From an uncultured Bacteroidales bacterium (GTDB lineage Bacteria; Bacteroidota; Bacteroidia; Bacteroidales; UBA932): DNA of 64,000 nt. Under the pieces are notes generated by a model. That model was given only the letters and a program-made list of their open reading frames with translations. It made no database searches and was not told the DNA's origin. The stretch is from the NCBI GenBank assembly GCA_905234485.1, contig CAJOHV010000003.1:1-64000 (forward strand), given 5' to 3'. Below, one piece after another: positions 1-64,000 of this stretch (position 1 is the stretch's first letter; every line of letters begins with the position of its first letter). A program made the translations under genes and the position numbers.

Positions 1-1
1 C

Positions 2-250
2 ACCACGGCATACAAAAGCGGTGCCGGCTATTACTGGACCTCGGCCCCACGACTGAATACAGACAGTGGAACATTATACGGCGGCAGTTTCGTCTTTTCG
101 TTCAACAGGGTTCGGAGCGTGGTCGGCAGTCCGAGAAAATCATATACTGAGGATGGTCAGGGAATTCGTTGGCCTACAGGTATCGATCAAGGTTTCCCCG
201 TAGGATTTACTCCAGCCAATGCTTTTACCATCCGCCCTGTTGAAGACTAG
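2..250 (+). CDS. C-terminal fragment of a FISUMP (Fib_succ_major paralogous domain)-like protein, 5' end outside window
   Basis: Open frame from base 2 to TAG at 248-250; ...GAGYYWTSAPRLNTDSGTLYGGSFVFSFN...NAFTIRPVED, resembling the YWTS...F.VRPV ending of FISUMP domains. Confidence 0.55.
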   Translation, partial: TTAYKSGAGYYWTSAPRLNTDSGTLYGGSFVFSFNRVRSVVGSPRKSYTEDGQGIRWPTGIDQGFPVGFTPANAFTIRPVED

Positions 251-289
251 CTGATTCCGCGGCTTTTTTGGCCTTTTCGCTTCATTAAC

Positions 290-320
290 TTTGCCAGCAG
301 CGAGATTATCCTTATATTTG
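290..320 (+). promoter_or_regulatory. Bacteroidetes-type promoter TTTG-N19-TATATTTG
   Basis: TTTG at 290-293 and TATATTTG at 313-320 with 19 nt between them, matching the TTTG/N19-21/TAnnTTTG consensus. Confidence 0.65.
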
Positions 321-324
321 CAAT

Positions 325-395
325 AGCTTCGTGAAAGTTAGAGGGCACTACGGTGCGCCTCCCTGCAGGGGACCTTGGGTACCCCTGTATTTTTT
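325..395 (+). ncRNA. Candidate small RNA with a UACG-capped hairpin and intrinsic terminator
   Basis: GAGG-GCAC-(TACG)-GTGC-g-CCTC hairpin at 341-361, CAGGGGACC-TTG-GGTaCCCCTG hairpin at 366-387, then TATTTTTT at 388-395; promoter at 290-320. Confidence 0.5.
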
Positions 396-876
396 ATGGG
401 TACACCTGAACGACGCTGCTCCCGTCGAATATCCATACTTCTTGAATCGGGGCTTGAACGTTAAGTCTGGAACGAATGGAACGTAAAATACGCCTTGTTG
501 GCACTCCGTCGCGGCTATCAATTATGATTCTATCTGATTGTTTTAGACCGGAACAAAGCATATTTGAGAGTTTACGCTTATTCCATGGGCGGACATAACT
601 TTCATATTCATAAAAAGCGCCATCAATCCATAAATCTGGACATTTTCGTTCGTATCGGGTCCCCAATAATGGACCAAAGATGTCTTGGTAAGATTTTGAT
701 CGATAATGAACAGGGCAAAGGATCTTGACCACACACCCCATCTTTGCGAAGCTGTCCGCAATTATTCTCAAATCCGCTACTTCAGTTTTGGATAAATCCA
801 GGTCTCTTGATATCCAGACTTCACCGGCATCTTTAATCTTGGAAAATAATGTTAACGAATCATTTGAAGTTTCCAT
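394..876 (-). CDS. Hypothetical protein, 160 aa; weak resemblance to CdiA-CT-type tRNA nuclease domains
   Basis: Complete ORF with minus-strand TAACTTTG promoter-like box at 894-901; motif KCPDLWIDGAFYEYES...LKQSDRIIID. Confidence 0.55.
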   Translation of the reverse strand: METSNDSLTLFSKIKDAGEVWISRDLDLSKTEVADLRIIADSFAKMGCVVKILCPVHYRSKSYQDIFGPLLGTRYERKCPDLWIDGAFYEYESYVRPWNKRKLSNMLCSGLKQSDRIIIDSRDGVPTRRILRSIRSRLNVQAPIQEVWIFDGSSVVQVYP

Positions 877-911
877 ATTATTTTAGGTTTCAGCAAAGTT
901 AGTAATAATAA

Positions 912-949
912 GCGAACATACCCCCCAGGAAAGCCAGGGGGTATGCGCG
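912..949 (-). terminator. Intrinsic terminator downstream of GH26 gene
   Basis: CATACCCCCC...AGGGGGTATG inverted repeat just past the GH26 stop, followed by a T-rich tract on the minus strand. Confidence 0.55.
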
Positions 950-978
950 TTTTAAAAAGAAAGATCCGATAGGGACTA

Positions 979-2173
979 TTACTTCACGGTAATTCCTTTC
1001 GCCATGGTGTACATGTCGGGGAGGTCTTCGCAGAAGATAGTATTGGGTTCTTTGTACATCTTTACGAAGTCGGCGGCTGTCTTGCAGCCGTCCCAGACAG
1101 AGTAGAAGTGTGTATCGCTGTCGTTGGCGCCGACATATTTGTTACGCCAGGTGACGAGGAGCGAAACCTTGCGGCCTGTCATAGGCGCACTGATGTTCTC
1201 GGTCCAATATTTACTGTTTTTCGGCTCGCCCTCGACACCTGTCTCGGTTACTCCGCAGAATACGCGACAGCGTCTTCAGATTGGAAGTGAACACCAGGTT
1301 GTTGATACCCTGATAGCAGTCCATTCCGAGGAAATCCACGAACTTGTCACCCGGCCAGCGGCGTAGGTATTCAGACTCGCTTTGCTGGCTGTCGATCTGA
1401 GGAGAAATTGCGTAAATCACATTATGGACGCCCTTCGTATCGCGAAGATAAGTAACCGTCCATCTCCATAGATCTATGTATTCCTGCTCGGTCGTACATT
1501 TTGATCCCCACCAGCTCCATGTATGGTTGTGTTCGTGGTAAGGACGCAGGATGATAGGGATGGTCTTTCCATCGGAACCTTTCAGATTCTTAATGACGTC
1601 GGCCAGACGGTCCATCCACACCTTGTAAGTTGTCTGGACTGCGCTGCCGTCTTTCAGAATCTCCTTGACGACCTCGTCGGACGTATTGTCCCACGCTCCT
1701 CCGACCTTGTAATGTTCGGCACCGGGGACGTTGAAGCGCAGCGGGTTGTCGAGGTGGAGGCACACTATCGTGACCATGCCCATATCGTAGGCCTGTTTGA
1801 CGCTCCTTAGCTTCCATCCGTTGGTTTGCGGATCGGCGTTGTAGCGGTCGTCGATGAGTTCGGCGAAATCAACGCCCAGCACAGCCGGATAGTCGCCGCA
1901 TACTTCTTTGGTATCCGAGCGTCCCTCTGTACCTATCCACTTTCTTCCGCACCATAGGTCGTCGTGGTGACCGAACATGAAGCCCTGCTCCTTAATGGCC
2001 CACAGGTTCGAGTATAGGGCCTTTGTTTCCGGGGTTGCGTCCGGGTCGACGAGGGTCAGTTCGTCAGACTCGTTACCGGTGTAGTCGTTTTCGTCCTTTC
2101 CGGGAAGAGTGATGTCGGTGCAGCCCACGATAAGGGCTGCACCAAGCATCAAAGTCAGCAGTTTATTTTTCAT
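979..2173 (-). pseudogene. GH26 beta-mannanase lipoprotein, frameshifted
   Basis: Frame 1211-2173 (lipobox IVGC, RPYHEHNHTWSWWGS acid/base region) and frame 979-~1265 (CGVTETGVEGEP...VSLLVTWRNKYVG) are two halves of one GH26 in different frames. Confidence 0.8.
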
Positions 2174-3906
2174 TACTGTTTTTCAAAGACCATTGCGTAG
2201 TAGTAAGGATGGAAGAGGAATCTGTCTATATCCTTATACTGCATGGCGTCGGTGTATACAGGGGTAGATCCGGTGAAAGGAGTCATCTGGAAGGCGATGG
2301 CGATGCAGCCGTTAGGGATGGTCAGAGATTCGTACTTTCCTGCGGTGTCGTGATTCTCCACACTTTGGGCGCCAGGGCCGAACACCATACCGTAGACAGT
2401 CGTAGCATTCTGAGTGATGGTGATTACCATAGTCTCGGTATTAAGAGAGAATGTGCTCTCGCCGTGGGGCAGAATGCCGTAGTTGTAGGAGAGGTCGACG
2501 ACGTGGCCGCCGTAGTTGTTGTTATTGTCCTTGTAGGTGTAGTCCCAATATGCGCCGTCGGCTCCAGGACCATAGTTGAGAGTGCCGGTAGTGCCGTTGA
2601 TGGTGATAGCAAGGGTATTGTCATACTCCTTGTTGGCATTGCTAGTGCCGTTGGTGCTGTTGTAATCGGTCCAATCCCAAGGCTTGCTCTTGATATCTAC
2701 GAAACCGTTGGCATAGAGGCCGCCATAAAGGTTCAGGGACTTGACTTTGTACTCTCCTGCAAATGCGGAAAGATCGCCGGGCTGAGGGTCGTCGCCAGGG
2801 CCGGGACCCGGATCGTCGGGAATCTCAACGATGGTCACATCTCCCTCGTCGCCAATAACCTTGGACTCGGCAGGAATCTCATCAACCTTCTTGATCTGGA
2901 GGAAGAAGAAGCGGGGCGCGATGACGAACTTGAGGTAGTCTGTATAGAGCATGGGCTCAAGATATGCCCTGTTCTCTTCGTTCCAGGTGGTGTCGCCGTT
3001 TACGACGAAGGCGAGGCACTGATTCTCAACTACAACCTGCTTGTTCTTTGCAGGATCGGCGAAAGTCATGCAAATCTCGATGTTCTGGTCGAATATGGCG
3101 CAAGTGTGCTCGGTGCCATCTGCAGCCTTGAAGGTGATGGTTCCGGCGGCGTAGTCCTTCTTCCATGTGCTCTCGCCAATGGGGATTACGCGGTAGAAGC
3201 CGTGGAGATCGAGATCCTGGCCTTCCTTTTCCTTGTTCTGGGCACCGTCTAGCAGGCAGTTCCAGTGCTTTCCGTCGACACCGCCATAGTTGATGCATGT
3301 ACCTTCGGTAGTTCCGTCGTCGTTGACCTTGGTGCACTTGACTTCCAGATAGTTGTCGTAGTTAGCTGCAGGACCATATCCGAGTGCAGTCCATTTAGTC
3401 CAGCACCAGGATTTCTCCTCAGGGGAAGCAAGAAGAAGAACACCCCAGCCCCAAACATCGGCGCTGGTTGCATCGCCAAGACCGCCGAGGATGGAGGAGC
3501 CTGTAATCGCGTAGCAACCCTCAAAACTCTCGGTGAAGGTGGTCATATTGAGAGTGTAGACGCGGGTGTCTCCGGCTTCAGCCGTTACAGTGATTGTAGG
3601 CGCTGCTGCGGTAAGGTCGATTTTGTCGCCTTTGCTTACGCTGCAAGTCGCGCCGTAAGATACTGTCAGTGTGGTAATTTCGACCTGACTGAAATCTGCG
3701 ACTATAGCGGTCGAGAGTTGGAACTCGACTGTTCCTGTTTCAGCATCAACGGGGGTAATGGTCGCTTCGCCAATCTGGCCTTCAAATTCAATTGCAAGAA
3801 GTGTTCTTTCGTGGCTACCGGTCTTGCCGTTATCTTTTCCGCCGCCTCCTGGTTGCTCCTCGGTGGCAAACGCTGCCAGAACAGCTGTGAATCTAAATAG
3901 TTTCAT
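2173..3906 (-). CDS. SusE/SusF-like surface glycan-binding protein (PUL-encoded), 577 aa
   Basis: Next to SusD; two related extracellular domains split by a PGPGPGDDP linker; N-terminus short and without a lipobox Cys. Confidence 0.6.
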   Translation of the reverse strand: MKLFRFTAVLAAFATEEQPGGGGKDNGKTGSHERTLLAIEFEGQIGEATITPVDAETGTVEFQLSTAIVADFSQVEITTLTVSYGATCSVSKGDKIDLTAAAPTITVTAEAGDTRVYTLNMTTFTESFEGCYAITGSSILGGLGDATSADVWGWGVLLLASPEEKSWCWTKWTALGYGPAANYDNYLEVKCTKVNDDGTTEGTCINYGGVDGKHWNCLLDGAQNKEKEGQDLDLHGFYRVIPIGESTWKKDYAAGTITFKAADGTEHTCAIFDQNIEICMTFADPAKNKQVVVENQCLAFVVNGDTTWNEENRAYLEPMLYTDYLKFVIAPRFFFLQIKKVDEIPAESKVIGDEGDVTIVEIPDDPGPGPGDDPQPGDLSAFAGEYKVKSLNLYGGLYANGFVDIKSKPWDWTDYNSTNGTSNANKEYDNTLAITINGTTGTLNYGPGADGAYWDYTYKDNNNNYGGHVVDLSYNYGILPHGESTFSLNTETMVITITQNATTVYGMVFGPGAQSVENHDTAGKYESLTIPNGCIAIAFQMTPFTGSTPVYTDAMQYKDIDRFLFHPYYYAMVFEKQ

Positions 3907-3925
3907 AATTAGTGTTATTTAATGG

Positions 3926-5452
3926 TTAATCGATATACGGGTTGAGGTCGGTCTCGAGTGAAGGGATAGGGTAGAAAACCATGTCTTCGGCTGTGAGTCC
4001 CTGCTCGGTCGCGGCTGTAATGTCTGTGTGGAGTTTGTTGAGGCGCCTAAGATCATAGCAGCCCTTGCCCTCGAACGCGAGTTCATAGACGCGTTCGTGG
4101 CGAACCGCATTCCTGAACTGGGTGATGTTCAGTCCAGCGGCCAGGTCGGCCAGTCCAGCCCTGTTCCTGATGGCATTCACCAGAGCATAGGCCTTAGCGG
4201 TAGGGCCCGCGGCTTCCGCATAAGTGAGCGCGATCTCCGAGTAGCGAATGAGGAAAGGCTTGGTAGAAGTCTTGTCTCCCACAAAATCGGGATCGATGAA
4301 CTTGCGGCAGAAAGGATAAGATAGGCTCTTGCCCGAATCTCCGCCGAAAATCGCGACCCCGGCGGCATTGTAGACTGTGTCGCAGAAGAGCCAGTCATGG
4401 CGAAGATCACCGGCCTCGAAACTGTCGTAGAATGCTTTCTGGGTGCCGTATTCGCTCCAGCCGTCGTGGGTGGGGATGAACTTTCCGGTATCTCCCTGTT
4501 TCAAATAAACAGTGCCTCCCGCTATATAAGGGATGTACATCTTCGAAATCTTGGAGTACTGACCTTCAGTCTCGCCCGTGCGGTCCATGCTCATGATGAA
4601 GATGTGTTCAGGGCCGGTTGGTTTCTCGACATCATAGATGTCCATCAGGTTCGGGTCGAAGCCGTAAGTGGTCTGGGCGGGATCGTCAACTACATGGCCG
4701 GCATACTCGACAGCCTTTGCGTAGTACTCGTCTACATCGAAAGTCATGTCGGCGTATTGCGGCACTCCGCTTTCCTTGGCAGACGCCAGATACAGATACG
4801 AGATAGCGGCCAGGGAATAGGCAGCAACCTTGTCCGTACGGCCGGTAACCGGAGTGGAATAGATCTTGGTTAGTTTGATAGCTTCGTCGAGGTCGCTGAA
4901 AATCTGGTTCCAGACTTCATCGAGAGTCTTAGCGGCACCGACGGTGGTGTCTTCCAGCTTCTTCACGGTAGTCAGATGCATGGGCACCCGTCCGAAGTTC
5001 CTGGTCAGATTGAAGTAGGAGTAAGCCCTCATAAAGTATGCTTCGCCCACATACTGGTTCCTGATGTCGGCATCCAGGTCCTTCATCGCGCCTACATTTT
5101 CGATAACCGCATTTGCGCGATTGATGGTAATGTAGGAGTAGTGGTAGAAGTTATAGAGTGTAGTGTTGGTCTTGAAGGTAGCCGATTTCCAGCCGTCCAA
5201 CTCCTTGGTGGAGGTCTTTGCGTCGCCCTTCGGATACATCACGTCTGTATTCATGTCCCCGAGGAACACGATGGCGCGCGAGTATTCGATATAGTTGATG
5301 GCATCGTACACATAGTTGGTGGCGGCGAGGGCGTCGGCGTCGGTCTTGTAGAAGTTGTTCTCTGAGTAGAATCCGTAAGGATATTCATCCAGGGAACATG
5401 CGCACATCATCATCGATGCGAGCGCGACAAGTATGATATTACGTGTTTTCAT
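3926..5452 (-). CDS. RagB/SusD family nutrient uptake outer membrane lipoprotein
   Basis: Lipobox MMMCAC, SLDEYPYGFYSENNFYKT..., RNRAGL and YPIPSLETDLNP motifs; adjacent SusC. Confidence 0.93.
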   Translation of the reverse strand: MKTRNIILVALASMMMCACSLDEYPYGFYSENNFYKTDADALAATNYVYDAINYIEYSRAIVFLGDMNTDVMYPKGDAKTSTKELDGWKSATFKTNTTLYNFYHYSYITINRANAVIENVGAMKDLDADIRNQYVGEAYFMRAYSYFNLTRNFGRVPMHLTTVKKLEDTTVGAAKTLDEVWNQIFSDLDEAIKLTKIYSTPVTGRTDKVAAYSLAAISYLYLASAKESGVPQYADMTFDVDEYYAKAVEYAGHVVDDPAQTTYGFDPNLMDIYDVEKPTGPEHIFIMSMDRTGETEGQYSKISKMYIPYIAGGTVYLKQGDTGKFIPTHDGWSEYGTQKAFYDSFEAGDLRHDWLFCDTVYNAAGVAIFGGDSGKSLSYPFCRKFIDPDFVGDKTSTKPFLIRYSEIALTYAEAAGPTAKAYALVNAIRNRAGLADLAAGLNITQFRNAVRHERVYELAFEGKGCYDLRRLNKLHTDITAATEQGLTAEDMVFYPIPSLETDLNPYID

Positions 5453-5458
5453 CGCTTT

Positions 5459-8400
5459 CTAGAAATTAAAGTCAAGACCGAAGGTAAGTTTGCGAAGGCG
5501 GGGATATCCGCCGCTATAGAGTCCGAGTGCACTGACTTCGGGATCGTAGCCGGTGAACTTGGTGAAAGTGTAGAGATTGTCCGCCGAGAAGTACAGGCGC
5601 AGGGTCCTGCCGTAGTCCTTCTTGGAGAGCGGAATCTTGTAGCCCAAAGTCAGGGTCTGGATACGGACGAACGAGCCGTCTTCTATCCACCAGCTTGAGA
5701 AGCGGGTCTGGCGCGTATCGGAAAGCTTTGGATAGTCGTTGGTTGGGTTGTCGGGCGTCCAGCGCAGAGGCATGTTGTTGGGCTGGCCGAAGCGTTTTGT
5801 GTTGATAACGTCGTTGCCGAAAACGCCGTTGAAGAAGACACTGAAATCCAAATTCTTCCAGGTCGCATTTAGCGAGAGGGAAGCGAGGAAATCGGGGTTA
5901 GGATCTCCGATGATGCAGCGGTCGTCTTCGTTGACAATATCCAGCATGTCACCGTTGTAGATGTCTACGTACTTGAATTCTCCTGGCTGGGCATCATCGC
6001 CGCTGAGGCCTGCGCCAAGTCCTTCCGAGAGGCTCTGGATGATGCCGTCGGTAACATAACCGTAGAAGACATACATCGGGTAGCCCACAGCTAAGATATT
6101 GGTGTATCCGCGGTATTGTTCAGAAGAATTGCCGTAGAATTCATATTGCATGCCTGTGCGCTTGTCGGTGTTGAGACCGGCCTCGAGGGAATTGCCGAGG
6201 CTGAGAACTTCGTTACGGTTCTTCGAGAAAATCATGGTTGCGCCCACATTCCAATCGCGGTCGCGATAGATAGTTCCGTCGATCGTAATTTCTATACCGG
6301 TGTTTAGGATTTCGCCGTCGTTGACCCACATCTTGTCGTAACCGGATGAAGGGGCGATGTTGCGCTGGCGAAGCAGATCAGAGGTGTGTTTATAGTACCA
6401 GTCGAAAGTGAGTCCGAGGCGCTCGTCGAAGAAACTTCCGTCGAAACCGAGGTCGAGTTGAGAGGTGGTCTCCCACTTAAGACCGGTGTTCGGAATGCCG
6501 CTCCAAATGGCGTAGATTCCACCGTCTCCGGTAGTTCCCGACTTGTAGCCGGGTCCGATGGCTGTAGTCCAGCTACCGTTGTAGTAATATTTGTGGTTAC
6601 CGTAACGGCTAAGCGTCTGGTATGCCGAGATACCCTGATTACCGGATATACCGTAGGAGGCCCTGAGTTTCATAAGGTTGATGGCCTTGATGTCCTTGAG
6701 CCAGTCTTCTTCGCTCATCTTCCAACTGAGTGCTCCTGAAGGGAAGAACGCCCATTTGTTGTCGGCGCCGAACTTCGAAGAACCATCGGCACGGGCAGTG
6801 AAGGTGGCGAGGTATTTGCCGGCGAGAGTGTAGTTGATGCGGAACAGTCCCGAGATGAGTTTTGTAGCATACAGGCTGTTCTGAATCTGATATTTCTCGG
6901 GATCTCCGGAAAGGAGGTTTTCGTTGCCGAGGGATTCGTTTACGAAGCCTACTGCTGCAAGGTCGCTGGAGCGGGACTCATAACTCTCGTATGAGTAACC
7001 GGCCATCGCCGTTATGTGATGAATGCCGAATTCCTTGTCGAAGGTGGTGTAGGTCTCGACTACGAGGTTGTCGTCCCTCCAGTTCTGGATAGCTCCGAAA
7101 CCGTTGTAGAACACACCCCTTTCAGTGTATTTCTTAGGGTAGTAGTAGTCGCTGATGGTCTCGCCGTGTTTGTAGTTGACCTGTGCGGTGATGTCCAGCC
7201 ACTCCCAAGGGCGGTAGTCGGCGGCCACGTAGGTGATAAGGTCGAGTCCGCTCTTGTCCTGCTTACGGAATTTGGTAAGGGCGAGAGGGTGGTAGTAGTC
7301 CTGGACGCTGTACTGCCAGTATTCGCCGTTCTCGTCGTAGACGGGGAAGATGGGGTTACGGTTATACGACAGGCCGTTGTTGTTGTGGCGCTTGTTCTGG
7401 GTCACGTTGGCGCTGGCCTTCATCCTGAAGTTGTCGAAGACTTTGTGGTCAACGGCGAAGTTGGCTCCGTACTTGGTGTAGGTGTCTTCGATATACATAC
7501 CGTTGTCGCGGTAGTAGTTGGCCGAGGCCGTGAACATGGTCCTGTCGTTGCTGCTCTGGATCTTGACTGTAGTATTGTCCGAGATCGGGGCTTTGTTGAA
7601 GACTATGTCGTCCCAGCGGGTGTTGGTAGTCCAGGTGGTCTGCAGTTCTTCGATGGAAGGGTAGTAGACGCCGTTGGCGTTGACCGCTCCCACATAGAGT
7701 TGGGTCAGGCCGGAGTTAGCGCGGCTTTCATTGCTGAGCATGGCCATAAGCACCGGATCCCTCCAGAGGTGCAGCGGCTGGGTGAACTGCGAGAGGGTGG
7801 TCTGCTGGCGCACGCTGATGCGGTTCTTGGTTCCCTGGGCCTTGCGGGTAGTGATGAGGATGACGCCGTTGGCGCCTCGCGAACCGTAGATTGCCGATGC
7901 CGATGCGTCCTTGAGGACCTCCATGGAGATGATGTCCTGCGGGTTGATCTGGCTGAGCGCGCCCGCTTCACCGTAGGGGAAGCCGTCGATGACGACGAGA
8001 GGGGAGTTGGAGCCGTTGAGAGAGGAGTTTCCACGAATACGGACAGTGGAAGATGCGCCCGGGTCCTGCGAGGCGTTCGTGACCTGCACACCGGCCACAC
8101 GGCCCTGGAGCAGCGCGTCCACTGAGTTCGCGGGGACGTCCGTGATCTTTTCCGCCTTGACGGAGGCGACGGAGCCGGTGAGATCGCTCTTTTTCACCTG
8201 GCCGTAACCCACGACCACCGTCTCTTCCAGCATCATGCTGTCCTCTTCGAGGATAAAGTCAATGACGGAGCGCCCGGCCACCTTCACCGTCTGGCCCTTG
8301 TAACCGAGGATGTCCACGGTCAGGCTGGCGTCTGTGCGGACTCCGCGGAGTTCGTAGCGGCCGTCGGGGTCGGTGATGGCGCCGTTGGCGGTGCCCTCGA

Positions 8401-8536
8401 CTATCACGGCCGCGCCCGGGAGCGGGTAGCCGGTGGCGTCGCTCACCGTGCCGGTGACGGTCAGGCTCTGGGCGCTGAGGCTTGCCGCTCCCGCGAGGAG
8501 GACAAGCAGCGTTGCAAGCGTCTTTATCAGTTTCAT
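5459..8536 (-). CDS. SusC/RagA family TonB-linked outer membrane protein
   Basis: 1025 aa; CarboxypepD_reg-like N-terminus, EETVVVGYGQVKKSDLTGSV, plug and barrel, ending LTFGLDFNF. Confidence 0.95.
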   Translation of the reverse strand: MKLIKTLATLLVLLAGAASLSAQSLTVTGTVSDATGYPLPGAAVIVEGTANGAITDPDGRYELRGVRTDASLTVDILGYKGQTVKVAGRSVIDFILEEDSMMLEETVVVGYGQVKKSDLTGSVASVKAEKITDVPANSVDALLQGRVAGVQVTNASQDPGASSTVRIRGNSSLNGSNSPLVVIDGFPYGEAGALSQINPQDIISMEVLKDASASAIYGSRGANGVILITTRKAQGTKNRISVRQQTTLSQFTQPLHLWRDPVLMAMLSNESRANSGLTQLYVGAVNANGVYYPSIEELQTTWTTNTRWDDIVFNKAPISDNTTVKIQSSNDRTMFTASANYYRDNGMYIEDTYTKYGANFAVDHKVFDNFRMKASANVTQNKRHNNNGLSYNRNPIFPVYDENGEYWQYSVQDYYHPLALTKFRKQDKSGLDLITYVAADYRPWEWLDITAQVNYKHGETISDYYYPKKYTERGVFYNGFGAIQNWRDDNLVVETYTTFDKEFGIHHITAMAGYSYESYESRSSDLAAVGFVNESLGNENLLSGDPEKYQIQNSLYATKLISGLFRINYTLAGKYLATFTARADGSSKFGADNKWAFFPSGALSWKMSEEDWLKDIKAINLMKLRASYGISGNQGISAYQTLSRYGNHKYYYNGSWTTAIGPGYKSGTTGDGGIYAIWSGIPNTGLKWETTSQLDLGFDGSFFDERLGLTFDWYYKHTSDLLRQRNIAPSSGYDKMWVNDGEILNTGIEITIDGTIYRDRDWNVGATMIFSKNRNEVLSLGNSLEAGLNTDKRTGMQYEFYGNSSEQYRGYTNILAVGYPMYVFYGYVTDGIIQSLSEGLGAGLSGDDAQPGEFKYVDIYNGDMLDIVNEDDRCIIGDPNPDFLASLSLNATWKNLDFSVFFNGVFGNDVINTKRFGQPNNMPLRWTPDNPTNDYPKLSDTRQTRFSSWWIEDGSFVRIQTLTLGYKIPLSKKDYGRTLRLYFSADNLYTFTKFTGYDPEVSALGLYSGGYPRLRKLTFGLDFNF

Positions 8537-10050
8537 AATGTTACTATTAAATCCTGGTTAGGAAGAATATTAAGGTCTTTGTATCTGTAGGTTTTATGGT
8601 CTCCGGCCACCACTGAGAAGGTTTTGATGGGCTTGTCCGTGGGGTTGAAGATGTAGACGAAAATCTTTTCTCCGCAGCGTACGGCATAACCGTCGCCGCC
8701 TGCGACTTTCACCTCGAGCTGCTCGAAGGAGCCTTCGCCGGCCTCGAGCATCTGGTCGCTGAGGGCGCGGACCTCCGCGATTCGGGCGTCCGTGCCACGC
8801 GAGTCGAACCACTCCCACCACCAACTCATAGGCACAATCGGGGTGGGGTTGAAGAGGCCGTAGTACATCGCGCGGGTGAAGTCCATATCCAGCCCGTCCG
8901 CGATTTCTTCGAAGTTTTTGTACCAGTCCCATTCGTAGCCGGCTTCGCCTATCACATAAGGCTTTGCGTATTCGCGCTCATAGCGGAGGATAGTCTGGGG
9001 GATGTCAGCCGTGGCTTTGTAGATATGCTTCTGGTTGAAATCGATCTCAGGGATGTTATTGAGATTCTCGATGTCGCGATGCGAGATCGAGGTGGTGATC
9101 ATATGCCCGTGCGGGTCCAGCTCGCGCAGGTATTTCGCCATTTCGGCGTGCCAGGCTGTGATGTCAGTGGCGGGAATGGGATTATCGGAATCGGCAAACT
9201 GGATGTTGTCCACTTCGTTGAAGAACTCCCAGGCAGCGATTGCCGGGCTGTAACTCCAGCGGGCGACAATGTAACGCAGATAGTTCTTGTAACGGATCTT
9301 GGCGTCCTCGGAGGTGAAGAAGTCTTCGTCCGCAGTGACGTCGCCCTGGTTCATACAGAGCATAATCTTGATCCCGAGACTGTCCGCAAGTTCGAGAACA
9401 TGGTCCAGCCTTTCGACGGCGCTGGGGTTGAAATACTCGTCAGAGTCTGCGTAGCGCGGATTGTTAAAGTCTGAATGCCTGTCGATAGGGAAGTTCCAAC
9501 TGCACATCCACATACGGGTGAAGTTTCCGCCGTGTTCCTTGAGTTTCGGGAGCATCACGTCGTAATTGTACACATCCGCCTGTTCGTGCAGTTCCTTCAG
9601 ATGAGGATTATCATCCTCCGCGCGGGATTCCCAGCAGAGGTTTTCGCCTATCCCTCGGAAAGGCTCGCCGCTGTCGTATCTAAAAGTCCATGCGTCGCGC
9701 GGTCGCAGGAAGCCCTTCGCTTCGGACGCGGCGACCCTGAGGGTTATGTCGTCCAGGTCCGCAGCGAAATCTTCATCTTCCGTGTAGATGATGCGCAGAC
9801 TGTAAGTGCCTTCCTGAACGGGGGTGAAGCGGGCCGTCCACAGGGAGTCCGCGCCGGAGTAAAAGCACGGCAGCACGCCGTGCGAACCGTCCGGGGCGTA
9901 GAACTCCATGTCCACGGCCGCATCTTCCTGCAGGTACGGGTTCATCCAGACTCCTTCAGTGATTCTGATGGAGAATTCGGCCTTTTCATATTGGGCAATA
10001 TGGGTGGGGCCGGTGATCCCGATTATGGCTGCGAGAACGAGTCCTAACAT
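8533..10050 (-). CDS. GH5-type glycoside hydrolase with DUF5060-like N-terminal domain (likely beta-mannanase/endoglucanase)
   Basis: WEFFNEVD (acid/base) and VIGEAGYEWDWY (nucleophile) motifs; overlaps susC start by 4 nt. Confidence 0.75.
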   Translation of the reverse strand: MLGLVLAAIIGITGPTHIAQYEKAEFSIRITEGVWMNPYLQEDAAVDMEFYAPDGSHGVLPCFYSGADSLWTARFTPVQEGTYSLRIIYTEDEDFAADLDDITLRVAASEAKGFLRPRDAWTFRYDSGEPFRGIGENLCWESRAEDDNPHLKELHEQADVYNYDVMLPKLKEHGGNFTRMWMCSWNFPIDRHSDFNNPRYADSDEYFNPSAVERLDHVLELADSLGIKIMLCMNQGDVTADEDFFTSEDAKIRYKNYLRYIVARWSYSPAIAAWEFFNEVDNIQFADSDNPIPATDITAWHAEMAKYLRELDPHGHMITTSISHRDIENLNNIPEIDFNQKHIYKATADIPQTILRYEREYAKPYVIGEAGYEWDWYKNFEEIADGLDMDFTRAMYYGLFNPTPIVPMSWWWEWFDSRGTDARIAEVRALSDQMLEAGEGSFEQLEVKVAGGDGYAVRCGEKIFVYIFNPTDKPIKTFSVVAGDHKTYRYKDLNILPNQDLIVTL

Positions 10051-10056
10051 ATTATA

Positions 10057-12279
10057 TTATTCTTTGCACCATTTATCCAGCCATGCGTAGAACTCGCGAT
10101 GCCAGAAGAGGGAATTCTGAGGCTGGAGAATCCAGTGATTTTCTTCGGGGAAGATGAGCAGTTTGCTCGGTACGCCCATCATCTGGGCAGCGTTGAATGC
10201 GGCCATGCCCTGGGTGTACGGGATGCGGAAGTCCATCATACCGTGGATACAGAGGATAGGAGTATGCCATTTGAGCACATTGCTCTGAGGGTCGTTGGCG
10301 TAGTGATGCTTCGCTTTCGGGGTCTTGGCGTACGGGGCGCCGGCCTGCTGCATGCCGCCGAAGTAAATGCCGTCACCGGCGGGGCCTTGCTGGCCCGGAC
10401 GGTAATCATATTCGGTCAGTCCGCCGTTGTCCCAGTTCGCGAACCACATTTCCTCGGTTGTGAACCACAGCGCCTTCTCGTCGAAGATGCCGGCGTGCGC
10501 GATGAAGCAGTCGTAGAGGTCGCCGTCGAGCATATAGGCCGAGAATCCGCCGTAGGACGCGCCCACGCAGGCGAGCTTGCTCACGTAAGGCTTGCTCTTG
10601 ATCCAGCGGCCGGCTGACAGATAGTCCTGCATGTTGAGACCGGCGTAGTCGCCGCTGATCTGCTCTTTCCACGGCTGGCCGAACGCTGTGGTTCCGCGGC
10701 GGTTAGGCATAATCACAATGTAACCCTGCTGGGCCATCAGGCGGTAGCACCAGCGGTAACTCCAGTCCTGGGTGTTCGTTCCCTGAGGGCCGCCGAGTAC
10801 GATTTCGACTGCTGGATAAACCTTTGAAGGATCAAATTTCGGAGGGTAGAGAATCCAGCACTGCATGTCCTGATTGTCTACAGTCTTTACGATCACGCTC
10901 TCGGAGGTAGGCTCGTCGAGCTGGTCGAGGATGTGTTTGTTCTCGCAGGTAATCTGCTTGAAGCCGTCTTTATTTACAGCTACGAGCTCGACAGGGAAGT
11001 TGAGGCAGTAGTAGCTGGTAAGAAGAGTTCCGTCTTCCTTGACTGCGAAGGGGCTGAAGAAGTCGTAGTTCCAGCCGTCCTTTGTAAGCTGGGTAGTTTC
11101 GCCGTTAAGACATACGCTGAATATCTTGCCGGTACCTTCGGTTATCGAGTTGAAATACAGCGACTTGCTGTCTTCCGCCCAGAGAAGGCCGGAGGCGTCG
11201 TACTTGAAGGTCGCGGTGAGTTCCTTTATCTCGCCTACGATAACTCCGGAAGCCTGACCCTCGTCTGTCTGAGGGTAGCCTATCTCGGCAACGAGGATCC
11301 TCTGCTTGTCTGCCTCATAGCCGTCGCGGGCCATCGAAATCCAGGCAAGTTTAGTTCCGTCGGGGCTCCAGACGGGGTCTGTGTCGTATCCGCCGTCTAC
11401 CTTTACGGGAGTAGTCTCGCCGGTAAGGATATCATATACATAGATACCGCAGTTGGTCGAGAAAGCATACTCCTTTCCGGTCTTCTTGCGGCAACTGTAG
11501 GCGATGTGACGGCCGCCAGGAGCCCAATCGAGCTGCTCGGCTCCGCCGAAAGGCTCGGTCGGGAGTTCGAACGGCTCGTCGCCCAGAAGGTCGATGCTGC
11601 TCTCCGGAGTAATCTTTCCATTTGCAAGGCTTGCTACGTAGGTTCTGGGAGTTTCGAGTACCCAGTGGTCCCAATGCCTGTACATAAGGTCTGTAGCTAC
11701 ATAAGCCTGAGCCTTGTCGAGGGCGGGGTCGCTGTCTTTGGGGGTAGTGACGGGGCCCTTTATGGTAGAGATATAAAGAATCTGATTTCCGTCAGGGGAG
11801 AGCTTGAATTCGCTGATACCGGCAGGTATGTCGCTGAGCTGGTACTTCGCCCCGAGTTTCTTCCCGCCGAAGGCCGCCGCCCACAGTTGTCCGCCCTGCA
11901 GGAAGTAAATCTTCTTGCCGTCCGGCGACCAGCGTGCGTTGCTCACGCTTTTGGCGTACTTGGTCAACTGCACTTTGTTGCTTCCGTCCGGATCGCAGAC
12001 GAAAAGATTACGGCAACTGCGGTTCTGCTCTATGCTCGTGTAACTGACTCCGTAGAGTATCTTCTTGCCGTCGGGGGAGAGCTGAGGGTCTGAAAGGCGT
12101 CCCAGGGAAAGAAGAGTCTCGGGGGTCATCACTCCGTCCGCTATCTGGATGTCGGACTGGGGGATGTATCCAGATTCGGTTTTATTGGGTTTTATAACTT
12201 TTGTCATAAGGGCAGATATTCCATAGCCTATGCAGAAGCATACAGCTACGATACAAAACAGTTTGAGAAACTTTTTCAT
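10057..12279 (-). CDS. S9 family peptidase (prolyl oligopeptidase/DPP-like)
   Basis: 740 aa; beta-propeller repeats LSPDGKKILYG..., catalytic GASYGGFSAYM and C-terminal HGMMDFRIPYTQG, ENHW. Confidence 0.92.
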   Translation of the reverse strand: MKKFLKLFCIVAVCFCIGYGISALMTKVIKPNKTESGYIPQSDIQIADGVMTPETLLSLGRLSDPQLSPDGKKILYGVSYTSIEQNRSCRNLFVCDPDGSNKVQLTKYAKSVSNARWSPDGKKIYFLQGGQLWAAAFGGKKLGAKYQLSDIPAGISEFKLSPDGNQILYISTIKGPVTTPKDSDPALDKAQAYVATDLMYRHWDHWVLETPRTYVASLANGKITPESSIDLLGDEPFELPTEPFGGAEQLDWAPGGRHIAYSCRKKTGKEYAFSTNCGIYVYDILTGETTPVKVDGGYDTDPVWSPDGTKLAWISMARDGYEADKQRILVAEIGYPQTDEGQASGVIVGEIKELTATFKYDASGLLWAEDSKSLYFNSITEGTGKIFSVCLNGETTQLTKDGWNYDFFSPFAVKEDGTLLTSYYCLNFPVELVAVNKDGFKQITCENKHILDQLDEPTSESVIVKTVDNQDMQCWILYPPKFDPSKVYPAVEIVLGGPQGTNTQDWSYRWCYRLMAQQGYIVIMPNRRGTTAFGQPWKEQISGDYAGLNMQDYLSAGRWIKSKPYVSKLACVGASYGGFSAYMLDGDLYDCFIAHAGIFDEKALWFTTEEMWFANWDNGGLTEYDYRPGQQGPAGDGIYFGGMQQAGAPYAKTPKAKHHYANDPQSNVLKWHTPILCIHGMMDFRIPYTQGMAAFNAAQMMGVPSKLLIFPEENHWILQPQNSLFWHREFYAWLDKWCKE

Positions 12280-12349
12280 CCGGTTTTAGTCTTAAAAGCA
12301 TACTAAGATACGAAGAAAAATAAAAAAGGCAGTATTTCAGACCTTTTAT

Positions 12350-12357
12350 TATATTTG
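12350..12357 (+). promoter_or_regulatory. -7 box TATATTTG of recG
   Basis: TATATTTG ending 9 nt before ATG at 12367. Confidence 0.55.
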
Positions 12358-12366
12358 TAAGAACGT

Positions 12367-14511
12367 ATGGGAGAGCTTCAGAGTGAAATCAAGTATCTGA
12401 AAGGAGTGGGTCCGAAAAGGGCCGAACTCCTCCAGAAAGAATTGGGAATCGCGACTATCGGCGATCTGATACGCCTGTACCCTTTCCGATACATAGACAG
12501 AAGCTCTATTCAGAATATCGCCTCGGTAAGACAGGATGTAGCCTCGATTCAAATCCAGGCGAGGGTAGTGAGCCGGACGCTTTACGGCCCCGCAGGGTCT
12601 ATCGTGAAGACGGATGGCGAGAAAATCCACTTCAATGCCGCGAAGAGGCTCAGCGTAATTGTCGAAGACCAGACCGGAAGGATGGAGATGGTCTTCTTCA
12701 AGGGAATCAGGTGGAATTATGAAAGACTCGCCCCTGGCCTTACCTTCATCTTTTTCGGCAAGCCTTCTGAATTCAACGGCCGTTATAATATCGTACACCC
12801 CGAGGTGGATGTGCCCCAGGAAGGCAATATGTCTCAGGGCGCCCTTACGGGAGTATACCCCAGTACCGAGAGGCTGAAGACCGCCGGAATAACAGGCAAG
12901 GTGATGTGTAAGATGCAGAGTGCGGCGCTCGCCCTGTGTCTGCCGGAAATCACTGAAACCCTGCCGGACTACGTGATGGGCGAGCTGGGCCTCTGCGGCC
13001 TCCAGTATGCCCTTAAAAATATTCATTTCCCTTCCGATACCTACGCTCTACAGAAAGCTACCCGCAGACTTAAATTCGAGGAGCTGTTTCTGCTCCAGTT
13101 GAGCCTGCTTAAACAAAAATATATACGCTCAAGGGGAGACAACGGCATAGTAATGCCCAAGGTAGGGCCGGACTTCAACGCCTGCTACAATTCTCTTCCT
13201 TATAAACTGACCGGGGCTCAGCAACGCGTCATCAAAGAAATAAGGGAAGACCTTATGTCTGGTCACCAGATGAACCGTCTTCTTCAGGGCGATGTAGGCT
13301 CCGGAAAGACCCTGGTCGCGGTACTCAGCTGTCTTCTCGCAACTGGAAACGGCTATCAGACCTGTATAATGGCTCCGACCGAGGTCCTTGCTCAGCAACA
13401 CTACTCCAATATCTGCAAATACCTCGCGAATACTTCGGTAAAATGTGCTCTCCTTACCGGCTCTACCGGGACTAAAGACCGCAGGGAGATTCATTCCGGA
13501 CTGGAAGACGGATCGATCGGTCTGCTGGTCGGGACACACGCCCTTATCGAAGACAATGTCATATTCAAGAATCTCGGTCTTGCTGTAATCGATGAGCAAC
13601 ACCGTTTCGGGGTAGACCAGAGGGCGAAGCTTTGGTCTAAGGGACCGGGAGGTATCCCGCCGCACGTCCTGGTGATGACAGCGACCCCTATCCCGCGAAC
13701 TCTCGCAATGACCGTCTATGGAGACCTGGACGTCTCGGTGATTGACGAGATGCCGCCGGGACGCAAGCCCGTGAGGACAACCTTACACACCCCGGCAAAA
13801 ATGCCGGCGGTGTATAACTTCATGCGCTCGGAGATTGCGAAGGGGCGGCAGGTCTTCGTAGTCTACCCGATGATATTCGAGAACGAGAAACTGGATCTGA
13901 GCAACCTCGAGAGGGGATACGAAGACATAATGAAGGAGTTCCCGCTGCCTCAGTACAAGACCGCGATGGTCCACGGGCAGCAGGCAAATGACGTGAAGAA
14001 TTTCAACATGGACGCATTCGCGGCCGGAAGGGCCGATATACTCGTCTCGACGACTGTGATCGAGGTCGGCGTCGACGTTCCGAACGCGTCCGTGATGGTA
14101 ATCATGAGCGCCGAACGCTTCGGCCTCTCGCAGCTCCACCAGCTGCGCGGACGCGTCGGACGAGGCGCCGCCGACTCCCACTGCATCCTCATCCGCGACC
14201 TTAAGACCTCGAAGGAATCGCTTCAGAGGCTCGAACTTATGTGCCGCACTGAAAACGGCTTCGAGATAGCGGAAGAAGATATGAAGATGAGGGGACCGGG
14301 GGACCTGGAGGGTACGATGCAGAGCGGTCTTCCCATCTCGCTCAATATAGCCTCTCTGGCAAAAGACGGACTGATACTCGGCGAGGCGCGCGCCTACGCC
14401 CAGAAAGTCCTGAAAGCCGACCCTTCACTCACAGATCCGCGCAACGCCCGCCTCGCCGCGGAACTGCGAAAGGAGAAGTATCGCGTCCAGGACTACAGCA
14501 AGATCTCATAG
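12367..14511 (+). CDS. recG: ATP-dependent DNA helicase RecG
   Basis: 714 aa; GDVGSGKT, VIDEQHRFG, TATPIPRTL, HQLRGRVGRG motifs. Confidence 0.97.
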   Translation: MGELQSEIKYLKGVGPKRAELLQKELGIATIGDLIRLYPFRYIDRSSIQNIASVRQDVASIQIQARVVSRTLYGPAGSIVKTDGEKIHFNAAKRLSVIVEDQTGRMEMVFFKGIRWNYERLAPGLTFIFFGKPSEFNGRYNIVHPEVDVPQEGNMSQGALTGVYPSTERLKTAGITGKVMCKMQSAALALCLPEITETLPDYVMGELGLCGLQYALKNIHFPSDTYALQKATRRLKFEELFLLQLSLLKQKYIRSRGDNGIVMPKVGPDFNACYNSLPYKLTGAQQRVIKEIREDLMSGHQMNRLLQGDVGSGKTLVAVLSCLLATGNGYQTCIMAPTEVLAQQHYSNICKYLANTSVKCALLTGSTGTKDRREIHSGLEDGSIGLLVGTHALIEDNVIFKNLGLAVIDEQHRFGVDQRAKLWSKGPGGIPPHVLVMTATPIPRTLAMTVYGDLDVSVIDEMPPGRKPVRTTLHTPAKMPAVYNFMRSEIAKGRQVFVVYPMIFENEKLDLSNLERGYEDIMKEFPLPQYKTAMVHGQQANDVKNFNMDAFAAGRADILVSTTVIEVGVDVPNASVMVIMSAERFGLSQLHQLRGRVGRGAADSHCILIRDLKTSKESLQRLELMCRTENGFEIAEEDMKMRGPGDLEGTMQSGLPISLNIASLAKDGLILGEARAYAQKVLKADPSLTDPRNARLAAELRKEKYRVQDYSKIS

Positions 14512-14577
14512 CTCGAATTATAAAAATAATTCGTATCTTTGGGCGCTTATCGTTTGATAATAAAACACATAACAGAT

Positions 14578-17571
14578 ATGAAGAAAATTCTTACCGCCAT
14601 CCTTTGCATGACGATTTCGCTCGCGGCTTTCGCCCAGAGCGCGAATATGCTTTCGATGGCACGTGCAGAACTCGCCAAGCGCGGTCTTGAAGAGACTGAG
14701 GTTCGCGCCAGGCTCATGGAAGAAGGCATCGATGTGGACAGCATCCCTCCCACCGAGTATGCGAATTACCAGAGCCGTGTGATGGATATCATCAACAAGA
14801 TGCAGGCGGAGAAGGCCGCCGCGAAGGCTGCCGCAACTCAGGCCGCCCCTTCAGCGGGCGCGGCAGAGACCGTCTCAGGGACGGACATCATCGCCACAGC
14901 CGCCTCCCAGGCAGAAACTCCCAACGAGTTCCCTCAGACTACTCTGGGAGAAGCAGCCGCGGAAGAGGCCCTGGAGACCGCTCTGGAAGAGAACCATGTC
15001 TCCAAGACGGCAGGTGACGACATTTACGGTCACTCCCTCTTCACCGGCACCTCGATGGATGTGTTCCGCACCACGGACGGCGCCCAGGCCCCGGAAACCT
15101 ATATCCTCGGCGAGGGTGACGAAGTGCATATCAGCATCTTCGGTTCGTCTCAGACTGAAATTCATCAGAGAATTGCTCCCGACGGATCGATCCAGCCCGC
15201 CGGTTCTTCCAAGATTTTCCTTAAGGGCATGACTCTGGCCCAGGGCCGCAAGGCTATAATCTCCAAACTGGCGCAGCACTATTCCTTCCGCCAGGATCAG
15301 ATAGCAGTCACCATCACCACCGCACGTACCGTAATGGTCAACATCTACGGCGAGGTTGGCGTGCAGGGCGGCTTCACCATCAGCGCGCTGAACAACGCGT
15401 TCAACGCTCTTGCCGCGGCCGGCGGTCCCACAGCGATGGGTTCCATCCGTAATATCCAGCGTTCCCGCGCAGGCAAGACCGAGCGTCTCGACCTCTATAA
15501 GTTTATGACCGGAGCAGGCGGAAAAGTCCAGTTCGACATCCAGAACAACGACGTCCTCTTCGTCCCGGTAGTAAGTAAGATAGTCCGTATCGAAGGTGCC
15601 GTAAGGCGTCCGATGCGTTACGAGATGGTCGACGGCGAGAGCCTCAAGGACCTCATCGGCTATGCGGGCGGCCTCAGGGACGACGCAAATCCCAATTTCA
15701 TCCAGATCGAGCGCCGCGAAAACGGTGAGCTCAAGTACCTGGAATTCGATCTCGCGAAGATCGTCTCCGGCGCAGTCAAGGCAGAGCTTGCAAGCGGCGA
15801 TATCGTCCGCATCAAGGCATCCGACCGTCCGATGGAGAATTACGTCTCGATCAACGGCGACGTCTACTACGGCGGAAACTACGACTTCGAGAAGAACAGC
15901 AGCCTCCTCGCTCTCATCCAGAGGGCCGAGCCTCGCTATACCGCGATGAAGGACTATGTCTTCGTGGAGCGTACGAACGACGACAAGACTGTCGAGGTCC
16001 TGACCGTCCCCTTCCCCGGAGAGAACGGCAACCCCGACTTCCAGCTTAAGGAAAGGGACGCCGTCCGCGTTCTCCAGATGGCTCAGTTCCAGGATATGGG
16101 CAGCATCTCCGTCCGGGGAGAGGTCCGCAGCCCCTTCACCCGCCAGTTCGGTCTGAACGACTCGATGACCCTGCGTCAGGCTATCGAATACGCCGACGGC
16201 GCCAGCTATACTGCCCGTAAGGACTATGTATTCGTAGAGCGCACCCGTCCCGATCAGACTGTCGAAGTTCTTACAGTTCCCTTCCCTGCAGAAGGTACCC
16301 CCGAGTTCCAGCTCCAGTCAAGGGATGTAGTGACAGTTCTCGCGCTGTCTACATACCGTGATACCGACAACATCTCCGTCAGCGGCCAGGTCCGCAGCCC
16401 CTTCACAAGGGCCTTCAGCCTCAACGACCGTATGACAGTAGCCCAGGCGATCGAGTATGCGGGCGGACTCAGGCCTACCGTTTATCCGGTAGCCTACATC
16501 TTCCGCAAGGATGTCACCAACCCTACCAAGAGGGAGTATATCGCAGTCAACATCGAGTCTGAAGGCGACACTCTCCTCCAGCCCGGCGACGAACTCCGCG
16601 TCTACGACAACACTACCTACACGAATATCGGCGAGCTGCGCGTAAGCGGAGCCGTTAAGAATACGGTCAACATCACCTTCGACCCTTCAGTAGATGTCCA
16701 CGACCTCCTCACTATGGCTGGCGGCTTTACAGTAGGCGCCGCATATGACAAGGTTCAGGTATTCCGTATGAATATCTCGAAGAAGGATGAGGTTCACTTC
16801 GATACTATCGTCCTCGAGGTCGACGAGAATTACTATCCTCTGGACAAGAGCTTCCAGCTCCAGCCTTACGACCACATCGTCGTACGTATGACCCCGAACT
16901 TCACACAGGGCCGTACGGTCGAGATCAACGGCCGCGTCAAGTACCCGGGCGTTTATGTCATCGAAGACAGCAAGACCCAGCTCTCGCAGATCCTCAAGCT
17001 CGCGGGCGGCCTGCTGGACGATGCCTCGCCTTATTGCTCGCTCTTCCGTACCTTCAACGGCAGAGGTCAAATCGGAATCGATCTTAAAGACATTACCAAA
17101 TTCCGCTCAAAGAAGAACTGGGACGATCCCATCCTTATGGACGGTGATGTAGTCAACATAGTCCGTGCAGAAAACATAGTCGTAATCCGTGAACTTGGTA
17201 CCCGTATGGCTCAGTATGTTCCTGCAGACTTTACTTCGACCCAGAAAACTTTGGTTTTCCACGGCTCACACAACGCTAAGTGGTATATCGACAATTACGC
17301 CGGCGGTCTTGTAAAGACAGCAGACAAAAACAGTATCACTGTTACCCTGCCCAACTACCAGACTAAGGGAACCAAGCGCTTCCTCGGAATCCGCAACTAT
17401 CCTACTGTTGAGCCCGGCAGTACTATTACCGTTATGATCGATCCGGAGAAGAGGGCGAAAGTCGAAGAGCCCAAGGAGAAGACTAAGGTCGACTGGGATC
17501 AGGTTCTCTCAAGGACTATGGCCTCCATCACCTCCATCGCATCCTTCATCCTGCTCATAGAAAGACTCTAG
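14578..17571 (+). CDS. SLBB-domain polysaccharide export outer membrane protein
   Basis: Signal peptide MKKILTAILCMTISLAAFAQ; Poly_export motif YILGEGDEVHISIFG and multiple SLBB repeats. Confidence 0.92.
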   Translation: MKKILTAILCMTISLAAFAQSANMLSMARAELAKRGLEETEVRARLMEEGIDVDSIPPTEYANYQSRVMDIINKMQAEKAAAKAAATQAAPSAGAAETVSGTDIIATAASQAETPNEFPQTTLGEAAAEEALETALEENHVSKTAGDDIYGHSLFTGTSMDVFRTTDGAQAPETYILGEGDEVHISIFGSSQTEIHQRIAPDGSIQPAGSSKIFLKGMTLAQGRKAIISKLAQHYSFRQDQIAVTITTARTVMVNIYGEVGVQGGFTISALNNAFNALAAAGGPTAMGSIRNIQRSRAGKTERLDLYKFMTGAGGKVQFDIQNNDVLFVPVVSKIVRIEGAVRRPMRYEMVDGESLKDLIGYAGGLRDDANPNFIQIERRENGELKYLEFDLAKIVSGAVKAELASGDIVRIKASDRPMENYVSINGDVYYGGNYDFEKNSSLLALIQRAEPRYTAMKDYVFVERTNDDKTVEVLTVPFPGENGNPDFQLKERDAVRVLQMAQFQDMGSISVRGEVRSPFTRQFGLNDSMTLRQAIEYADGASYTARKDYVFVERTRPDQTVEVLTVPFPAEGTPEFQLQSRDVVTVLALSTYRDTDNISVSGQVRSPFTRAFSLNDRMTVAQAIEYAGGLRPTVYPVAYIFRKDVTNPTKREYIAVNIESEGDTLLQPGDELRVYDNTTYTNIGELRVSGAVKNTVNITFDPSVDVHDLLTMAGGFTVGAAYDKVQVFRMNISKKDEVHFDTIVLEVDENYYPLDKSFQLQPYDHIVVRMTPNFTQGRTVEINGRVKYPGVYVIEDSKTQLSQILKLAGGLLDDASPYCSLFRTFNGRGQIGIDLKDITKFRSKKNWDDPILMDGDVVNIVRAENIVVIRELGTRMAQYVPADFTSTQKTLVFHGSHNAKWYIDNYAGGLVKTADKNSITVTLPNYQTKGTKRFLGIRNYPTVEPGSTITVMIDPEKRAKVEEPKEKTKVDWDQVLSRTMASITSIASFILLIERL
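15937..16470 (+). repeat. Tandem duplication of a ~90-aa SLBB unit within the export protein
   Basis: YTAMKDYVFVERTNDDKTVEVLTVPFP... followed directly by YTARKDYVFVERTRPDQTVEVLTVPFP..., both with VRSPFTR.F.LND.MT..QAIEYA. Confidence 0.85.
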
Positions 17572-17574
17572 TAT

Positions 17575-18705
17575 ATGGACGAAAACAAGAATTACAACGT
17601 TCCCGTAGAGGAGGAAGAGGGCGGAATAGACATAATGGCTATGGTCCGCAGCCTCTGGGACGGTCGCAAGACGATAATCATCGTTACTGCAGTGTTCATC
17701 GTCCTCGGACTGGTCGCCGCGCTTACTATGAAGCGCACCTACACCGTACAGTCTACGATGGTTCCTCAGATGAGTTCCCGTTCGAACTCGTCTCTCGGTA
17801 GCCTTGCAGCCCTTGCGGGCGTAGACCTCGGAATGGCGAACAATACTGCCGATCTTTCGCCGCTTATCTATCCTCAGATAGTAAACAGCGTTCCATTCCG
17901 TAAAGAGCTCCTTTATACTCCGCTCCACTACGCAAAGGCAGACACCGCGGTAAGTATGTTTACTTACCAGAAAGAGTATGTCAAGCCCAGCGTAATGAGC
18001 TATGTCCTGAAGTACACAATAGGCCTGCCCGGAGTGATAATGGGCGCGATCCGTGGGGAGAAGCCGGAAATAACTCTTCCCTCGGGAGAAGCAGACAACG
18101 CTCCCAAGCCTATTCTTCTGACCAAGGACGAGGAGAAGTTTATGAAAATCCTTGCTCAGAATGTGACTCTGTCCGTAGACAAGAAAGAGGGTTATATAAC
18201 TCTTTCTGTTACAGGATCAGAACCCATTCAGACAGCAGAACTGGCGATGGCAGCCCAGACCCTTCTCCAGAAAGAGGTTACCCGTTTCCGTACGGAGAAG
18301 GCCCAGGACAACCTTGATTATATCCAGGCCCGCTACGACGAAAGCAAGGCTGAAGCCGAGTCCTATCAGAGCCAGCTCGCTACTGTTCGCGACCGCTCCC
18401 AGCAGATGAGTTCTTCAAGGGCTCGCATCGAGCAGGAGAGGATCCAGATGAAGTACAATGTCGCTTCCTCGATCTACTCCGAGATGGCAAAACAGCTCGA
18501 GCAGGCGAAGATGCAGGTAAAGAGGGATACTCCTATCCTTACCGTAGTCCAGCCCGTTACAGTACCCGCTAAGCCTTCCAACAGCCGTGCGAAGACCCTT
18601 ATAGTGTGGACCTTCCTCGGATTCGTTCTGGGATGTGGCTGGGTTATCGGAAAGGGTTACCTCCCGAAACTTAAGGAAATGTTTTCAGCTAAAAAGGATC
18701 AGTAA
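17575..18705 (+). CDS. Wzz/chain-length determinant family protein
   Basis: 376 aa; N- and C-terminal TM segments flanking coiled coil, VTVPAKPSNSRAKTLIVWTFLGFVLG ending. Confidence 0.9.
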   Translation: MDENKNYNVPVEEEEGGIDIMAMVRSLWDGRKTIIIVTAVFIVLGLVAALTMKRTYTVQSTMVPQMSSRSNSSLGSLAALAGVDLGMANNTADLSPLIYPQIVNSVPFRKELLYTPLHYAKADTAVSMFTYQKEYVKPSVMSYVLKYTIGLPGVIMGAIRGEKPEITLPSGEADNAPKPILLTKDEEKFMKILAQNVTLSVDKKEGYITLSVTGSEPIQTAELAMAAQTLLQKEVTRFRTEKAQDNLDYIQARYDESKAEAESYQSQLATVRDRSQQMSSSRARIEQERIQMKYNVASSIYSEMAKQLEQAKMQVKRDTPILTVVQPVTVPAKPSNSRAKTLIVWTFLGFVLGCGWVIGKGYLPKLKEMFSAKKDQ

Positions 18706-19619
18706 GAGAGTTTATTGAAAGTCCTTTCAGACAGAGTAAAGCTGCTTCCGGAAATGGGGCAGCTTTCTTTATTCTCTCCTACGGTAAGAGTAAGAGTACC
18801 GCCGCTTTCGCTGTATGTTCCGCTTGCTATATCGAAGATAATAGGACTTACGCGGGAATCAGACACGGTCCCGGCGTAAAGGCCGGAAATACGGACGAAA
18901 CTGTCCTTGCCGTTGAAAATGTAGGCGATAGGAATATCTGCGGGGTGGCCGGTATTGTTGTAGGTCCATACGGTACCTTTTAGACCGGACGTTCCCTCTT
19001 CTTCTTCGAGGGGATCGTCTACTATCTGAAGCGCGTAGACGCCGCTGGTCATAATCCCTTTATAAAGAGTTGCGGAAAGCCCGCCTGCCTCGACCGTATT
19101 GCCGCTGATTTTCGCGGAATTTCTCACTCCGCTCCATCCGTAGGGGGCTGAGGCGTCAACGCGGGTTAGGTTGGCGTATAGAATATCTACACACTCAGTA
19201 TCGGAAAGGAAATAGGCTATGTGGAGATCGCCATGGATCGGAGTCGACCATACTGAACCCGCCAGGGTCGGATAAGAACAAGGCGAGATCTGGGTGTAGT
19301 TGTCGTTTTTATTGACACGCTTCAGATTGAAGAAAGTCCTGTTGATAGTGTATTCCGAAGCATATTCAGTCTTGACCGTAAGGACATGGCCGTCTGCAGT
19401 GTAGGTACCATGGTCTGCCTGAACGCGGCCGAGCGCAGCGTTGTGTTGGAGAAGGCTGGCGCTGTCTGAATTGTGGAAACAGACCCAGGTGGTTACGTCG
19501 TCTATCTTCAGGGTCCAGGTAGTTCCCTCTACCGGAAGGAAAAGGTGTTCCTTGTACGAGCAGGAATTCAGAGTCAGGAGCAGCGCTGCCGACAGGACGG
19601 GGATAAGAGACTTTCTCAT
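18699..19619 (-). CDS. Hypothetical lipoprotein, 306 aa
   Basis: Most plausible start MRKSLIPVLSAALLLTLNSCSYKE (lipobox), shorter than the longest ORF; convergent 7-nt overlap with wzz. Confidence 0.7.
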   Translation of the reverse strand: MRKSLIPVLSAALLLTLNSCSYKEHLFLPVEGTTWTLKIDDVTTWVCFHNSDSASLLQHNAALGRVQADHGTYTADGHVLTVKTEYASEYTINRTFFNLKRVNKNDNYTQISPCSYPTLAGSVWSTPIHGDLHIAYFLSDTECVDILYANLTRVDASAPYGWSGVRNSAKISGNTVEAGGLSATLYKGIMTSGVYALQIVDDPLEEEEGTSGLKGTVWTYNNTGHPADIPIAYIFNGKDSFVRISGLYAGTVSDSRVSPIIFDIASGTYSESGGTLTLTVGENKESCPISGSSFTLSERTFNKLSY

Positions 19620-20995
19620 TACTGTATGAAGCCGGCGAAATAACCGGGGAAGAAAACGTTTGTAATCAGGTAGCCGATGATAGTCGAGACGAACACGCTG
19701 ATAAGGCCAGGCATCATGAAGCTGTGGTTCAGCAGGTACTTTCCGATTACCGTCGTTCCGCTTCGGTCGAAGTTGACGGTAGCGATATCGGAAGGATAAT
19801 TCGGGATGAAGAAGTATCCGTAGACGCTGGGGAGAACTCCGAGAAGGACTGGCCCGGCGATACCGAGCTGATAGGCGAGCGGAAGCATCGCGACTACGAC
19901 TGCGCCCTGAGAGTTGATAAGAACGCTGACGAGGAAGAACACGAAAGCGATAGACCAGGGATATGCGGTAACAAGACCTGTAAGCATTTCCTTCATCTGG
20001 TCCAGGTAGTTGCCGAAATAGGTGTCTGCCAGCCAGGCGATACCGTAGATGGCGATTACTGCGACCATACCGGACTTCCACACCGAACCTGAAACGGTGT
20101 TGGGAAGGTTGACCTTACAGAAGATAATATTGAGAGCTGCAGCGCAGAGCATGATGATCTGGATGCAGAGGTTCATCTTGGGAAGATTGATAGACTTCGC
20201 GACCGGAATACCTTCCGAAGTCTTAATCATCTGGAGGAAAGCAAAGAAGACAATAACAAGCAGGGCTCCAAGGAAGATAAATACGGAGGCCTTGGCTTCT
20301 TTTGTGATTTCCTTGTCGAGAGTAGTCGCGGTATTGCCGTACATGTATTGGTGGATCTTGGGATCCGCAACTCTTTTCTGGAACTCGGGATCTTTGTCGA
20401 GGTCCTTGCCTCTGTGCCACGAAGCGAATGAAGCGCAGATAATACCGCAAAGACAGGCCGGGATAGTAACCATCAGGACCTGAGGGATGCTGACCATATA
20501 GCCGTTGGCATTCGAGATGGTTACGAAAGCTACTACGGCGGCTGCGATAGGCGAACATGTAATACCTACCTGCGAGGCTATAGAAGACACGCCGCAGGGC
20601 CTTTCGGGCCTGATATTCTTCTTAAGGGCGATATCGCAGATAATAGGCATGATAGTATATACGACGTGGCCCGTACCTACAAGAACCGTCAGGAAGAAGG
20701 TCACTAGCGGTCCAAGGAAAGTAATTCTGTTGGGATGCTTTCTCAGGATCTTTTCCGCCAGCTGTATCATCCAGTCCATACCGCCTGAGGCCTGGAGGGT
20801 ACCCGCGCAGGTTACTGCGGCGATGATGATGTAGATTACGTCTGTAGGAGGAGTTCCGGGCTTCAGACCGAAGCCGAATACCAGAATCGCAAGGCCGATA
20901 CCGGATATTGCACCAAGGGCGAGGGACCCGTAGCGGGAGCCTACATATAGAGCTGCAAGAACAATCAGCAGCTGGATAATCATTGTGAAAGTCAT
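19619..20995 (-). CDS. Anaerobic C4-dicarboxylate transporter (DcuA/DcuB family)
   Basis: 458 aa hydrophobic; GTGHVVYTIMPIICDIALKKNIRPERP, SSIASQVGITCSPIAAAVV, FIPNYPSDIATVNFDRSGTT. Confidence 0.93.
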   Translation of the reverse strand: MTFTMIIQLLIVLAALYVGSRYGSLALGAISGIGLAILVFGFGLKPGTPPTDVIYIIIAAVTCAGTLQASGGMDWMIQLAEKILRKHPNRITFLGPLVTFFLTVLVGTGHVVYTIMPIICDIALKKNIRPERPCGVSSIASQVGITCSPIAAAVVAFVTISNANGYMVSIPQVLMVTIPACLCGIICASFASWHRGKDLDKDPEFQKRVADPKIHQYMYGNTATTLDKEITKEAKASVFIFLGALLVIVFFAFLQMIKTSEGIPVAKSINLPKMNLCIQIIMLCAAALNIIFCKVNLPNTVSGSVWKSGMVAVIAIYGIAWLADTYFGNYLDQMKEMLTGLVTAYPWSIAFVFFLVSVLINSQGAVVVAMLPLAYQLGIAGPVLLGVLPSVYGYFFIPNYPSDIATVNFDRSGTTVIGKYLLNHSFMMPGLISVFVSTIIGYLITNVFFPGYFAGFIQ

Positions 20996-21055
20996 TGACT
21001 AATCCTTTTTACGATTTGTAAAGATAAGCATCTTTCGCAACAAATCGAAATAAAA

Positions 21056-21083
21056 CAGCCGCGTCCGGCAAAGGACGCGGCTG
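21056..21083 (-). terminator. Intrinsic terminator of pckA
   Basis: CAGCCGCGTCC-N6-GGACGCGGCTG, followed on the minus strand by TGTTTTATTT. Confidence 0.7.
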
Positions 21084-21107
21084 CTATAATTAAGGGTAAA
21101 CCCTGAA

Positions 21108-22705
21108 TTAGTCAACCTTAGGACCAGCCTTTACGAGGGCCTTGCCTGCAGCGTTGGTCTCGTACTTCTTGAAGTTCTTGATGAAGCGGCCAGCGAGGTC
21201 TTTTGCCTTGACTTCCCACTCCTCGGGCTTTGCGTAGGTGTCGCGAGGATCGAGAATTCCGGTATCAACTCCCTCAAGCTTGGTAGGGACTTCGAAATCG
21301 AAGAAAGGAATCTTCTTGGTAGGAGCCTTGTCGATCGAGCCGTTGAGGATGGCGTCGATGATTCCGCGGGTATCCTTAATGGAGATACGCTTTCCTGTTC
21401 CATTCCAGCCGGTGTTGACGAGGTAGGCCTTTGCGCCGCTCTTCTTCATCTTCTTTACGAGCTCCTCGGCGTACTTGGTCGGGTGAAGCTCAAGGAAGGC
21501 CTGGCCGAAGCAGGCGGAGAAGGTGGGAGTAGGCTCGGTAATACCGCGCTCGGTACCTGCGAGCTTGGCGGTAAATCCGCTGAGGAAGTAGTACTTAGTC
21601 TGCTCGGGGGTAAGGATGGAGACCGGAGGAAGAACTCCGAATGCGTCTGCGGAAAGGAAGATGACCTGCTTTGCTGCGGGGCCCTGGCTCTCCGGACGGA
21701 CGATCTTCTCGATGTGGTAGATAGGGTAGCGCTCTTGTCGTTGAAGTCGATAACTCCGTTCTTGTCTACTGTTACGTTCTCGAGGAGGGCGTCGCGACGG
21801 ATTGCGTTGTAGATATCGGGCTCGGACTCTTTGTCCAGTTTGATGACCTTGGCGTAGCAGCCGCCTTCGAAGTTGAAGACTCCCTTGTTGTCCCAGCCGT
21901 GCTCGTCGTCGCCGATGAGGAGACGCTTAGGGTCGGTGCTGAGGGTGGTCTTGCCGGTTCCGGAGAGACCGAAGAAGATGGCGGTGTTCTCGCCGTTCAT
22001 ATCTGTGTTCGCAGAGCAGTGCATAGCCGCGATGCCCTTCAGAGGAAGATAGTAGTTCATCATGGAGAACATACCCTTCTTCATCTCACCGCCGTACCAG
22101 GTGTTGAGGATAACCTGCTCACGGGAAGTGACGTTGAAGGCGACGCAAGTCTCGCTGCGGAGGCCGAGTTCCTGATAGTTGTCGACCTTGGCTTTAGCGG
22201 CGCAGTAGACCACGAAATCGGGCTCCTGGTCGAACTCCTTCTGATTCTTCGGACGGATGAACATGTTGGTCACAAAGTGGGCCTGCCATGCAACCTCCAT
22301 AATGAAGCGGACCTTCATGCGGGTGTCTGCGTGTGTTCCGCAGAAACCGTCAACCACGAAGAGCCTCTTGCCGCTGAGTTGGCCGAGGGCGAGTTTCTTG
22401 ACTGCTTTCCAGGTCTTCTCCGACATTTTGTGGTTATCGTTGGGATAGCCTTCGGTAGTCCACCAGATTTCGCCGGGAGCGCCTTCTTTGGTGGTCTTGT
22501 CGTAGACGATGTACTTGTCTTTAGGAGAACGGCCGGTGTAGATTCCGGTCATAACGTTGATAGCGCCGAGTTCGGTAACCTGTCCTTTGTCAAAGCCTTC
22601 AAGGCCGGGCTTGGTTTCTTCGTTGTAAAGGACTTCGTAGGTGGGGTTGTAGAGGATTTCCTTGACCCCTTTGATACCGTACTTGCTGAGATCGATATTT
22701 GCCAT
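21108..22705 (-). pseudogene. pckA: ATP-dependent phosphoenolpyruvate carboxykinase, frameshifted (or assembly error)
   Basis: [13 protein letters not shown]...[10 protein letters not shown] in one frame; [26 protein letters not shown]...[29 protein letters not shown] in another; break at ~21722-21735. Confidence 0.9.
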
Positions 22706-22798
22706 AATGTGTATGTAAGAATTTAAGATTTTGCCGTGGCTTGAAATCGGGAACAAATTTAGCATAAATTTGCTAATAGACAAATCATAACAATTTGG

Positions 22799-22806
22799 TA
22801 TTTTTG
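22799..22806 (+). promoter_or_regulatory. -7 box TATTTTTG of recQ
   Basis: TATTTTTG ending 5 nt before ATG at 22812. Confidence 0.5.
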
Positions 22807-22811
22807 CAGTA

Positions 22812-24656
22812 ATGACAGCGCTTGAGACATTAAAGCGGTTTTGGGGCTACGAAACCTTCCGTCCGATGCAGGAGCAGATAATCGATTCCGCCCTTGCAGG
22901 GAAGGATGTGCTCGCCGTGCTGCCGACCGGCGGCGGCAAATCGGTCTGTTTCCAGGTCCCCGCGCTGATGAAGGACGGCCTGGCCCTCGTGGTCACGCCC
23001 CTCGTGGCGCTGATGAAGGATCAGGTGCAGAACCTCGCCGCGCGCGGCATCAAGGCCCTGGCGATCCACGCCGGAATGGAGAGAAGGGAAGTGGACCTCG
23101 CGCTGAACAATGCCGCCTACGGCGAGGTGAAGTTCCTCTACGTCTCGCCCGAGCGTCTCAGTACGGCACTTTTCCGCTCGTATCTGGACATCCTGCCGAT
23201 TTCGCTGATTGTCGTGGACGAAGCGCACTGCATCTCGCAGTGGGGCTACGATTTCCGTCCGGACTACCTCCAGATCGGCGCGCTTCGTGAGTTGGTCGAC
23301 GCTCCCGTCATCGCCCTCACGGCCACAGCCACGCCACCGGTGTGCGCGGACATTATGGACAAGTTGCGCTTTCGCGAACCGCTCGTGCTCAAATCTGGCT
23401 TCGAACGCCCTAATCTCTCGTACATCGTGCGGGAAACCGAGGATAAAATCGGCCAGATCGCTGGCATATGCAATTCCGTCGCGGGCTCGGGTATCGTCTA
23501 CCGCCGCAGCCGTCGTGGATGCGAAGAACTCGCCTCGCAACTCCGCGCGCTCGGGGTGAGCGTGGACTATTACCATGCCGGACTCTCAAGCGCCACTCGC
23601 AATTCCCGTCAGGAAGCGTGGAAGGCAGGCCGCACGAGGGTGATGGTGTGCACGAACGCATTCGGCATGGGCATAGACAAACCGGACGTAAGATTCGTTA
23701 TCCACTGCGACCTGCCGGACTCGCCTGAAGCGTATTTCCAGGAAGCCGGGCGCGCCGGAAGGGACGGGAAACGCTCCTATGCGGTGCTGCTGTGGAATGC
23801 GAAGGACGCGGACCGTCTGCGCCAACTCGAAAGTGCGAGTTTCCCTTCGCTGACCTATATCGAAGACATATACCAGAAACTTCATGTCTTCTACGGCATA
23901 CCCTATGAGACTGGAATCGGACGCGAACTCAAATTCACGATTGAAGAATTCTGCAAGCGCTTCAGTCTGAGCAGTTCGAGCGTTCACTACGCCCTGCATT
24001 ATCTCGAAACTTCGGGGCATATAGTCTACAGCGAGGATGTGGACATCCCGACCCGCGTGAAGATAGTGCCCGACCGTTCGCGGCTCTACGAAATCGAACT
24101 GGGAGACGCGGCGCAGGTCAGTCTGCTGGAGACACTTATGAGGCACTATACGGGAATCTTTACCTACACTGTGCCGATAGACGAAGAATATCTCTGCCAC
24201 CAACTCGGAGTGACGGTACCCACGCTGCGCAAAATGCTTTACGAACTCTCCGTTGCGCATATCATACGTTACGTTCCCTGCGACAACAGCACTATCATCA
24301 TGCTGCGTCATAACCGCCTGGAACCTGGAAATCTTGATCTTCAGAAAGATAAGTACGATATGCTGCGCAGCGCCTTCCACGCGCGCGGCGAGGCCGTTCT
24401 TGACTACGTCAGCGAGACGGACGAGTGCCGCGCGTCGTTCCTTCTGCGCTATTTCGGGCAGGCCGACGCGCAGCCTTGCGGCACCTGCGACGTCTGCCGT
24501 CGCCAGCGCTCCTCCGACCGCAAAATACTCAAACATTGGTTCGCGGAACATCCCTCCTGGACCGAAACCGATCTTCAAAACTATCTGGTCGATCCCGCCA
24601 GCGGCTTATCTCCTAATGCCCCCGAAATCGCCCGCGAACTTCTGGATAGAGAATAA
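22812..24656 (+). CDS. recQ: ATP-dependent DNA helicase RecQ
   Basis: 614 aa; [44 protein letters not shown], Zn-binding [10 protein letters not shown]. Confidence 0.96.
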
Positions 24657-24746
24657 TAAGTCACCAGACGCGCTTCGCGCTAGTGGTCCCCCCTCCCTCT
24701 ATCAGACCTAGGGTGGCCAGAGTCGTTGGAACTTGGTAACTTGTTC

Positions 24747-24896
24747 TTTTCGCAGAGATGCCACACATCGACCACGTGCAGAAGGTGTTGTGGTGGGGGG
24801 CGGTGTGTTTGGACAGGCATTTTTGCCCTTAGCCACACATTAACCTGCCCCATAGCCATGTCTGTTGGGGGTGAGCGTGTGACTGTTCTGCGAAAA
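24747..24896. repeat. Intergenic segment bounded by a 10-bp inverted repeat, with an internal direct repeat
   Basis: TTTTCGCAGA at 24747-24756 and TCTGCGAAAA at 24887-24896; GCCACACAT at 24760-24768 and 24832-24840. Confidence 0.4.
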
Positions 24897-24904
24897 ATAA
24901 GAAT

Positions 24905-25768
24905 CTACTCTATAACGAGTCCATCATAAGCGGGATGGACGTTGGCGGGGAGTTCGGAGTCGAGTTCGGCGTGGGAGGGGAGAAGGTGAGAGATGTGCGT
25001 GATGTAGGATTGCTCCGCGCCGACGCGCTCGAAGAAGGCGAGGGCTTCGTCCAGCGAGAAGTGCGAGAAGTGCGGGGTGCGCTTGACGCAGTTGATGGTG
25101 ACGGCTTTCAGTCCGCGCAGTTTTTCGAACTCGGCATCTTCGATCAGGTTCATATCCGTGAGATAGGCGATGTCGCCGAAACGGTAACCGAGCACCGAGA
25201 GGGTCTTCTGCTTGTGATGCCAGCCCTGGATGGGGATTATTTCGACCTCGGGGACGGGACCTTCGACGGCCGGACGCTCATAGTGATATCCTTTTCCTGA
25301 AACCCACACGAGAGTGGGCTCTGATGCATTTGAATGCACTTTGAAGGGGTGCGCGCCGTCGATGTTGTGCACACGCCATTCGGGCGATCCGGGGTAGCGC
25401 GGCTCGGCAAACGCATAACTGTACTCCTGGCGCATCGAATGCTCCACATACGGCTCGCAGTAGACGTTAACTGGCTTTCGCTCCATCAGGTTGAACGAGC
25501 GCAGTTCATCCAGCCCTCCGGTGTGGTCTTTATGGTTGTGCGTCAGCAGCACGGCGTCCAGATGATGGACTCCGGCGCGGAGCATCTGGAGGCGGAAATC
25601 CGGACCGCAGTCCACGACTATCGTGAGTCCGCCGTATTCGACGAGCACGGAAGCGCGAAGACGCTTGTCGCGCGGATCGGTTGATCTGCAGACGGGGCAG
25701 TCGCAGGCGATTATGGGAATGCCCTGCGAGGTGCCGGTGCCCAGAAAAGTAAGTTTCGCTTTCGTCAT
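24905..25768 (-). CDS. MBL fold metallo-hydrolase (PhnP-like)
   Basis: LGTGTSQGIPIIACDCPVC, LLTHNHKDHTGGLDELR. Confidence 0.92.
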   Translation of the reverse strand: MTKAKLTFLGTGTSQGIPIIACDCPVCRSTDPRDKRLRASVLVEYGGLTIVVDCGPDFRLQMLRAGVHHLDAVLLTHNHKDHTGGLDELRSFNLMERKPVNVYCEPYVEHSMRQEYSYAFAEPRYPGSPEWRVHNIDGAHPFKVHSNASEPTLVWVSGKGYHYERPAVEGPVPEVEIIPIQGWHHKQKTLSVLGYRFGDIAYLTDMNLIEDAEFEKLRGLKAVTINCVKRTPHFSHFSLDEALAFFERVGAEQSYITHISHLLPSHAELDSELPANVHPAYDGLVIE

Positions 25769-26994
25769 AACTCAACCTCCACTATACGGCCCGAAAGAGC
25801 CGGATCAAAGGGCCTGCTGACCCTGATGTAATTGCCTGAATATCCGCCCATTGTGCCGTCTTTCTCCTTCGATTCGAACAGGACCTTCACGCGGGTTCCT
25901 TTCTGCGACCGGACAAACTCTTCGTGAAGTCGCGCGCACAGTTCTTCGAGCACGGCGACCCTGCGCTTTTTCTCTTCTTCGTCCACCTGCCCCGGCATCG
26001 AAGCCGCCGGAGTGCCGGGTCTACGGGAGTAGGGGAAGACATGGATGAAAGCCGGACGTATCCGTTTCAGAAATGCCACCGTCTCTTCGAAAAGTTCTGG
26101 CGTCTCGCCCGGAAGACCGACCATCACGTCGATTCCAAAAAAGACCCCGGATCCCATAACGCGCCTGATGTAAGCCAGTTTGTCCGCGAAAAACGCGGTG
26201 TCATAGTGGCGTCCCATAGCCTCCAGAAGGCGGTCGGAGCCGGTTTGGAGGGGAATATGGAAGTGCGGCTGGAACTTGGTGCCGGAGGCTATCCAGTCTA
26301 TGATTTCGGCGCTGAGCAGATTCGGTTCTATGCTGGATATGCGGTAACGCTCTATTCCTTCGACCTCGTTCAAGGCCTTCAGGAGGCTGAGGAAACTCTC
26401 GCCTGTGGTTCGGCCGTAATCTCCGGTGTTCACGCCGGTGAGGACTATTTCCTTCACGCCCTGTGCGGCTATCTCCCGCGCCATCCTTACGCATTCGCAG
26501 ACTGGGATGTTGCGGCTGCCTCCGCGGGCATAGGGGACAGTGCAGTATTTGCAGTAATTGTCGCAGCCGTCCTGGACCTTGAGGAAACTTCTGGTGCGTT
26601 CGCCGGTGCTGTAGGCCCCGAAGACGGCATCCTCGGGGACATTCTCGGCCCGGAGTCCCAGACCCTTGAGGCATTCCGGGACCACCTGAGCCTTCTCCTT
26701 GCAGCCGAATACCTTCCACACGCCCTCGATGGCTTCGATTTCAGCGCGGCGGAGTTCGGCCGAGCAGCCCGTGACGATTATCTTCGCGGACGGATTAACT
26801 CTATGGAGTTTGCGTATGAGGCTGCGCGACTTCTGGTCGGCAGTGGCTGTCACGGAACAGGTATTAACCAGGTATAGGTCCGCTTTTGAACGCCAGGTCA
26901 CCACCTCGAACCCCGCCGCGCGAAAGCCCCGTTCGTAGGTGGAGGTTTCCGCGTAGTTGAGTTTGCAGCCGAGGGTGGTGAACGCTATCTTCAT
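25765..26994 (-). CDS. mtaB: tRNA t6A37 methylthiotransferase MtaB
   Basis: TLGCKLNYAETS, radical-SAM CDNYCKYCTVPYARG, 409 aa. Confidence 0.93.
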   Translation of the reverse strand: MKIAFTTLGCKLNYAETSTYERGFRAAGFEVVTWRSKADLYLVNTCSVTATADQKSRSLIRKLHRVNPSAKIIVTGCSAELRRAEIEAIEGVWKVFGCKEKAQVVPECLKGLGLRAENVPEDAVFGAYSTGERTRSFLKVQDGCDNYCKYCTVPYARGGSRNIPVCECVRMAREIAAQGVKEIVLTGVNTGDYGRTTGESFLSLLKALNEVEGIERYRISSIEPNLLSAEIIDWIASGTKFQPHFHIPLQTGSDRLLEAMGRHYDTAFFADKLAYIRRVMGSGVFFGIDVMVGLPGETPELFEETVAFLKRIRPAFIHVFPYSRRPGTPAASMPGQVDEEEKKRRVAVLEELCARLHEEFVRSQKGTRVKVLFESKEKDGTMGGYSGNYIRVSRPFDPALSGRIVEVEL

Positions 26995-27344
26995 CAGTCT
27001 TCTACAGTGATGGTCGCAGAATCAAGACCCTCCACGGGCGGGTACTTTTTCGTTATTCTAAGGCTTATATGGCCGGCTTCCGGATATTCCTTCCTCACGG
27101 CGGCGATTATGCGCCCCGCGACATGCTCCAGAAGATTGGAGGGAATGTCCATCTGCTCGGCGATAATGTCGCAAACGCGGCCGTAGTCCAGGGTGTCCTC
27201 GAGCCTGTCGGTCTCTGCGGCCTTGGAGATATCCAGTTCGGCTTCGAAATCCACGATATAATCAGTGCCTTCCTCGCGCTCGAAATCGAAGCAGCCGTGG
27301 TAGGCGTGGAATTGAAGTCCTTTGAGTTCTATCGTTCCTTTCAT
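26994..27344 (-). CDS. folB: Dihydroneopterin aldolase
   Basis: 116 aa; GLQFHAYHGCFDFEREEGTDYIVDFEAELD. Confidence 0.93.
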   Translation of the reverse strand: MKGTIELKGLQFHAYHGCFDFEREEGTDYIVDFEAELDISKAAETDRLEDTLDYGRVCDIIAEQMDIPSNLLEHVAGRIIAAVRKEYPEAGHISLRITKKYPPVEGLDSATITVED

Positions 27345-28054
27345 TACTTGAGTATCAGGAATACGCAGGGCCTTTTGCCTATCGTGAAATGTTCCTTTTT
27401 CCAGCGTCCGACGCTGAGGGTGCGGATGAACTGGGTGGGCAGGGTTATGTCCGCAGCAAGGCAGAGCATAGTGCTTTCGCTGAGTCCGGCAAGCAGGTCA
27501 GCAAACAGGGAGTCGTTGCGGTAGGGGGTCTCGATGAAAATCTGAGTTTGGTGGAGTTGGCCGGATAGGCGCCCGGCGTCCTTAATGGCGGCGCGGCGGG
27601 CGTCGGTCTTCGCCGGGAGATAGCCCCTGAATGCGAACGACTGACCGTCCAGGCCGCTGCCCATAAGGGCCATCATGAGCGACGACGGGCCCACCTGAGG
27701 CACGACTTCGATCCCGCGGCGATGGCAGAGCGCTACGAGGGCGGCGCCGGGGTCGGCCACCGCAGGAAGCCCCGCTTCGCTTATCAGCCCGACGCTCGCG
27801 CCGCCCTCGAAGAGGGACGCCATCGCCTCCACCTCCTGCTCGGAAGTGTGCTCGCTCAGTTCGACCATCTTCAGTTCGTCGATATGGCCTTTGAGACCTG
27901 CGCGGGAAAGATAACGGCGCACGGTGCGGGCATCCTCCACCACATAGGTTTTGATGCTCTGAAGGAGCGCCAGAGTGGGGCCGGGGATAACCTCCGCAGG
28001 GTCGTTGTCGCCCAGAGGCGAAGGAATCAGATACAGTTTTCCGTAAGGCGTCAT
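27344..28054 (-). CDS. SAM-dependent methyltransferase, RsmI-like (tetrapyrrole methylase fold)
   Basis: YLIPSPLGDNDPAEVIPG..., SEAGLPAVADPGAALVALCHRRGIEVVPQVGPSS. Confidence 0.88.
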   Translation of the reverse strand: MTPYGKLYLIPSPLGDNDPAEVIPGPTLALLQSIKTYVVEDARTVRRYLSRAGLKGHIDELKMVELSEHTSEQEVEAMASLFEGGASVGLISEAGLPAVADPGAALVALCHRRGIEVVPQVGPSSLMMALMGSGLDGQSFAFRGYLPAKTDARRAAIKDAGRLSGQLHQTQIFIETPYRNDSLFADLLAGLSESTMLCLAADITLPTQFIRTLSVGRWKKEHFTIGKRPCVFLILK

Positions 28055-31000
28055 TCTATCGTGAGTGTCTGCTGCCCGGGAGGAGTCTCGAGCTCAGGTT
28101 GTTTTTTCTTGAAAATACCCTTGAAGAAGTCCCACATATTGTCGAACTCCCTCTGGTAGGAGATACCTGCGCCGCTTCGCTGGGAATTGTCAAGGTAATT
28201 GGTGTAGTCGTCCGCGGAGTGCGAGAAGAGTTTGGCTCTGAGCCTTCCGGACTTGTCCATCTTGATCTCCACGTCGATGTCTCCCACCAGGTTGTCGTCG
28301 CTGGTGGTGCTGTACTGCCTGTTGCCCACTGAACCGTTGACTATTACCCTGTTGTCGAAGAACTGGGTGGATAGGTTGAGGTCCACTATGTCGTTGCCGG
28401 CTTCGTTCTGGGTGTAGTTCACGCCAAGGTCCACGGGGATACCCGCCCGCTGAAGGAGCGAACTGATCTGGCCTGAGGCTATTGCCGTGAGGTTGTTGAG
28501 GATAACGCCGGAGCCGAACTGGTTGTTGACGCCGCTCTGGTCGCCGGGCAGGAAGGAGCCGGTGGCCACGAGCGCCAGGAACTGCTTCTGAATCTTGTCT
28601 TCAGTGTTGAGTTCGCTTCGGACTAGAGCGTCGGTAGTGGGATCAAGGTCGGGGACGTCCACACTGAACTTGAGTTGAGGGTTGCGCAGACGGTCGCTCA
28701 CGGAGATACCGCAGATGACGTCGCGGCGGGTGGACACCGAAGTAGTGTCGGAAATGAGCGTGCCCACGGATGCCTTCACCGTGTTGGTGGCGGTGATGTC
28801 CAACTCCGTATCCATAAGATCGCCTGCAAATCTGACCGAACTGCCTTCAGCGATATCGAAATCCTTGCTGAAGATTCCTGCGGCCGAGAGTTTGAATTTG
28901 CCTTCCTGGATGGTGTAATCGCCGCCGAGCGTCAGTTCTTCCGTGCGGGAGTCGTAGTTGACCTTCACGGTGCCGTTGCCGCCCACGGTGACTACGTTGT
29001 CGCCGCCGGCGTCTATCTCGGCGCTGAGTTTCACCTGAGGGGTGGTGGTGATGCTCACGTCTGCCAGAAGTCTGCCGCCTTCTTCTTCAAGCACCTGCTC
29101 GGCAGCCTTGACCACCTGCTTGGGCTTCTTGGCCTCTTCCTCTTCTTCTTCCTCGTCTGAAGGAGGCGGCAGGAAGGTGAGGGTGGCGGATTCCTGCTTC
29201 GCCATTCCTCCGAGCGAGACTGTGAGATTGCCGCTTCGGGCGGTGGAGAGCGCGGCTGCGAGGCGCATCACTTTGTCTTCGTCGGCCACGAGAGACACAT
29301 CGCCATTGGCATAAAGTTGGCCGCTGAACATATCGGCCTTGCCCTTGTCGCTGATGAGTTGCAACTGATGCAGTTTCGCGTTCAGTTCGCTGAAACGGCC
29401 GGTGATGGTCGCTTCGCCCTTGCTCTGGTCCGTGAGGGTGATTATATTGATGAGAAGGCCTTCTTTGTCGCCGCTGATAGTGCCGCCCACGGCATAGCGC
29501 ACACCCGTCGGCACCACGGTGAGGTCGTCTGCCAGGGTGATACGGGTTCTGCTGAGGTCTATCTTGTCTGCGCCCAGGGTGTAATCCACGCTCAACTTGC
29601 CGTCGATGCTTCCGCTCCCGAATGTGACCACATCATTGAGAAGCGGCTGCAGCAGGGCGGGATCCAGTTTGTCCAGAAGCATCACGGCCATCAAGTTCTT
29701 CGAGTTGAGGTCCAGATGCGATTCGTCGCGCCGTATGCGGAGGTCTTCCACACCCGCGGGTGAGAAGTGCGAGGCGCTGAAACTTATGCGGTTGTCGTAT
29801 TCGTCGTCCATGCTCGCGTCCATGCTAACGCGGCCGATGGAGGCGCCGCTCAGCGTGAGATCGGGGCAGACGAGGGCTATATCAAGCCCGGCGTTGCTCT
29901 CCAGCGGAGTCCTGTAAAGGGCCTCGCCGCTGAGCAGGCCGCCGATTTCCACTATTGCCTCATCGCTGAGGAAACTGTTCACCATCGAAAGGTCGAAGCC
30001 ATTGAGCGTGAGTCTCATCTCTGCCGGCTCTTTTCTGGACATCGAGCCTTCGACATCGAGCGTCTGGTCTCCGAGATACAGGCCCATATCGCTGACATGG
30101 AGATTGCCGGTAGTGTGGTAATCCACGGTGCCCTTACGGAATGACCATGCCTGGCCGTTGAACACCACCTCGGAATCGCCCATACGTCCGCGTATGGCGA
30201 GTGAATCCGCTTCGTCGCGGTAGAACCCTGCCCCGAGCGAGAGTTTGGCCGACTCGATGCGCGTGCTGAGGGCGGAGGCGTCGAGGGTAAGGCTGTCTCG
30301 CATAAAGCTGGAGGAAATCTCTATGCCGGAAATCTGCATTTCCGGGAGAGTCACCGTGATAGGGTTGACCGTCCTGAGCCTGAGGGCCTTCGCGCTCTCG
30401 CTGCCTTTGATTTCTATGCCTTTGATGCGCATATCTCCTATCCTCACGTTTTCAGACTCTACCGAGGCGTCCAGATTGCCGGCCTTGCTCATGGCGAACT
30501 TCATCTTGGAGCCGGAGTTGATGTAGATATCTTTCTTGAGAGGGGAGAGCAGCGCCCTGGTGTCTTCCAGGTTCACGTCGATAGTAAAACTCTGCCCGTC
30601 GTGCCCGCTCGTGTCGTCATCGCCGGTGAGCGCCGGGACATACTTGTTCAGCACGGCTTCGCGCAGGAATTCGGGGAATTTGGTAACCGGGATGACCGAA
30701 CTGTAGGATGCCCGCCCGAAGCGGGGGCTCCACAGGACCATTTTATGGTTGGCCGAGCCGGCGGCGCCGCGTTCGGACATATCGTTGAACGATAGGGTGA
30801 AATTGCCTATGTCGTTGGAGGCGTCGTCCGTTATGTAGCGGAAATTCTGTCCCGAGATGTTACCGAAGATGTTCCCGAGCGTGTCCAGCGCAGCGTTCGC
30901 CCTGATGTTTCCGCGCACGGCGGATCCGCCTCCGCGCTTATCCAGCCCGGTCTTTTCCAGGTCCAGATTGGCGAGGTTGAGGTCGCCTCGAGCGAAATAA

Positions 31001-32643
31001 TATCCGCGAGAACTTTTCTTGGTGCTGACTCGTCCGCTGAACAGGATGTTGGCATTGGGGTCGGAACTGATGATGTTTGCATCGAACACTCCGTCGTCGA
31101 AGGTGCCCCTGCCCCTGATGCCCGTGTATGTGTAGTCCAGGAACTTGATGTTGTCTATCTTGAAGGTGTCCACCCTGGCGCGGGTCACTTCGCGGTTGAA
31201 GTCGCCGGCGGCAGTGATGGTCATCGAAGTGCGTCCGAGGGCATCCATGTTCATGAACTGGCCGAGGTCGGCATCTTCCAGCGCGAGTTTGCCGTCGAAA
31301 CTGAAGGCGTTGCGGTTGTCCGGGATGGTGTCTATCCTGCTGGTGCTGGCATTCACCACGAGGTCGCCGTAGTTGGTCGTCAGCGCGCCGTCCGTGCGCA
31401 TATGGGTTAGCCAGCCGCTCGCGCTTCCCGAGAATCTTGCCTTCACGTCCTTTGCGAACTCCGATATGTCTATTCCGGCTTCCGGGGCGAACGCTTTGAG
31501 CAGATCGGTCAGCGAACGGGATGTGAAATCCAGGTAGCGCACCTCGGCGGCAATCTCAGGCTCCATATCGCTCAGGATGAGGTTGGTCATCTCGAAGTCC
31601 AGGTCGGCCGCGGTGCCGCTGAACTTGTCAGTCAACTCGAGTTCGCGGACGCGAAGGTCGTTGACCGGGCCGTAGGCCGTGCCCTTGCGTATGTCGAACA
31701 CCACGGGGCAGTCCCCGAAGTAACCGGCATAGGCGGCTATGGTCTTCATAGCGAGCGTGCTGCGGCGCAGCCTGAGCGTCATATCCACGCAGTTGATATA
31801 GTCCTGGAAGTCCAGGATGCGGCTGTAGCGCATCGAATAGTAGGGAATATCCAGATCCGACCATTCGTCCCAGATATGAGCGCCCGTCACCTCGGTCAGG
31901 CCGAGCCTTTCCGCGCCTTTGTCGTACCCTGTGGACATCTGGCCCGAAGCGTTGAGGGTGTAACCGCACTTGTCCGTGGCCCTTATTTCGTCTATGTCCA
32001 TCGAGAATCGGCCGCCCACATACTTCATATTGCGAAGTTTTGCGTAGGGAATCGCCAGGTCCACATCGGCCCAGTTGATACCCACTCCGGTGTACTTGAA
32101 ATTAAGGTCTGTGCAATAGTTCAGCATTACCACACGGGAGTTGCGCAGGTCCACCTTGCCGATGGTGAATAGATCCGGCAATTCCACGGGGTATCTTTCC
32201 TTGTCCTCGGGGATTCCGAAAGCGCGGGTAAGATTGCAGGTATAGCCGTCGGAGTCTTCGTCGAAGAGGACATAGACGAAGACCAGGCCATCCGTGCGAA
32301 GGCGGTCCAGGCACACTCCTCCGAGTCCTTCTTTCCTGATGTTGAGCAGTCCCTTGAGGGAGAAAGTGGCGCTGAGTCTCTTCGCATAGAGGAGGGTGTC
32401 CGCGTCCTCGCGGCCTTCTTCGACCACTGCGACATCCTCGAGCACGAGCGTCCTGAACGGGACGAAACGTATGCCGGAGAAGGACAATTTGCCCTGAAGC
32501 GATTCGTTAAAGGAATCGGCGGCTTTCAAGGCTATCTTGCGCTGCACGGCGGGGAGGTGCAGAACCAGAAGTCCTGCAGCCAGAATCACGGCGATCGCCT
32601 CGAAGATGCGCGCGATGATTTTTAAGCCCCGTTTTTTAGCCAT
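28051..32643 (-). CDS. TamB-like translocation/assembly module protein (DUF490)
   Basis: Start placed at MAKKRGLKIIARIFEAIAVILAAG; C-terminal TamB domain ISSLLQRAGIPVDLGVNYTQNEAGNDIVDLNLSTQFFDNRVIVNG. Confidence 0.9.
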   Translation of the reverse strand: MAKKRGLKIIARIFEAIAVILAAGLLVLHLPAVQRKIALKAADSFNESLQGKLSFSGIRFVPFRTLVLEDVAVVEEGREDADTLLYAKRLSATFSLKGLLNIRKEGLGGVCLDRLRTDGLVFVYVLFDEDSDGYTCNLTRAFGIPEDKERYPVELPDLFTIGKVDLRNSRVVMLNYCTDLNFKYTGVGINWADVDLAIPYAKLRNMKYVGGRFSMDIDEIRATDKCGYTLNASGQMSTGYDKGAERLGLTEVTGAHIWDEWSDLDIPYYSMRYSRILDFQDYINCVDMTLRLRRSTLAMKTIAAYAGYFGDCPVVFDIRKGTAYGPVNDLRVRELELTDKFSGTAADLDFEMTNLILSDMEPEIAAEVRYLDFTSRSLTDLLKAFAPEAGIDISEFAKDVKARFSGSASGWLTHMRTDGALTTNYGDLVVNASTSRIDTIPDNRNAFSFDGKLALEDADLGQFMNMDALGRTSMTITAAGDFNREVTRARVDTFKIDNIKFLDYTYTGIRGRGTFDDGVFDANIISSDPNANILFSGRVSTKKSSRGYYFARGDLNLANLDLEKTGLDKRGGGSAVRGNIRANAALDTLGNIFGNISGQNFRYITDDASNDIGNFTLSFNDMSERGAAGSANHKMVLWSPRFGRASYSSVIPVTKFPEFLREAVLNKYVPALTGDDDTSGHDGQSFTIDVNLEDTRALLSPLKKDIYINSGSKMKFAMSKAGNLDASVESENVRIGDMRIKGIEIKGSESAKALRLRTVNPITVTLPEMQISGIEISSSFMRDSLTLDASALSTRIESAKLSLGAGFYRDEADSLAIRGRMGDSEVVFNGQAWSFRKGTVDYHTTGNLHVSDMGLYLGDQTLDVEGSMSRKEPAEMRLTLNGFDLSMVNSFLSDEAIVEIGGLLSGEALYRTPLESNAGLDIALVCPDLTLSGASIGRVSMDASMDDEYDNRISFSASHFSPAGVEDLRIRRDESHLDLNSKNLMAVMLLDKLDPALLQPLLNDVVTFGSGSIDGKLSVDYTLGADKIDLSRTRITLADDLTVVPTGVRYAVGGTISGDKEGLLINIITLTDQSKGEATITGRFSELNAKLHQLQLISDKGKADMFSGQLYANGDVSLVADEDKVMRLAAALSTARSGNLTVSLGGMAKQESATLTFLPPPSDEEEEEEEAKKPKQVVKAAEQVLEEEGGRLLADVSITTTPQVKLSAEIDAGGDNVVTVGGNGTVKVNYDSRTEELTLGGDYTIQEGKFKLSAAGIFSKDFDIAEGSSVRFAGDLMDTELDITATNTVKASVGTLISDTTSVSTRRDVICGISVSDRLRNPQLKFSVDVPDLDPTTDALVRSELNTEDKIQKQFLALVATGSFLPGDQSGVNNQFGSGVILNNLTAIASGQISSLLQRAGIPVDLGVNYTQNEAGNDIVDLNLSTQFFDNRVIVNGSVGNRQYSTTSDDNLVGDIDVEIKMDKSGRLRAKLFSHSADDYTNYLDNSQRSGAGISYQREFDNMWDFFKGIFKKKQPELETPPGQQTLTIE

Positions 32644-32649
32644 ATCCTC

Positions 32650-32686
32650 CAAATTTAGTAATATTCGGTGAATATTGCTAACTTTG
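32650..32686. promoter_or_regulatory. Divergent promoter pair between tamB-like gene and tsaD
   Basis: CAAATTTA (minus TAAATTTG) at 32650-32657 and TAACTTTG (plus) at 32679-32686 in a 51-bp intergenic gap. Confidence 0.5.
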
Positions 32687-32694
32687 ACCCCGCT

Positions 32695-33717
32695 ATGGCA
32701 GATATTATCCTTGGGATCGAGTCTTCTTGCGACGACACCTCGGCCGCCGTTATCGCGGACAGGGTGTTGCTCTCCAACGTGATTGCAAGCCAGGACGTTC
32801 ACCGCGCTTTCGGCGGGGTCGTTCCGGAATTGGCGTCCCGCGCGCACGAACTCAACATCGTTCCCGTGGTCAGTGAGGCTCTCTCCCGCGCGAAGGTGCA
32901 GCCTTCGGACGTGTCAGCGATAGCGTTCACCCGCGGTCCCGGTCTGCTGGGATCGCTGCTTGTGGGCACCTGCTTCGCCAAGTCGCTCGCAATCTCGTTG
33001 GAAAAGCCTCTGGTGATGGTCAATCACCTTCAGGGCCATATCCTTGCGGGTTTCGTCCGCCAGCCGGACGTGCCGGTGCGCGAGCCATCGTTCCCGTACC
33101 TTTGCCTGCTGGTCTCCGGCGGCAATTCGCAGATCGTGAAGGTCAATTCTCCCCTCGATTTTGAGATTCTGGGGCAGACCATCGATGATGCGGTGGGGGA
33201 GGCTTTCGACAAATGCTCGAAGATGATGGGCCTGGGATATCCCGGAGGGCCGATTATCGACAAACTGGCCAAACTTGGCGACCCCAAGCGTTTCAGTTTC
33301 GCAAAGCCTCATATACCCGGACTGGACTACAGTTTCAGCGGAGTGAAGACCTCTCTTCTGTATTTCGTTCGCGACGAGATGGCGAAGGATCCGGAATTCA
33401 TGGAGAAGAACAAGGAAGACATCTGCGCTTCGTTCCAGAAGACCCTGATCGACATTCTTCTCGACAAGTTGGTTAAGGCGGCTAAGCAGACCGGCATAAA
33501 GGAGATCACGATAGGCGGCGGCGTGTCGGCGAACAGCGGACTGCGCTCCCGCATTATGGAAGAGGGCGCGAAACGCGGCTGGAACGTCTATCTTCCTGAA
33601 TTCAAGTTCACTACGGACAATGCCGCTATGATAGCCATAGCAGGCTATTTCCACTATCTCGCCGGGGAACGCTGCCCGCTGGACGTGGCGCCTGTTTCCC
33701 GTATCGCCGATTTCTAG
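32695..33717 (+). CDS. tsaD: tRNA N6-adenosine threonylcarbamoyltransferase TsaD
   Basis: ILGIESSCDDTSAAVI, NHLQGHILAGF, GGGVSANSGLR; start at MADIILGIESS. Confidence 0.97.
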   Translation: MADIILGIESSCDDTSAAVIADRVLLSNVIASQDVHRAFGGVVPELASRAHELNIVPVVSEALSRAKVQPSDVSAIAFTRGPGLLGSLLVGTCFAKSLAISLEKPLVMVNHLQGHILAGFVRQPDVPVREPSFPYLCLLVSGGNSQIVKVNSPLDFEILGQTIDDAVGEAFDKCSKMMGLGYPGGPIIDKLAKLGDPKRFSFAKPHIPGLDYSFSGVKTSLLYFVRDEMAKDPEFMEKNKEDICASFQKTLIDILLDKLVKAAKQTGIKEITIGGGVSANSGLRSRIMEEGAKRGWNVYLPEFKFTTDNAAMIAIAGYFHYLAGERCPLDVAPVSRIADF

Positions 33718-33721
33718 ACCC

Positions 33722-35272
33722 ATGCGCACGCTGGAACTCACTTGCCCGATCGACCGGCCGATGAGCCGTGAGGCCGTCCAGGCCCGCATTTCCCGTATAA
33801 CGGGCAGGCGTGACCTGAGCGCGGTGGTCGTAAAGCGCAGCATAGACGCTCGCGGAGAGCCGGTCTACCGCTATAGGGTGGATGTCTACGAAGCCACGGA
33901 GCGCTATGATGAGACGCCGCTGGCGCCGTTTCGGGACGTGCATAATGCCGAACCGGTCATCGTCGTGGGCGCAGGCCCCGCAGGGATGTTCGCCGCGCTG
34001 AGGCTGCTCACCCTTGGACGCAAGCCTGTGGTGCTCGAAAGAGGCAAGGACGTGCATGCGCGCAAAATCGATATGGCGCTGCTTTCGCGTGAGGGCGCTG
34101 TGAATCCGGATTCAAACTACTGCTTCGGCGAGGGCGGGGCCGGCGCGTTTTCGGACGGGAAACTCTACACACGTTCTACGAAGAGGGGCGACAATATGGA
34201 GGTCCTGCGCAGGCTGGTCCAGTTCGGCGCCTCTCCTGATATTCTGATAGACGCCCATCCCCACATAGGTTCGGACAAATTGCCCGTCGTGGTGGAGAAC
34301 ATACGCAAGTGCGTTGTGGACCACGGCGGAGAGTATCATTTCGATTCTCGAGTGGTGTCAGTTGCGAAAGGCGCTGACGGACTTTTCACAGTGCGGACCG
34401 CGGCAGGTTCGGAGTTCAAGGCAGCGGCGGTCATACTCGCCACCGGCCACTCGGCGCGCGATGTCTATGAGATGCTCGCTGCGGATGGGGGGGCGCTGGA
34501 GGCCAAGGGCTTCGCCCTCGGCGTGCGCGCCGAGCATCCGCAGAGCCTCATCAATCGCGCGCAGTTCCATGGCCGCTGGCACCCGGGCATTCCCGCTGCC
34601 GAATACAGTTTCGCCCTTCAGGAAGACGGCAGGGGAGTATTCTCATTCTGTATGTGCCCCGGAGGCATCCTGGTGCCTTCTGCGACCGAGCCTGAGACGG
34701 TGGTCCTGAACGGAATGTCAAATTCTGCGCGAAATTCCCGCTGGGCCAACGCCGGAGTAGTCGTCCAGATAGAGCCTGAAGACATCCCAGGAGACTCTCC
34801 GTTCAAGCTCTATGATTTCCAGCAGAAGGTGGAAAGAGATATGTACAAGGCCGTCCGTGAGGCGGTTAAAGGCGCAGACTTAAACCCGATGGCAGCCCCT
34901 GCCCAGCGAATGACAGACTTCTGCGAAGGACGCCTTTCCGGAACTCTTCCGGAGAGTTCTTACCATCCGGGTGTCGTCAGCGTCCGTCTGGACAAGGTCT
35001 TGCCACCCATAGTCGCCGACCGTCTCCGCAAGGCCTTCCCTCAGGTCCGTATTCGCGGCTACTACTCCTCCGAAGCCCTGCTGCTCGGCGTGGAATCCCG
35101 CACCTCCTCTCCAATCCGTATCCCCAGAGACCCGGAAACTCTATCCTACGTCTCCATCCCAGGACTCTACCCCTGCGGTGAAGGCGCCGGCTACTCCGGC
35201 GGCATCGTCTCCTCCGCCATCGACGGCCTCCGCTGCGCCGAAAAGGCCGCGCGCTTTTTCGTAACGCGCTAA
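33722..35272 (+). CDS. NAD(P)/FAD-dependent oxidoreductase (uncharacterised FAD-dependent dehydrogenase)
   Basis: VIVVGAGPAGMFAALRLLTLGRKPVVLERG Rossmann motif; GEGAGYSGGIVSSAIDG. Confidence 0.92.
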   Translation: MRTLELTCPIDRPMSREAVQARISRITGRRDLSAVVVKRSIDARGEPVYRYRVDVYEATERYDETPLAPFRDVHNAEPVIVVGAGPAGMFAALRLLTLGRKPVVLERGKDVHARKIDMALLSREGAVNPDSNYCFGEGGAGAFSDGKLYTRSTKRGDNMEVLRRLVQFGASPDILIDAHPHIGSDKLPVVVENIRKCVVDHGGEYHFDSRVVSVAKGADGLFTVRTAAGSEFKAAAVILATGHSARDVYEMLAADGGALEAKGFALGVRAEHPQSLINRAQFHGRWHPGIPAAEYSFALQEDGRGVFSFCMCPGGILVPSATEPETVVLNGMSNSARNSRWANAGVVVQIEPEDIPGDSPFKLYDFQQKVERDMYKAVREAVKGADLNPMAAPAQRMTDFCEGRLSGTLPESSYHPGVVSVRLDKVLPPIVADRLRKAFPQVRIRGYYSSEALLLGVESRTSSPIRIPRDPETLSYVSIPGLYPCGEGAGYSGGIVSSAIDGLRCAEKAARFFVTR

Positions 35273-35338
35273 TTATCAATTATATCTGCAGCTATTGTAG
35301 AAGGATTAGAGCAGCGAAGCTGCGAAAGGCAGGGGAGT

Positions 35339-35360
35339 TTGAGGGGGTACGCCCCCTCAA
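35339..35360. repeat. Perfect 9-bp intergenic hairpin
   Basis: TTGAGGGGG-TACG-CCCCCTCAA. Confidence 0.6.
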
Positions 35361-35380
35361 TCAAAGTAGCCCTTGTGGCC

Positions 35381-35410
35381 AAAAAAGGTCGGTTTAGACC
35401 GACCTTTTTT
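35381..35410. terminator. Bidirectional intrinsic terminator (FAD gene and tRNA-Thr)
   Basis: AAAAAAGGTCGGT-TTAG-ACCGACCTTTTTT, 13-bp perfect stem with A/T tracts. Confidence 0.85.
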
Positions 35411-35411
35411 G

Positions 35412-35484
35412 AGCCACATAACAGGCTTGAACTGTTGACCTTCGCGTTACGAATGCGATGCTCTACCAACTGAGCTAATGTGGC
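35412..35484 (-). tRNA. tRNA-Thr(CGT)
   Basis: Minus strand GCCACATTAGCTCAGTTGGTAGAGCATCGCATTCGTAACGCGAAGGTCAACAGTTCAAGCCTGTTATGTGGCT; acceptor, D and T arms close; anticodon loop TTCGTAA. Confidence 0.93.
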
Positions 35485-35512
35485 TTGGGAGCGCAAAGAT
35501 AGAAAAAAACTT

Positions 35513-40703
<5,191 letters not shown>

Positions 40704-40704
<1 letters not shown>

Positions 40705-41423
40705 CAGAATTTACGGAACCTGAGTCCTATGACGCCCCAGAACGCTTCGCCGAAGATGCTTCCGGACATCTTGGATGTGCCGGCTTTGCGGTTGACGAAG
40801 ATCACGGGCACTTCTGCCACCTTGAATCCTTTGCGCACGGCGGTGTATTTCATTTCGATCTGGAAGCCGTAGCCTTTCATCTTGACCGCGTCCAGGTCTA
40901 TGCCCTCAAGGACCTTGCGGGAGTAGCAGAGAAAACCGGCCGTGCTGTCTTTGATCTTGGTCCTGAGCACGGTGCGGGTGTACACCGATGCATAATAGGA
41001 CATGATAATACGGCCGATAGGCCAGTTCACCACACTCACACCGTCGGCATAACGGGAGCCGATGGCGAAGTCCGCGCCGCCCTCCTCGCAGGCCGCAAGC
41101 AGGCGGGGAAGGTCGTTGGGGTCATGCGAGAAGTCAGCGTCCATCTCGAAGATGTAGTCGTAGCCTTTCTTGAGAGCCCATTTGAACCCTGCGATATAGG
41201 CCGTTCCCAGCCCGAGTTTGCCGCTGCGTTCAATGATGAAGATCCTTCCGGGGAATTCGGGCGCCAGGCGCTTGACCGCCTCGGCGGTGCCATCCGGAGA
41301 GCCGTCGTCGATTATCAGGATATGGTATTCGCCTTCGAGAGCGAGAACGGCGCGAATGATGTTCTCGACGTTCTCGATCTCGTTGTAGGTCGGAATAATT
41401 ACAAGTTTACTTTTTTTCGCCAT
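40704..41423 (-). CDS. Polyprenol monophosphomannose synthase (DPM1-like GT2)
   Basis: VIIPTYNEIENVENIIRAVL, IIDDGSPDGTA, MDADFSHDPNDLPRLL. Confidence 0.93.
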
Positions 41424-44400
41424 CTATCTGGAGGAGCATTTCAGCAACTGCCGCTTCGAGTTGCAGGTCCTGGCCCTTGAGCATACTTTCAGGAGTGTTG
41501 TAAACGAGGATGTCCGGTTCGATCTGGAGGTTCTCCAGAGGCCTGCCTTCAGCGAGTCCCCAGCTGGTAACCTGAGGAATGCCGAATACGAGAGTCTGAT
41601 CTATCTGGGTCTCCCACCAAACTGCGGTCATAGTGCCGGGCACGGGCGCTCCGATGAGTTTGCCGATTCCGAGTGCTTTGTAGACGTAGGGGAACCCACA
41701 GGCGTCGGAGTAGTTGTCCTCACCGATCAGAACGCAACTGGGCTTTGTCCATTTGTTGAACGGCTCGGTGCCGATGTACTGCCCGCGAGGGCGGAATTCG
41801 ATGTAGGCCTTGCCTGAAAGGAAGGTGGCCAGATCGTCGTGGAGCCATCCGCCTCCGTTGTGACGGGTGTCCACGATAAGGGCTTCGCAAGTGCGGTACT
41901 TGCCGAGAGCATTGGAATAGACCTCGCGGAAACTCGCGGAATTCATGCCTTCGACATGGACATATCCCACACGGCCGTTGGACAGTTTTTCGACTATCTG
42001 CTCACGCTGGCGGACCCATCTCTTGTACAGGGCGTCGCCGTCCGATCTGGTGGGCGTCACAAAGAGTTCAACCGGCTCTTTGACCTTGTTCTTCTTAACC
42101 TTGACAAGGATTCTCTTGCCGGCTTTGTTAAGGAGGGCGTCAAACCATTCGGTTCCTTCTTCGATCTCCTTGCCGTCGATGGCGAGAATGACGTCACCAG
42201 CCTTGATTTCAGGATCAGCCACTGCGAGAAGGCTTCCAGGAAGGATTTCGGCTATGCCGAGGCCCTTGCCTTTGCGCCGGGTCTCAAAGAGCACTCCGAG
42301 GTGTCCGACGTTGACCTGAGCGGGAGCGCGGTAGCGGGCTCCCGTGTGTGAGCCGTTGAGCTCTCCGAGCATTTCGCTCAGAAGATCCTGGAAATCAAAA
42401 TTGTTGGTTATGTAGGGGAGGAACTGTTCGTAGTTGGACTTCATTGAAGCCCAGTCGAGGCCGTGAATGTTGACATCGTAGAACTTTTCGTTCACCTGCT
42501 TCCAGGCGTGGCTGAAAATGTAAGCGCGCTCGGCAGCCGGCTGATACTCGTACTCGCTGCTGAATCTGACGGGCTCGATCTTATCCGGCCCCACGCTCAA
42601 CTTGCTGATGCCTCGTCCGAGTATGTACAGAGTCTTGCCGTCCTTGGAGGGGAATATGCTTCCGCCTGCACCCGGCCTGACGACTTTGATTTCACCTTCC
42701 TTAAGGTCTATGCAGCAAAGGTCGCGGCCTTTGTCCCCTCTGCGCACGAAATAGAGTTTCGTGCCGTCCTCGGTAAGATAATAGTCGCCGTAGCCGCCGG
42801 AATAAGGGGTAAGACGGAGGGACTTGTCCTCAAGGTTTTCGAGATTGAGTTCTATGGGCTTTTCCTTCTCGACCTTGGTGCTGTCTTTCTTCTCGTCTTT
42901 CTTAGGCTCTTTCTTGGGATTCTTCTTGGGATCTTTCTTATCGTCGGGAGCCAGAAGTTTGGCTATGCTGTCTTCTTCTTTGCTGCGGGTGAATTCCTGG
43001 AGGGCCTTGTTATCGAAGAACATTACGAAGATGTCTCCTTCCGCGCCCCAGCTGCCGTGGCTTCTGTAACCGAGTTTATCCGTCATCCAGGTCATGGCTT
43101 TGCCGCCGAGAGCCCAGCGGAACGAGCCGTCGGAGTAGCCGCTGCGGGTGAGGTCGGTAACCTTGCCGCTCTCGATGTCGATCAGGGCCACGTCGCTGTT
43201 GTTCCAGCCGCCGTTGGCCTCATAGCCGACGAGAATCGAACGGCTGTCCGGGCTCCATTCGAACTCCTGGTCGCCGTCCTGATATGAATAATTGGTGCCC
43301 TTGAGGAGGGATTTCTCCTTGCTGCCGCTGGTGCTCTTGATTACGAGCTCGGTGCGGTTGCGAAGGAACGCCACCCACTTGCCGTCAGGCGACACCTGGG
43401 GCTGGAAGCAGGTCTGGCCCTTCTTCGTGAAGCGGGTCTCCTTGGTCTCATAGCTGAAGGTGAAGTATTTGTCTTCCTTGCGGACGAGCTCCGTCTTCCA
43501 GATGGCCCACTCGCCGTCGCGCTCGGCGGCATAGTAGATCGACTTGCCTTCATCGCCGAAGCTCACTCCGCGCTCCTGCTCGGGAGTGTCCGTGATGCGG
43601 CGGGTAGTCTTCTGGTCGGGAGCGATCACATACACGTCTCCATGGGCCACCACGGCGATCTCCTTGCCGTTCGGGCTGACCGCCAGCTCTCTGACGCCGT
43701 CGGAGATATCCCTGAGTATCTTCTCGCGCTCGCCGCTGTCTTTGCGGATGGTGATCGCCACCTTCGCGGGCTGCTGGCCGGGCACGCAGGTGTACAGTTC
43801 ACCGTTGTAAGAGAAAGCGAGCACACCGTTCTGCGAGATGGAAAGGTTCCTAACGGGGTGAGTGGGGAGGTTTGTGACCTGATCGATTACTTCCGGAGCG
43901 TTGAGGATGGCGTGCCACACGTTGAAGTTGCCGCCCTTCTCGCTGAGGTAATAGAACTCACGGCCGTCTCTCGTAAAGACGGGGTTGCGGTCTTCGCCCT
44001 CGAAGGTGGTAAGTTTCTGATACTGGTTTTTCTTGGGAAGGTATTTCCAGACATCGCGGGTGACCGAAGAGGTGTGGTGCTTGCGAAGAGGGTCCTCGTA
44101 TCCCTTATAATCCTCGTAGAGGATGATTCCGTTCGAATTGACTGATAAGTTCGCCATGGTCACGGAGCTCACGAGGCTGATTATGCCGTTCTTCAGACTG
44201 ACGGTGTACACCTGGGGGTCTCCGGGGAAGCCGCCGTAAGCGGGATCGGCCTGAATCGAGGCGGCGAAATACACCAGGCCGTCATCGGAGACGGCGAGGG
44301 GAGTCTCGGCGCCGGCGTAGGTCGTAAGGCGCTTGGCGGGACCTCCCTCTGCGGGAACCACCCATATATCCTTGGAGAGTTCGCGCACGGAACTGAAAAC

Positions 44401-44634
44401 TATCTGCTTGCCGTCCGGGGTCCAGAGGGGATCCGAGTCGTAGGCCGCATTTGCGGTGATCTGCCTTGCCTCTCCGCCGGCGCTGGGGACGGTGAAGATG
44501 TCTCCCTGATAACTGAAGGCGATGACGCTTCCGTCGGGGGAGATAGCGCTCTTGCGGAGCCAAAGGGGATTTTCTTGAGCGAACAGAGCCGCGGAGATGA
44601 GCGCGGCCGCGATGAATGTAAATACTCGTTTCAT
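41407..44634 (-). CDS. S41 family peptidase / tricorn protease homolog with N-terminal beta-propeller
   Basis: Start at MKRVFTFIAAALISAALFAQ; WD40-like PD40 repeats, PDZ, VDTRHNGGGWLHDDLATFLSG catalytic domain. Confidence 0.92.
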   Translation of the reverse strand: MKRVFTFIAAALISAALFAQENPLWLRKSAISPDGSVIAFSYQGDIFTVPSAGGEARQITANAAYDSDPLWTPDGKQIVFSSVRELSKDIWVVPAEGGPAKRLTTYAGAETPLAVSDDGLVYFAASIQADPAYGGFPGDPQVYTVSLKNGIISLVSSVTMANLSVNSNGIILYEDYKGYEDPLRKHHTSSVTRDVWKYLPKKNQYQKLTTFEGEDRNPVFTRDGREFYYLSEKGGNFNVWHAILNAPEVIDQVTNLPTHPVRNLSISQNGVLAFSYNGELYTCVPGQQPAKVAITIRKDSGEREKILRDISDGVRELAVSPNGKEIAVVAHGDVYVIAPDQKTTRRITDTPEQERGVSFGDEGKSIYYAAERDGEWAIWKTELVRKEDKYFTFSYETKETRFTKKGQTCFQPQVSPDGKWVAFLRNRTELVIKSTSGSKEKSLLKGTNYSYQDGDQEFEWSPDSRSILVGYEANGGWNNSDVALIDIESGKVTDLTRSGYSDGSFRWALGGKAMTWMTDKLGYRSHGSWGAEGDIFVMFFDNKALQEFTRSKEEDSIAKLLAPDDKKDPKKNPKKEPKKDEKKDSTKVEKEKPIELNLENLEDKSLRLTPYSGGYGDYYLTEDGTKLYFVRRGDKGRDLCCIDLKEGEIKVVRPGAGGSIFPSKDGKTLYILGRGISKLSVGPDKIEPVRFSSEYEYQPAAERAYIFSHAWKQVNEKFYDVNIHGLDWASMKSNYEQFLPYITNNFDFQDLLSEMLGELNGSHTGARYRAPAQVNVGHLGVLFETRRKGKGLGIAEILPGSLLAVADPEIKAGDVILAIDGKEIEEGTEWFDALLNKAGKRILVKVKKNKVKEPVELFVTPTRSDGDALYKRWVRQREQIVEKLSNGRVGYVHVEGMNSASFREVYSNALGKYRTCEALIVDTRHNGGGWLHDDLATFLSGKAYIEFRPRGQYIGTEPFNKWTKPSCVLIGEDNYSDACGFPYVYKALGIGKLIGAPVPGTMTAVWWETQIDQTLVFGIPQVTSWGLAEGRPLENLQIEPDILVYNTPESMLKGQDLQLEAAVAEMLLQIDGEKK

Positions 44635-44709
44635 ATTTTGTCTCATTTCATTTCCAGTCCTACAAATATACCAAATTGCGACCTTATTGCAAAATTTCTC
44701 AAAAAACAG

Positions 44710-44717
44710 TATTTTTG
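44710..44717 (+). promoter_or_regulatory. -7 box TATTTTTG of TPR gene
   Basis: TATTTTTG 33 nt upstream of ATG at 44751. Confidence 0.45.
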
Positions 44718-44750
44718 TCGGCTCAATAACGAAAATTAAACAACAGAAAT

Positions 44751-45422
44751 ATGGCAAAAGCAAACATCAAGGAGGAAAAACTCCAGAAAGAGGAAATGGC
44801 CGCCACCATCTCGCAGGCGGAAGTGTTTTACAATGAACATAAGAAGACTATCTGGGGCGCTGTTATCTGCGTCCTCGCAGTAGGCCTCATCATTCTGGGC
44901 TACAGCAAGTTCATTTACGCTCCCGCAGCGAAAGAGGCTCAGGAAGCCGCTTTCCCCGCCGAGATCAGTTTCCAGCAGGGCGAGTTCGAAATCGCGCTGA
45001 ACGGAGACGGCAATATCCTCGGTTTCGCTCAGATTATCGACGAATACGGTGCGAAGGCCGGCAAGGCAGTGTATCTCTACGCCGGTGCCTGCAGCGCTCA
45101 GTTGGGCAACTGGGAAGAGGCTCTTTCTTATCTTAAGAAGTACAACGGCAAGGATTCCATCCTCGCAGCCCGCGCTCTCGCGCTTCAGGGCGACTGCTAT
45201 GTGGCCCTCGAGGACTGCGGCAAGGCCGTGAAACTCTATGAGAAGGCAGCAGCCAAGGCCGACAACATGTTTGCCGCCGCCTATCTGGTGAAGGCCGGTC
45301 AGGTGTATCTAGAACTCGGAGAGAACGCCAAAGCCCTCCAGGCTTTCGAGACCGTCAAGGACAAGTATCCCCAGAGCATCGAGGGATATGAAATCGACAA
45401 ATACATCAACCTCGCAAAATAA
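44751..45422 (+). CDS. Membrane-anchored tetratricopeptide repeat protein
   Basis: 223 aa; single TM WGAVICVLAVGLIILGY then TPR-like helices. Confidence 0.8.
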   Translation: MAKANIKEEKLQKEEMAATISQAEVFYNEHKKTIWGAVICVLAVGLIILGYSKFIYAPAAKEAQEAAFPAEISFQQGEFEIALNGDGNILGFAQIIDEYGAKAGKAVYLYAGACSAQLGNWEEALSYLKKYNGKDSILAARALALQGDCYVALEDCGKAVKLYEKAAAKADNMFAAAYLVKAGQVYLELGENAKALQAFETVKDKYPQSIEGYEIDKYINLAK

Positions 45423-45427
45423 GTCCT

Positions 45428-46180
45428 ATGGGAAGAGCATTTGAGTTCCGCAAGGAGCGTAAGTTGAAGAGGTGGGGTCATATGGCCCGCACCTTCACCA
45501 AACTTGGAAAGGAAATCACCATCGCAGTGAAGCAGGGAGGTCCGGATGTGACCGGTAACCCCCGTCTTCGCGCCCTTATGGCCGAAGCCCGCGCAGAGCA
45601 GATGCCTAAGGAGAACATCGAGCGCGCCATCAAGAAGGCCACCGAAAGCAAGCAGGGAGACTTCAAGGAGATCATCTACGAAGGCTTCGGTCCTTTCGGC
45701 ATCGCCTATCTGGTGGAGACCGCCACAGACAACAACACCCGCACCGTGGCCAATGTCCGCAGTTATTTCAACAAATGCGGCGGTTCGCTCGGCACTAACG
45801 GCAGCGTGGCGTTTATGTTCGACCGCAAGTGCACCTTCCGCGTGAAGGAGAAGGAGGGTATCGACCTCGAGGAACTCGAACTCGAACTCATCGACTTCGG
45901 TGTGGAGGAACTCTTCGAGCAGACCGAGGTGGATAAGGACGACAACGAGACGAAGGTCATCTGCATCTACGGCGAGCCTACCTCCTACGGAGCAATCCAG
46001 AAGTACATCGAGGAGAACGGTTTCGAACTCATCTCCGGAGGTTTCGAGCAGATCCCCAACGTGGACCTCAAGGATGTCACGCCCGAGCAGCGCGCGACCC
46101 TGGACAAACTCACGGGTCTGCTTGAGGACGACGAGGATGTCACCAACGTCTACACCACAATGAAACCGGCTGACGAATAA
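45428..46180 (+). CDS. YebC/PmpR family (TACO1) regulator
   Basis: GRAFEFRKERKLKRWGHMARTFTKLGKEI, AEARAEQMPKENIERAIKKA, GGSLGTNGSVAFMF. Confidence 0.96.
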   Translation: MGRAFEFRKERKLKRWGHMARTFTKLGKEITIAVKQGGPDVTGNPRLRALMAEARAEQMPKENIERAIKKATESKQGDFKEIIYEGFGPFGIAYLVETATDNNTRTVANVRSYFNKCGGSLGTNGSVAFMFDRKCTFRVKEKEGIDLEELELELIDFGVEELFEQTEVDKDDNETKVICIYGEPTSYGAIQKYIEENGFELISGGFEQIPNVDLKDVTPEQRATLDKLTGLLEDDEDVTNVYTTMKPADE

Positions 46181-46192
46181 GCCGGTTTTTTT
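46163..46192 (+). terminator. Intrinsic terminator overlapping the yebC stop codon
   Basis: AAACCGGC...GCCGGTTTTTTT. Confidence 0.75.
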
Positions 46193-46204
46193 AGTTTTGA
46201 CCGT

Positions 46205-47371
46205 ATGCAGTACAAAAGAAGCATCATAATCACCGGCGGAGCCGGATTTATCGGATCCCATGTGGTTCGCCTGTTCGTTAACAAGTATCCCGAGTACAGG
46301 ATTATCAATCTCGACAAGTTGACCTACGCCGGCAACCTCGCCAACCTCAAGGACATCGAGTCTTTGCCGAACTACCGCTTCGTAAAGATGGACATCTGCG
46401 ATTTCGAGGGCGTCCTGGCCTTGATGCAGGAGGAGCATGTGGACGGTATCATCCACCTCGCCGCCGAATCGCACGTTGACCGTTCGATCAAAGATCCTTT
46501 CACCTTCGCCCAGACCAACGTTATGGGTACGCTGTCTCTATTGCAGGCCGCGAAAGCGTGCTGGGAACCGCTGGGCTGGAGGATGCCGGTTGCGGCTGCG
46601 GAACCGGCGATCGGGTGCAGGTTCTACCATATTTCCACGGACGAGGTTTATGGGGCGTTGGAGATGACGCATCCGGAAGGTATCGAGCCTCCGTTCACCA
46701 CGAAGGCCTCTTCCGGTGAGCATCATCTGGCATACGGCGAGAAGTTCTTCACTGAGGACCTGAAGTACCAGCCCCATAGCCCTTATTCAGCGGCCAAGGC
46801 TTCTTCGGATCATTTCGTGCGCGCATTCCACGACACCTTCGGAATGCCGACCATCGTGACCAACTGTTCGAACAACTACGGTCCTTATCAGTTCCCCGAG
46901 AAACTTATCCCTCTGTTTATCAACAACATACGCCATCGCAAACCCCTCCCGGTCTACGGTAAGGGCGAGAACGTTCGCGACTGGCTCTATGTGGAGGACC
47001 ACGCCAGGGCTATCGACCTTATTTTCCACAAAGGCACTGTGGCCGAGACCTACAACATCGGAGGTTTCAACGAGTGGAAGAACATAGATATCATCAAGGT
47101 TCTGATCAACACCGTCGACCGCCTTCTCGGCCGTCCCGAGGGTGCAGATATGGACCTCATCACCTATGTGACGGACCGCGCCGGACACGATCTGCGCTAC
47201 GCCATCGATTCCTCGAAACTTCAGCGCGAACTTGGCTGGGAACCCTCTCTCCAGTTCGAGGAGGGAATCGAAAAGACCGTCCGCTGGTACCTGGACAACC
47301 AGGCCTGGATGGACAACGTCACTTCCGGCGACTACCAAAAGTACTACGATGATATGTACAAGGGAAGGTAG
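46205..47371 (+). CDS. rfbB: dTDP-glucose 4,6-dehydratase
   Basis: IITGGAGFIGSHVVR, HLAAESHVDRSI, HISTDEVYG, NNYGPYQFPEKLIPL, RPGHD-equivalent DRAGHDLRYAID. Confidence 0.96.
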   Translation: MQYKRSIIITGGAGFIGSHVVRLFVNKYPEYRIINLDKLTYAGNLANLKDIESLPNYRFVKMDICDFEGVLALMQEEHVDGIIHLAAESHVDRSIKDPFTFAQTNVMGTLSLLQAAKACWEPLGWRMPVAAAEPAIGCRFYHISTDEVYGALEMTHPEGIEPPFTTKASSGEHHLAYGEKFFTEDLKYQPHSPYSAAKASSDHFVRAFHDTFGMPTIVTNCSNNYGPYQFPEKLIPLFINNIRHRKPLPVYGKGENVRDWLYVEDHARAIDLIFHKGTVAETYNIGGFNEWKNIDIIKVLINTVDRLLGRPEGADMDLITYVTDRAGHDLRYAIDSSKLQRELGWEPSLQFEEGIEKTVRWYLDNQAWMDNVTSGDYQKYYDDMYKGR

Positions 47372-47393
47372 GTTGCCTTCCTCCGTACTTGAG

Positions 47394-47436
47394 ACCGCCC
47401 CGGTGGAGCCTTTGGCGCCCTTCCGGGGCGGTTTTT
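47394..47436 (+). terminator. Intrinsic terminator of rfbB
   Basis: ACCGCCCCGG...CCGGGGCGGTTTTTG. Confidence 0.8.
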
Positions 47437-47546
47437 GTTCAAGGTTTGATTGTAAGGCACATACCTTGAACACCAAATCCTGCACTAACGATACTGAAAA
47501 TGCGATTAGGCGTTCAAGGTCTCACATAAAAAATCAAACCTTGAAC
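47437..47546. repeat. REPIN-like double-hairpin element, copy 1
   Basis: GTTCAAGGT-N17-ACCTTGAAC-N40-GTTCAAGGT-N17-ACCTTGAAC; outer arms also form a 21-bp perfect inverted repeat (47431-47451 with 47532-47552). Confidence 0.85.
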
Positions 47547-47574
47547 AAAAACGCTGATAATTAGACTGCAAAAC

Positions 47575-47605
47575 TTGGTTTGAAGCTGCTCTTTTACTAT
47601 GTTTG
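47575..47605 (+). promoter_or_regulatory. Promoter of RAYT operon: TTG-N20-TATGTTTG
   Basis: TTG at 47575-47577 and TATGTTTG at 47598-47605, 33 nt before ATG at 47639. Confidence 0.6.
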
Positions 47606-47638
47606 CCTTAACAAAACTTTTTATTAACCTTTTCTGCT

Positions 47639-47992
47639 ATGAAAAAGATCTTAGAAGTGCTCCAATATGGAGACAATGACATCCGTTTTAAAACAGACCT
47701 TGAAGTTGAGAAGAACCCGGAAATGGTTCTTGAACTGACATCCAAATTCGCGTTCGCAATGGTAACAACTCTTTGGGGCGGAAATGAACGCACCGTTTTG
47801 GCCATGATACGCTCCCTTGCAATTGCCGACCTCGCAGTGAGCGTGAACAGGAAAGAAATGGTAGGCTTTCTTGACGACAGTTCAGGCATGCTGGCTAAGA
47901 GTATGCAAGAAGCGAAACAAATGATGGAGCGAGAGGGCGTCAAGTTCACCTATTTCGCCCCCGGAGTGCAACCCCCGAAAATGAGGAGTTAG
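47639..47992 (+). CDS. Conserved-looking hypothetical protein, 117 aa, first gene of RAYT operon
   Basis: Complete ORF with its own promoter, 2 nt upstream of the RAYT start. Confidence 0.75.
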   Translation: MKKILEVLQYGDNDIRFKTDLEVEKNPEMVLELTSKFAFAMVTTLWGGNERTVLAMIRSLAIADLAVSVNRKEMVGFLDDSSGMLAKSMQEAKQMMEREGVKFTYFAPGVQPPKMRS

Positions 47993-47994
47993 TC

Positions 47995-48909
47995 ATGAGG
48001 CGCTCAGTAGTCAGGGCCTTGCCTGATGGCAGAGTCATTACAGTCTACCCTTTCCATATTTGCATCAAGGGATTGGAAACAGCGATTTTGTGCCGCGACG
48101 ATGATGACTATGATGCGATGGTCAAGGTTCTTTGCGTTTCCGCTTGGAGGTGCAATGTGATAATTATTATTTATGCGGTCGTATCGAATCATTGCCACGT
48201 TGCCGTGCTTGCTGCCAGTAGGGAAGATGCTGATAAATACGGAAGGGATATCAAGAAGGTTTATTCTATGTGGTTCCGTCGGAGATATGGGGTCGGGAAC
48301 GTCTTGATGAGAATCGAGACGAAAGCCATTATGCTCGATTCAGATTGGTATGTTAGAAACGCCCTGGCGTACATTCCGCGAAATGCATTGGATAATGGCT
48401 GCAACATCAATGACTATGAGTGGTCTGGATACAAAGCGATGTTTGCCGGCGAAAAGAAAGTGATGGGTGCCAGAAAAGTATCTCAACTTGACGCACGTTC
48501 AAGAAAGCGCATCATGCACACCGGCGATCGTCTGGACCGGGTGCCGTGGCTCATCGATTCGGCGGACCATTTGATCCCGGCGAGTTTCTGCGACCACACG
48601 TATTTGGAACAGGCATTCAACAATGACCAGAGTTTCTTCCTTAAAACCATAGGCGCCCTTAACACGGCGGAGATTTCGTACAAACTCGAGGAGCGCCCAT
48701 ACCGTATGGTCAATGACACGGAATTGCAAAAAACCGTGGAAGAGATATCAGAGCGATGGTTCGCAAAGCCGGTCGCGGCTCTGAGCATCGAACAGAAAAA
48801 CAGGCTGATTCCGTATGTCTATCACATCATTAAAACGACCCCCAAACAACTTGGCCGTGTGTTCGGTTTGCCTGCCGATAGGATGTCGGGGATGCTGGAA
48901 CGCAATTAA
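47995..48909 (+). CDS. REP-associated tyrosine transposase (RAYT) / Y1_Tnp IS200-like family
   Basis: HUH-type motif YAVVSNHCHVAVLA and catalytic-Tyr region WYVRNALAYIPRNALDNG; flanked by palindromic elements. Confidence 0.85.
   Translation: MRRSVVRALPDGRVITVYPFHICIKGLETAILCRDDDDYDAMVKVLCVSAWRCNVIIIIYAVVSNHCHVAVLAASREDADKYGRDIKKVYSMWFRRRYGVGNVLMRIETKAIMLDSDWYVRNALAYIPRNALDNGCNINDYEWSGYKAMFAGEKKVMGARKVSQLDARSRKRIMHTGDRLDRVPWLIDSADHLIPASFCDHTYLEQAFNNDQSFFLKTIGALNTAEISYKLEERPYRMVNDTELQKTVEEISERWFAKPVAALSIEQKNRLIPYVYHIIKTTPKQLGRVFGLPADRMSGMLERN
47995..48909 (+). mobile_element. RAYT cassette (domesticated Y1 transposase)
   Basis: Same ORF; single copy in window, no IS termini immediately flanking it. 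Confidence 0.6.
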
Positions 48910-48926
48910 TGAGTATCTTTGCGGAT

Positions 48927-49601
48927 ATGAAACGCATTTTTCTTTTGGCAGTATTGGCTTGCGCGGCGGCCTGCGCGCCGAAGCCGGAGGGCCTCCGCAC
49001 CGGAGATCTGATTTTCCTCGGCATTCCCGGCGATTATTCCCTGGGCGAAGACGATATGGACGGTGCGATTGCTGCCGCGACGGGCGACGGAGAGTTGAAT
49101 CTGATTCATGTGGCGATAGCCGATGTGGCCGAAGACGGCACGTATATCATCGACGCGACCCTGAAGTACGGAGTGGACCGCCACCTGATAGACACGACAT
49201 ACAAGCAGTTCACGCTGAAGGATGGCTCCCAGCCAGTGTACATAGTCAAGCGCCTCAAGGATGACAAACTCGCCGAAGAGTGGGTTGCGCGGGCGAAATC
49301 CTTCTGCGGCCAGCCCTACGACCAGGCCTTTTTGCCCGACAACGGCGCTTTGTATTGCACCGAACTGGTCCGGGATAGTTATCTGGGTCCCAATGGCGAG
49401 TATCTGTTCGACGAGAAACCAATGAACTGGAAAAACGAAAAGGGCGAAATACCGGTCTACTGGACTCAGTTATTCGCTCTTCTCGGTATGGATGTGCCTC
49501 AGGGAGTTCCCGGCACCAATCCTCAGGATATGTCGCGCAGCCCCCTGCTCAAGGCAGTGGATGTGGATATTCTCAGTTACTCTGATTCAAGGGCATTGTA
49601 A
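48927..49601 (+). CDS. YiiX/YebB-like N1pC/P60 family cysteine hydrolase lipoprotein
   Basis: MKRIFLLAVLACAAACAPK lipobox; GDLIFLGIP..., LIHVAIA, LYCTELV; start chosen 18 nt inside the longest ORF. Confidence 0.8.
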   Translation: MKRIFLLAVLACAAACAPKPEGLRTGDLIFLGIPGDYSLGEDDMDGAIAAATGDGELNLIHVAIADVAEDGTYIIDATLKYGVDRHLIDTTYKQFTLKDGSQPVYIVKRLKDDKLAEEWVARAKSFCGQPYDQAFLPDNGALYCTELVRDSYLGPNGEYLFDEKPMNWKNEKGEIPVYWTQLFALLGMDVPQGVPGTNPQDMSRSPLLKAVDVDILSYSDSRAL

Positions 49602-50776
49602 GCCTCGAGAGCCTTCGCAAGCACGATAAGCGCCTTGCCGAGGTCCTCCTTGTTCAGCACGTAAGCCATACGGACCTGGTTGCGTCCTTCAGCCGGATCG
49701 GTGTAGAATCCGGAACCGGGCGCCATCATTATCGTCTGACCTTCGTAGTTGAAATCAGTCAGGCACCAGATGCAGAACTTCTCCGCATCGTCCACCGGAA
49801 GTTGGACCATAGTGTAGAACGCTCCCATCGGGGTGGGTGAAAACACTCCTGGGATCTTGTTCAGGCCGTTGATCAGGAAGTTGCGGCGGCTGAGATACTC
49901 GTCGTACACTTCGTCCATATATTCCTGAGGAGTCGAAAGACTGGCCTCGGCGATAATCTGACCGACGAGGGGCGGGCTGAGGCGCGCCTGGCAGAATTTC
50001 ATCACCGCCTCACGGACGGCCTTATTCTTGGTGATGAGAGCGCCGATGCGTATGCCGCACTCGCTGTAGCGCTTGCTCACGGAGTCGATAAGCACCACAT
50101 TCTCCTCGATGCCCTCCAGATGGCAGGCGCTGATGTACGGAGCCTTGGTGTAGATGAACTCGCGGTAGACCTCGTCGCTGAACAGATACAGGTTGTATTT
50201 CTTCACGAGATCGCGCAGACGCAGCATCTCTTTCTTGCTGTAAAGGTAACCGGTCGGGTTGTTAGGATTGCAGATCAAAATCGCCTTCGTCTTCTCGGTG
50301 ATCTGCTCTTCGAACTTCTCCATGGGCGGGAGTTTGAATCCGTCTTCGATGGAGGTCTTGACGGACTTTACCACCGCGCCGCAACTGATGGCAAAAGCCA
50401 TATAGTTGGCGTACGAAGGATCCGTAACGATAATTTCATCGCCCGGATTCAGGCAAGCCATGTAAGCAAACATCACGGCCTCGGAGCCGCCGGAGGTGAT
50501 GATAATCTCGTCCGGGCTGAGGTCTATGCCATAGTTGGCATAGTAACTGACCATCTTCGTGCGGAGCGCTTTGTAACCCTGAGACGGGCTATACTCCAGA
50601 ATCGAGCGGTCCAGATGCCTTACGGCCTCGAGAGCGCATTCCGGGGTCTTGATGTCCGGCTGACCGATGTTCAGATGGTAGACGTGGATGCCGTTGCGCT
50701 TCGCCGCGTCGGCGTATTTCGCGAGTTTGCGGATAGGCGAACTCGGCATATTGTCGGCTCTCTGTGAAATCTGCAT
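49577..50776 (-). CDS. Pyridoxal phosphate-dependent class I/II aminotransferase
   Basis: NIGQPDIKTPE, ICNPNNPTGYLYS, SVSKRYSECGIRIG PLP-lysine region. Confidence 0.95.
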   Translation of the reverse strand: MQISQRADNMPSSPIRKLAKYADAAKRNGIHVYHLNIGQPDIKTPECALEAVRHLDRSILEYSPSQGYKALRTKMVSYYANYGIDLSPDEIIITSGGSEAVMFAYMACLNPGDEIIVTDPSYANYMAFAISCGAVVKSVKTSIEDGFKLPPMEKFEEQITEKTKAILICNPNNPTGYLYSKKEMLRLRDLVKKYNLYLFSDEVYREFIYTKAPYISACHLEGIEENVVLIDSVSKRYSECGIRIGALITKNKAVREAVMKFCQARLSPPLVGQIIAEASLSTPQEYMDEVYDEYLSRRNFLINGLNKIPGVFSPTPMGAFYTMVQLPVDDAEKFCIWCLTDFNYEGQTIMMAPGSGFYTDPAEGRNQVRMAYVLNKEDLGKALIVLAKALEAYNALESE

Positions 50777-50777
50777 A

Positions 50778-51404
50778 TTAGATAATGATGTCTTCTACTC
50801 TGAGTTTGGGAACGTAATGCACTCCGTTTTCGCGGTAGTACTTGATCGACTCGCCGGCCTTGATCTCGACGAGTTCAATCTTTTCGGCGCTTTTGCCCAC
50901 GGCCACGACGCAGATCGGTTCGAGCGGCAGACCCAGCCCGGCCTGAAGCGCTGCGTGGTCGAAGTTGCGGATAATCAGCCCGTTAAGCCCGAGGTCCACG
51001 GCCTTGAGCAGCATCGTCTGAACCGAAATGCCGAGGTCTATGAGCAGGCCCGGATTCTCCGGCTTGGTCGTGCAGACCACGATGAAGGCCTCCGGTTCCG
51101 TACCCGGGAACGGGAGATGCAGTTCGGGCAGCGCGCGGCCCATCTTGATATGGCGGTTCACTTCGTCCGCCTCCGGGCCCTTGGTCACCAGATGGAACCT
51201 CAGCGCCTGCTGGTTCACGGACGAGGCCACTTTCGGGTTCACGGCGACCATTGCGGTCAACTGCCGGCTATGCACCACATAACTCTGATCGAAGCCGCGA
51301 ACGCTGCGGTTGCGCCTTATTAGAGTCTCGAGGGAAGGGCGGTTCGAGACAGTCGCCGCCTTGCCGATTTCTTCCTGTCTTTTCTCCAGATAATTGTCTG
51401 CCAT
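50778..51404 (-). CDS. Nitroreductase family protein
   Basis: IRRNRSVRGFDQSYV, SVQTMLLKAVDLGLNGLIIRNF, PLEPICVVAVGK. Confidence 0.9.
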   Translation of the reverse strand: MADNYLEKRQEEIGKAATVSNRPSLETLIRRNRSVRGFDQSYVVHSRQLTAMVAVNPKVASSVNQQALRFHLVTKGPEADEVNRHIKMGRALPELHLPFPGTEPEAFIVVCTTKPENPGLLIDLGISVQTMLLKAVDLGLNGLIIRNFDHAALQAGLGLPLEPICVVAVGKSAEKIELVEIKAGESIKYYRENGVHYVPKLRVEDIII

Positions 51405-51430
51405 GGCGTCAAAGTTAGAAATTTAATATG

Positions 51431-51438
51431 TATATTTG
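51431..51438 (+). promoter_or_regulatory. -7 box TATATTTG of gdhA
   Basis: TATATTTG upstream of ATG at 51467. Confidence 0.5.
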
Positions 51439-51466
51439 AAATTGTTTTAATCTAAAACATTTAGTT

Positions 51467-52822
51467 ATGTCAGCGTTTACCGAAAAGTATGTGAAGGAGT
51501 TTATGGGCGAATTAATCGCCAAAAACCCTGGAGAATCCGAATTTCATCAGGCAGTCAAGGAAGTTCTCGAGGCGGTAGCGCCGACCCTCGAAGCGTATCC
51601 CCATTTCCTGGACGCCAAGATTATGGAGAGAATGGTGGAGCCTGAGCGAGTGATTATCTTCCGCGTTCCCTGGATGGACGACGAGGGCAATGTGCGCATC
51701 AACCGTGGTTTCCGCGTGCAGATGAACAGCGCGATCGGCCCTTACAAGGGCGGCATCCGTTTCCACGCCAGCGTTAACCTCTCCATCATGAAGTTCCTCG
51801 CATTCGAACAGACTTTCAAAAACGCGCTCACGACCCTGCCTATGGGAGGAGCCAAGGGCGGTTCGGACTTCAGCCCGCGCGGCAAGTCCGACGCCGAAGT
51901 GATGCGCTTCTGCCAGAGTTTTATGACCGAACTCCAGAGGCATATCGGTCCGGATACGGACGTGCCTGCGGGCGATATCGGAGTCGGCGGCCGTGAGATC
52001 GGCTTTATGTTCGGCCAGTACAAGCGCCTGCGCGACGAGTTCACGGGCACGCTGACGGGTAAGGGCCAGACGTGGGGCGGCAGCCTCATCAGGCCGGAAG
52101 CCACCGGCTATGGCCTCTGCTATTTCGCCGAGCAGATGCTGGCCACACGCGGCAAGAGTTTCAAGGGACAGACGGTCCTCATCTCCGGAGCCGGCAACGT
52201 GGCCCAGTATGCGGCGCAGAAGGCTATGAGGCTCGGCGCCAAGGTCGTGACCCTCTCGGACAGCGACGGTTTCGTCTATGATCCCGACGGCCTCACCGAG
52301 GAGAAACTCGAATACGTGCTCTTCCTCAAGAACGTCAAGCGCGGCCGTATCAGCGAGTACGCTCAGAAATATCCCACAGCAACATATTACCCCGGCGAGC
52401 GCCCCTGGAAGATCAAGTGCGACATAGCCTTGCCTTGCGCAACCCAGAACGAAATCGAAGCGGCGGATGCGCAGAAACTGGTGGACAACGGCTGCTGGTG
52501 CGTGGCAGAAGGCGCGAACATGCCTTCGACTCCCGAAGCGATCGAGATATTCAAGAAGCACAAACTTCTCTATTCTCCGGGCAAGGCCTCGAACGCGGGC
52601 GGAGTCGCCACATCAGGTCTCGAAATGAGCCAAAACTCCATGCGCCAAAAGTGGACCGCCGAGGAAGTGGACAATTATCTGCGCCGCATCATGTCGGACA
52701 TCCACGCCAACTGCCTCAAGTACGGCACTGACCCGGACGGTTACATCGACTATGTCCGCGGAGCGAATGTCGCCGGCTTCATGAAAGTCGCGACCGCTAT
52801 GATGGATCAGGGATTGGTGTAG
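51467..52822 (+). CDS. gdhA: NADP-specific glutamate dehydrogenase
   Basis: 451 aa; YKGGIRFHASVNLSIMKFLAFEQTFKNALTTLPMGGAKGGSDF, DTDVPAGDIGVGGREIGFM. Confidence 0.97.
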   Translation: MSAFTEKYVKEFMGELIAKNPGESEFHQAVKEVLEAVAPTLEAYPHFLDAKIMERMVEPERVIIFRVPWMDDEGNVRINRGFRVQMNSAIGPYKGGIRFHASVNLSIMKFLAFEQTFKNALTTLPMGGAKGGSDFSPRGKSDAEVMRFCQSFMTELQRHIGPDTDVPAGDIGVGGREIGFMFGQYKRLRDEFTGTLTGKGQTWGGSLIRPEATGYGLCYFAEQMLATRGKSFKGQTVLISGAGNVAQYAAQKAMRLGAKVVTLSDSDGFVYDPDGLTEEKLEYVLFLKNVKRGRISEYAQKYPTATYYPGERPWKIKCDIALPCATQNEIEAADAQKLVDNGCWCVAEGANMPSTPEAIEIFKKHKLLYSPGKASNAGGVATSGLEMSQNSMRQKWTAEEVDNYLRRIMSDIHANCLKYGTDPDGYIDYVRGANVAGFMKVATAMMDQGLV

Positions 52823-52843
52823 GGACTATTTCTTTGACTGTTT

Positions 52844-52953
52844 GTGCAAGGTTTGTTTTTACGTGACAGACCTTGCACATTCATTTTGCCCTACACGTAA
52901 TTGTGGGAGCATTCATTCGTTCAAGGTCTGACTACTAAAAACAGACCTTGAAC
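52844..52953. repeat. REPIN-like double-hairpin element, copy 2
   Basis: GTGCAAGGT-N17-ACCTTGCAC-N40-GTTCAAGGT-N17-ACCTTGAAC; spacing identical to copy 1. Confidence 0.85.
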
Positions 52954-52981
52954 AAAAATAGAAAATAACTACCGGGTAATC

Positions 52982-54295
52982 CTACCTCAACCCTTTCAGG
53001 CGGGCCTGGAGGGAGCCGTCCATGGCCATCTTCATCATTTTCTGCGAACCTTCGAACTGCTTGATGAGGCGGTTCACGTCCGCGATGCTGGTGCCTGAGC
53101 CGGCGGCGATGCGGCGACGGCGCGACCCGTTGAGGGATTCGGGGTGCTCACGCTCGTAGGGGGTCATGCTCTTGATTATGGCTTCGGTGCTCTTGAAGGC
53201 TTTGTCGTTGTCGATATCCACGTCTTTCATCGCGTTGCCCACTCCGGGTATCATCCCGGCGAGTTCCTTGATGTCGCCCATTTTGCGCACCTGCTGGATC
53301 TGGTCGTAGTAGTCGTTGAAATTGAACTTGCCCTTGGCGATTTTTTTCTTGACTTCGCGGGCTTGCTTCTCGTCGAATTGCTCCTGGGCGCGCTCGACCA
53401 GGGAAACCACATCGCCCATGCCGAGGATTCTGTCCGCGATACGGGAGGGATGGAAGACATCGATGGCCTCCATCTTTTCTCCGGTGCTGACGAACTTCAC
53501 GGGTTTGCCGCTGACGGCCTTCACAGAGAGGGCCGCGCCGCCGCGGGTATCGCCGTCCAACTTGGTGAGGACGATGCCGTCGTAGTCGATCGCTTCGTTG
53601 AAGGCCGTTGCGCTCAGAACTGCGTCCTGACCGGTCATGGCGTCCACAACGAACAGGGTCTCGCTCGGACTGCAGGCCTTGTGCATCGCGCGGATCTCGT
53701 CCATCAGTTCCTGATCCACGGCGAGACGGCCGGCGGTATCCACAAGCACCACGTCATACGAACGGCCTTCGGCTATCGCGGCCAGGGCTACCTTCACGGG
53801 GTCCGATTCGCCGTCGATCGAGAAGACGGGAAGACCGATGCCTTCGGCGAGGGTCTTCAACTGCTCGATCGCGGCCGGACGGAAGGTGTCGCACGCCGCG
53901 AGCAGGACCTTCTTGCCCTTCTTCTTCAGCCAGAGACCCAACTTGGCAGTGAATGTGGTCTTACCGGAACCGTTCAGACCTGCGATGAGGACCACGGCGG
54001 GGTAGCCTTTGAGATTGATTTCAGATGACTCGCTGCCCATAAACTCCACGAGTTCGTCGTGGACTATCTTGACCATCATCTGCTGGGGCTTCACGGCTGT
54101 GAGCACGTTCTGCCCGAGCGCTTTCTGCTTGACATTGTCGCAGAATTCCTTGGCCACTTTGTAGGACACGTCTGCATCCAGCAGGGCGCGGCGTACGTCT
54201 TTCAGGGTCTCGGAAATGTTGATCTCGGTGATTTTGCCTTCACCTTTGAGTATCTTGAATGAGCGCTCCAGTCTTTCGCTGAGGTTTTCGAACAT
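52982..54295 (-). CDS. ffh: Signal recognition particle protein Ffh
   Basis: AGLNGSGKTTFTAKLG, DTAGRLAVDQELM, LTKLDGDTRGGAALS, C-terminal M domain. Confidence 0.97.
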   Translation of the reverse strand: MFENLSERLERSFKILKGEGKITEINISETLKDVRRALLDADVSYKVAKEFCDNVKQKALGQNVLTAVKPQQMMVKIVHDELVEFMGSESSEINLKGYPAVVLIAGLNGSGKTTFTAKLGLWLKKKGKKVLLAACDTFRPAAIEQLKTLAEGIGLPVFSIDGESDPVKVALAAIAEGRSYDVVLVDTAGRLAVDQELMDEIRAMHKACSPSETLFVVDAMTGQDAVLSATAFNEAIDYDGIVLTKLDGDTRGGAALSVKAVSGKPVKFVSTGEKMEAIDVFHPSRIADRILGMGDVVSLVERAQEQFDEKQAREVKKKIAKGKFNFNDYYDQIQQVRKMGDIKELAGMIPGVGNAMKDVDIDNDKAFKSTEAIIKSMTPYEREHPESLNGSRRRRIAAGSGTSIADVNRLIKQFEGSQKMMKMAMDGSLQARLKGLR

Positions 54296-54355
54296 AGTGA
54301 TTTCTTTTAACGAGTCGCAAATTTACACAAATTCTGCTTAAATTTGAGCCTGAAT

Positions 54356-55420
54356 ATGAAAAGGCTGGTTCTCATCCTGTTGCTTGCTCTCAGCAGCGCC
54401 TGCGCCCTCGCCCAGGTGAAATTCTTCACGGGCTCGGGCCTCGGCTATGTGTTCGATAACCACGAATTCGATCCGTCGCACGGCACATACATTCCCTCGG
54501 AAACGATTCACTTCGTCAGAGTCAGCAATATCTTCGGCTGGGAATTCCCTCAGAGCGATAACCTTACCCATAAACTGGTCTTCGGAGTGGATCTGGTCAA
54601 GCAGATGGGAACTGAAATCGAAGCGCTCAAAGATGTGGTCGCTGACATCCCTATCTACTACAACGCCGTGTCGGATAACGGGCGGAGGACTTTCACTGCC
54701 GCTATGGGCTCTTTCCCCAGGCGTTTCGTCAAAGGCAAGTACAGCGAGGCCCTGATGAGTGAGGAGACGGTGGAGACGGACTTCAACCTGGACGGAATGT
54801 ACCTGTCCTGGGACAAGGAATCGTTCTTCACTGAACTGGCTCTGGACTGGATGGGCAAGTATGGCAACACCCGTAAAGAGCGTTTCCAGATACTCAGTTA
54901 CGGTTCGTGGAACCTCGCCCCGGCCCTTTCCTTCGGCTGGGCCGGCAGTTTCTATCACTATGCCGGAAGTGTGGCGGCCCCCGGCGTCGTGGACAATCAC
55001 CACCTCCAGGTGTTCGGCAAACTTGACCTTGCGGCAGACAGCGCGGACAGCGAACTCAGTCTAAAACTCAGCGCGATAGGAAGTTATCAGAAAGACCGTC
55101 GGCGCGACGACCTTCGCCTTCCGTTCGGAGGCGAGGCCGAGGCGACCGTTCGTTGGAAGAGTCTGGGCTTGAAGAACGTGACGGCCTACACCAAGGACAT
55201 GCTCCCGTTCTATAAAGACCTGGATTTCGCAGGGAATCCTTATGGAGATATGCTCTACCGCGGATCCAAGTTCTACAAAGGTTTCTATGATCTCGCCGAA
55301 CTGTACTGGACCCCGAAGATCACTAAAAAACTGGACCTCAAGGTGAGTTTCCGCTTCCACTTCGGCGCCGAAGGTTTCCTCGGCTCGGAGCAGCGCGTCG
55401 CCCTATTTTTCGATATATGA
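54356..55420 (+). CDS. Outer-membrane beta-barrel-like hypothetical protein
   Basis: Signal peptide MKRLVLILLLALSSACALA, alternating-strand pattern, C-terminal FFDI. Confidence 0.65.
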   Translation: MKRLVLILLLALSSACALAQVKFFTGSGLGYVFDNHEFDPSHGTYIPSETIHFVRVSNIFGWEFPQSDNLTHKLVFGVDLVKQMGTEIEALKDVVADIPIYYNAVSDNGRRTFTAAMGSFPRRFVKGKYSEALMSEETVETDFNLDGMYLSWDKESFFTELALDWMGKYGNTRKERFQILSYGSWNLAPALSFGWAGSFYHYAGSVAAPGVVDNHHLQVFGKLDLAADSADSELSLKLSAIGSYQKDRRRDDLRLPFGGEAEATVRWKSLGLKNVTAYTKDMLPFYKDLDFAGNPYGDMLYRGSKFYKGFYDLAELYWTPKITKKLDLKVSFRFHFGAEGFLGSEQRVALFFDI

Positions 55421-57162
55421 AAAATCTGAACAAATACCTTCTAGCGCTTGCGGTTCTCGCCGCATGCGCCTGCCAGCCTCGTGAAGGCACCATCCACATC
55501 ATCACCACCAACGACGTGCACGGAGCATGGTTCGACAGCACCTATGTCGGTGGCCGCCAGGTCCCCAGCCTGATGGCCATAAATCACTACGTTGACAGCA
55601 TCCGCGCCGCCGTGGGCAAATCCAATGTGCTGCTGCTGGACGCCGGCGACTGCCTTCAGGGCGACAATGCGGCCTACTATTTCAACTATGTGGACACGCT
55701 GAGCGAGCATCTCTTCGTGCGTCTGGTAGACTATATGGGCTACGATGCGATAGTGGTCGGGAACCACGACGTGGAGACGGGGCATCCCGTCTACGACCGC
55801 GTCACCCGCGGGCTCGAGGCCCACGGCATTCCTTTCCTCGCCGGCAACGCCCTGAAAGCGGATGGAACTTCGTACTGGCCAGAATATAAAGTTTTCAAGA
55901 AAAGCGGCCTGAAAGTGCTCGTGCTCGGTTACACCAACGCCAATATGGCGGCCTGGCTGGACGAGAGCATCTGGTCCGGAATGCATTTTGTCTCTCTCGT
56001 GCCCTTCGTTCAGGAAAGGGTGGACGCGCTCAAGGCTCAGATCAAGCCGGACGTGACGATAGTGGCAGTCCACAGTGGAGTGGGCTCCGGGAATGGGGAA
56101 GTGCTTGAGTCACAGGGGCTTGACTTATTTAAAACGCTGCGCGGAGTGGATTTGGTGGTCACATCGCACGACCATCGTCCGAGGATGGAGAGCACAGACA
56201 GCATAGCGCTAGTGAACTCGGGTTCGAAGGCCAATAATATCACCCACACAGTGATCACCGTCGGCCCCGACGGCGGCAGGACCATCACCCCCGAAATCAT
56301 CAGGGTGGACAAGTCCAAGACGGATCCCCGTATGCGCGAGGCGTTCGCTTACGAATTCTCTGAGATCAGGCAGTTCACGACCATGGAGGTCGGCTCCATC
56401 AGCGAGCCCATGCTCACCCGCGAGTCGTTTGCCGGCCGCTGCTTCTATATGGACTTTATCCACTTCATCGAGCGCGATTTCTCGGGGGCGGAGATTTCGT
56501 TCGCGGCGCCGCTTTCCTTCAACAAAAAGGTGGATTCTGGAAAGATTATCTTCAACGACCTGTTCACGATATATCCCTTCGAGAACGCCCTGTGCGTGAT
56601 TCGTCTGAGCGGACGCGAGATAAAGGACTACCTGGAGTATTCCTACGACAAATGGATCCAAACCTGGAAGCCCGGAGGCCACGTGTTCAATATGAGCAAC
56701 CGCGCCGATGCGCGTTACTCGCAGGGGAGATGGTCGTTCAACGCGCCGAGTTACAACTTCGACAGCGCGTCCGGTATCAACTACACGGTGGATATCACCA
56801 AGCCGTTCGGCAAACGTGTGAGCATAGCCTCCATGGCCGACGGCAGCCGCTTCGATCTGAACCGTGAATACACCGTGGCGATGACCTCGTACCGTGCTGC
56901 CGGCGGTGGAGATATGCTATTCAAGGGCGCGGGGCTTACCCGTGAGGAACTCGACGGGCGTCTGGAGGCCCGTTTCCCGGAAATCCGCGACCTTATCTAC
57001 CGCTACTTCATGATCCACGATTCGGCGGATCCCAAAACTCTGGAAGAACCGCAGGGAGAGATGGATGACTCGCGCATCCTTCTCGGCGACTGGAAGTTCG
57101 TCCCCGAAGCGGCAGCAAAAAAGGCCATATCCGAGGATATGACCTTGATGTTCGGGAATTAA
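55417..57162 (+). CDS. 5'-nucleotidase/metallophosphatase, UshA-like
   Basis: ITTNDVHGAWFDST, GDCLQGDNAAYY, VVGNHDVETG, TSYRAAGGGDMLF; overlaps upstream gene by 4 nt. Confidence 0.93.
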   Translation: MKNLNKYLLALAVLAACACQPREGTIHIITTNDVHGAWFDSTYVGGRQVPSLMAINHYVDSIRAAVGKSNVLLLDAGDCLQGDNAAYYFNYVDTLSEHLFVRLVDYMGYDAIVVGNHDVETGHPVYDRVTRGLEAHGIPFLAGNALKADGTSYWPEYKVFKKSGLKVLVLGYTNANMAAWLDESIWSGMHFVSLVPFVQERVDALKAQIKPDVTIVAVHSGVGSGNGEVLESQGLDLFKTLRGVDLVVTSHDHRPRMESTDSIALVNSGSKANNITHTVITVGPDGGRTITPEIIRVDKSKTDPRMREAFAYEFSEIRQFTTMEVGSISEPMLTRESFAGRCFYMDFIHFIERDFSGAEISFAAPLSFNKKVDSGKIIFNDLFTIYPFENALCVIRLSGREIKDYLEYSYDKWIQTWKPGGHVFNMSNRADARYSQGRWSFNAPSYNFDSASGINYTVDITKPFGKRVSIASMADGSRFDLNREYTVAMTSYRAAGGGDMLFKGAGLTREELDGRLEARFPEIRDLIYRYFMIHDSADPKTLEEPQGEMDDSRILLGDWKFVPEAAAKKAISEDMTLMFGN

Positions 57163-58808
57163 TCCAATTCTTCGAGCCACAAATCCGGACTCGCGTCAGT
57201 GGGCATCATCCAGTCTCCGCGAGGGGAGAGGCTTATGTCCAGGACCTTGGGCCCGCAGGGGCTGCAGGCGCGCTTGAATTGCTGGCTGAAGAAACGTTTC
57301 AAGAAGATATTCAGCCAATTCTTGACGGTGTCCTTGTCGTAAGTGCCGGCGAATTCCTTACTTGCCGCCAAGAGGATATCCTTCGGTGATTCGCCCTTGC
57401 AGACATGCCACAGGAAGAAATCGTGGAGCTCGTAGGGCCCGATTATGCCCTCAGTGGGCTGCGAGCCGGGGAGGAGTTCGGGCGAAACGGGCGTGTCCAA
57501 AATATCCAGCAGGGCGGCCTCGCAGGGGTGGCCCTTTGAGAGCATACGGACGATGGCCCTGATGAGGGTCTTCGGCACACCGGCGTTCACTCCGTACATG
57601 CTCATATGGTCGCCGTTGTAGGTGCACCAGCCGAGCGCTATCTCCGAAAGATCGCCCGTGCCGATCACGATTCCGCCGACTTTGTTGCCCAAGTCCATGA
57701 GCACCTGAGTGCGTTCGCGGGCCTGCGCGTTCTCGAACGTGACATCGTGCATCGAAGGGTCCTGGCCGATGTCCTTGAAATGCTGGCTTACGGCATTGCC
57801 GATTCCTATCTCCATGGCGGTGATTCCCAGCCTTTCCATAAGCACCCACGCATTCGAGCGCGTCCTGTCGGAGGTGCCGAAGCAGGGCATGGTCACGCCG
57901 TAGATGCCCTTGCGGTCCAGACCGAGCCTGTCGAAGGATTCGCAGATTACGAGCAGCGCGAGCGTGCTGTCCAGACCGCCCGAAACGCCTATCACGCATT
58001 TGCTGCAGTGGATATGCTCCAGGCGGCTCATGAGCGCGGTCACCTGAATATCGAAGATTTCGCGGTTAGTGTCTTCCGGCTCGGACGGCTCGGCCGATAC
58101 TTGTTTATCAGGGTCTATTTCAGCGCAAATCCAACTTGATTCCTTCTGGAATCTCTTGTTCTCGGCGAGTTTGACGCCATTGGAGTAGATTAGCGAAGAA
58201 CCGGCCCACACGAGGTCGTCAGTGGATTCGCCGTAGCCGTTGCAGCAATAAATGTTGCAGCCGGGGAGCGCGGCCAGAGAGGCCTTGCGGCGGTCGTGTT
58301 TGCCCGCTACTTCGAAGGACGCGGCGGGGCGGACGGTGATGCCGGATTCGGAGGCGGATGTGAGGTCGTCGCCTATCACTATGCCGAAAGCGAGACCGCC
58401 TGCATCGAATGGCTGCGACGGGCTGCCGGGCTGGAACCAGCGTTGTTCCATGGGCGAAAGGGCGGTTTTTGCAGCCATCCCCACTATGTCGCCCCCGCGG
58501 ATTACGAGCGCGGCATCCAGCAGTTTGCCTTCAAAGACTATAGGGCAACCGACCACCAGAGTCTGGGTGAGGCCCGAGGTCTCCGAGCAGAGTCTCTTAA
58601 CCCCGCTTTCCGCCTTGTTGATCAAGGCTTGCTGGAGGAAAAGATCCCCGCAGGTGTATCCTGTTACTGCAAGTTCGGGAAAAACGATGAGATCCGGGTT
58701 GCATTTCCCGGCGATTTCCTTGCTTAGCCTGACGATTTCGCCGATATTCCAATCGACGTGCGCGACCTTAACTTTCGGGGTCGCCGCCGCTGCTTTGAAC
58801 GCTTTCAT
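57159..58808 (-). CDS. nadE: NAD+ synthetase with degenerate N-terminal glutaminase (nitrilase-fold) domain
   Basis: C-terminal VIGVSGGLDSTLALL, VTMPCFGTSDRTRSNA, GTGDLSEIALGW; N-terminal FPELAVTGYTCGDL but FGIVIGDDLT where EICEDLW is expected. Confidence 0.9.
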   Translation of the reverse strand: MKAFKAAAATPKVKVAHVDWNIGEIVRLSKEIAGKCNPDLIVFPELAVTGYTCGDLFLQQALINKAESGVKRLCSETSGLTQTLVVGCPIVFEGKLLDAALVIRGGDIVGMAAKTALSPMEQRWFQPGSPSQPFDAGGLAFGIVIGDDLTSASESGITVRPAASFEVAGKHDRRKASLAALPGCNIYCCNGYGESTDDLVWAGSSLIYSNGVKLAENKRFQKESSWICAEIDPDKQVSAEPSEPEDTNREIFDIQVTALMSRLEHIHCSKCVIGVSGGLDSTLALLVICESFDRLGLDRKGIYGVTMPCFGTSDRTRSNAWVLMERLGITAMEIGIGNAVSQHFKDIGQDPSMHDVTFENAQARERTQVLMDLGNKVGGIVIGTGDLSEIALGWCTYNGDHMSMYGVNAGVPKTLIRAIVRMLSKGHPCEAALLDILDTPVSPELLPGSQPTEGIIGPYELHDFFLWHVCKGESPKDILLAASKEFAGTYDKDTVKNWLNIFLKRFFSQQFKRACSPCGPKVLDISLSPRGDWMMPTDASPDLWLEELD

Positions 58809-58835
58809 ATCATTGCAAAGTTAAGCAAATTTGGC

Positions 58836-58843
58836 TATTTTTG
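58836..58843 (+). promoter_or_regulatory. -7 box TATTTTTG of NusG/UpxY-like gene
   Basis: TTG at 58813-58815, N20, TATTTTTG; ATG at 58850. Confidence 0.55.
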
Positions 58844-58849
58844 TGTGGT

Positions 58850-59365
58850 ATGAACGAACTGCACTGGTACATAGCCTGCACACGCTCCTGTCAGGACAAA
58901 AATGTGGCTGCGGCCCTGTCTGCGAAGGGGTATGAGGTGTATGTGCCCGTGCGTAGGGAGGTCCGCCAATGGTCGGACCGCAAGAAGGTGGTGGAGTCGC
59001 TCCTGACTCCCCGCATCGTGTTCGTCCGCTGCACCGAATTGGACCGCCGCCGTTCCGTAGAAGAAATCCCGTACCTGACGCATTACCTCTCGGAGTATCC
59101 CGGGAAGGGTAAGCCGGCGCGGGTACCGGATGATCAGATGAGCGCCTTTATGGCGATGGTGGACAGCGTGAACGGCGAGGTGACGGTCTTGAACCGCCAG
59201 TTGCGTCCCGGCGATATGGTCCGCGTCAAAGAAGGCGCCCTGGAAGGCCGGATCGTGGAACTCGTCAATGTGGACGGCCGGGACTGCCTCGCGGTCCGTC
59301 TGCCCCTTTTGGGCACCGCCTGCATCCAAATCGAAAGGAAATCGGTGGAATTGTTAGACAAATAG
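58850..59365 (+). CDS. NusG-paralog / UpxY-family transcription antiterminator
   Basis: NGN-like HWYIACTRSCQDKNVAAALSAKGYEVYVPVRREVRQWSDRKK and KOW LRPGDMVRVKEGALEGRIVELVN. Confidence 0.85.
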   Translation: MNELHWYIACTRSCQDKNVAAALSAKGYEVYVPVRREVRQWSDRKKVVESLLTPRIVFVRCTELDRRRSVEEIPYLTHYLSEYPGKGKPARVPDDQMSAFMAMVDSVNGEVTVLNRQLRPGDMVRVKEGALEGRIVELVNVDGRDCLAVRLPLLGTACIQIERKSVELLDK

Positions 59366-59390
59366 GGAAAAATCATTATATTTGTAGGGT

Positions 59391-59660
59391 ATGATAGACG
59401 ACCTCCGTAAAGACATCGAACGCCTGATTTCTCTGTATGAAACGGAGAAGCGCCGTGGCGACGAGCTCGCCGCAAAACTCGTTGTCAAAGAGTCGGAGTC
59501 GGCTAAGTACAAACAGCAGATAACTGAATTGACAAAACAGATAGACCGGTACAAACTCGCGGGCGCTTTCACTGCGGAGGGAGACAAAACAGCCGCAAAG
59601 GAAAGGATAGACAAACTCATCCGGGAGATAGACAAATGTATCCGTCTGATCACGAACTAG
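59391..59660 (+). CDS. Small coiled-coil protein upstream of zapA (ZapB-like position)
   Basis: 89 aa heptad-rich; 1 nt before zapA start; TATATTTG at 59377-59384. Confidence 0.7.
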   Translation: MIDDLRKDIERLISLYETEKRRGDELAAKLVVKESESAKYKQQITELTKQIDRYKLAGAFTAEGDKTAAKERIDKLIREIDKCIRLITN

Positions 59661-59661
59661 T

Positions 59662-59964
59662 ATGGCAGACCAGACCAAACACAGCATCACACTCAAGATA
59701 GCCGGCAAGGAGTACACCTTGGTGGCCACTCAGGAGTCTGAGCACTATATGCGTCTGGCATCTGACAAGATTAACGCGATGCTGGCAGATTATGACCAGA
59801 AATATCCGGACCAGACTGTGGCGGATAAACTCGTGTTCGTGGCGCTGATGAATACTATCTCGATGCTTGTCGCAAAGAAAGGCCTCGCGCAGAATACCGA
59901 TGAAACAGCCAAACTCGAGAAGGAGTTGAAGGCCTATCTGAACAAAATAGAGACTAACCGTTAG
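59662..59964 (+). CDS. zapA: Cell division protein ZapA
   Basis: LKIAGKEYTLVATQESEHYMRLASDKINAML...VADKLVFVALMNTISML. Confidence 0.88.
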   Translation: MADQTKHSITLKIAGKEYTLVATQESEHYMRLASDKINAMLADYDQKYPDQTVADKLVFVALMNTISMLVAKKGLAQNTDETAKLEKELKAYLNKIETNR

Positions 59965-60104
59965 TTCCTCCTTGCTCTAACAAACAAGTTCTACGGAACC
60001 GGGTAAGTTCTCGCCGTCGATAGCACGCCTGCCGCGAGCAGGAAGCCTGAACCGGGAGGCCCCCAAATCTTTCTTTAAGAAAGTTTCAGCCAAGGACTAA
60101 CGGT
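59957..60104 (+). ncRNA. ssrS: 6S RNA (ssrS / Bacteroidales-1-like)
   Basis: Long noncoding gap between zapA and rny; closing stem ACCGTTAGTTCCT (59957-59969) with AGGACTAACGGT (60093-60104); zapA neighbourhood is typical of 6S RNA. Confidence 0.6.
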
Positions 60105-60112
60105 CTTTTACA

Positions 60113-60150
60113 AAACAGTATCTGCAATTGAAAGCAGGTGCTGTTTTTTG
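60113..60150 (+). terminator. Intrinsic terminator downstream of 6S-like RNA
   Basis: AAAACAGTATCTGC-AATTGAAA-GCAGGTGCTGTTTTTTG. Confidence 0.8.
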
Positions 60151-60178
60151 TTTGACAATTTGACTCAATATACACAAT

Positions 60179-61717
60179 ATGTTACTTTACATCATCATCG
60201 CAGCCGTCGCAGGCGCAGTCCTGTCCCTGGCAATTTACATAGGGGCTACCCGTATCGTCAGCAAAGGACGCGGGGACGCCATCATCCAGAAAGCCACTCT
60301 CGAGGCCGAGTCGCTCAAGCAGAAGAAGATGCTCGAAGCCAAGGAGCACTTCCTCCAACTCAAGGAAGAGTACGAAGCGAAAGTGAGCGAGAAAAACAAC
60401 CAACTCCGCGACCGCGAGAACAACGTCCGCGCGAAGGAGACCCAGCTGAACCAGATGCAGTCCGAACTCGGACGCCGTCAGCACGACCTCGATTCCCAGA
60501 AGGGCCAGTTGAACGCCCAGCGCGAGCAACTTTCGAAGAAAGAAGCCGAGTGCGCTGCCCTCACTGCCCAGGCCAACAAACAACTTGAAACCGTAGCCGG
60601 AATGAGCGCGGAAGACGCCAAGAAAATGCTCGTCGAGAACATGAAGGCCGAAGCCCGCTCCGAGGCGCTCTCATACATTAACGACACGATGGACGAGGCC
60701 CGTCTGAACGCGGCCAAGGAAGCGAAGCGCATCGTTATCAACACTATCCAGCGCACCGCCACTGAAACCGCGATCGAGAACGCAGTCACGACCTTCCCGA
60801 TTGAGAACGACGAAGTCAAGGGCCGCATTATCGGACGCGAAGGCCGCAACATCCGCGCGCTCGAGGCGGCGACCGGCGTGGAGATAGTCGTGGACGACAC
60901 CCCGGACACGATCCTTCTCTCCGGTTTCGATCCCGTCCGCAGGGAAGTGGCCCGTCTGGCGCTGCATCAGCTGGTGACCGACGGCCGTATCCACCCCGCA
61001 CGTATCGAAGAGGTGGTGGCGAAGGTGAGCAAGCAACTCGAAGACGAAATCCTCGAGACCGGCAAGCGCACCTGCATAGACCTTGGAATCCACGGTCTGA
61101 ACCTCGAACTCGTCCGCCTCATCGGCCGTATGAAATACCGTTCGTCGTACGGACAGAACCTTCTGCAGCACTCGCGCGAAGTGGCGTCGATCGCCAGCAT
61201 CTTCGCCGCTGAACTCGGCCTGAACCCGAAAATCGCGAAGAGGGCTGGTCTGCTGCACGATATAGGTAAGGTCAGCACTGAAGACGAAGAACTGCCGCAC
61301 GCCCTTCTGGGAGCGAAACTCGCGGAGCAGTACAAGGAGCGTCCCGAGATCGTGAACGCGGTGGGAGCTCACCACGAAGAGATGGAGATGACCTCGATTT
61401 ACGCGCCGCTCGTGCTGGTGGCCGACGCCATTTCGGGAGCTCGTCCCGGCGCGCGCCGCGAGGTTATCGAGAGTTACATCAAGCGCCTCAAGGGTATGGA
61501 AGACCTCGCCGCGTCGTACAAGGGAGTCACCAAGTCCTACGCCATCCAGGCGGGTCGCGAACTCCGCGTGATCGTGGGCGCAGACGAAATCACTGACGAG
61601 CAGGCAGCCCGTCTCTCGACTGATATCGCACAACGCATCCAGGACGAGATGACTTATCCCGGCCAGGTGAAGATCACAGTGATCAGGGAAACCAGATCGG
61701 TCGCTATCGCTAAATAG
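60179..61717 (+). CDS. rny: Ribonuclease Y
   Basis: N-terminal TM and coiled coil; KH domain [33 protein letters not shown] domain [29 protein letters not shown]. Confidence 0.97.
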
Positions 61718-62528
61718 CGGCGATCATCTTTTCGAACAGGGCGGTCATCTTGCTTGTAGCCTGATTGGCCGCCTTTACTATTTCTTTGACATAGTCGTCC
61801 GGCATATCCTCGCGGGCGAGATCGGTGATTACGGACATTCCGAAGACTTTCAGGCCGCAGTGACGCGCGACGATGACCTCGGGCACAGTGCTCATGCCCA
61901 CGGCGTCGCTGCCTATCACGCGGAAGAACTTGTACTCCGCCCTGGTCTCGTATGAAGGACCCGTGCAGGCCACATAGACGCCGTCCTGGAGGTGGATACC
62001 CATCTCGCGGGCGAGCCTGAAGGCCAGCCTGCGGAGTTCCACGTCGTAGGGATGAGTCATATCCGGGAACCTCGGTCCGAACTCCTCGGCGTTGGGGCCG
62101 ATGAGCGGATTGGGCATCATGTTGATCTGGTCCTTGATGACCATAAGATCGCCCACGCGATAACTCAGGTTGAGGCCGCCGGCGGCATTGGAGACGAAGA
62201 GATAATTGATGCCAAGGAGTTTGAGCACCCTGATGGGGAAGGTGACCTGCTCCATCGTGTAACCCTCATAGAAGTGGAAACGGCCCTGCATGGCCACCAC
62301 TTTCTTTCCGCCTAGATCGCCTATCACGAGGCGGGATTTGTGGCCTATCGCAGTGCTGACGGGAAAACCGGGAATCTCGTTGTAAGGGATGATCGAAGGG
62401 TTTTCAATCTGCTCTCCGAGCGAACCGAGTCCGCTGCCGAGTATCACTCCGATTTCGGGCTTGGCGCCGCCGCTTTTCGAACGTATGTATTCAACTGCTT
62501 TGAGGTAAGGTGCTAGTATTTCTGACAT
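61710..62528 (-). CDS. Purine nucleoside phosphorylase I (inosine/guanosine)
   Basis: [73 protein letters not shown]. Confidence 0.95.
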
Positions 62529-62530
62529 GG

Positions 62531-63361
62531 TTATAATGATGCTATTAGTTCTTTGAAAATTCGGGTGAGTTTGGAGGCCGCCGCGTCCGCTGCCTTCACC
62601 ACATCATCGCCGTCGTTCTGATAGTCGTCCGCGAAATCGCCGGAGGCTTCGTTGGTGACGACGGACATTCCGAAGACGCGCATACCGCAATGGCGGGCCA
62701 CTATGACCTCCGGGATGGTGCTCATTCCCACCACATCGCCGCCCACAGTGCGGTAGAAGCGGTATTCGGCCGGGGTCTCGTAAGAGGGACCGGTGTCGCC
62801 GAAGTACACGCCTTCGTGCAGCGGCCAGCCGAGTTTCGCCGCTATCTCGCGGGCTTTACGGATGAGGGCGGGGTCGTAGGGGCGCGTCATATCGGGGAAG
62901 CGCGGGCCGAGTTCGTCCAGATTCGGGCCGATGAGCGGATTGGGCTGCAGGCTGATATGGTCGTTGATGATCATAAGGTCGCCTATATGGTACTCCGGGT
63001 TGATGCCGCCCGCGGCGTTGGACACGAACAGGGTGCGCACGCCGAGCAGGTACATAACCCGCACCGCCATGGTGACTATGAACATAGGGTAGCCCTCATA
63101 ATAGTGGAAGCGGCCCTGCATCGCGATGACCCTTTTCCCTGCGAGCGTGCCGATTATGAAGTTGCCTTTATGGCCCACGGCGGTGCTGACGGGGAAGTTG
63201 GGGATCTGCGAGTAGGGGAGGACCTGAGGGTTCTCTATGCTGTCCGCGAGCGATCCCAGGCCGCTGCCCAGGACTATGCCCACCTCCGGCATAGGCCCCG
63301 AAATGAAATCAGCCACGTAAGACGCGGCTGCTTTCAAGGTGTCCATATCAATAGTTCTCAT
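62531..63361 (-). CDS. Purine nucleoside phosphorylase I, tandem paralog
   Basis: [73 protein letters not shown]. Confidence 0.95.
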
Positions 63362-63680
63362 CGGTGGATTCGTCTTTCTGACGCTGGGGAATCTCGCCGC
63401 CGAAGCAATTATCCTTGATGTAGGTGATGACGTCGTCCAGTCCTTCGCGGAACTTTTCGAAATCTTCTTTATAGAGGAAAATCTTATGCTTGTCGAAGGT
63501 GAAACTTCCGTCTGCGTTGTTATGACGCTTGCTTTCCGTGATAGTGAGATAGAAGTCTTTCTGGCCCCTTGTGGACTTTACATCGAAGAAATATGTACGT
63601 TTTCCTGCTCTGACGGGTTTGGAGAACACGTCATCTGAACCTCTTTCTTCCCTGAACGAATCGTAATCTTCCTTGTACAT
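63348..63680 (-). CDS. PUR-family DNA/RNA-binding protein (DUF3276)
   Basis: [30 protein letters not shown]...[25 protein letters not shown]. Confidence 0.93.
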
Positions 63681-63770
63681 AGTGATTAATTGGTTATTTT
63701 ACTTAATGCAAAATTAGAATTTTTTTCGATTACTGATTATATTTGCAGGAATTAATTGACATACCATAGG

Positions 63771-64000
63771 ATGCTTAACAGAAGAATCTTGCGTATCAAG
63801 GCGTTCAAGACAGTGTACGCCCTGGCAGAAAATCCGGAAATGACCCAGGCGGAGGCGCTTGCGCAACTCGAAGCCTCGTGTCAGGCTACCCGGGACCTGT
63901 ATCTCTTTATGCTGGCCCTTGTGCCCGCCCTCACGGATTTGGCGAAAAGCCGCATCGAAGCCGCCAGGGGAAAGTTCAACCCCACAGAGGAAGAAAAGCA
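63771..64000 (+). CDS. nusB: Transcription antitermination factor NusB, N-terminal part (runs off window)
   Basis: MLNRRILRIKAFKTVYALAENPEMTQAEALAQLEASCQATRDLYLFML, open to window end; TATATTTG at 63738-63745. Confidence 0.8.
   Translation, partial: MLNRRILRIKAFKTVYALAENPEMTQAEALAQLEASCQATRDLYLFMLALVPALTDLAKSRIEAARGKFNPTEEEK

Follow-up and report, generated by a model that had tools for sequence, protein, structure and literature searches.

Does a promoter, a hairpin and a terminator packed against the end of a gene amount to a small RNA gene in its own right, and what would such an RNA do for the gene that it faces? The question is raised by one end of a 64,000-nucleotide stretch of DNA (hereafter the window) from an uncultured Bacteroidales bacterium, in which an initial annotation proposed a small RNA of about 70 nt.

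Organization of the locus

The features of the locus, with the basis of each assignment, are as follows:

290–320, plus strand: promoter of the ncRNA, with a −33 element TTTG (290–293), a 19-nt spacer and a −7 element TATATTTG (313–320); sequence
325–395, plus strand: predicted ncRNA of ~70 nt; start inferred, 5–8 nt past the −7 box
325–339, plus strand: hairpin P1 (AGCUU/AAGUU); fold, and seen by eye in most class A relatives
341–361, plus strand: hairpin P2 with a C(UACG)G loop; fold and covariation
365–388, plus strand: hairpin P3, doubling as the terminator stem in the window; covariation
390–395, plus strand: terminator U-tract, overlapping the stop codon (394–396) of the minus-strand ORF 394–876; sequence
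394–876, minus strand: CdiA_C-like, toxin-like protein of 160 aa; sub-threshold PF18451 match, AlphaFold2 and viral structure matches
894–901, minus strand: predicted −7 box of the toxin gene (TAACTTTG); sequence alone, in the window only

The Bacteroidetes promoter claimed at 290–320 has all its elements where they had been placed, and it is conserved together with the hairpins across relatives, keeping its position 5′ of the RNA at almost all loci compared. TTTG and TAnnTTTG make up the consensus of the housekeeping sigma factor in Bacteroides (PMC7366714), and the arrangement TTTG-N18-22-TAnnTTTG occurs three times in the 64 kb window, the two strands taken together. The P2 hairpin and the further hairpin and U-run described after it are likewise present, and P2 and P3 covary, whereas P1 had been missed. 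The RNA region of the window has a folding energy of −30.6 kcal/mol (z = −2.8; 1 of 200 shuffles equally good). R1, a newly built covariance model of the ncRNA, matches the window at 321–396 (73.9 bits, E = 4e-17), which is its single match within the 64 kb. Of the 4227 Rfam families searched at the gathering score, none matched the window region or any of seven relatives.

Linkage of the RNA to a CdiA_C-like ORF

Approximately 80 loci were collected by DNA and protein searches from the same genus, from named species genomes and from IMG/VR. The RNA recurs in Bacteroidales of the gut and in their phages, convergent with a CdiA_C-like ORF. Where the end of the ORF is intact, the promoter and hairpins almost always lie downstream and point towards it, with the terminator at the ORF stop codon. 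The 3′ end of the RNA abuts or overlaps the end of the ORF in 35 of 38 cases. In an automatic count, a convergent promoter with a YNCG hairpin was found at 53 of the 63 CdiA_C-like ORFs and at 2 of 298 other ORFs (at least 100 aa, same loci), a difference for which the Fisher p of about 1e-50 is indicative only, since the rule was set post hoc and related loci were counted separately. At loci that the rule missed (L019/L042, L032, L035, L058, L065, L071, L092), the RNA was found by eye or with the model, its promoter or loop being altered. All ten distant homologues from other genera also have a convergent promoter with an RNA. The window's own genome (1.54 Mb assembly, 82% complete) carries a second copy of the RNA at the end of contig C42, convergent with the same type of ORF; ahead of it lies a third unit, which has diverged and retains the remnant of an ORF. 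The protein search in named phages gave no match.

The initial annotation had mentioned in passing that the RNA converges on the 3′ end of the 394–876 gene, and the U-run does sit on its stop codon. Comparison of the sequences makes this convergence the main point, as the RNA and the ORF are, on this evidence, a predicted two-gene module that is conserved as such.

At one locus (L005/L096, G040:C153:8554-8777) a class A RNA that shares 94% identity with that of the window faces an LPD3 ORF remnant and no CdiA_C ORF; this arrangement is either a swap or a recombination relic. Stand-alone modules adjoin tyrosine recombinase genes at L030, L031, L052 and L055 (and L008), which is a possible hint at module mobility.

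Covariation of the RNA structure

In an alignment of 26 RNAs (A3), six of the seven P2 pairs vary on both sides (95.6% of the P2 cells being paired), as do five of the seven P3 pairs, giving both-sided changes at 11 of 14 positions and 94.5% of cells paired for the two stems together. Covariation was 0.578 compared with 0.275 ± 0.020 in shuffles, compensatory cells numbered 68 compared with 18.5 ± 5, and the pairing signal collapsed once the partners were slid by one to three columns. Inner pairs of P2 swap A-U/G-C and C-G/U-A among distant relatives with the loop unchanged; the loop is YNCG (UACG, UGCG or CACG) in 25 of the 26 RNAs and CAAG in one. P2 contains nine G.U pairs and no A.C pair, so that the fold is maintained in the ncRNA strand and not in that of the toxin mRNA. 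A second class of RNA (class B), with a U.U mismatch in P2 (GAUUCUACGGAUUC), goes with a second protein clade.

Conservation of promoter and hairpins with compensatory changes is decisive support for the predicted small RNA. Hairpins that failed to be conserved where the promoter was had been named at the outset as evidence against the proposal; the two are conserved together, and promoter, hairpins and terminator are kept as a block in relatives. By its conservation the small RNA appears real, and its description as a complete small-RNA unit is supported.

A plainer explanation is that the locus consists of a terminator and a spurious antisense promoter at a gene end. A hairpin with a U-tract is, after all, a terminator, and in low-GC genomes antisense promoters are likely to arise by chance (PMC7366714). 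Such a coincidence, however, accords poorly with an association with one set of ORFs far over background, or with the covariation of P2, which lies outside the terminator. Furthermore, in L048, L052 and L073 (the last being two tandem modules) P3 is followed by more RNA and a separate terminator, which indicates that P3 is more than a terminator. We regard this explanation as very improbable.

The protein encoded opposite the RNA

The window ORF matches PF18451 (CdiA_C) with 21.0 bits (E = 4e-4), under the gathering cut-off of 26.6 bits, and no other Pfam family; a MuF relative with a DxK motif scores 28.8 bits to the same family. The AlphaFold2 model of the 160-aa protein has a pLDDT of 93.4, and its matches in a viral structure library are a CDI toxin-like protein (E = 2.4e-7), a CdiA C-terminal tRNA nuclease (2.1e-5) and also a MuF fusion protein. 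Judging by the model, the window protein shares the CdiA_C fold. Searches of the PDB by sequence and by fold gave no usable match, matches to MDA5 (E = 0.03) being disregarded, and NCBIfam and PADLOC gave nothing relevant. Residues K78, P80-D81, E90 and E92 are conserved (P80-D81, E90 and E92 invariantly), and ExE replaces (D/E)xK, so that the usual lysine of PD-(D/E)xK is a glutamate in this protein. The order of the structural elements (topology) and these conserved residues suggest a PD-(D/E)xK-type nuclease with Glu for Lys, of uncertain activity.

The window protein is thus like the CdiA_C/CDI toxins (PF18451) in its sub-threshold Pfam match, predicted fold and PD...E motif, but differs from them in standing alone at 160 aa, in its ExE motif and in having no protein immunity partner. 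In phage relatives the domain sits at the C-terminal end of MuF or Portal-MuF proteins (PF04233; phrog_19194), and the window protein is this C-terminal domain alone, without the N-terminal MuF domain. The window copy is a stand-alone chromosomal version of a module shared with phages.

The adjacent GH26 glycosidase gene (979–2173) is split in the window into two ORFs (979–1182 and 1211–2173), and in the same-genus locus L006 a GH26 gene runs in one frame across the split point; the split is either a frameshift or an assembly error.

An RNA where an immunity gene is expected

MuF proteins whose C-terminal toxins vary are an established family of polymorphic toxins (PMC5576092). The phage forms of the module resemble them: they too are MuF head proteins, end in a variable toxin domain and occupy the same operon position (PMC5576092; Bxa, PMC11699363). 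Known MuF toxins, however, have adjacent protein immunity genes (two in the case of Bacteroides Bxa; PMC11699363), whereas here only the convergent RNA gene lies between the toxin and the next structural gene. In the phages the toxin is usually followed by one and the same tail gene, which begins ~90–130 nt past it, and the RNA gene therefore fills the gap where an immunity gene is expected. Across the phage loci only structural genes are common, and no adjacent protein is a candidate for immunity. Stand-alone loci share no neighbouring protein family either, the most frequent, tyrosine recombinases, occurring in at most four loci.

A genus-wide search with the model found the RNA with the toxin absent, truncated or frameshifted in nine genomes (G071, G040, G311, G028, G261, G086, G264, G231 and G017), the promoter being recognisable by eye in all of these except G231 and G017. 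The same search found no intact toxin without the RNA, which gives a loss asymmetry of 9 to 0 (sign test p = 0.004). Arrays of at least two RNA units in line occur at C42 (L003, G000:C42), L038, L073, L100/L115, L105 and L107; in L105 (G264:C6) a class A RNA comes first, and directly after it stand an RNA and a frameshifted toxin, both of class B. Some of the orphan RNAs may be mere recent leftovers.

Arrays that combine RNAs of different classes resemble orphan immunity arrays. Polymorphic toxin loci typically include immunity genes that are orphaned or stacked, as in polyimmunity loci (PMC3482391).

The lack of a protein immunity candidate, the loss asymmetry and the RNA arrays argue for an antidote role. 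We consider that the ncRNA at ~325–395 is probably the antidote half of a toxin-antitoxin or immunity module, with the CdiA_C-like protein of 394–876 as the predicted toxin. The missing lysine, which makes nuclease activity doubtful, weakens this reading.

MuF proteins with other C-termini

MuF proteins were then taken from order-wide genomes irrespective of their C-terminus and surveyed for a convergent −7 box alone within ~180 nt of the ORF end, a C-terminal part of at least 120 aa counting as an extension. A convergent promoter was found for 39 of the 48 MuF proteins with an extension (at least one of the 39 looks false), for none of the nine without and for 10 of 132 further ORFs from these loci (39/48 vs 10/132, Fisher p about 1e-21). 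The one judged a false positive, L176, has a GNAT C-terminus, a weak fold and a small ORF downstream. Stretches 3′ of the survey promoters have a median fold z of −2.7 compared with −0.6 in controls. Promoter-bearing C-termini include CdiA_C, LPD3 and PBECR2, the last a predicted RNase family (PMC5512222), as well as several without any match; metallopeptidase-type C-termini (L180) are among those lacking a promoter. Each toxin-domain family is accompanied by its own, different RNA in the same geometry.

An RNA of its own for each toxin-domain family is what any protein-RNA partnership would lead one to expect, and the RNA is conserved both in phages and in stand-alone copies. It might, then, be a functional partner other than an antidote, i.e., a cofactor, guide, packaged cargo or regulator that the protein, or late gene expression of the phage, requires. 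A cofactor, however, should vanish with its protein, yet these RNAs outlive the toxins and stack in arrays, and MuF proteins without a C-terminal toxin have no RNA. Such a role seems improbable to us.

PBECR2-like and LPD3-like MuF C-termini with their own convergent promoters and structured RNAs were observed at several loci (L156, L164, L166, L168, L190, L191, L194; L169, L171, L189, L208, L212). In the same genus, including the window's own genome (L154, G000:C32:5386-5580), stand-alone LPD3 (PF18798) ORFs end against a longer convergent ncRNA (L130–L154), which has its own TAnnTTTG promoter, some covariation and two subtypes (e.g., GGAATCGTC...GGGGAATTCG...TTCGAGCCCC). The LPD3 ORF is present in 29 of 121 same-genus genomes, and some stand-alone copies are fused to an N-terminal helix-turn-helix-like region. 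The exact pattern of the LPD3-linked RNA had two matches in viral contigs, both due to chance, and a single-sequence scan of viral sequences found no LPD3 relatives.

Mode of action and comparison with known systems

Within the antidote reading, a sigma-A-type promoter would drive transcription of a short, very stable folded RNA, which would most likely bind and inhibit the nuclease-like protein, as type III RNA antitoxins do, and so neutralise its presumed toxicity. The observations behind the antidote reading are the conserved RNA structure, its linkage to the ORF, the lack of a protein immunity candidate, the survival of the RNA beyond the toxin and the same geometry at other MuF proteins. 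Type III systems (ToxIN, CptIN, TenpIN; PMC5086642) likewise pair a small structured RNA with a predicted nuclease toxin and have a phage connection. They differ in having unrelated toxin domains, and in their operons a tandemly repeated RNA precedes the toxin, with a terminator between the two, whereas the window RNA is single, convergent and downstream, has its own promoter, and is without tandem repeats or a shown pseudoknot. The window protein gave no match to ToxN-, CptN- or TenpN-type toxins in Pfam and PADLOC. By analogy with type III, the want of upstream tandem repeats would count against an antidote that works by binding the protein.

The convergent geometry with overlapping 3′ ends would also count against protein binding, as it is that of type I systems. 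On such a model the RNA would be a cis-antisense antitoxin: paired with the 3′ part of the toxin mRNA, it would make the message decay or block its translation, in the way that RatA acts on txpA. An antitoxin RNA opposite the toxin gene, with overlap, is a type I trait that is found here, the ends abutting or overlapping in the 35 of 38 cases given above, and the geometry would let the RNA pair with the toxin mRNA in its 3′ part. The phage late operon must, moreover, be read through the RNA gene. Antisense contact is inevitable when the toxin operon is transcribed; speculatively, it might even remove the RNA during head production. YNCG loops, on the other hand, are rigid and suit antisense recognition poorly, only one strand has a conserved structure, orphan RNAs and arrays survive where the overlapping gene is missing, and an examination of antisense pairing gave no cognate signal at the toxin translation start. 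Type I pairs such as txpA/RatA of Bacillus subtilis and bsrG/SR4 (PMC3531473, PMC6562991) are alike in that a short RNA converges on the toxin gene, the 3′ ends of the two overlap and the pair is prophage-borne. The usual type I toxin, however, is a small hydrophobic peptide, while the toxin-like protein here is a soluble, CDI-type globular domain of 160 aa, and the RNA structure is conserved over very distant relatives, with orphan RNAs and arrays. We consider an antisense antitoxin of this kind unlikely. The DonS-type cis-antisense RNAs of Bacteroides (PMC7366714) are also short antisense RNAs of Bacteroidales with the same promoter type, but they target susC-type genes, are divergently encoded and involve no toxin.

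An RNA acting on the protein is favoured by the one-strand conservation of structure and loop, by RNAs that outlive their toxins, by the lack of cognate pairing at the toxin translation start and by partner domains that include nuclease families. It is also favoured by the proposed arrival of MuF toxins inside the phage head (PMC5576092), as a toxin arriving as a protein could not be countered by antisense.

Implications

Temperate phages share the module, with the toxin domain as the C-terminus of a MuF head protein and the RNA in the place of the immunity gene. Tentatively, we propose that Bacteroidales phages may shield their lysogens from their own head-borne MuF toxins by structured RNAs that replace immunity proteins, that toxin C-terminus and convergent RNA may be swapped as a pair, and that bacteria may keep orphan RNAs and arrays as immunity to toxins they no longer carry. 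Polymorphic toxins have hitherto been described with protein immunity genes, and in the literature searched, of which the coverage was incomplete, no description of RNA immunity for them was found. If true, the proposal would mean RNA-based immunity to polymorphic toxins of at least three toxin-domain families (CdiA_C, PBECR2 and LPD3). If short RNAs serve a whole series of MuF toxins, RNA antitoxins would be commoner and more varied than the type I and type III systems known so far, and a function could be suggested for certain antisense RNAs of Bacteroidales that lack an explanation. The tolerance of lysogens to their own MuF toxins, and the effect of such toxins on competition among phages in the gut and rumen, would then become directly testable with a 70-nt gene.
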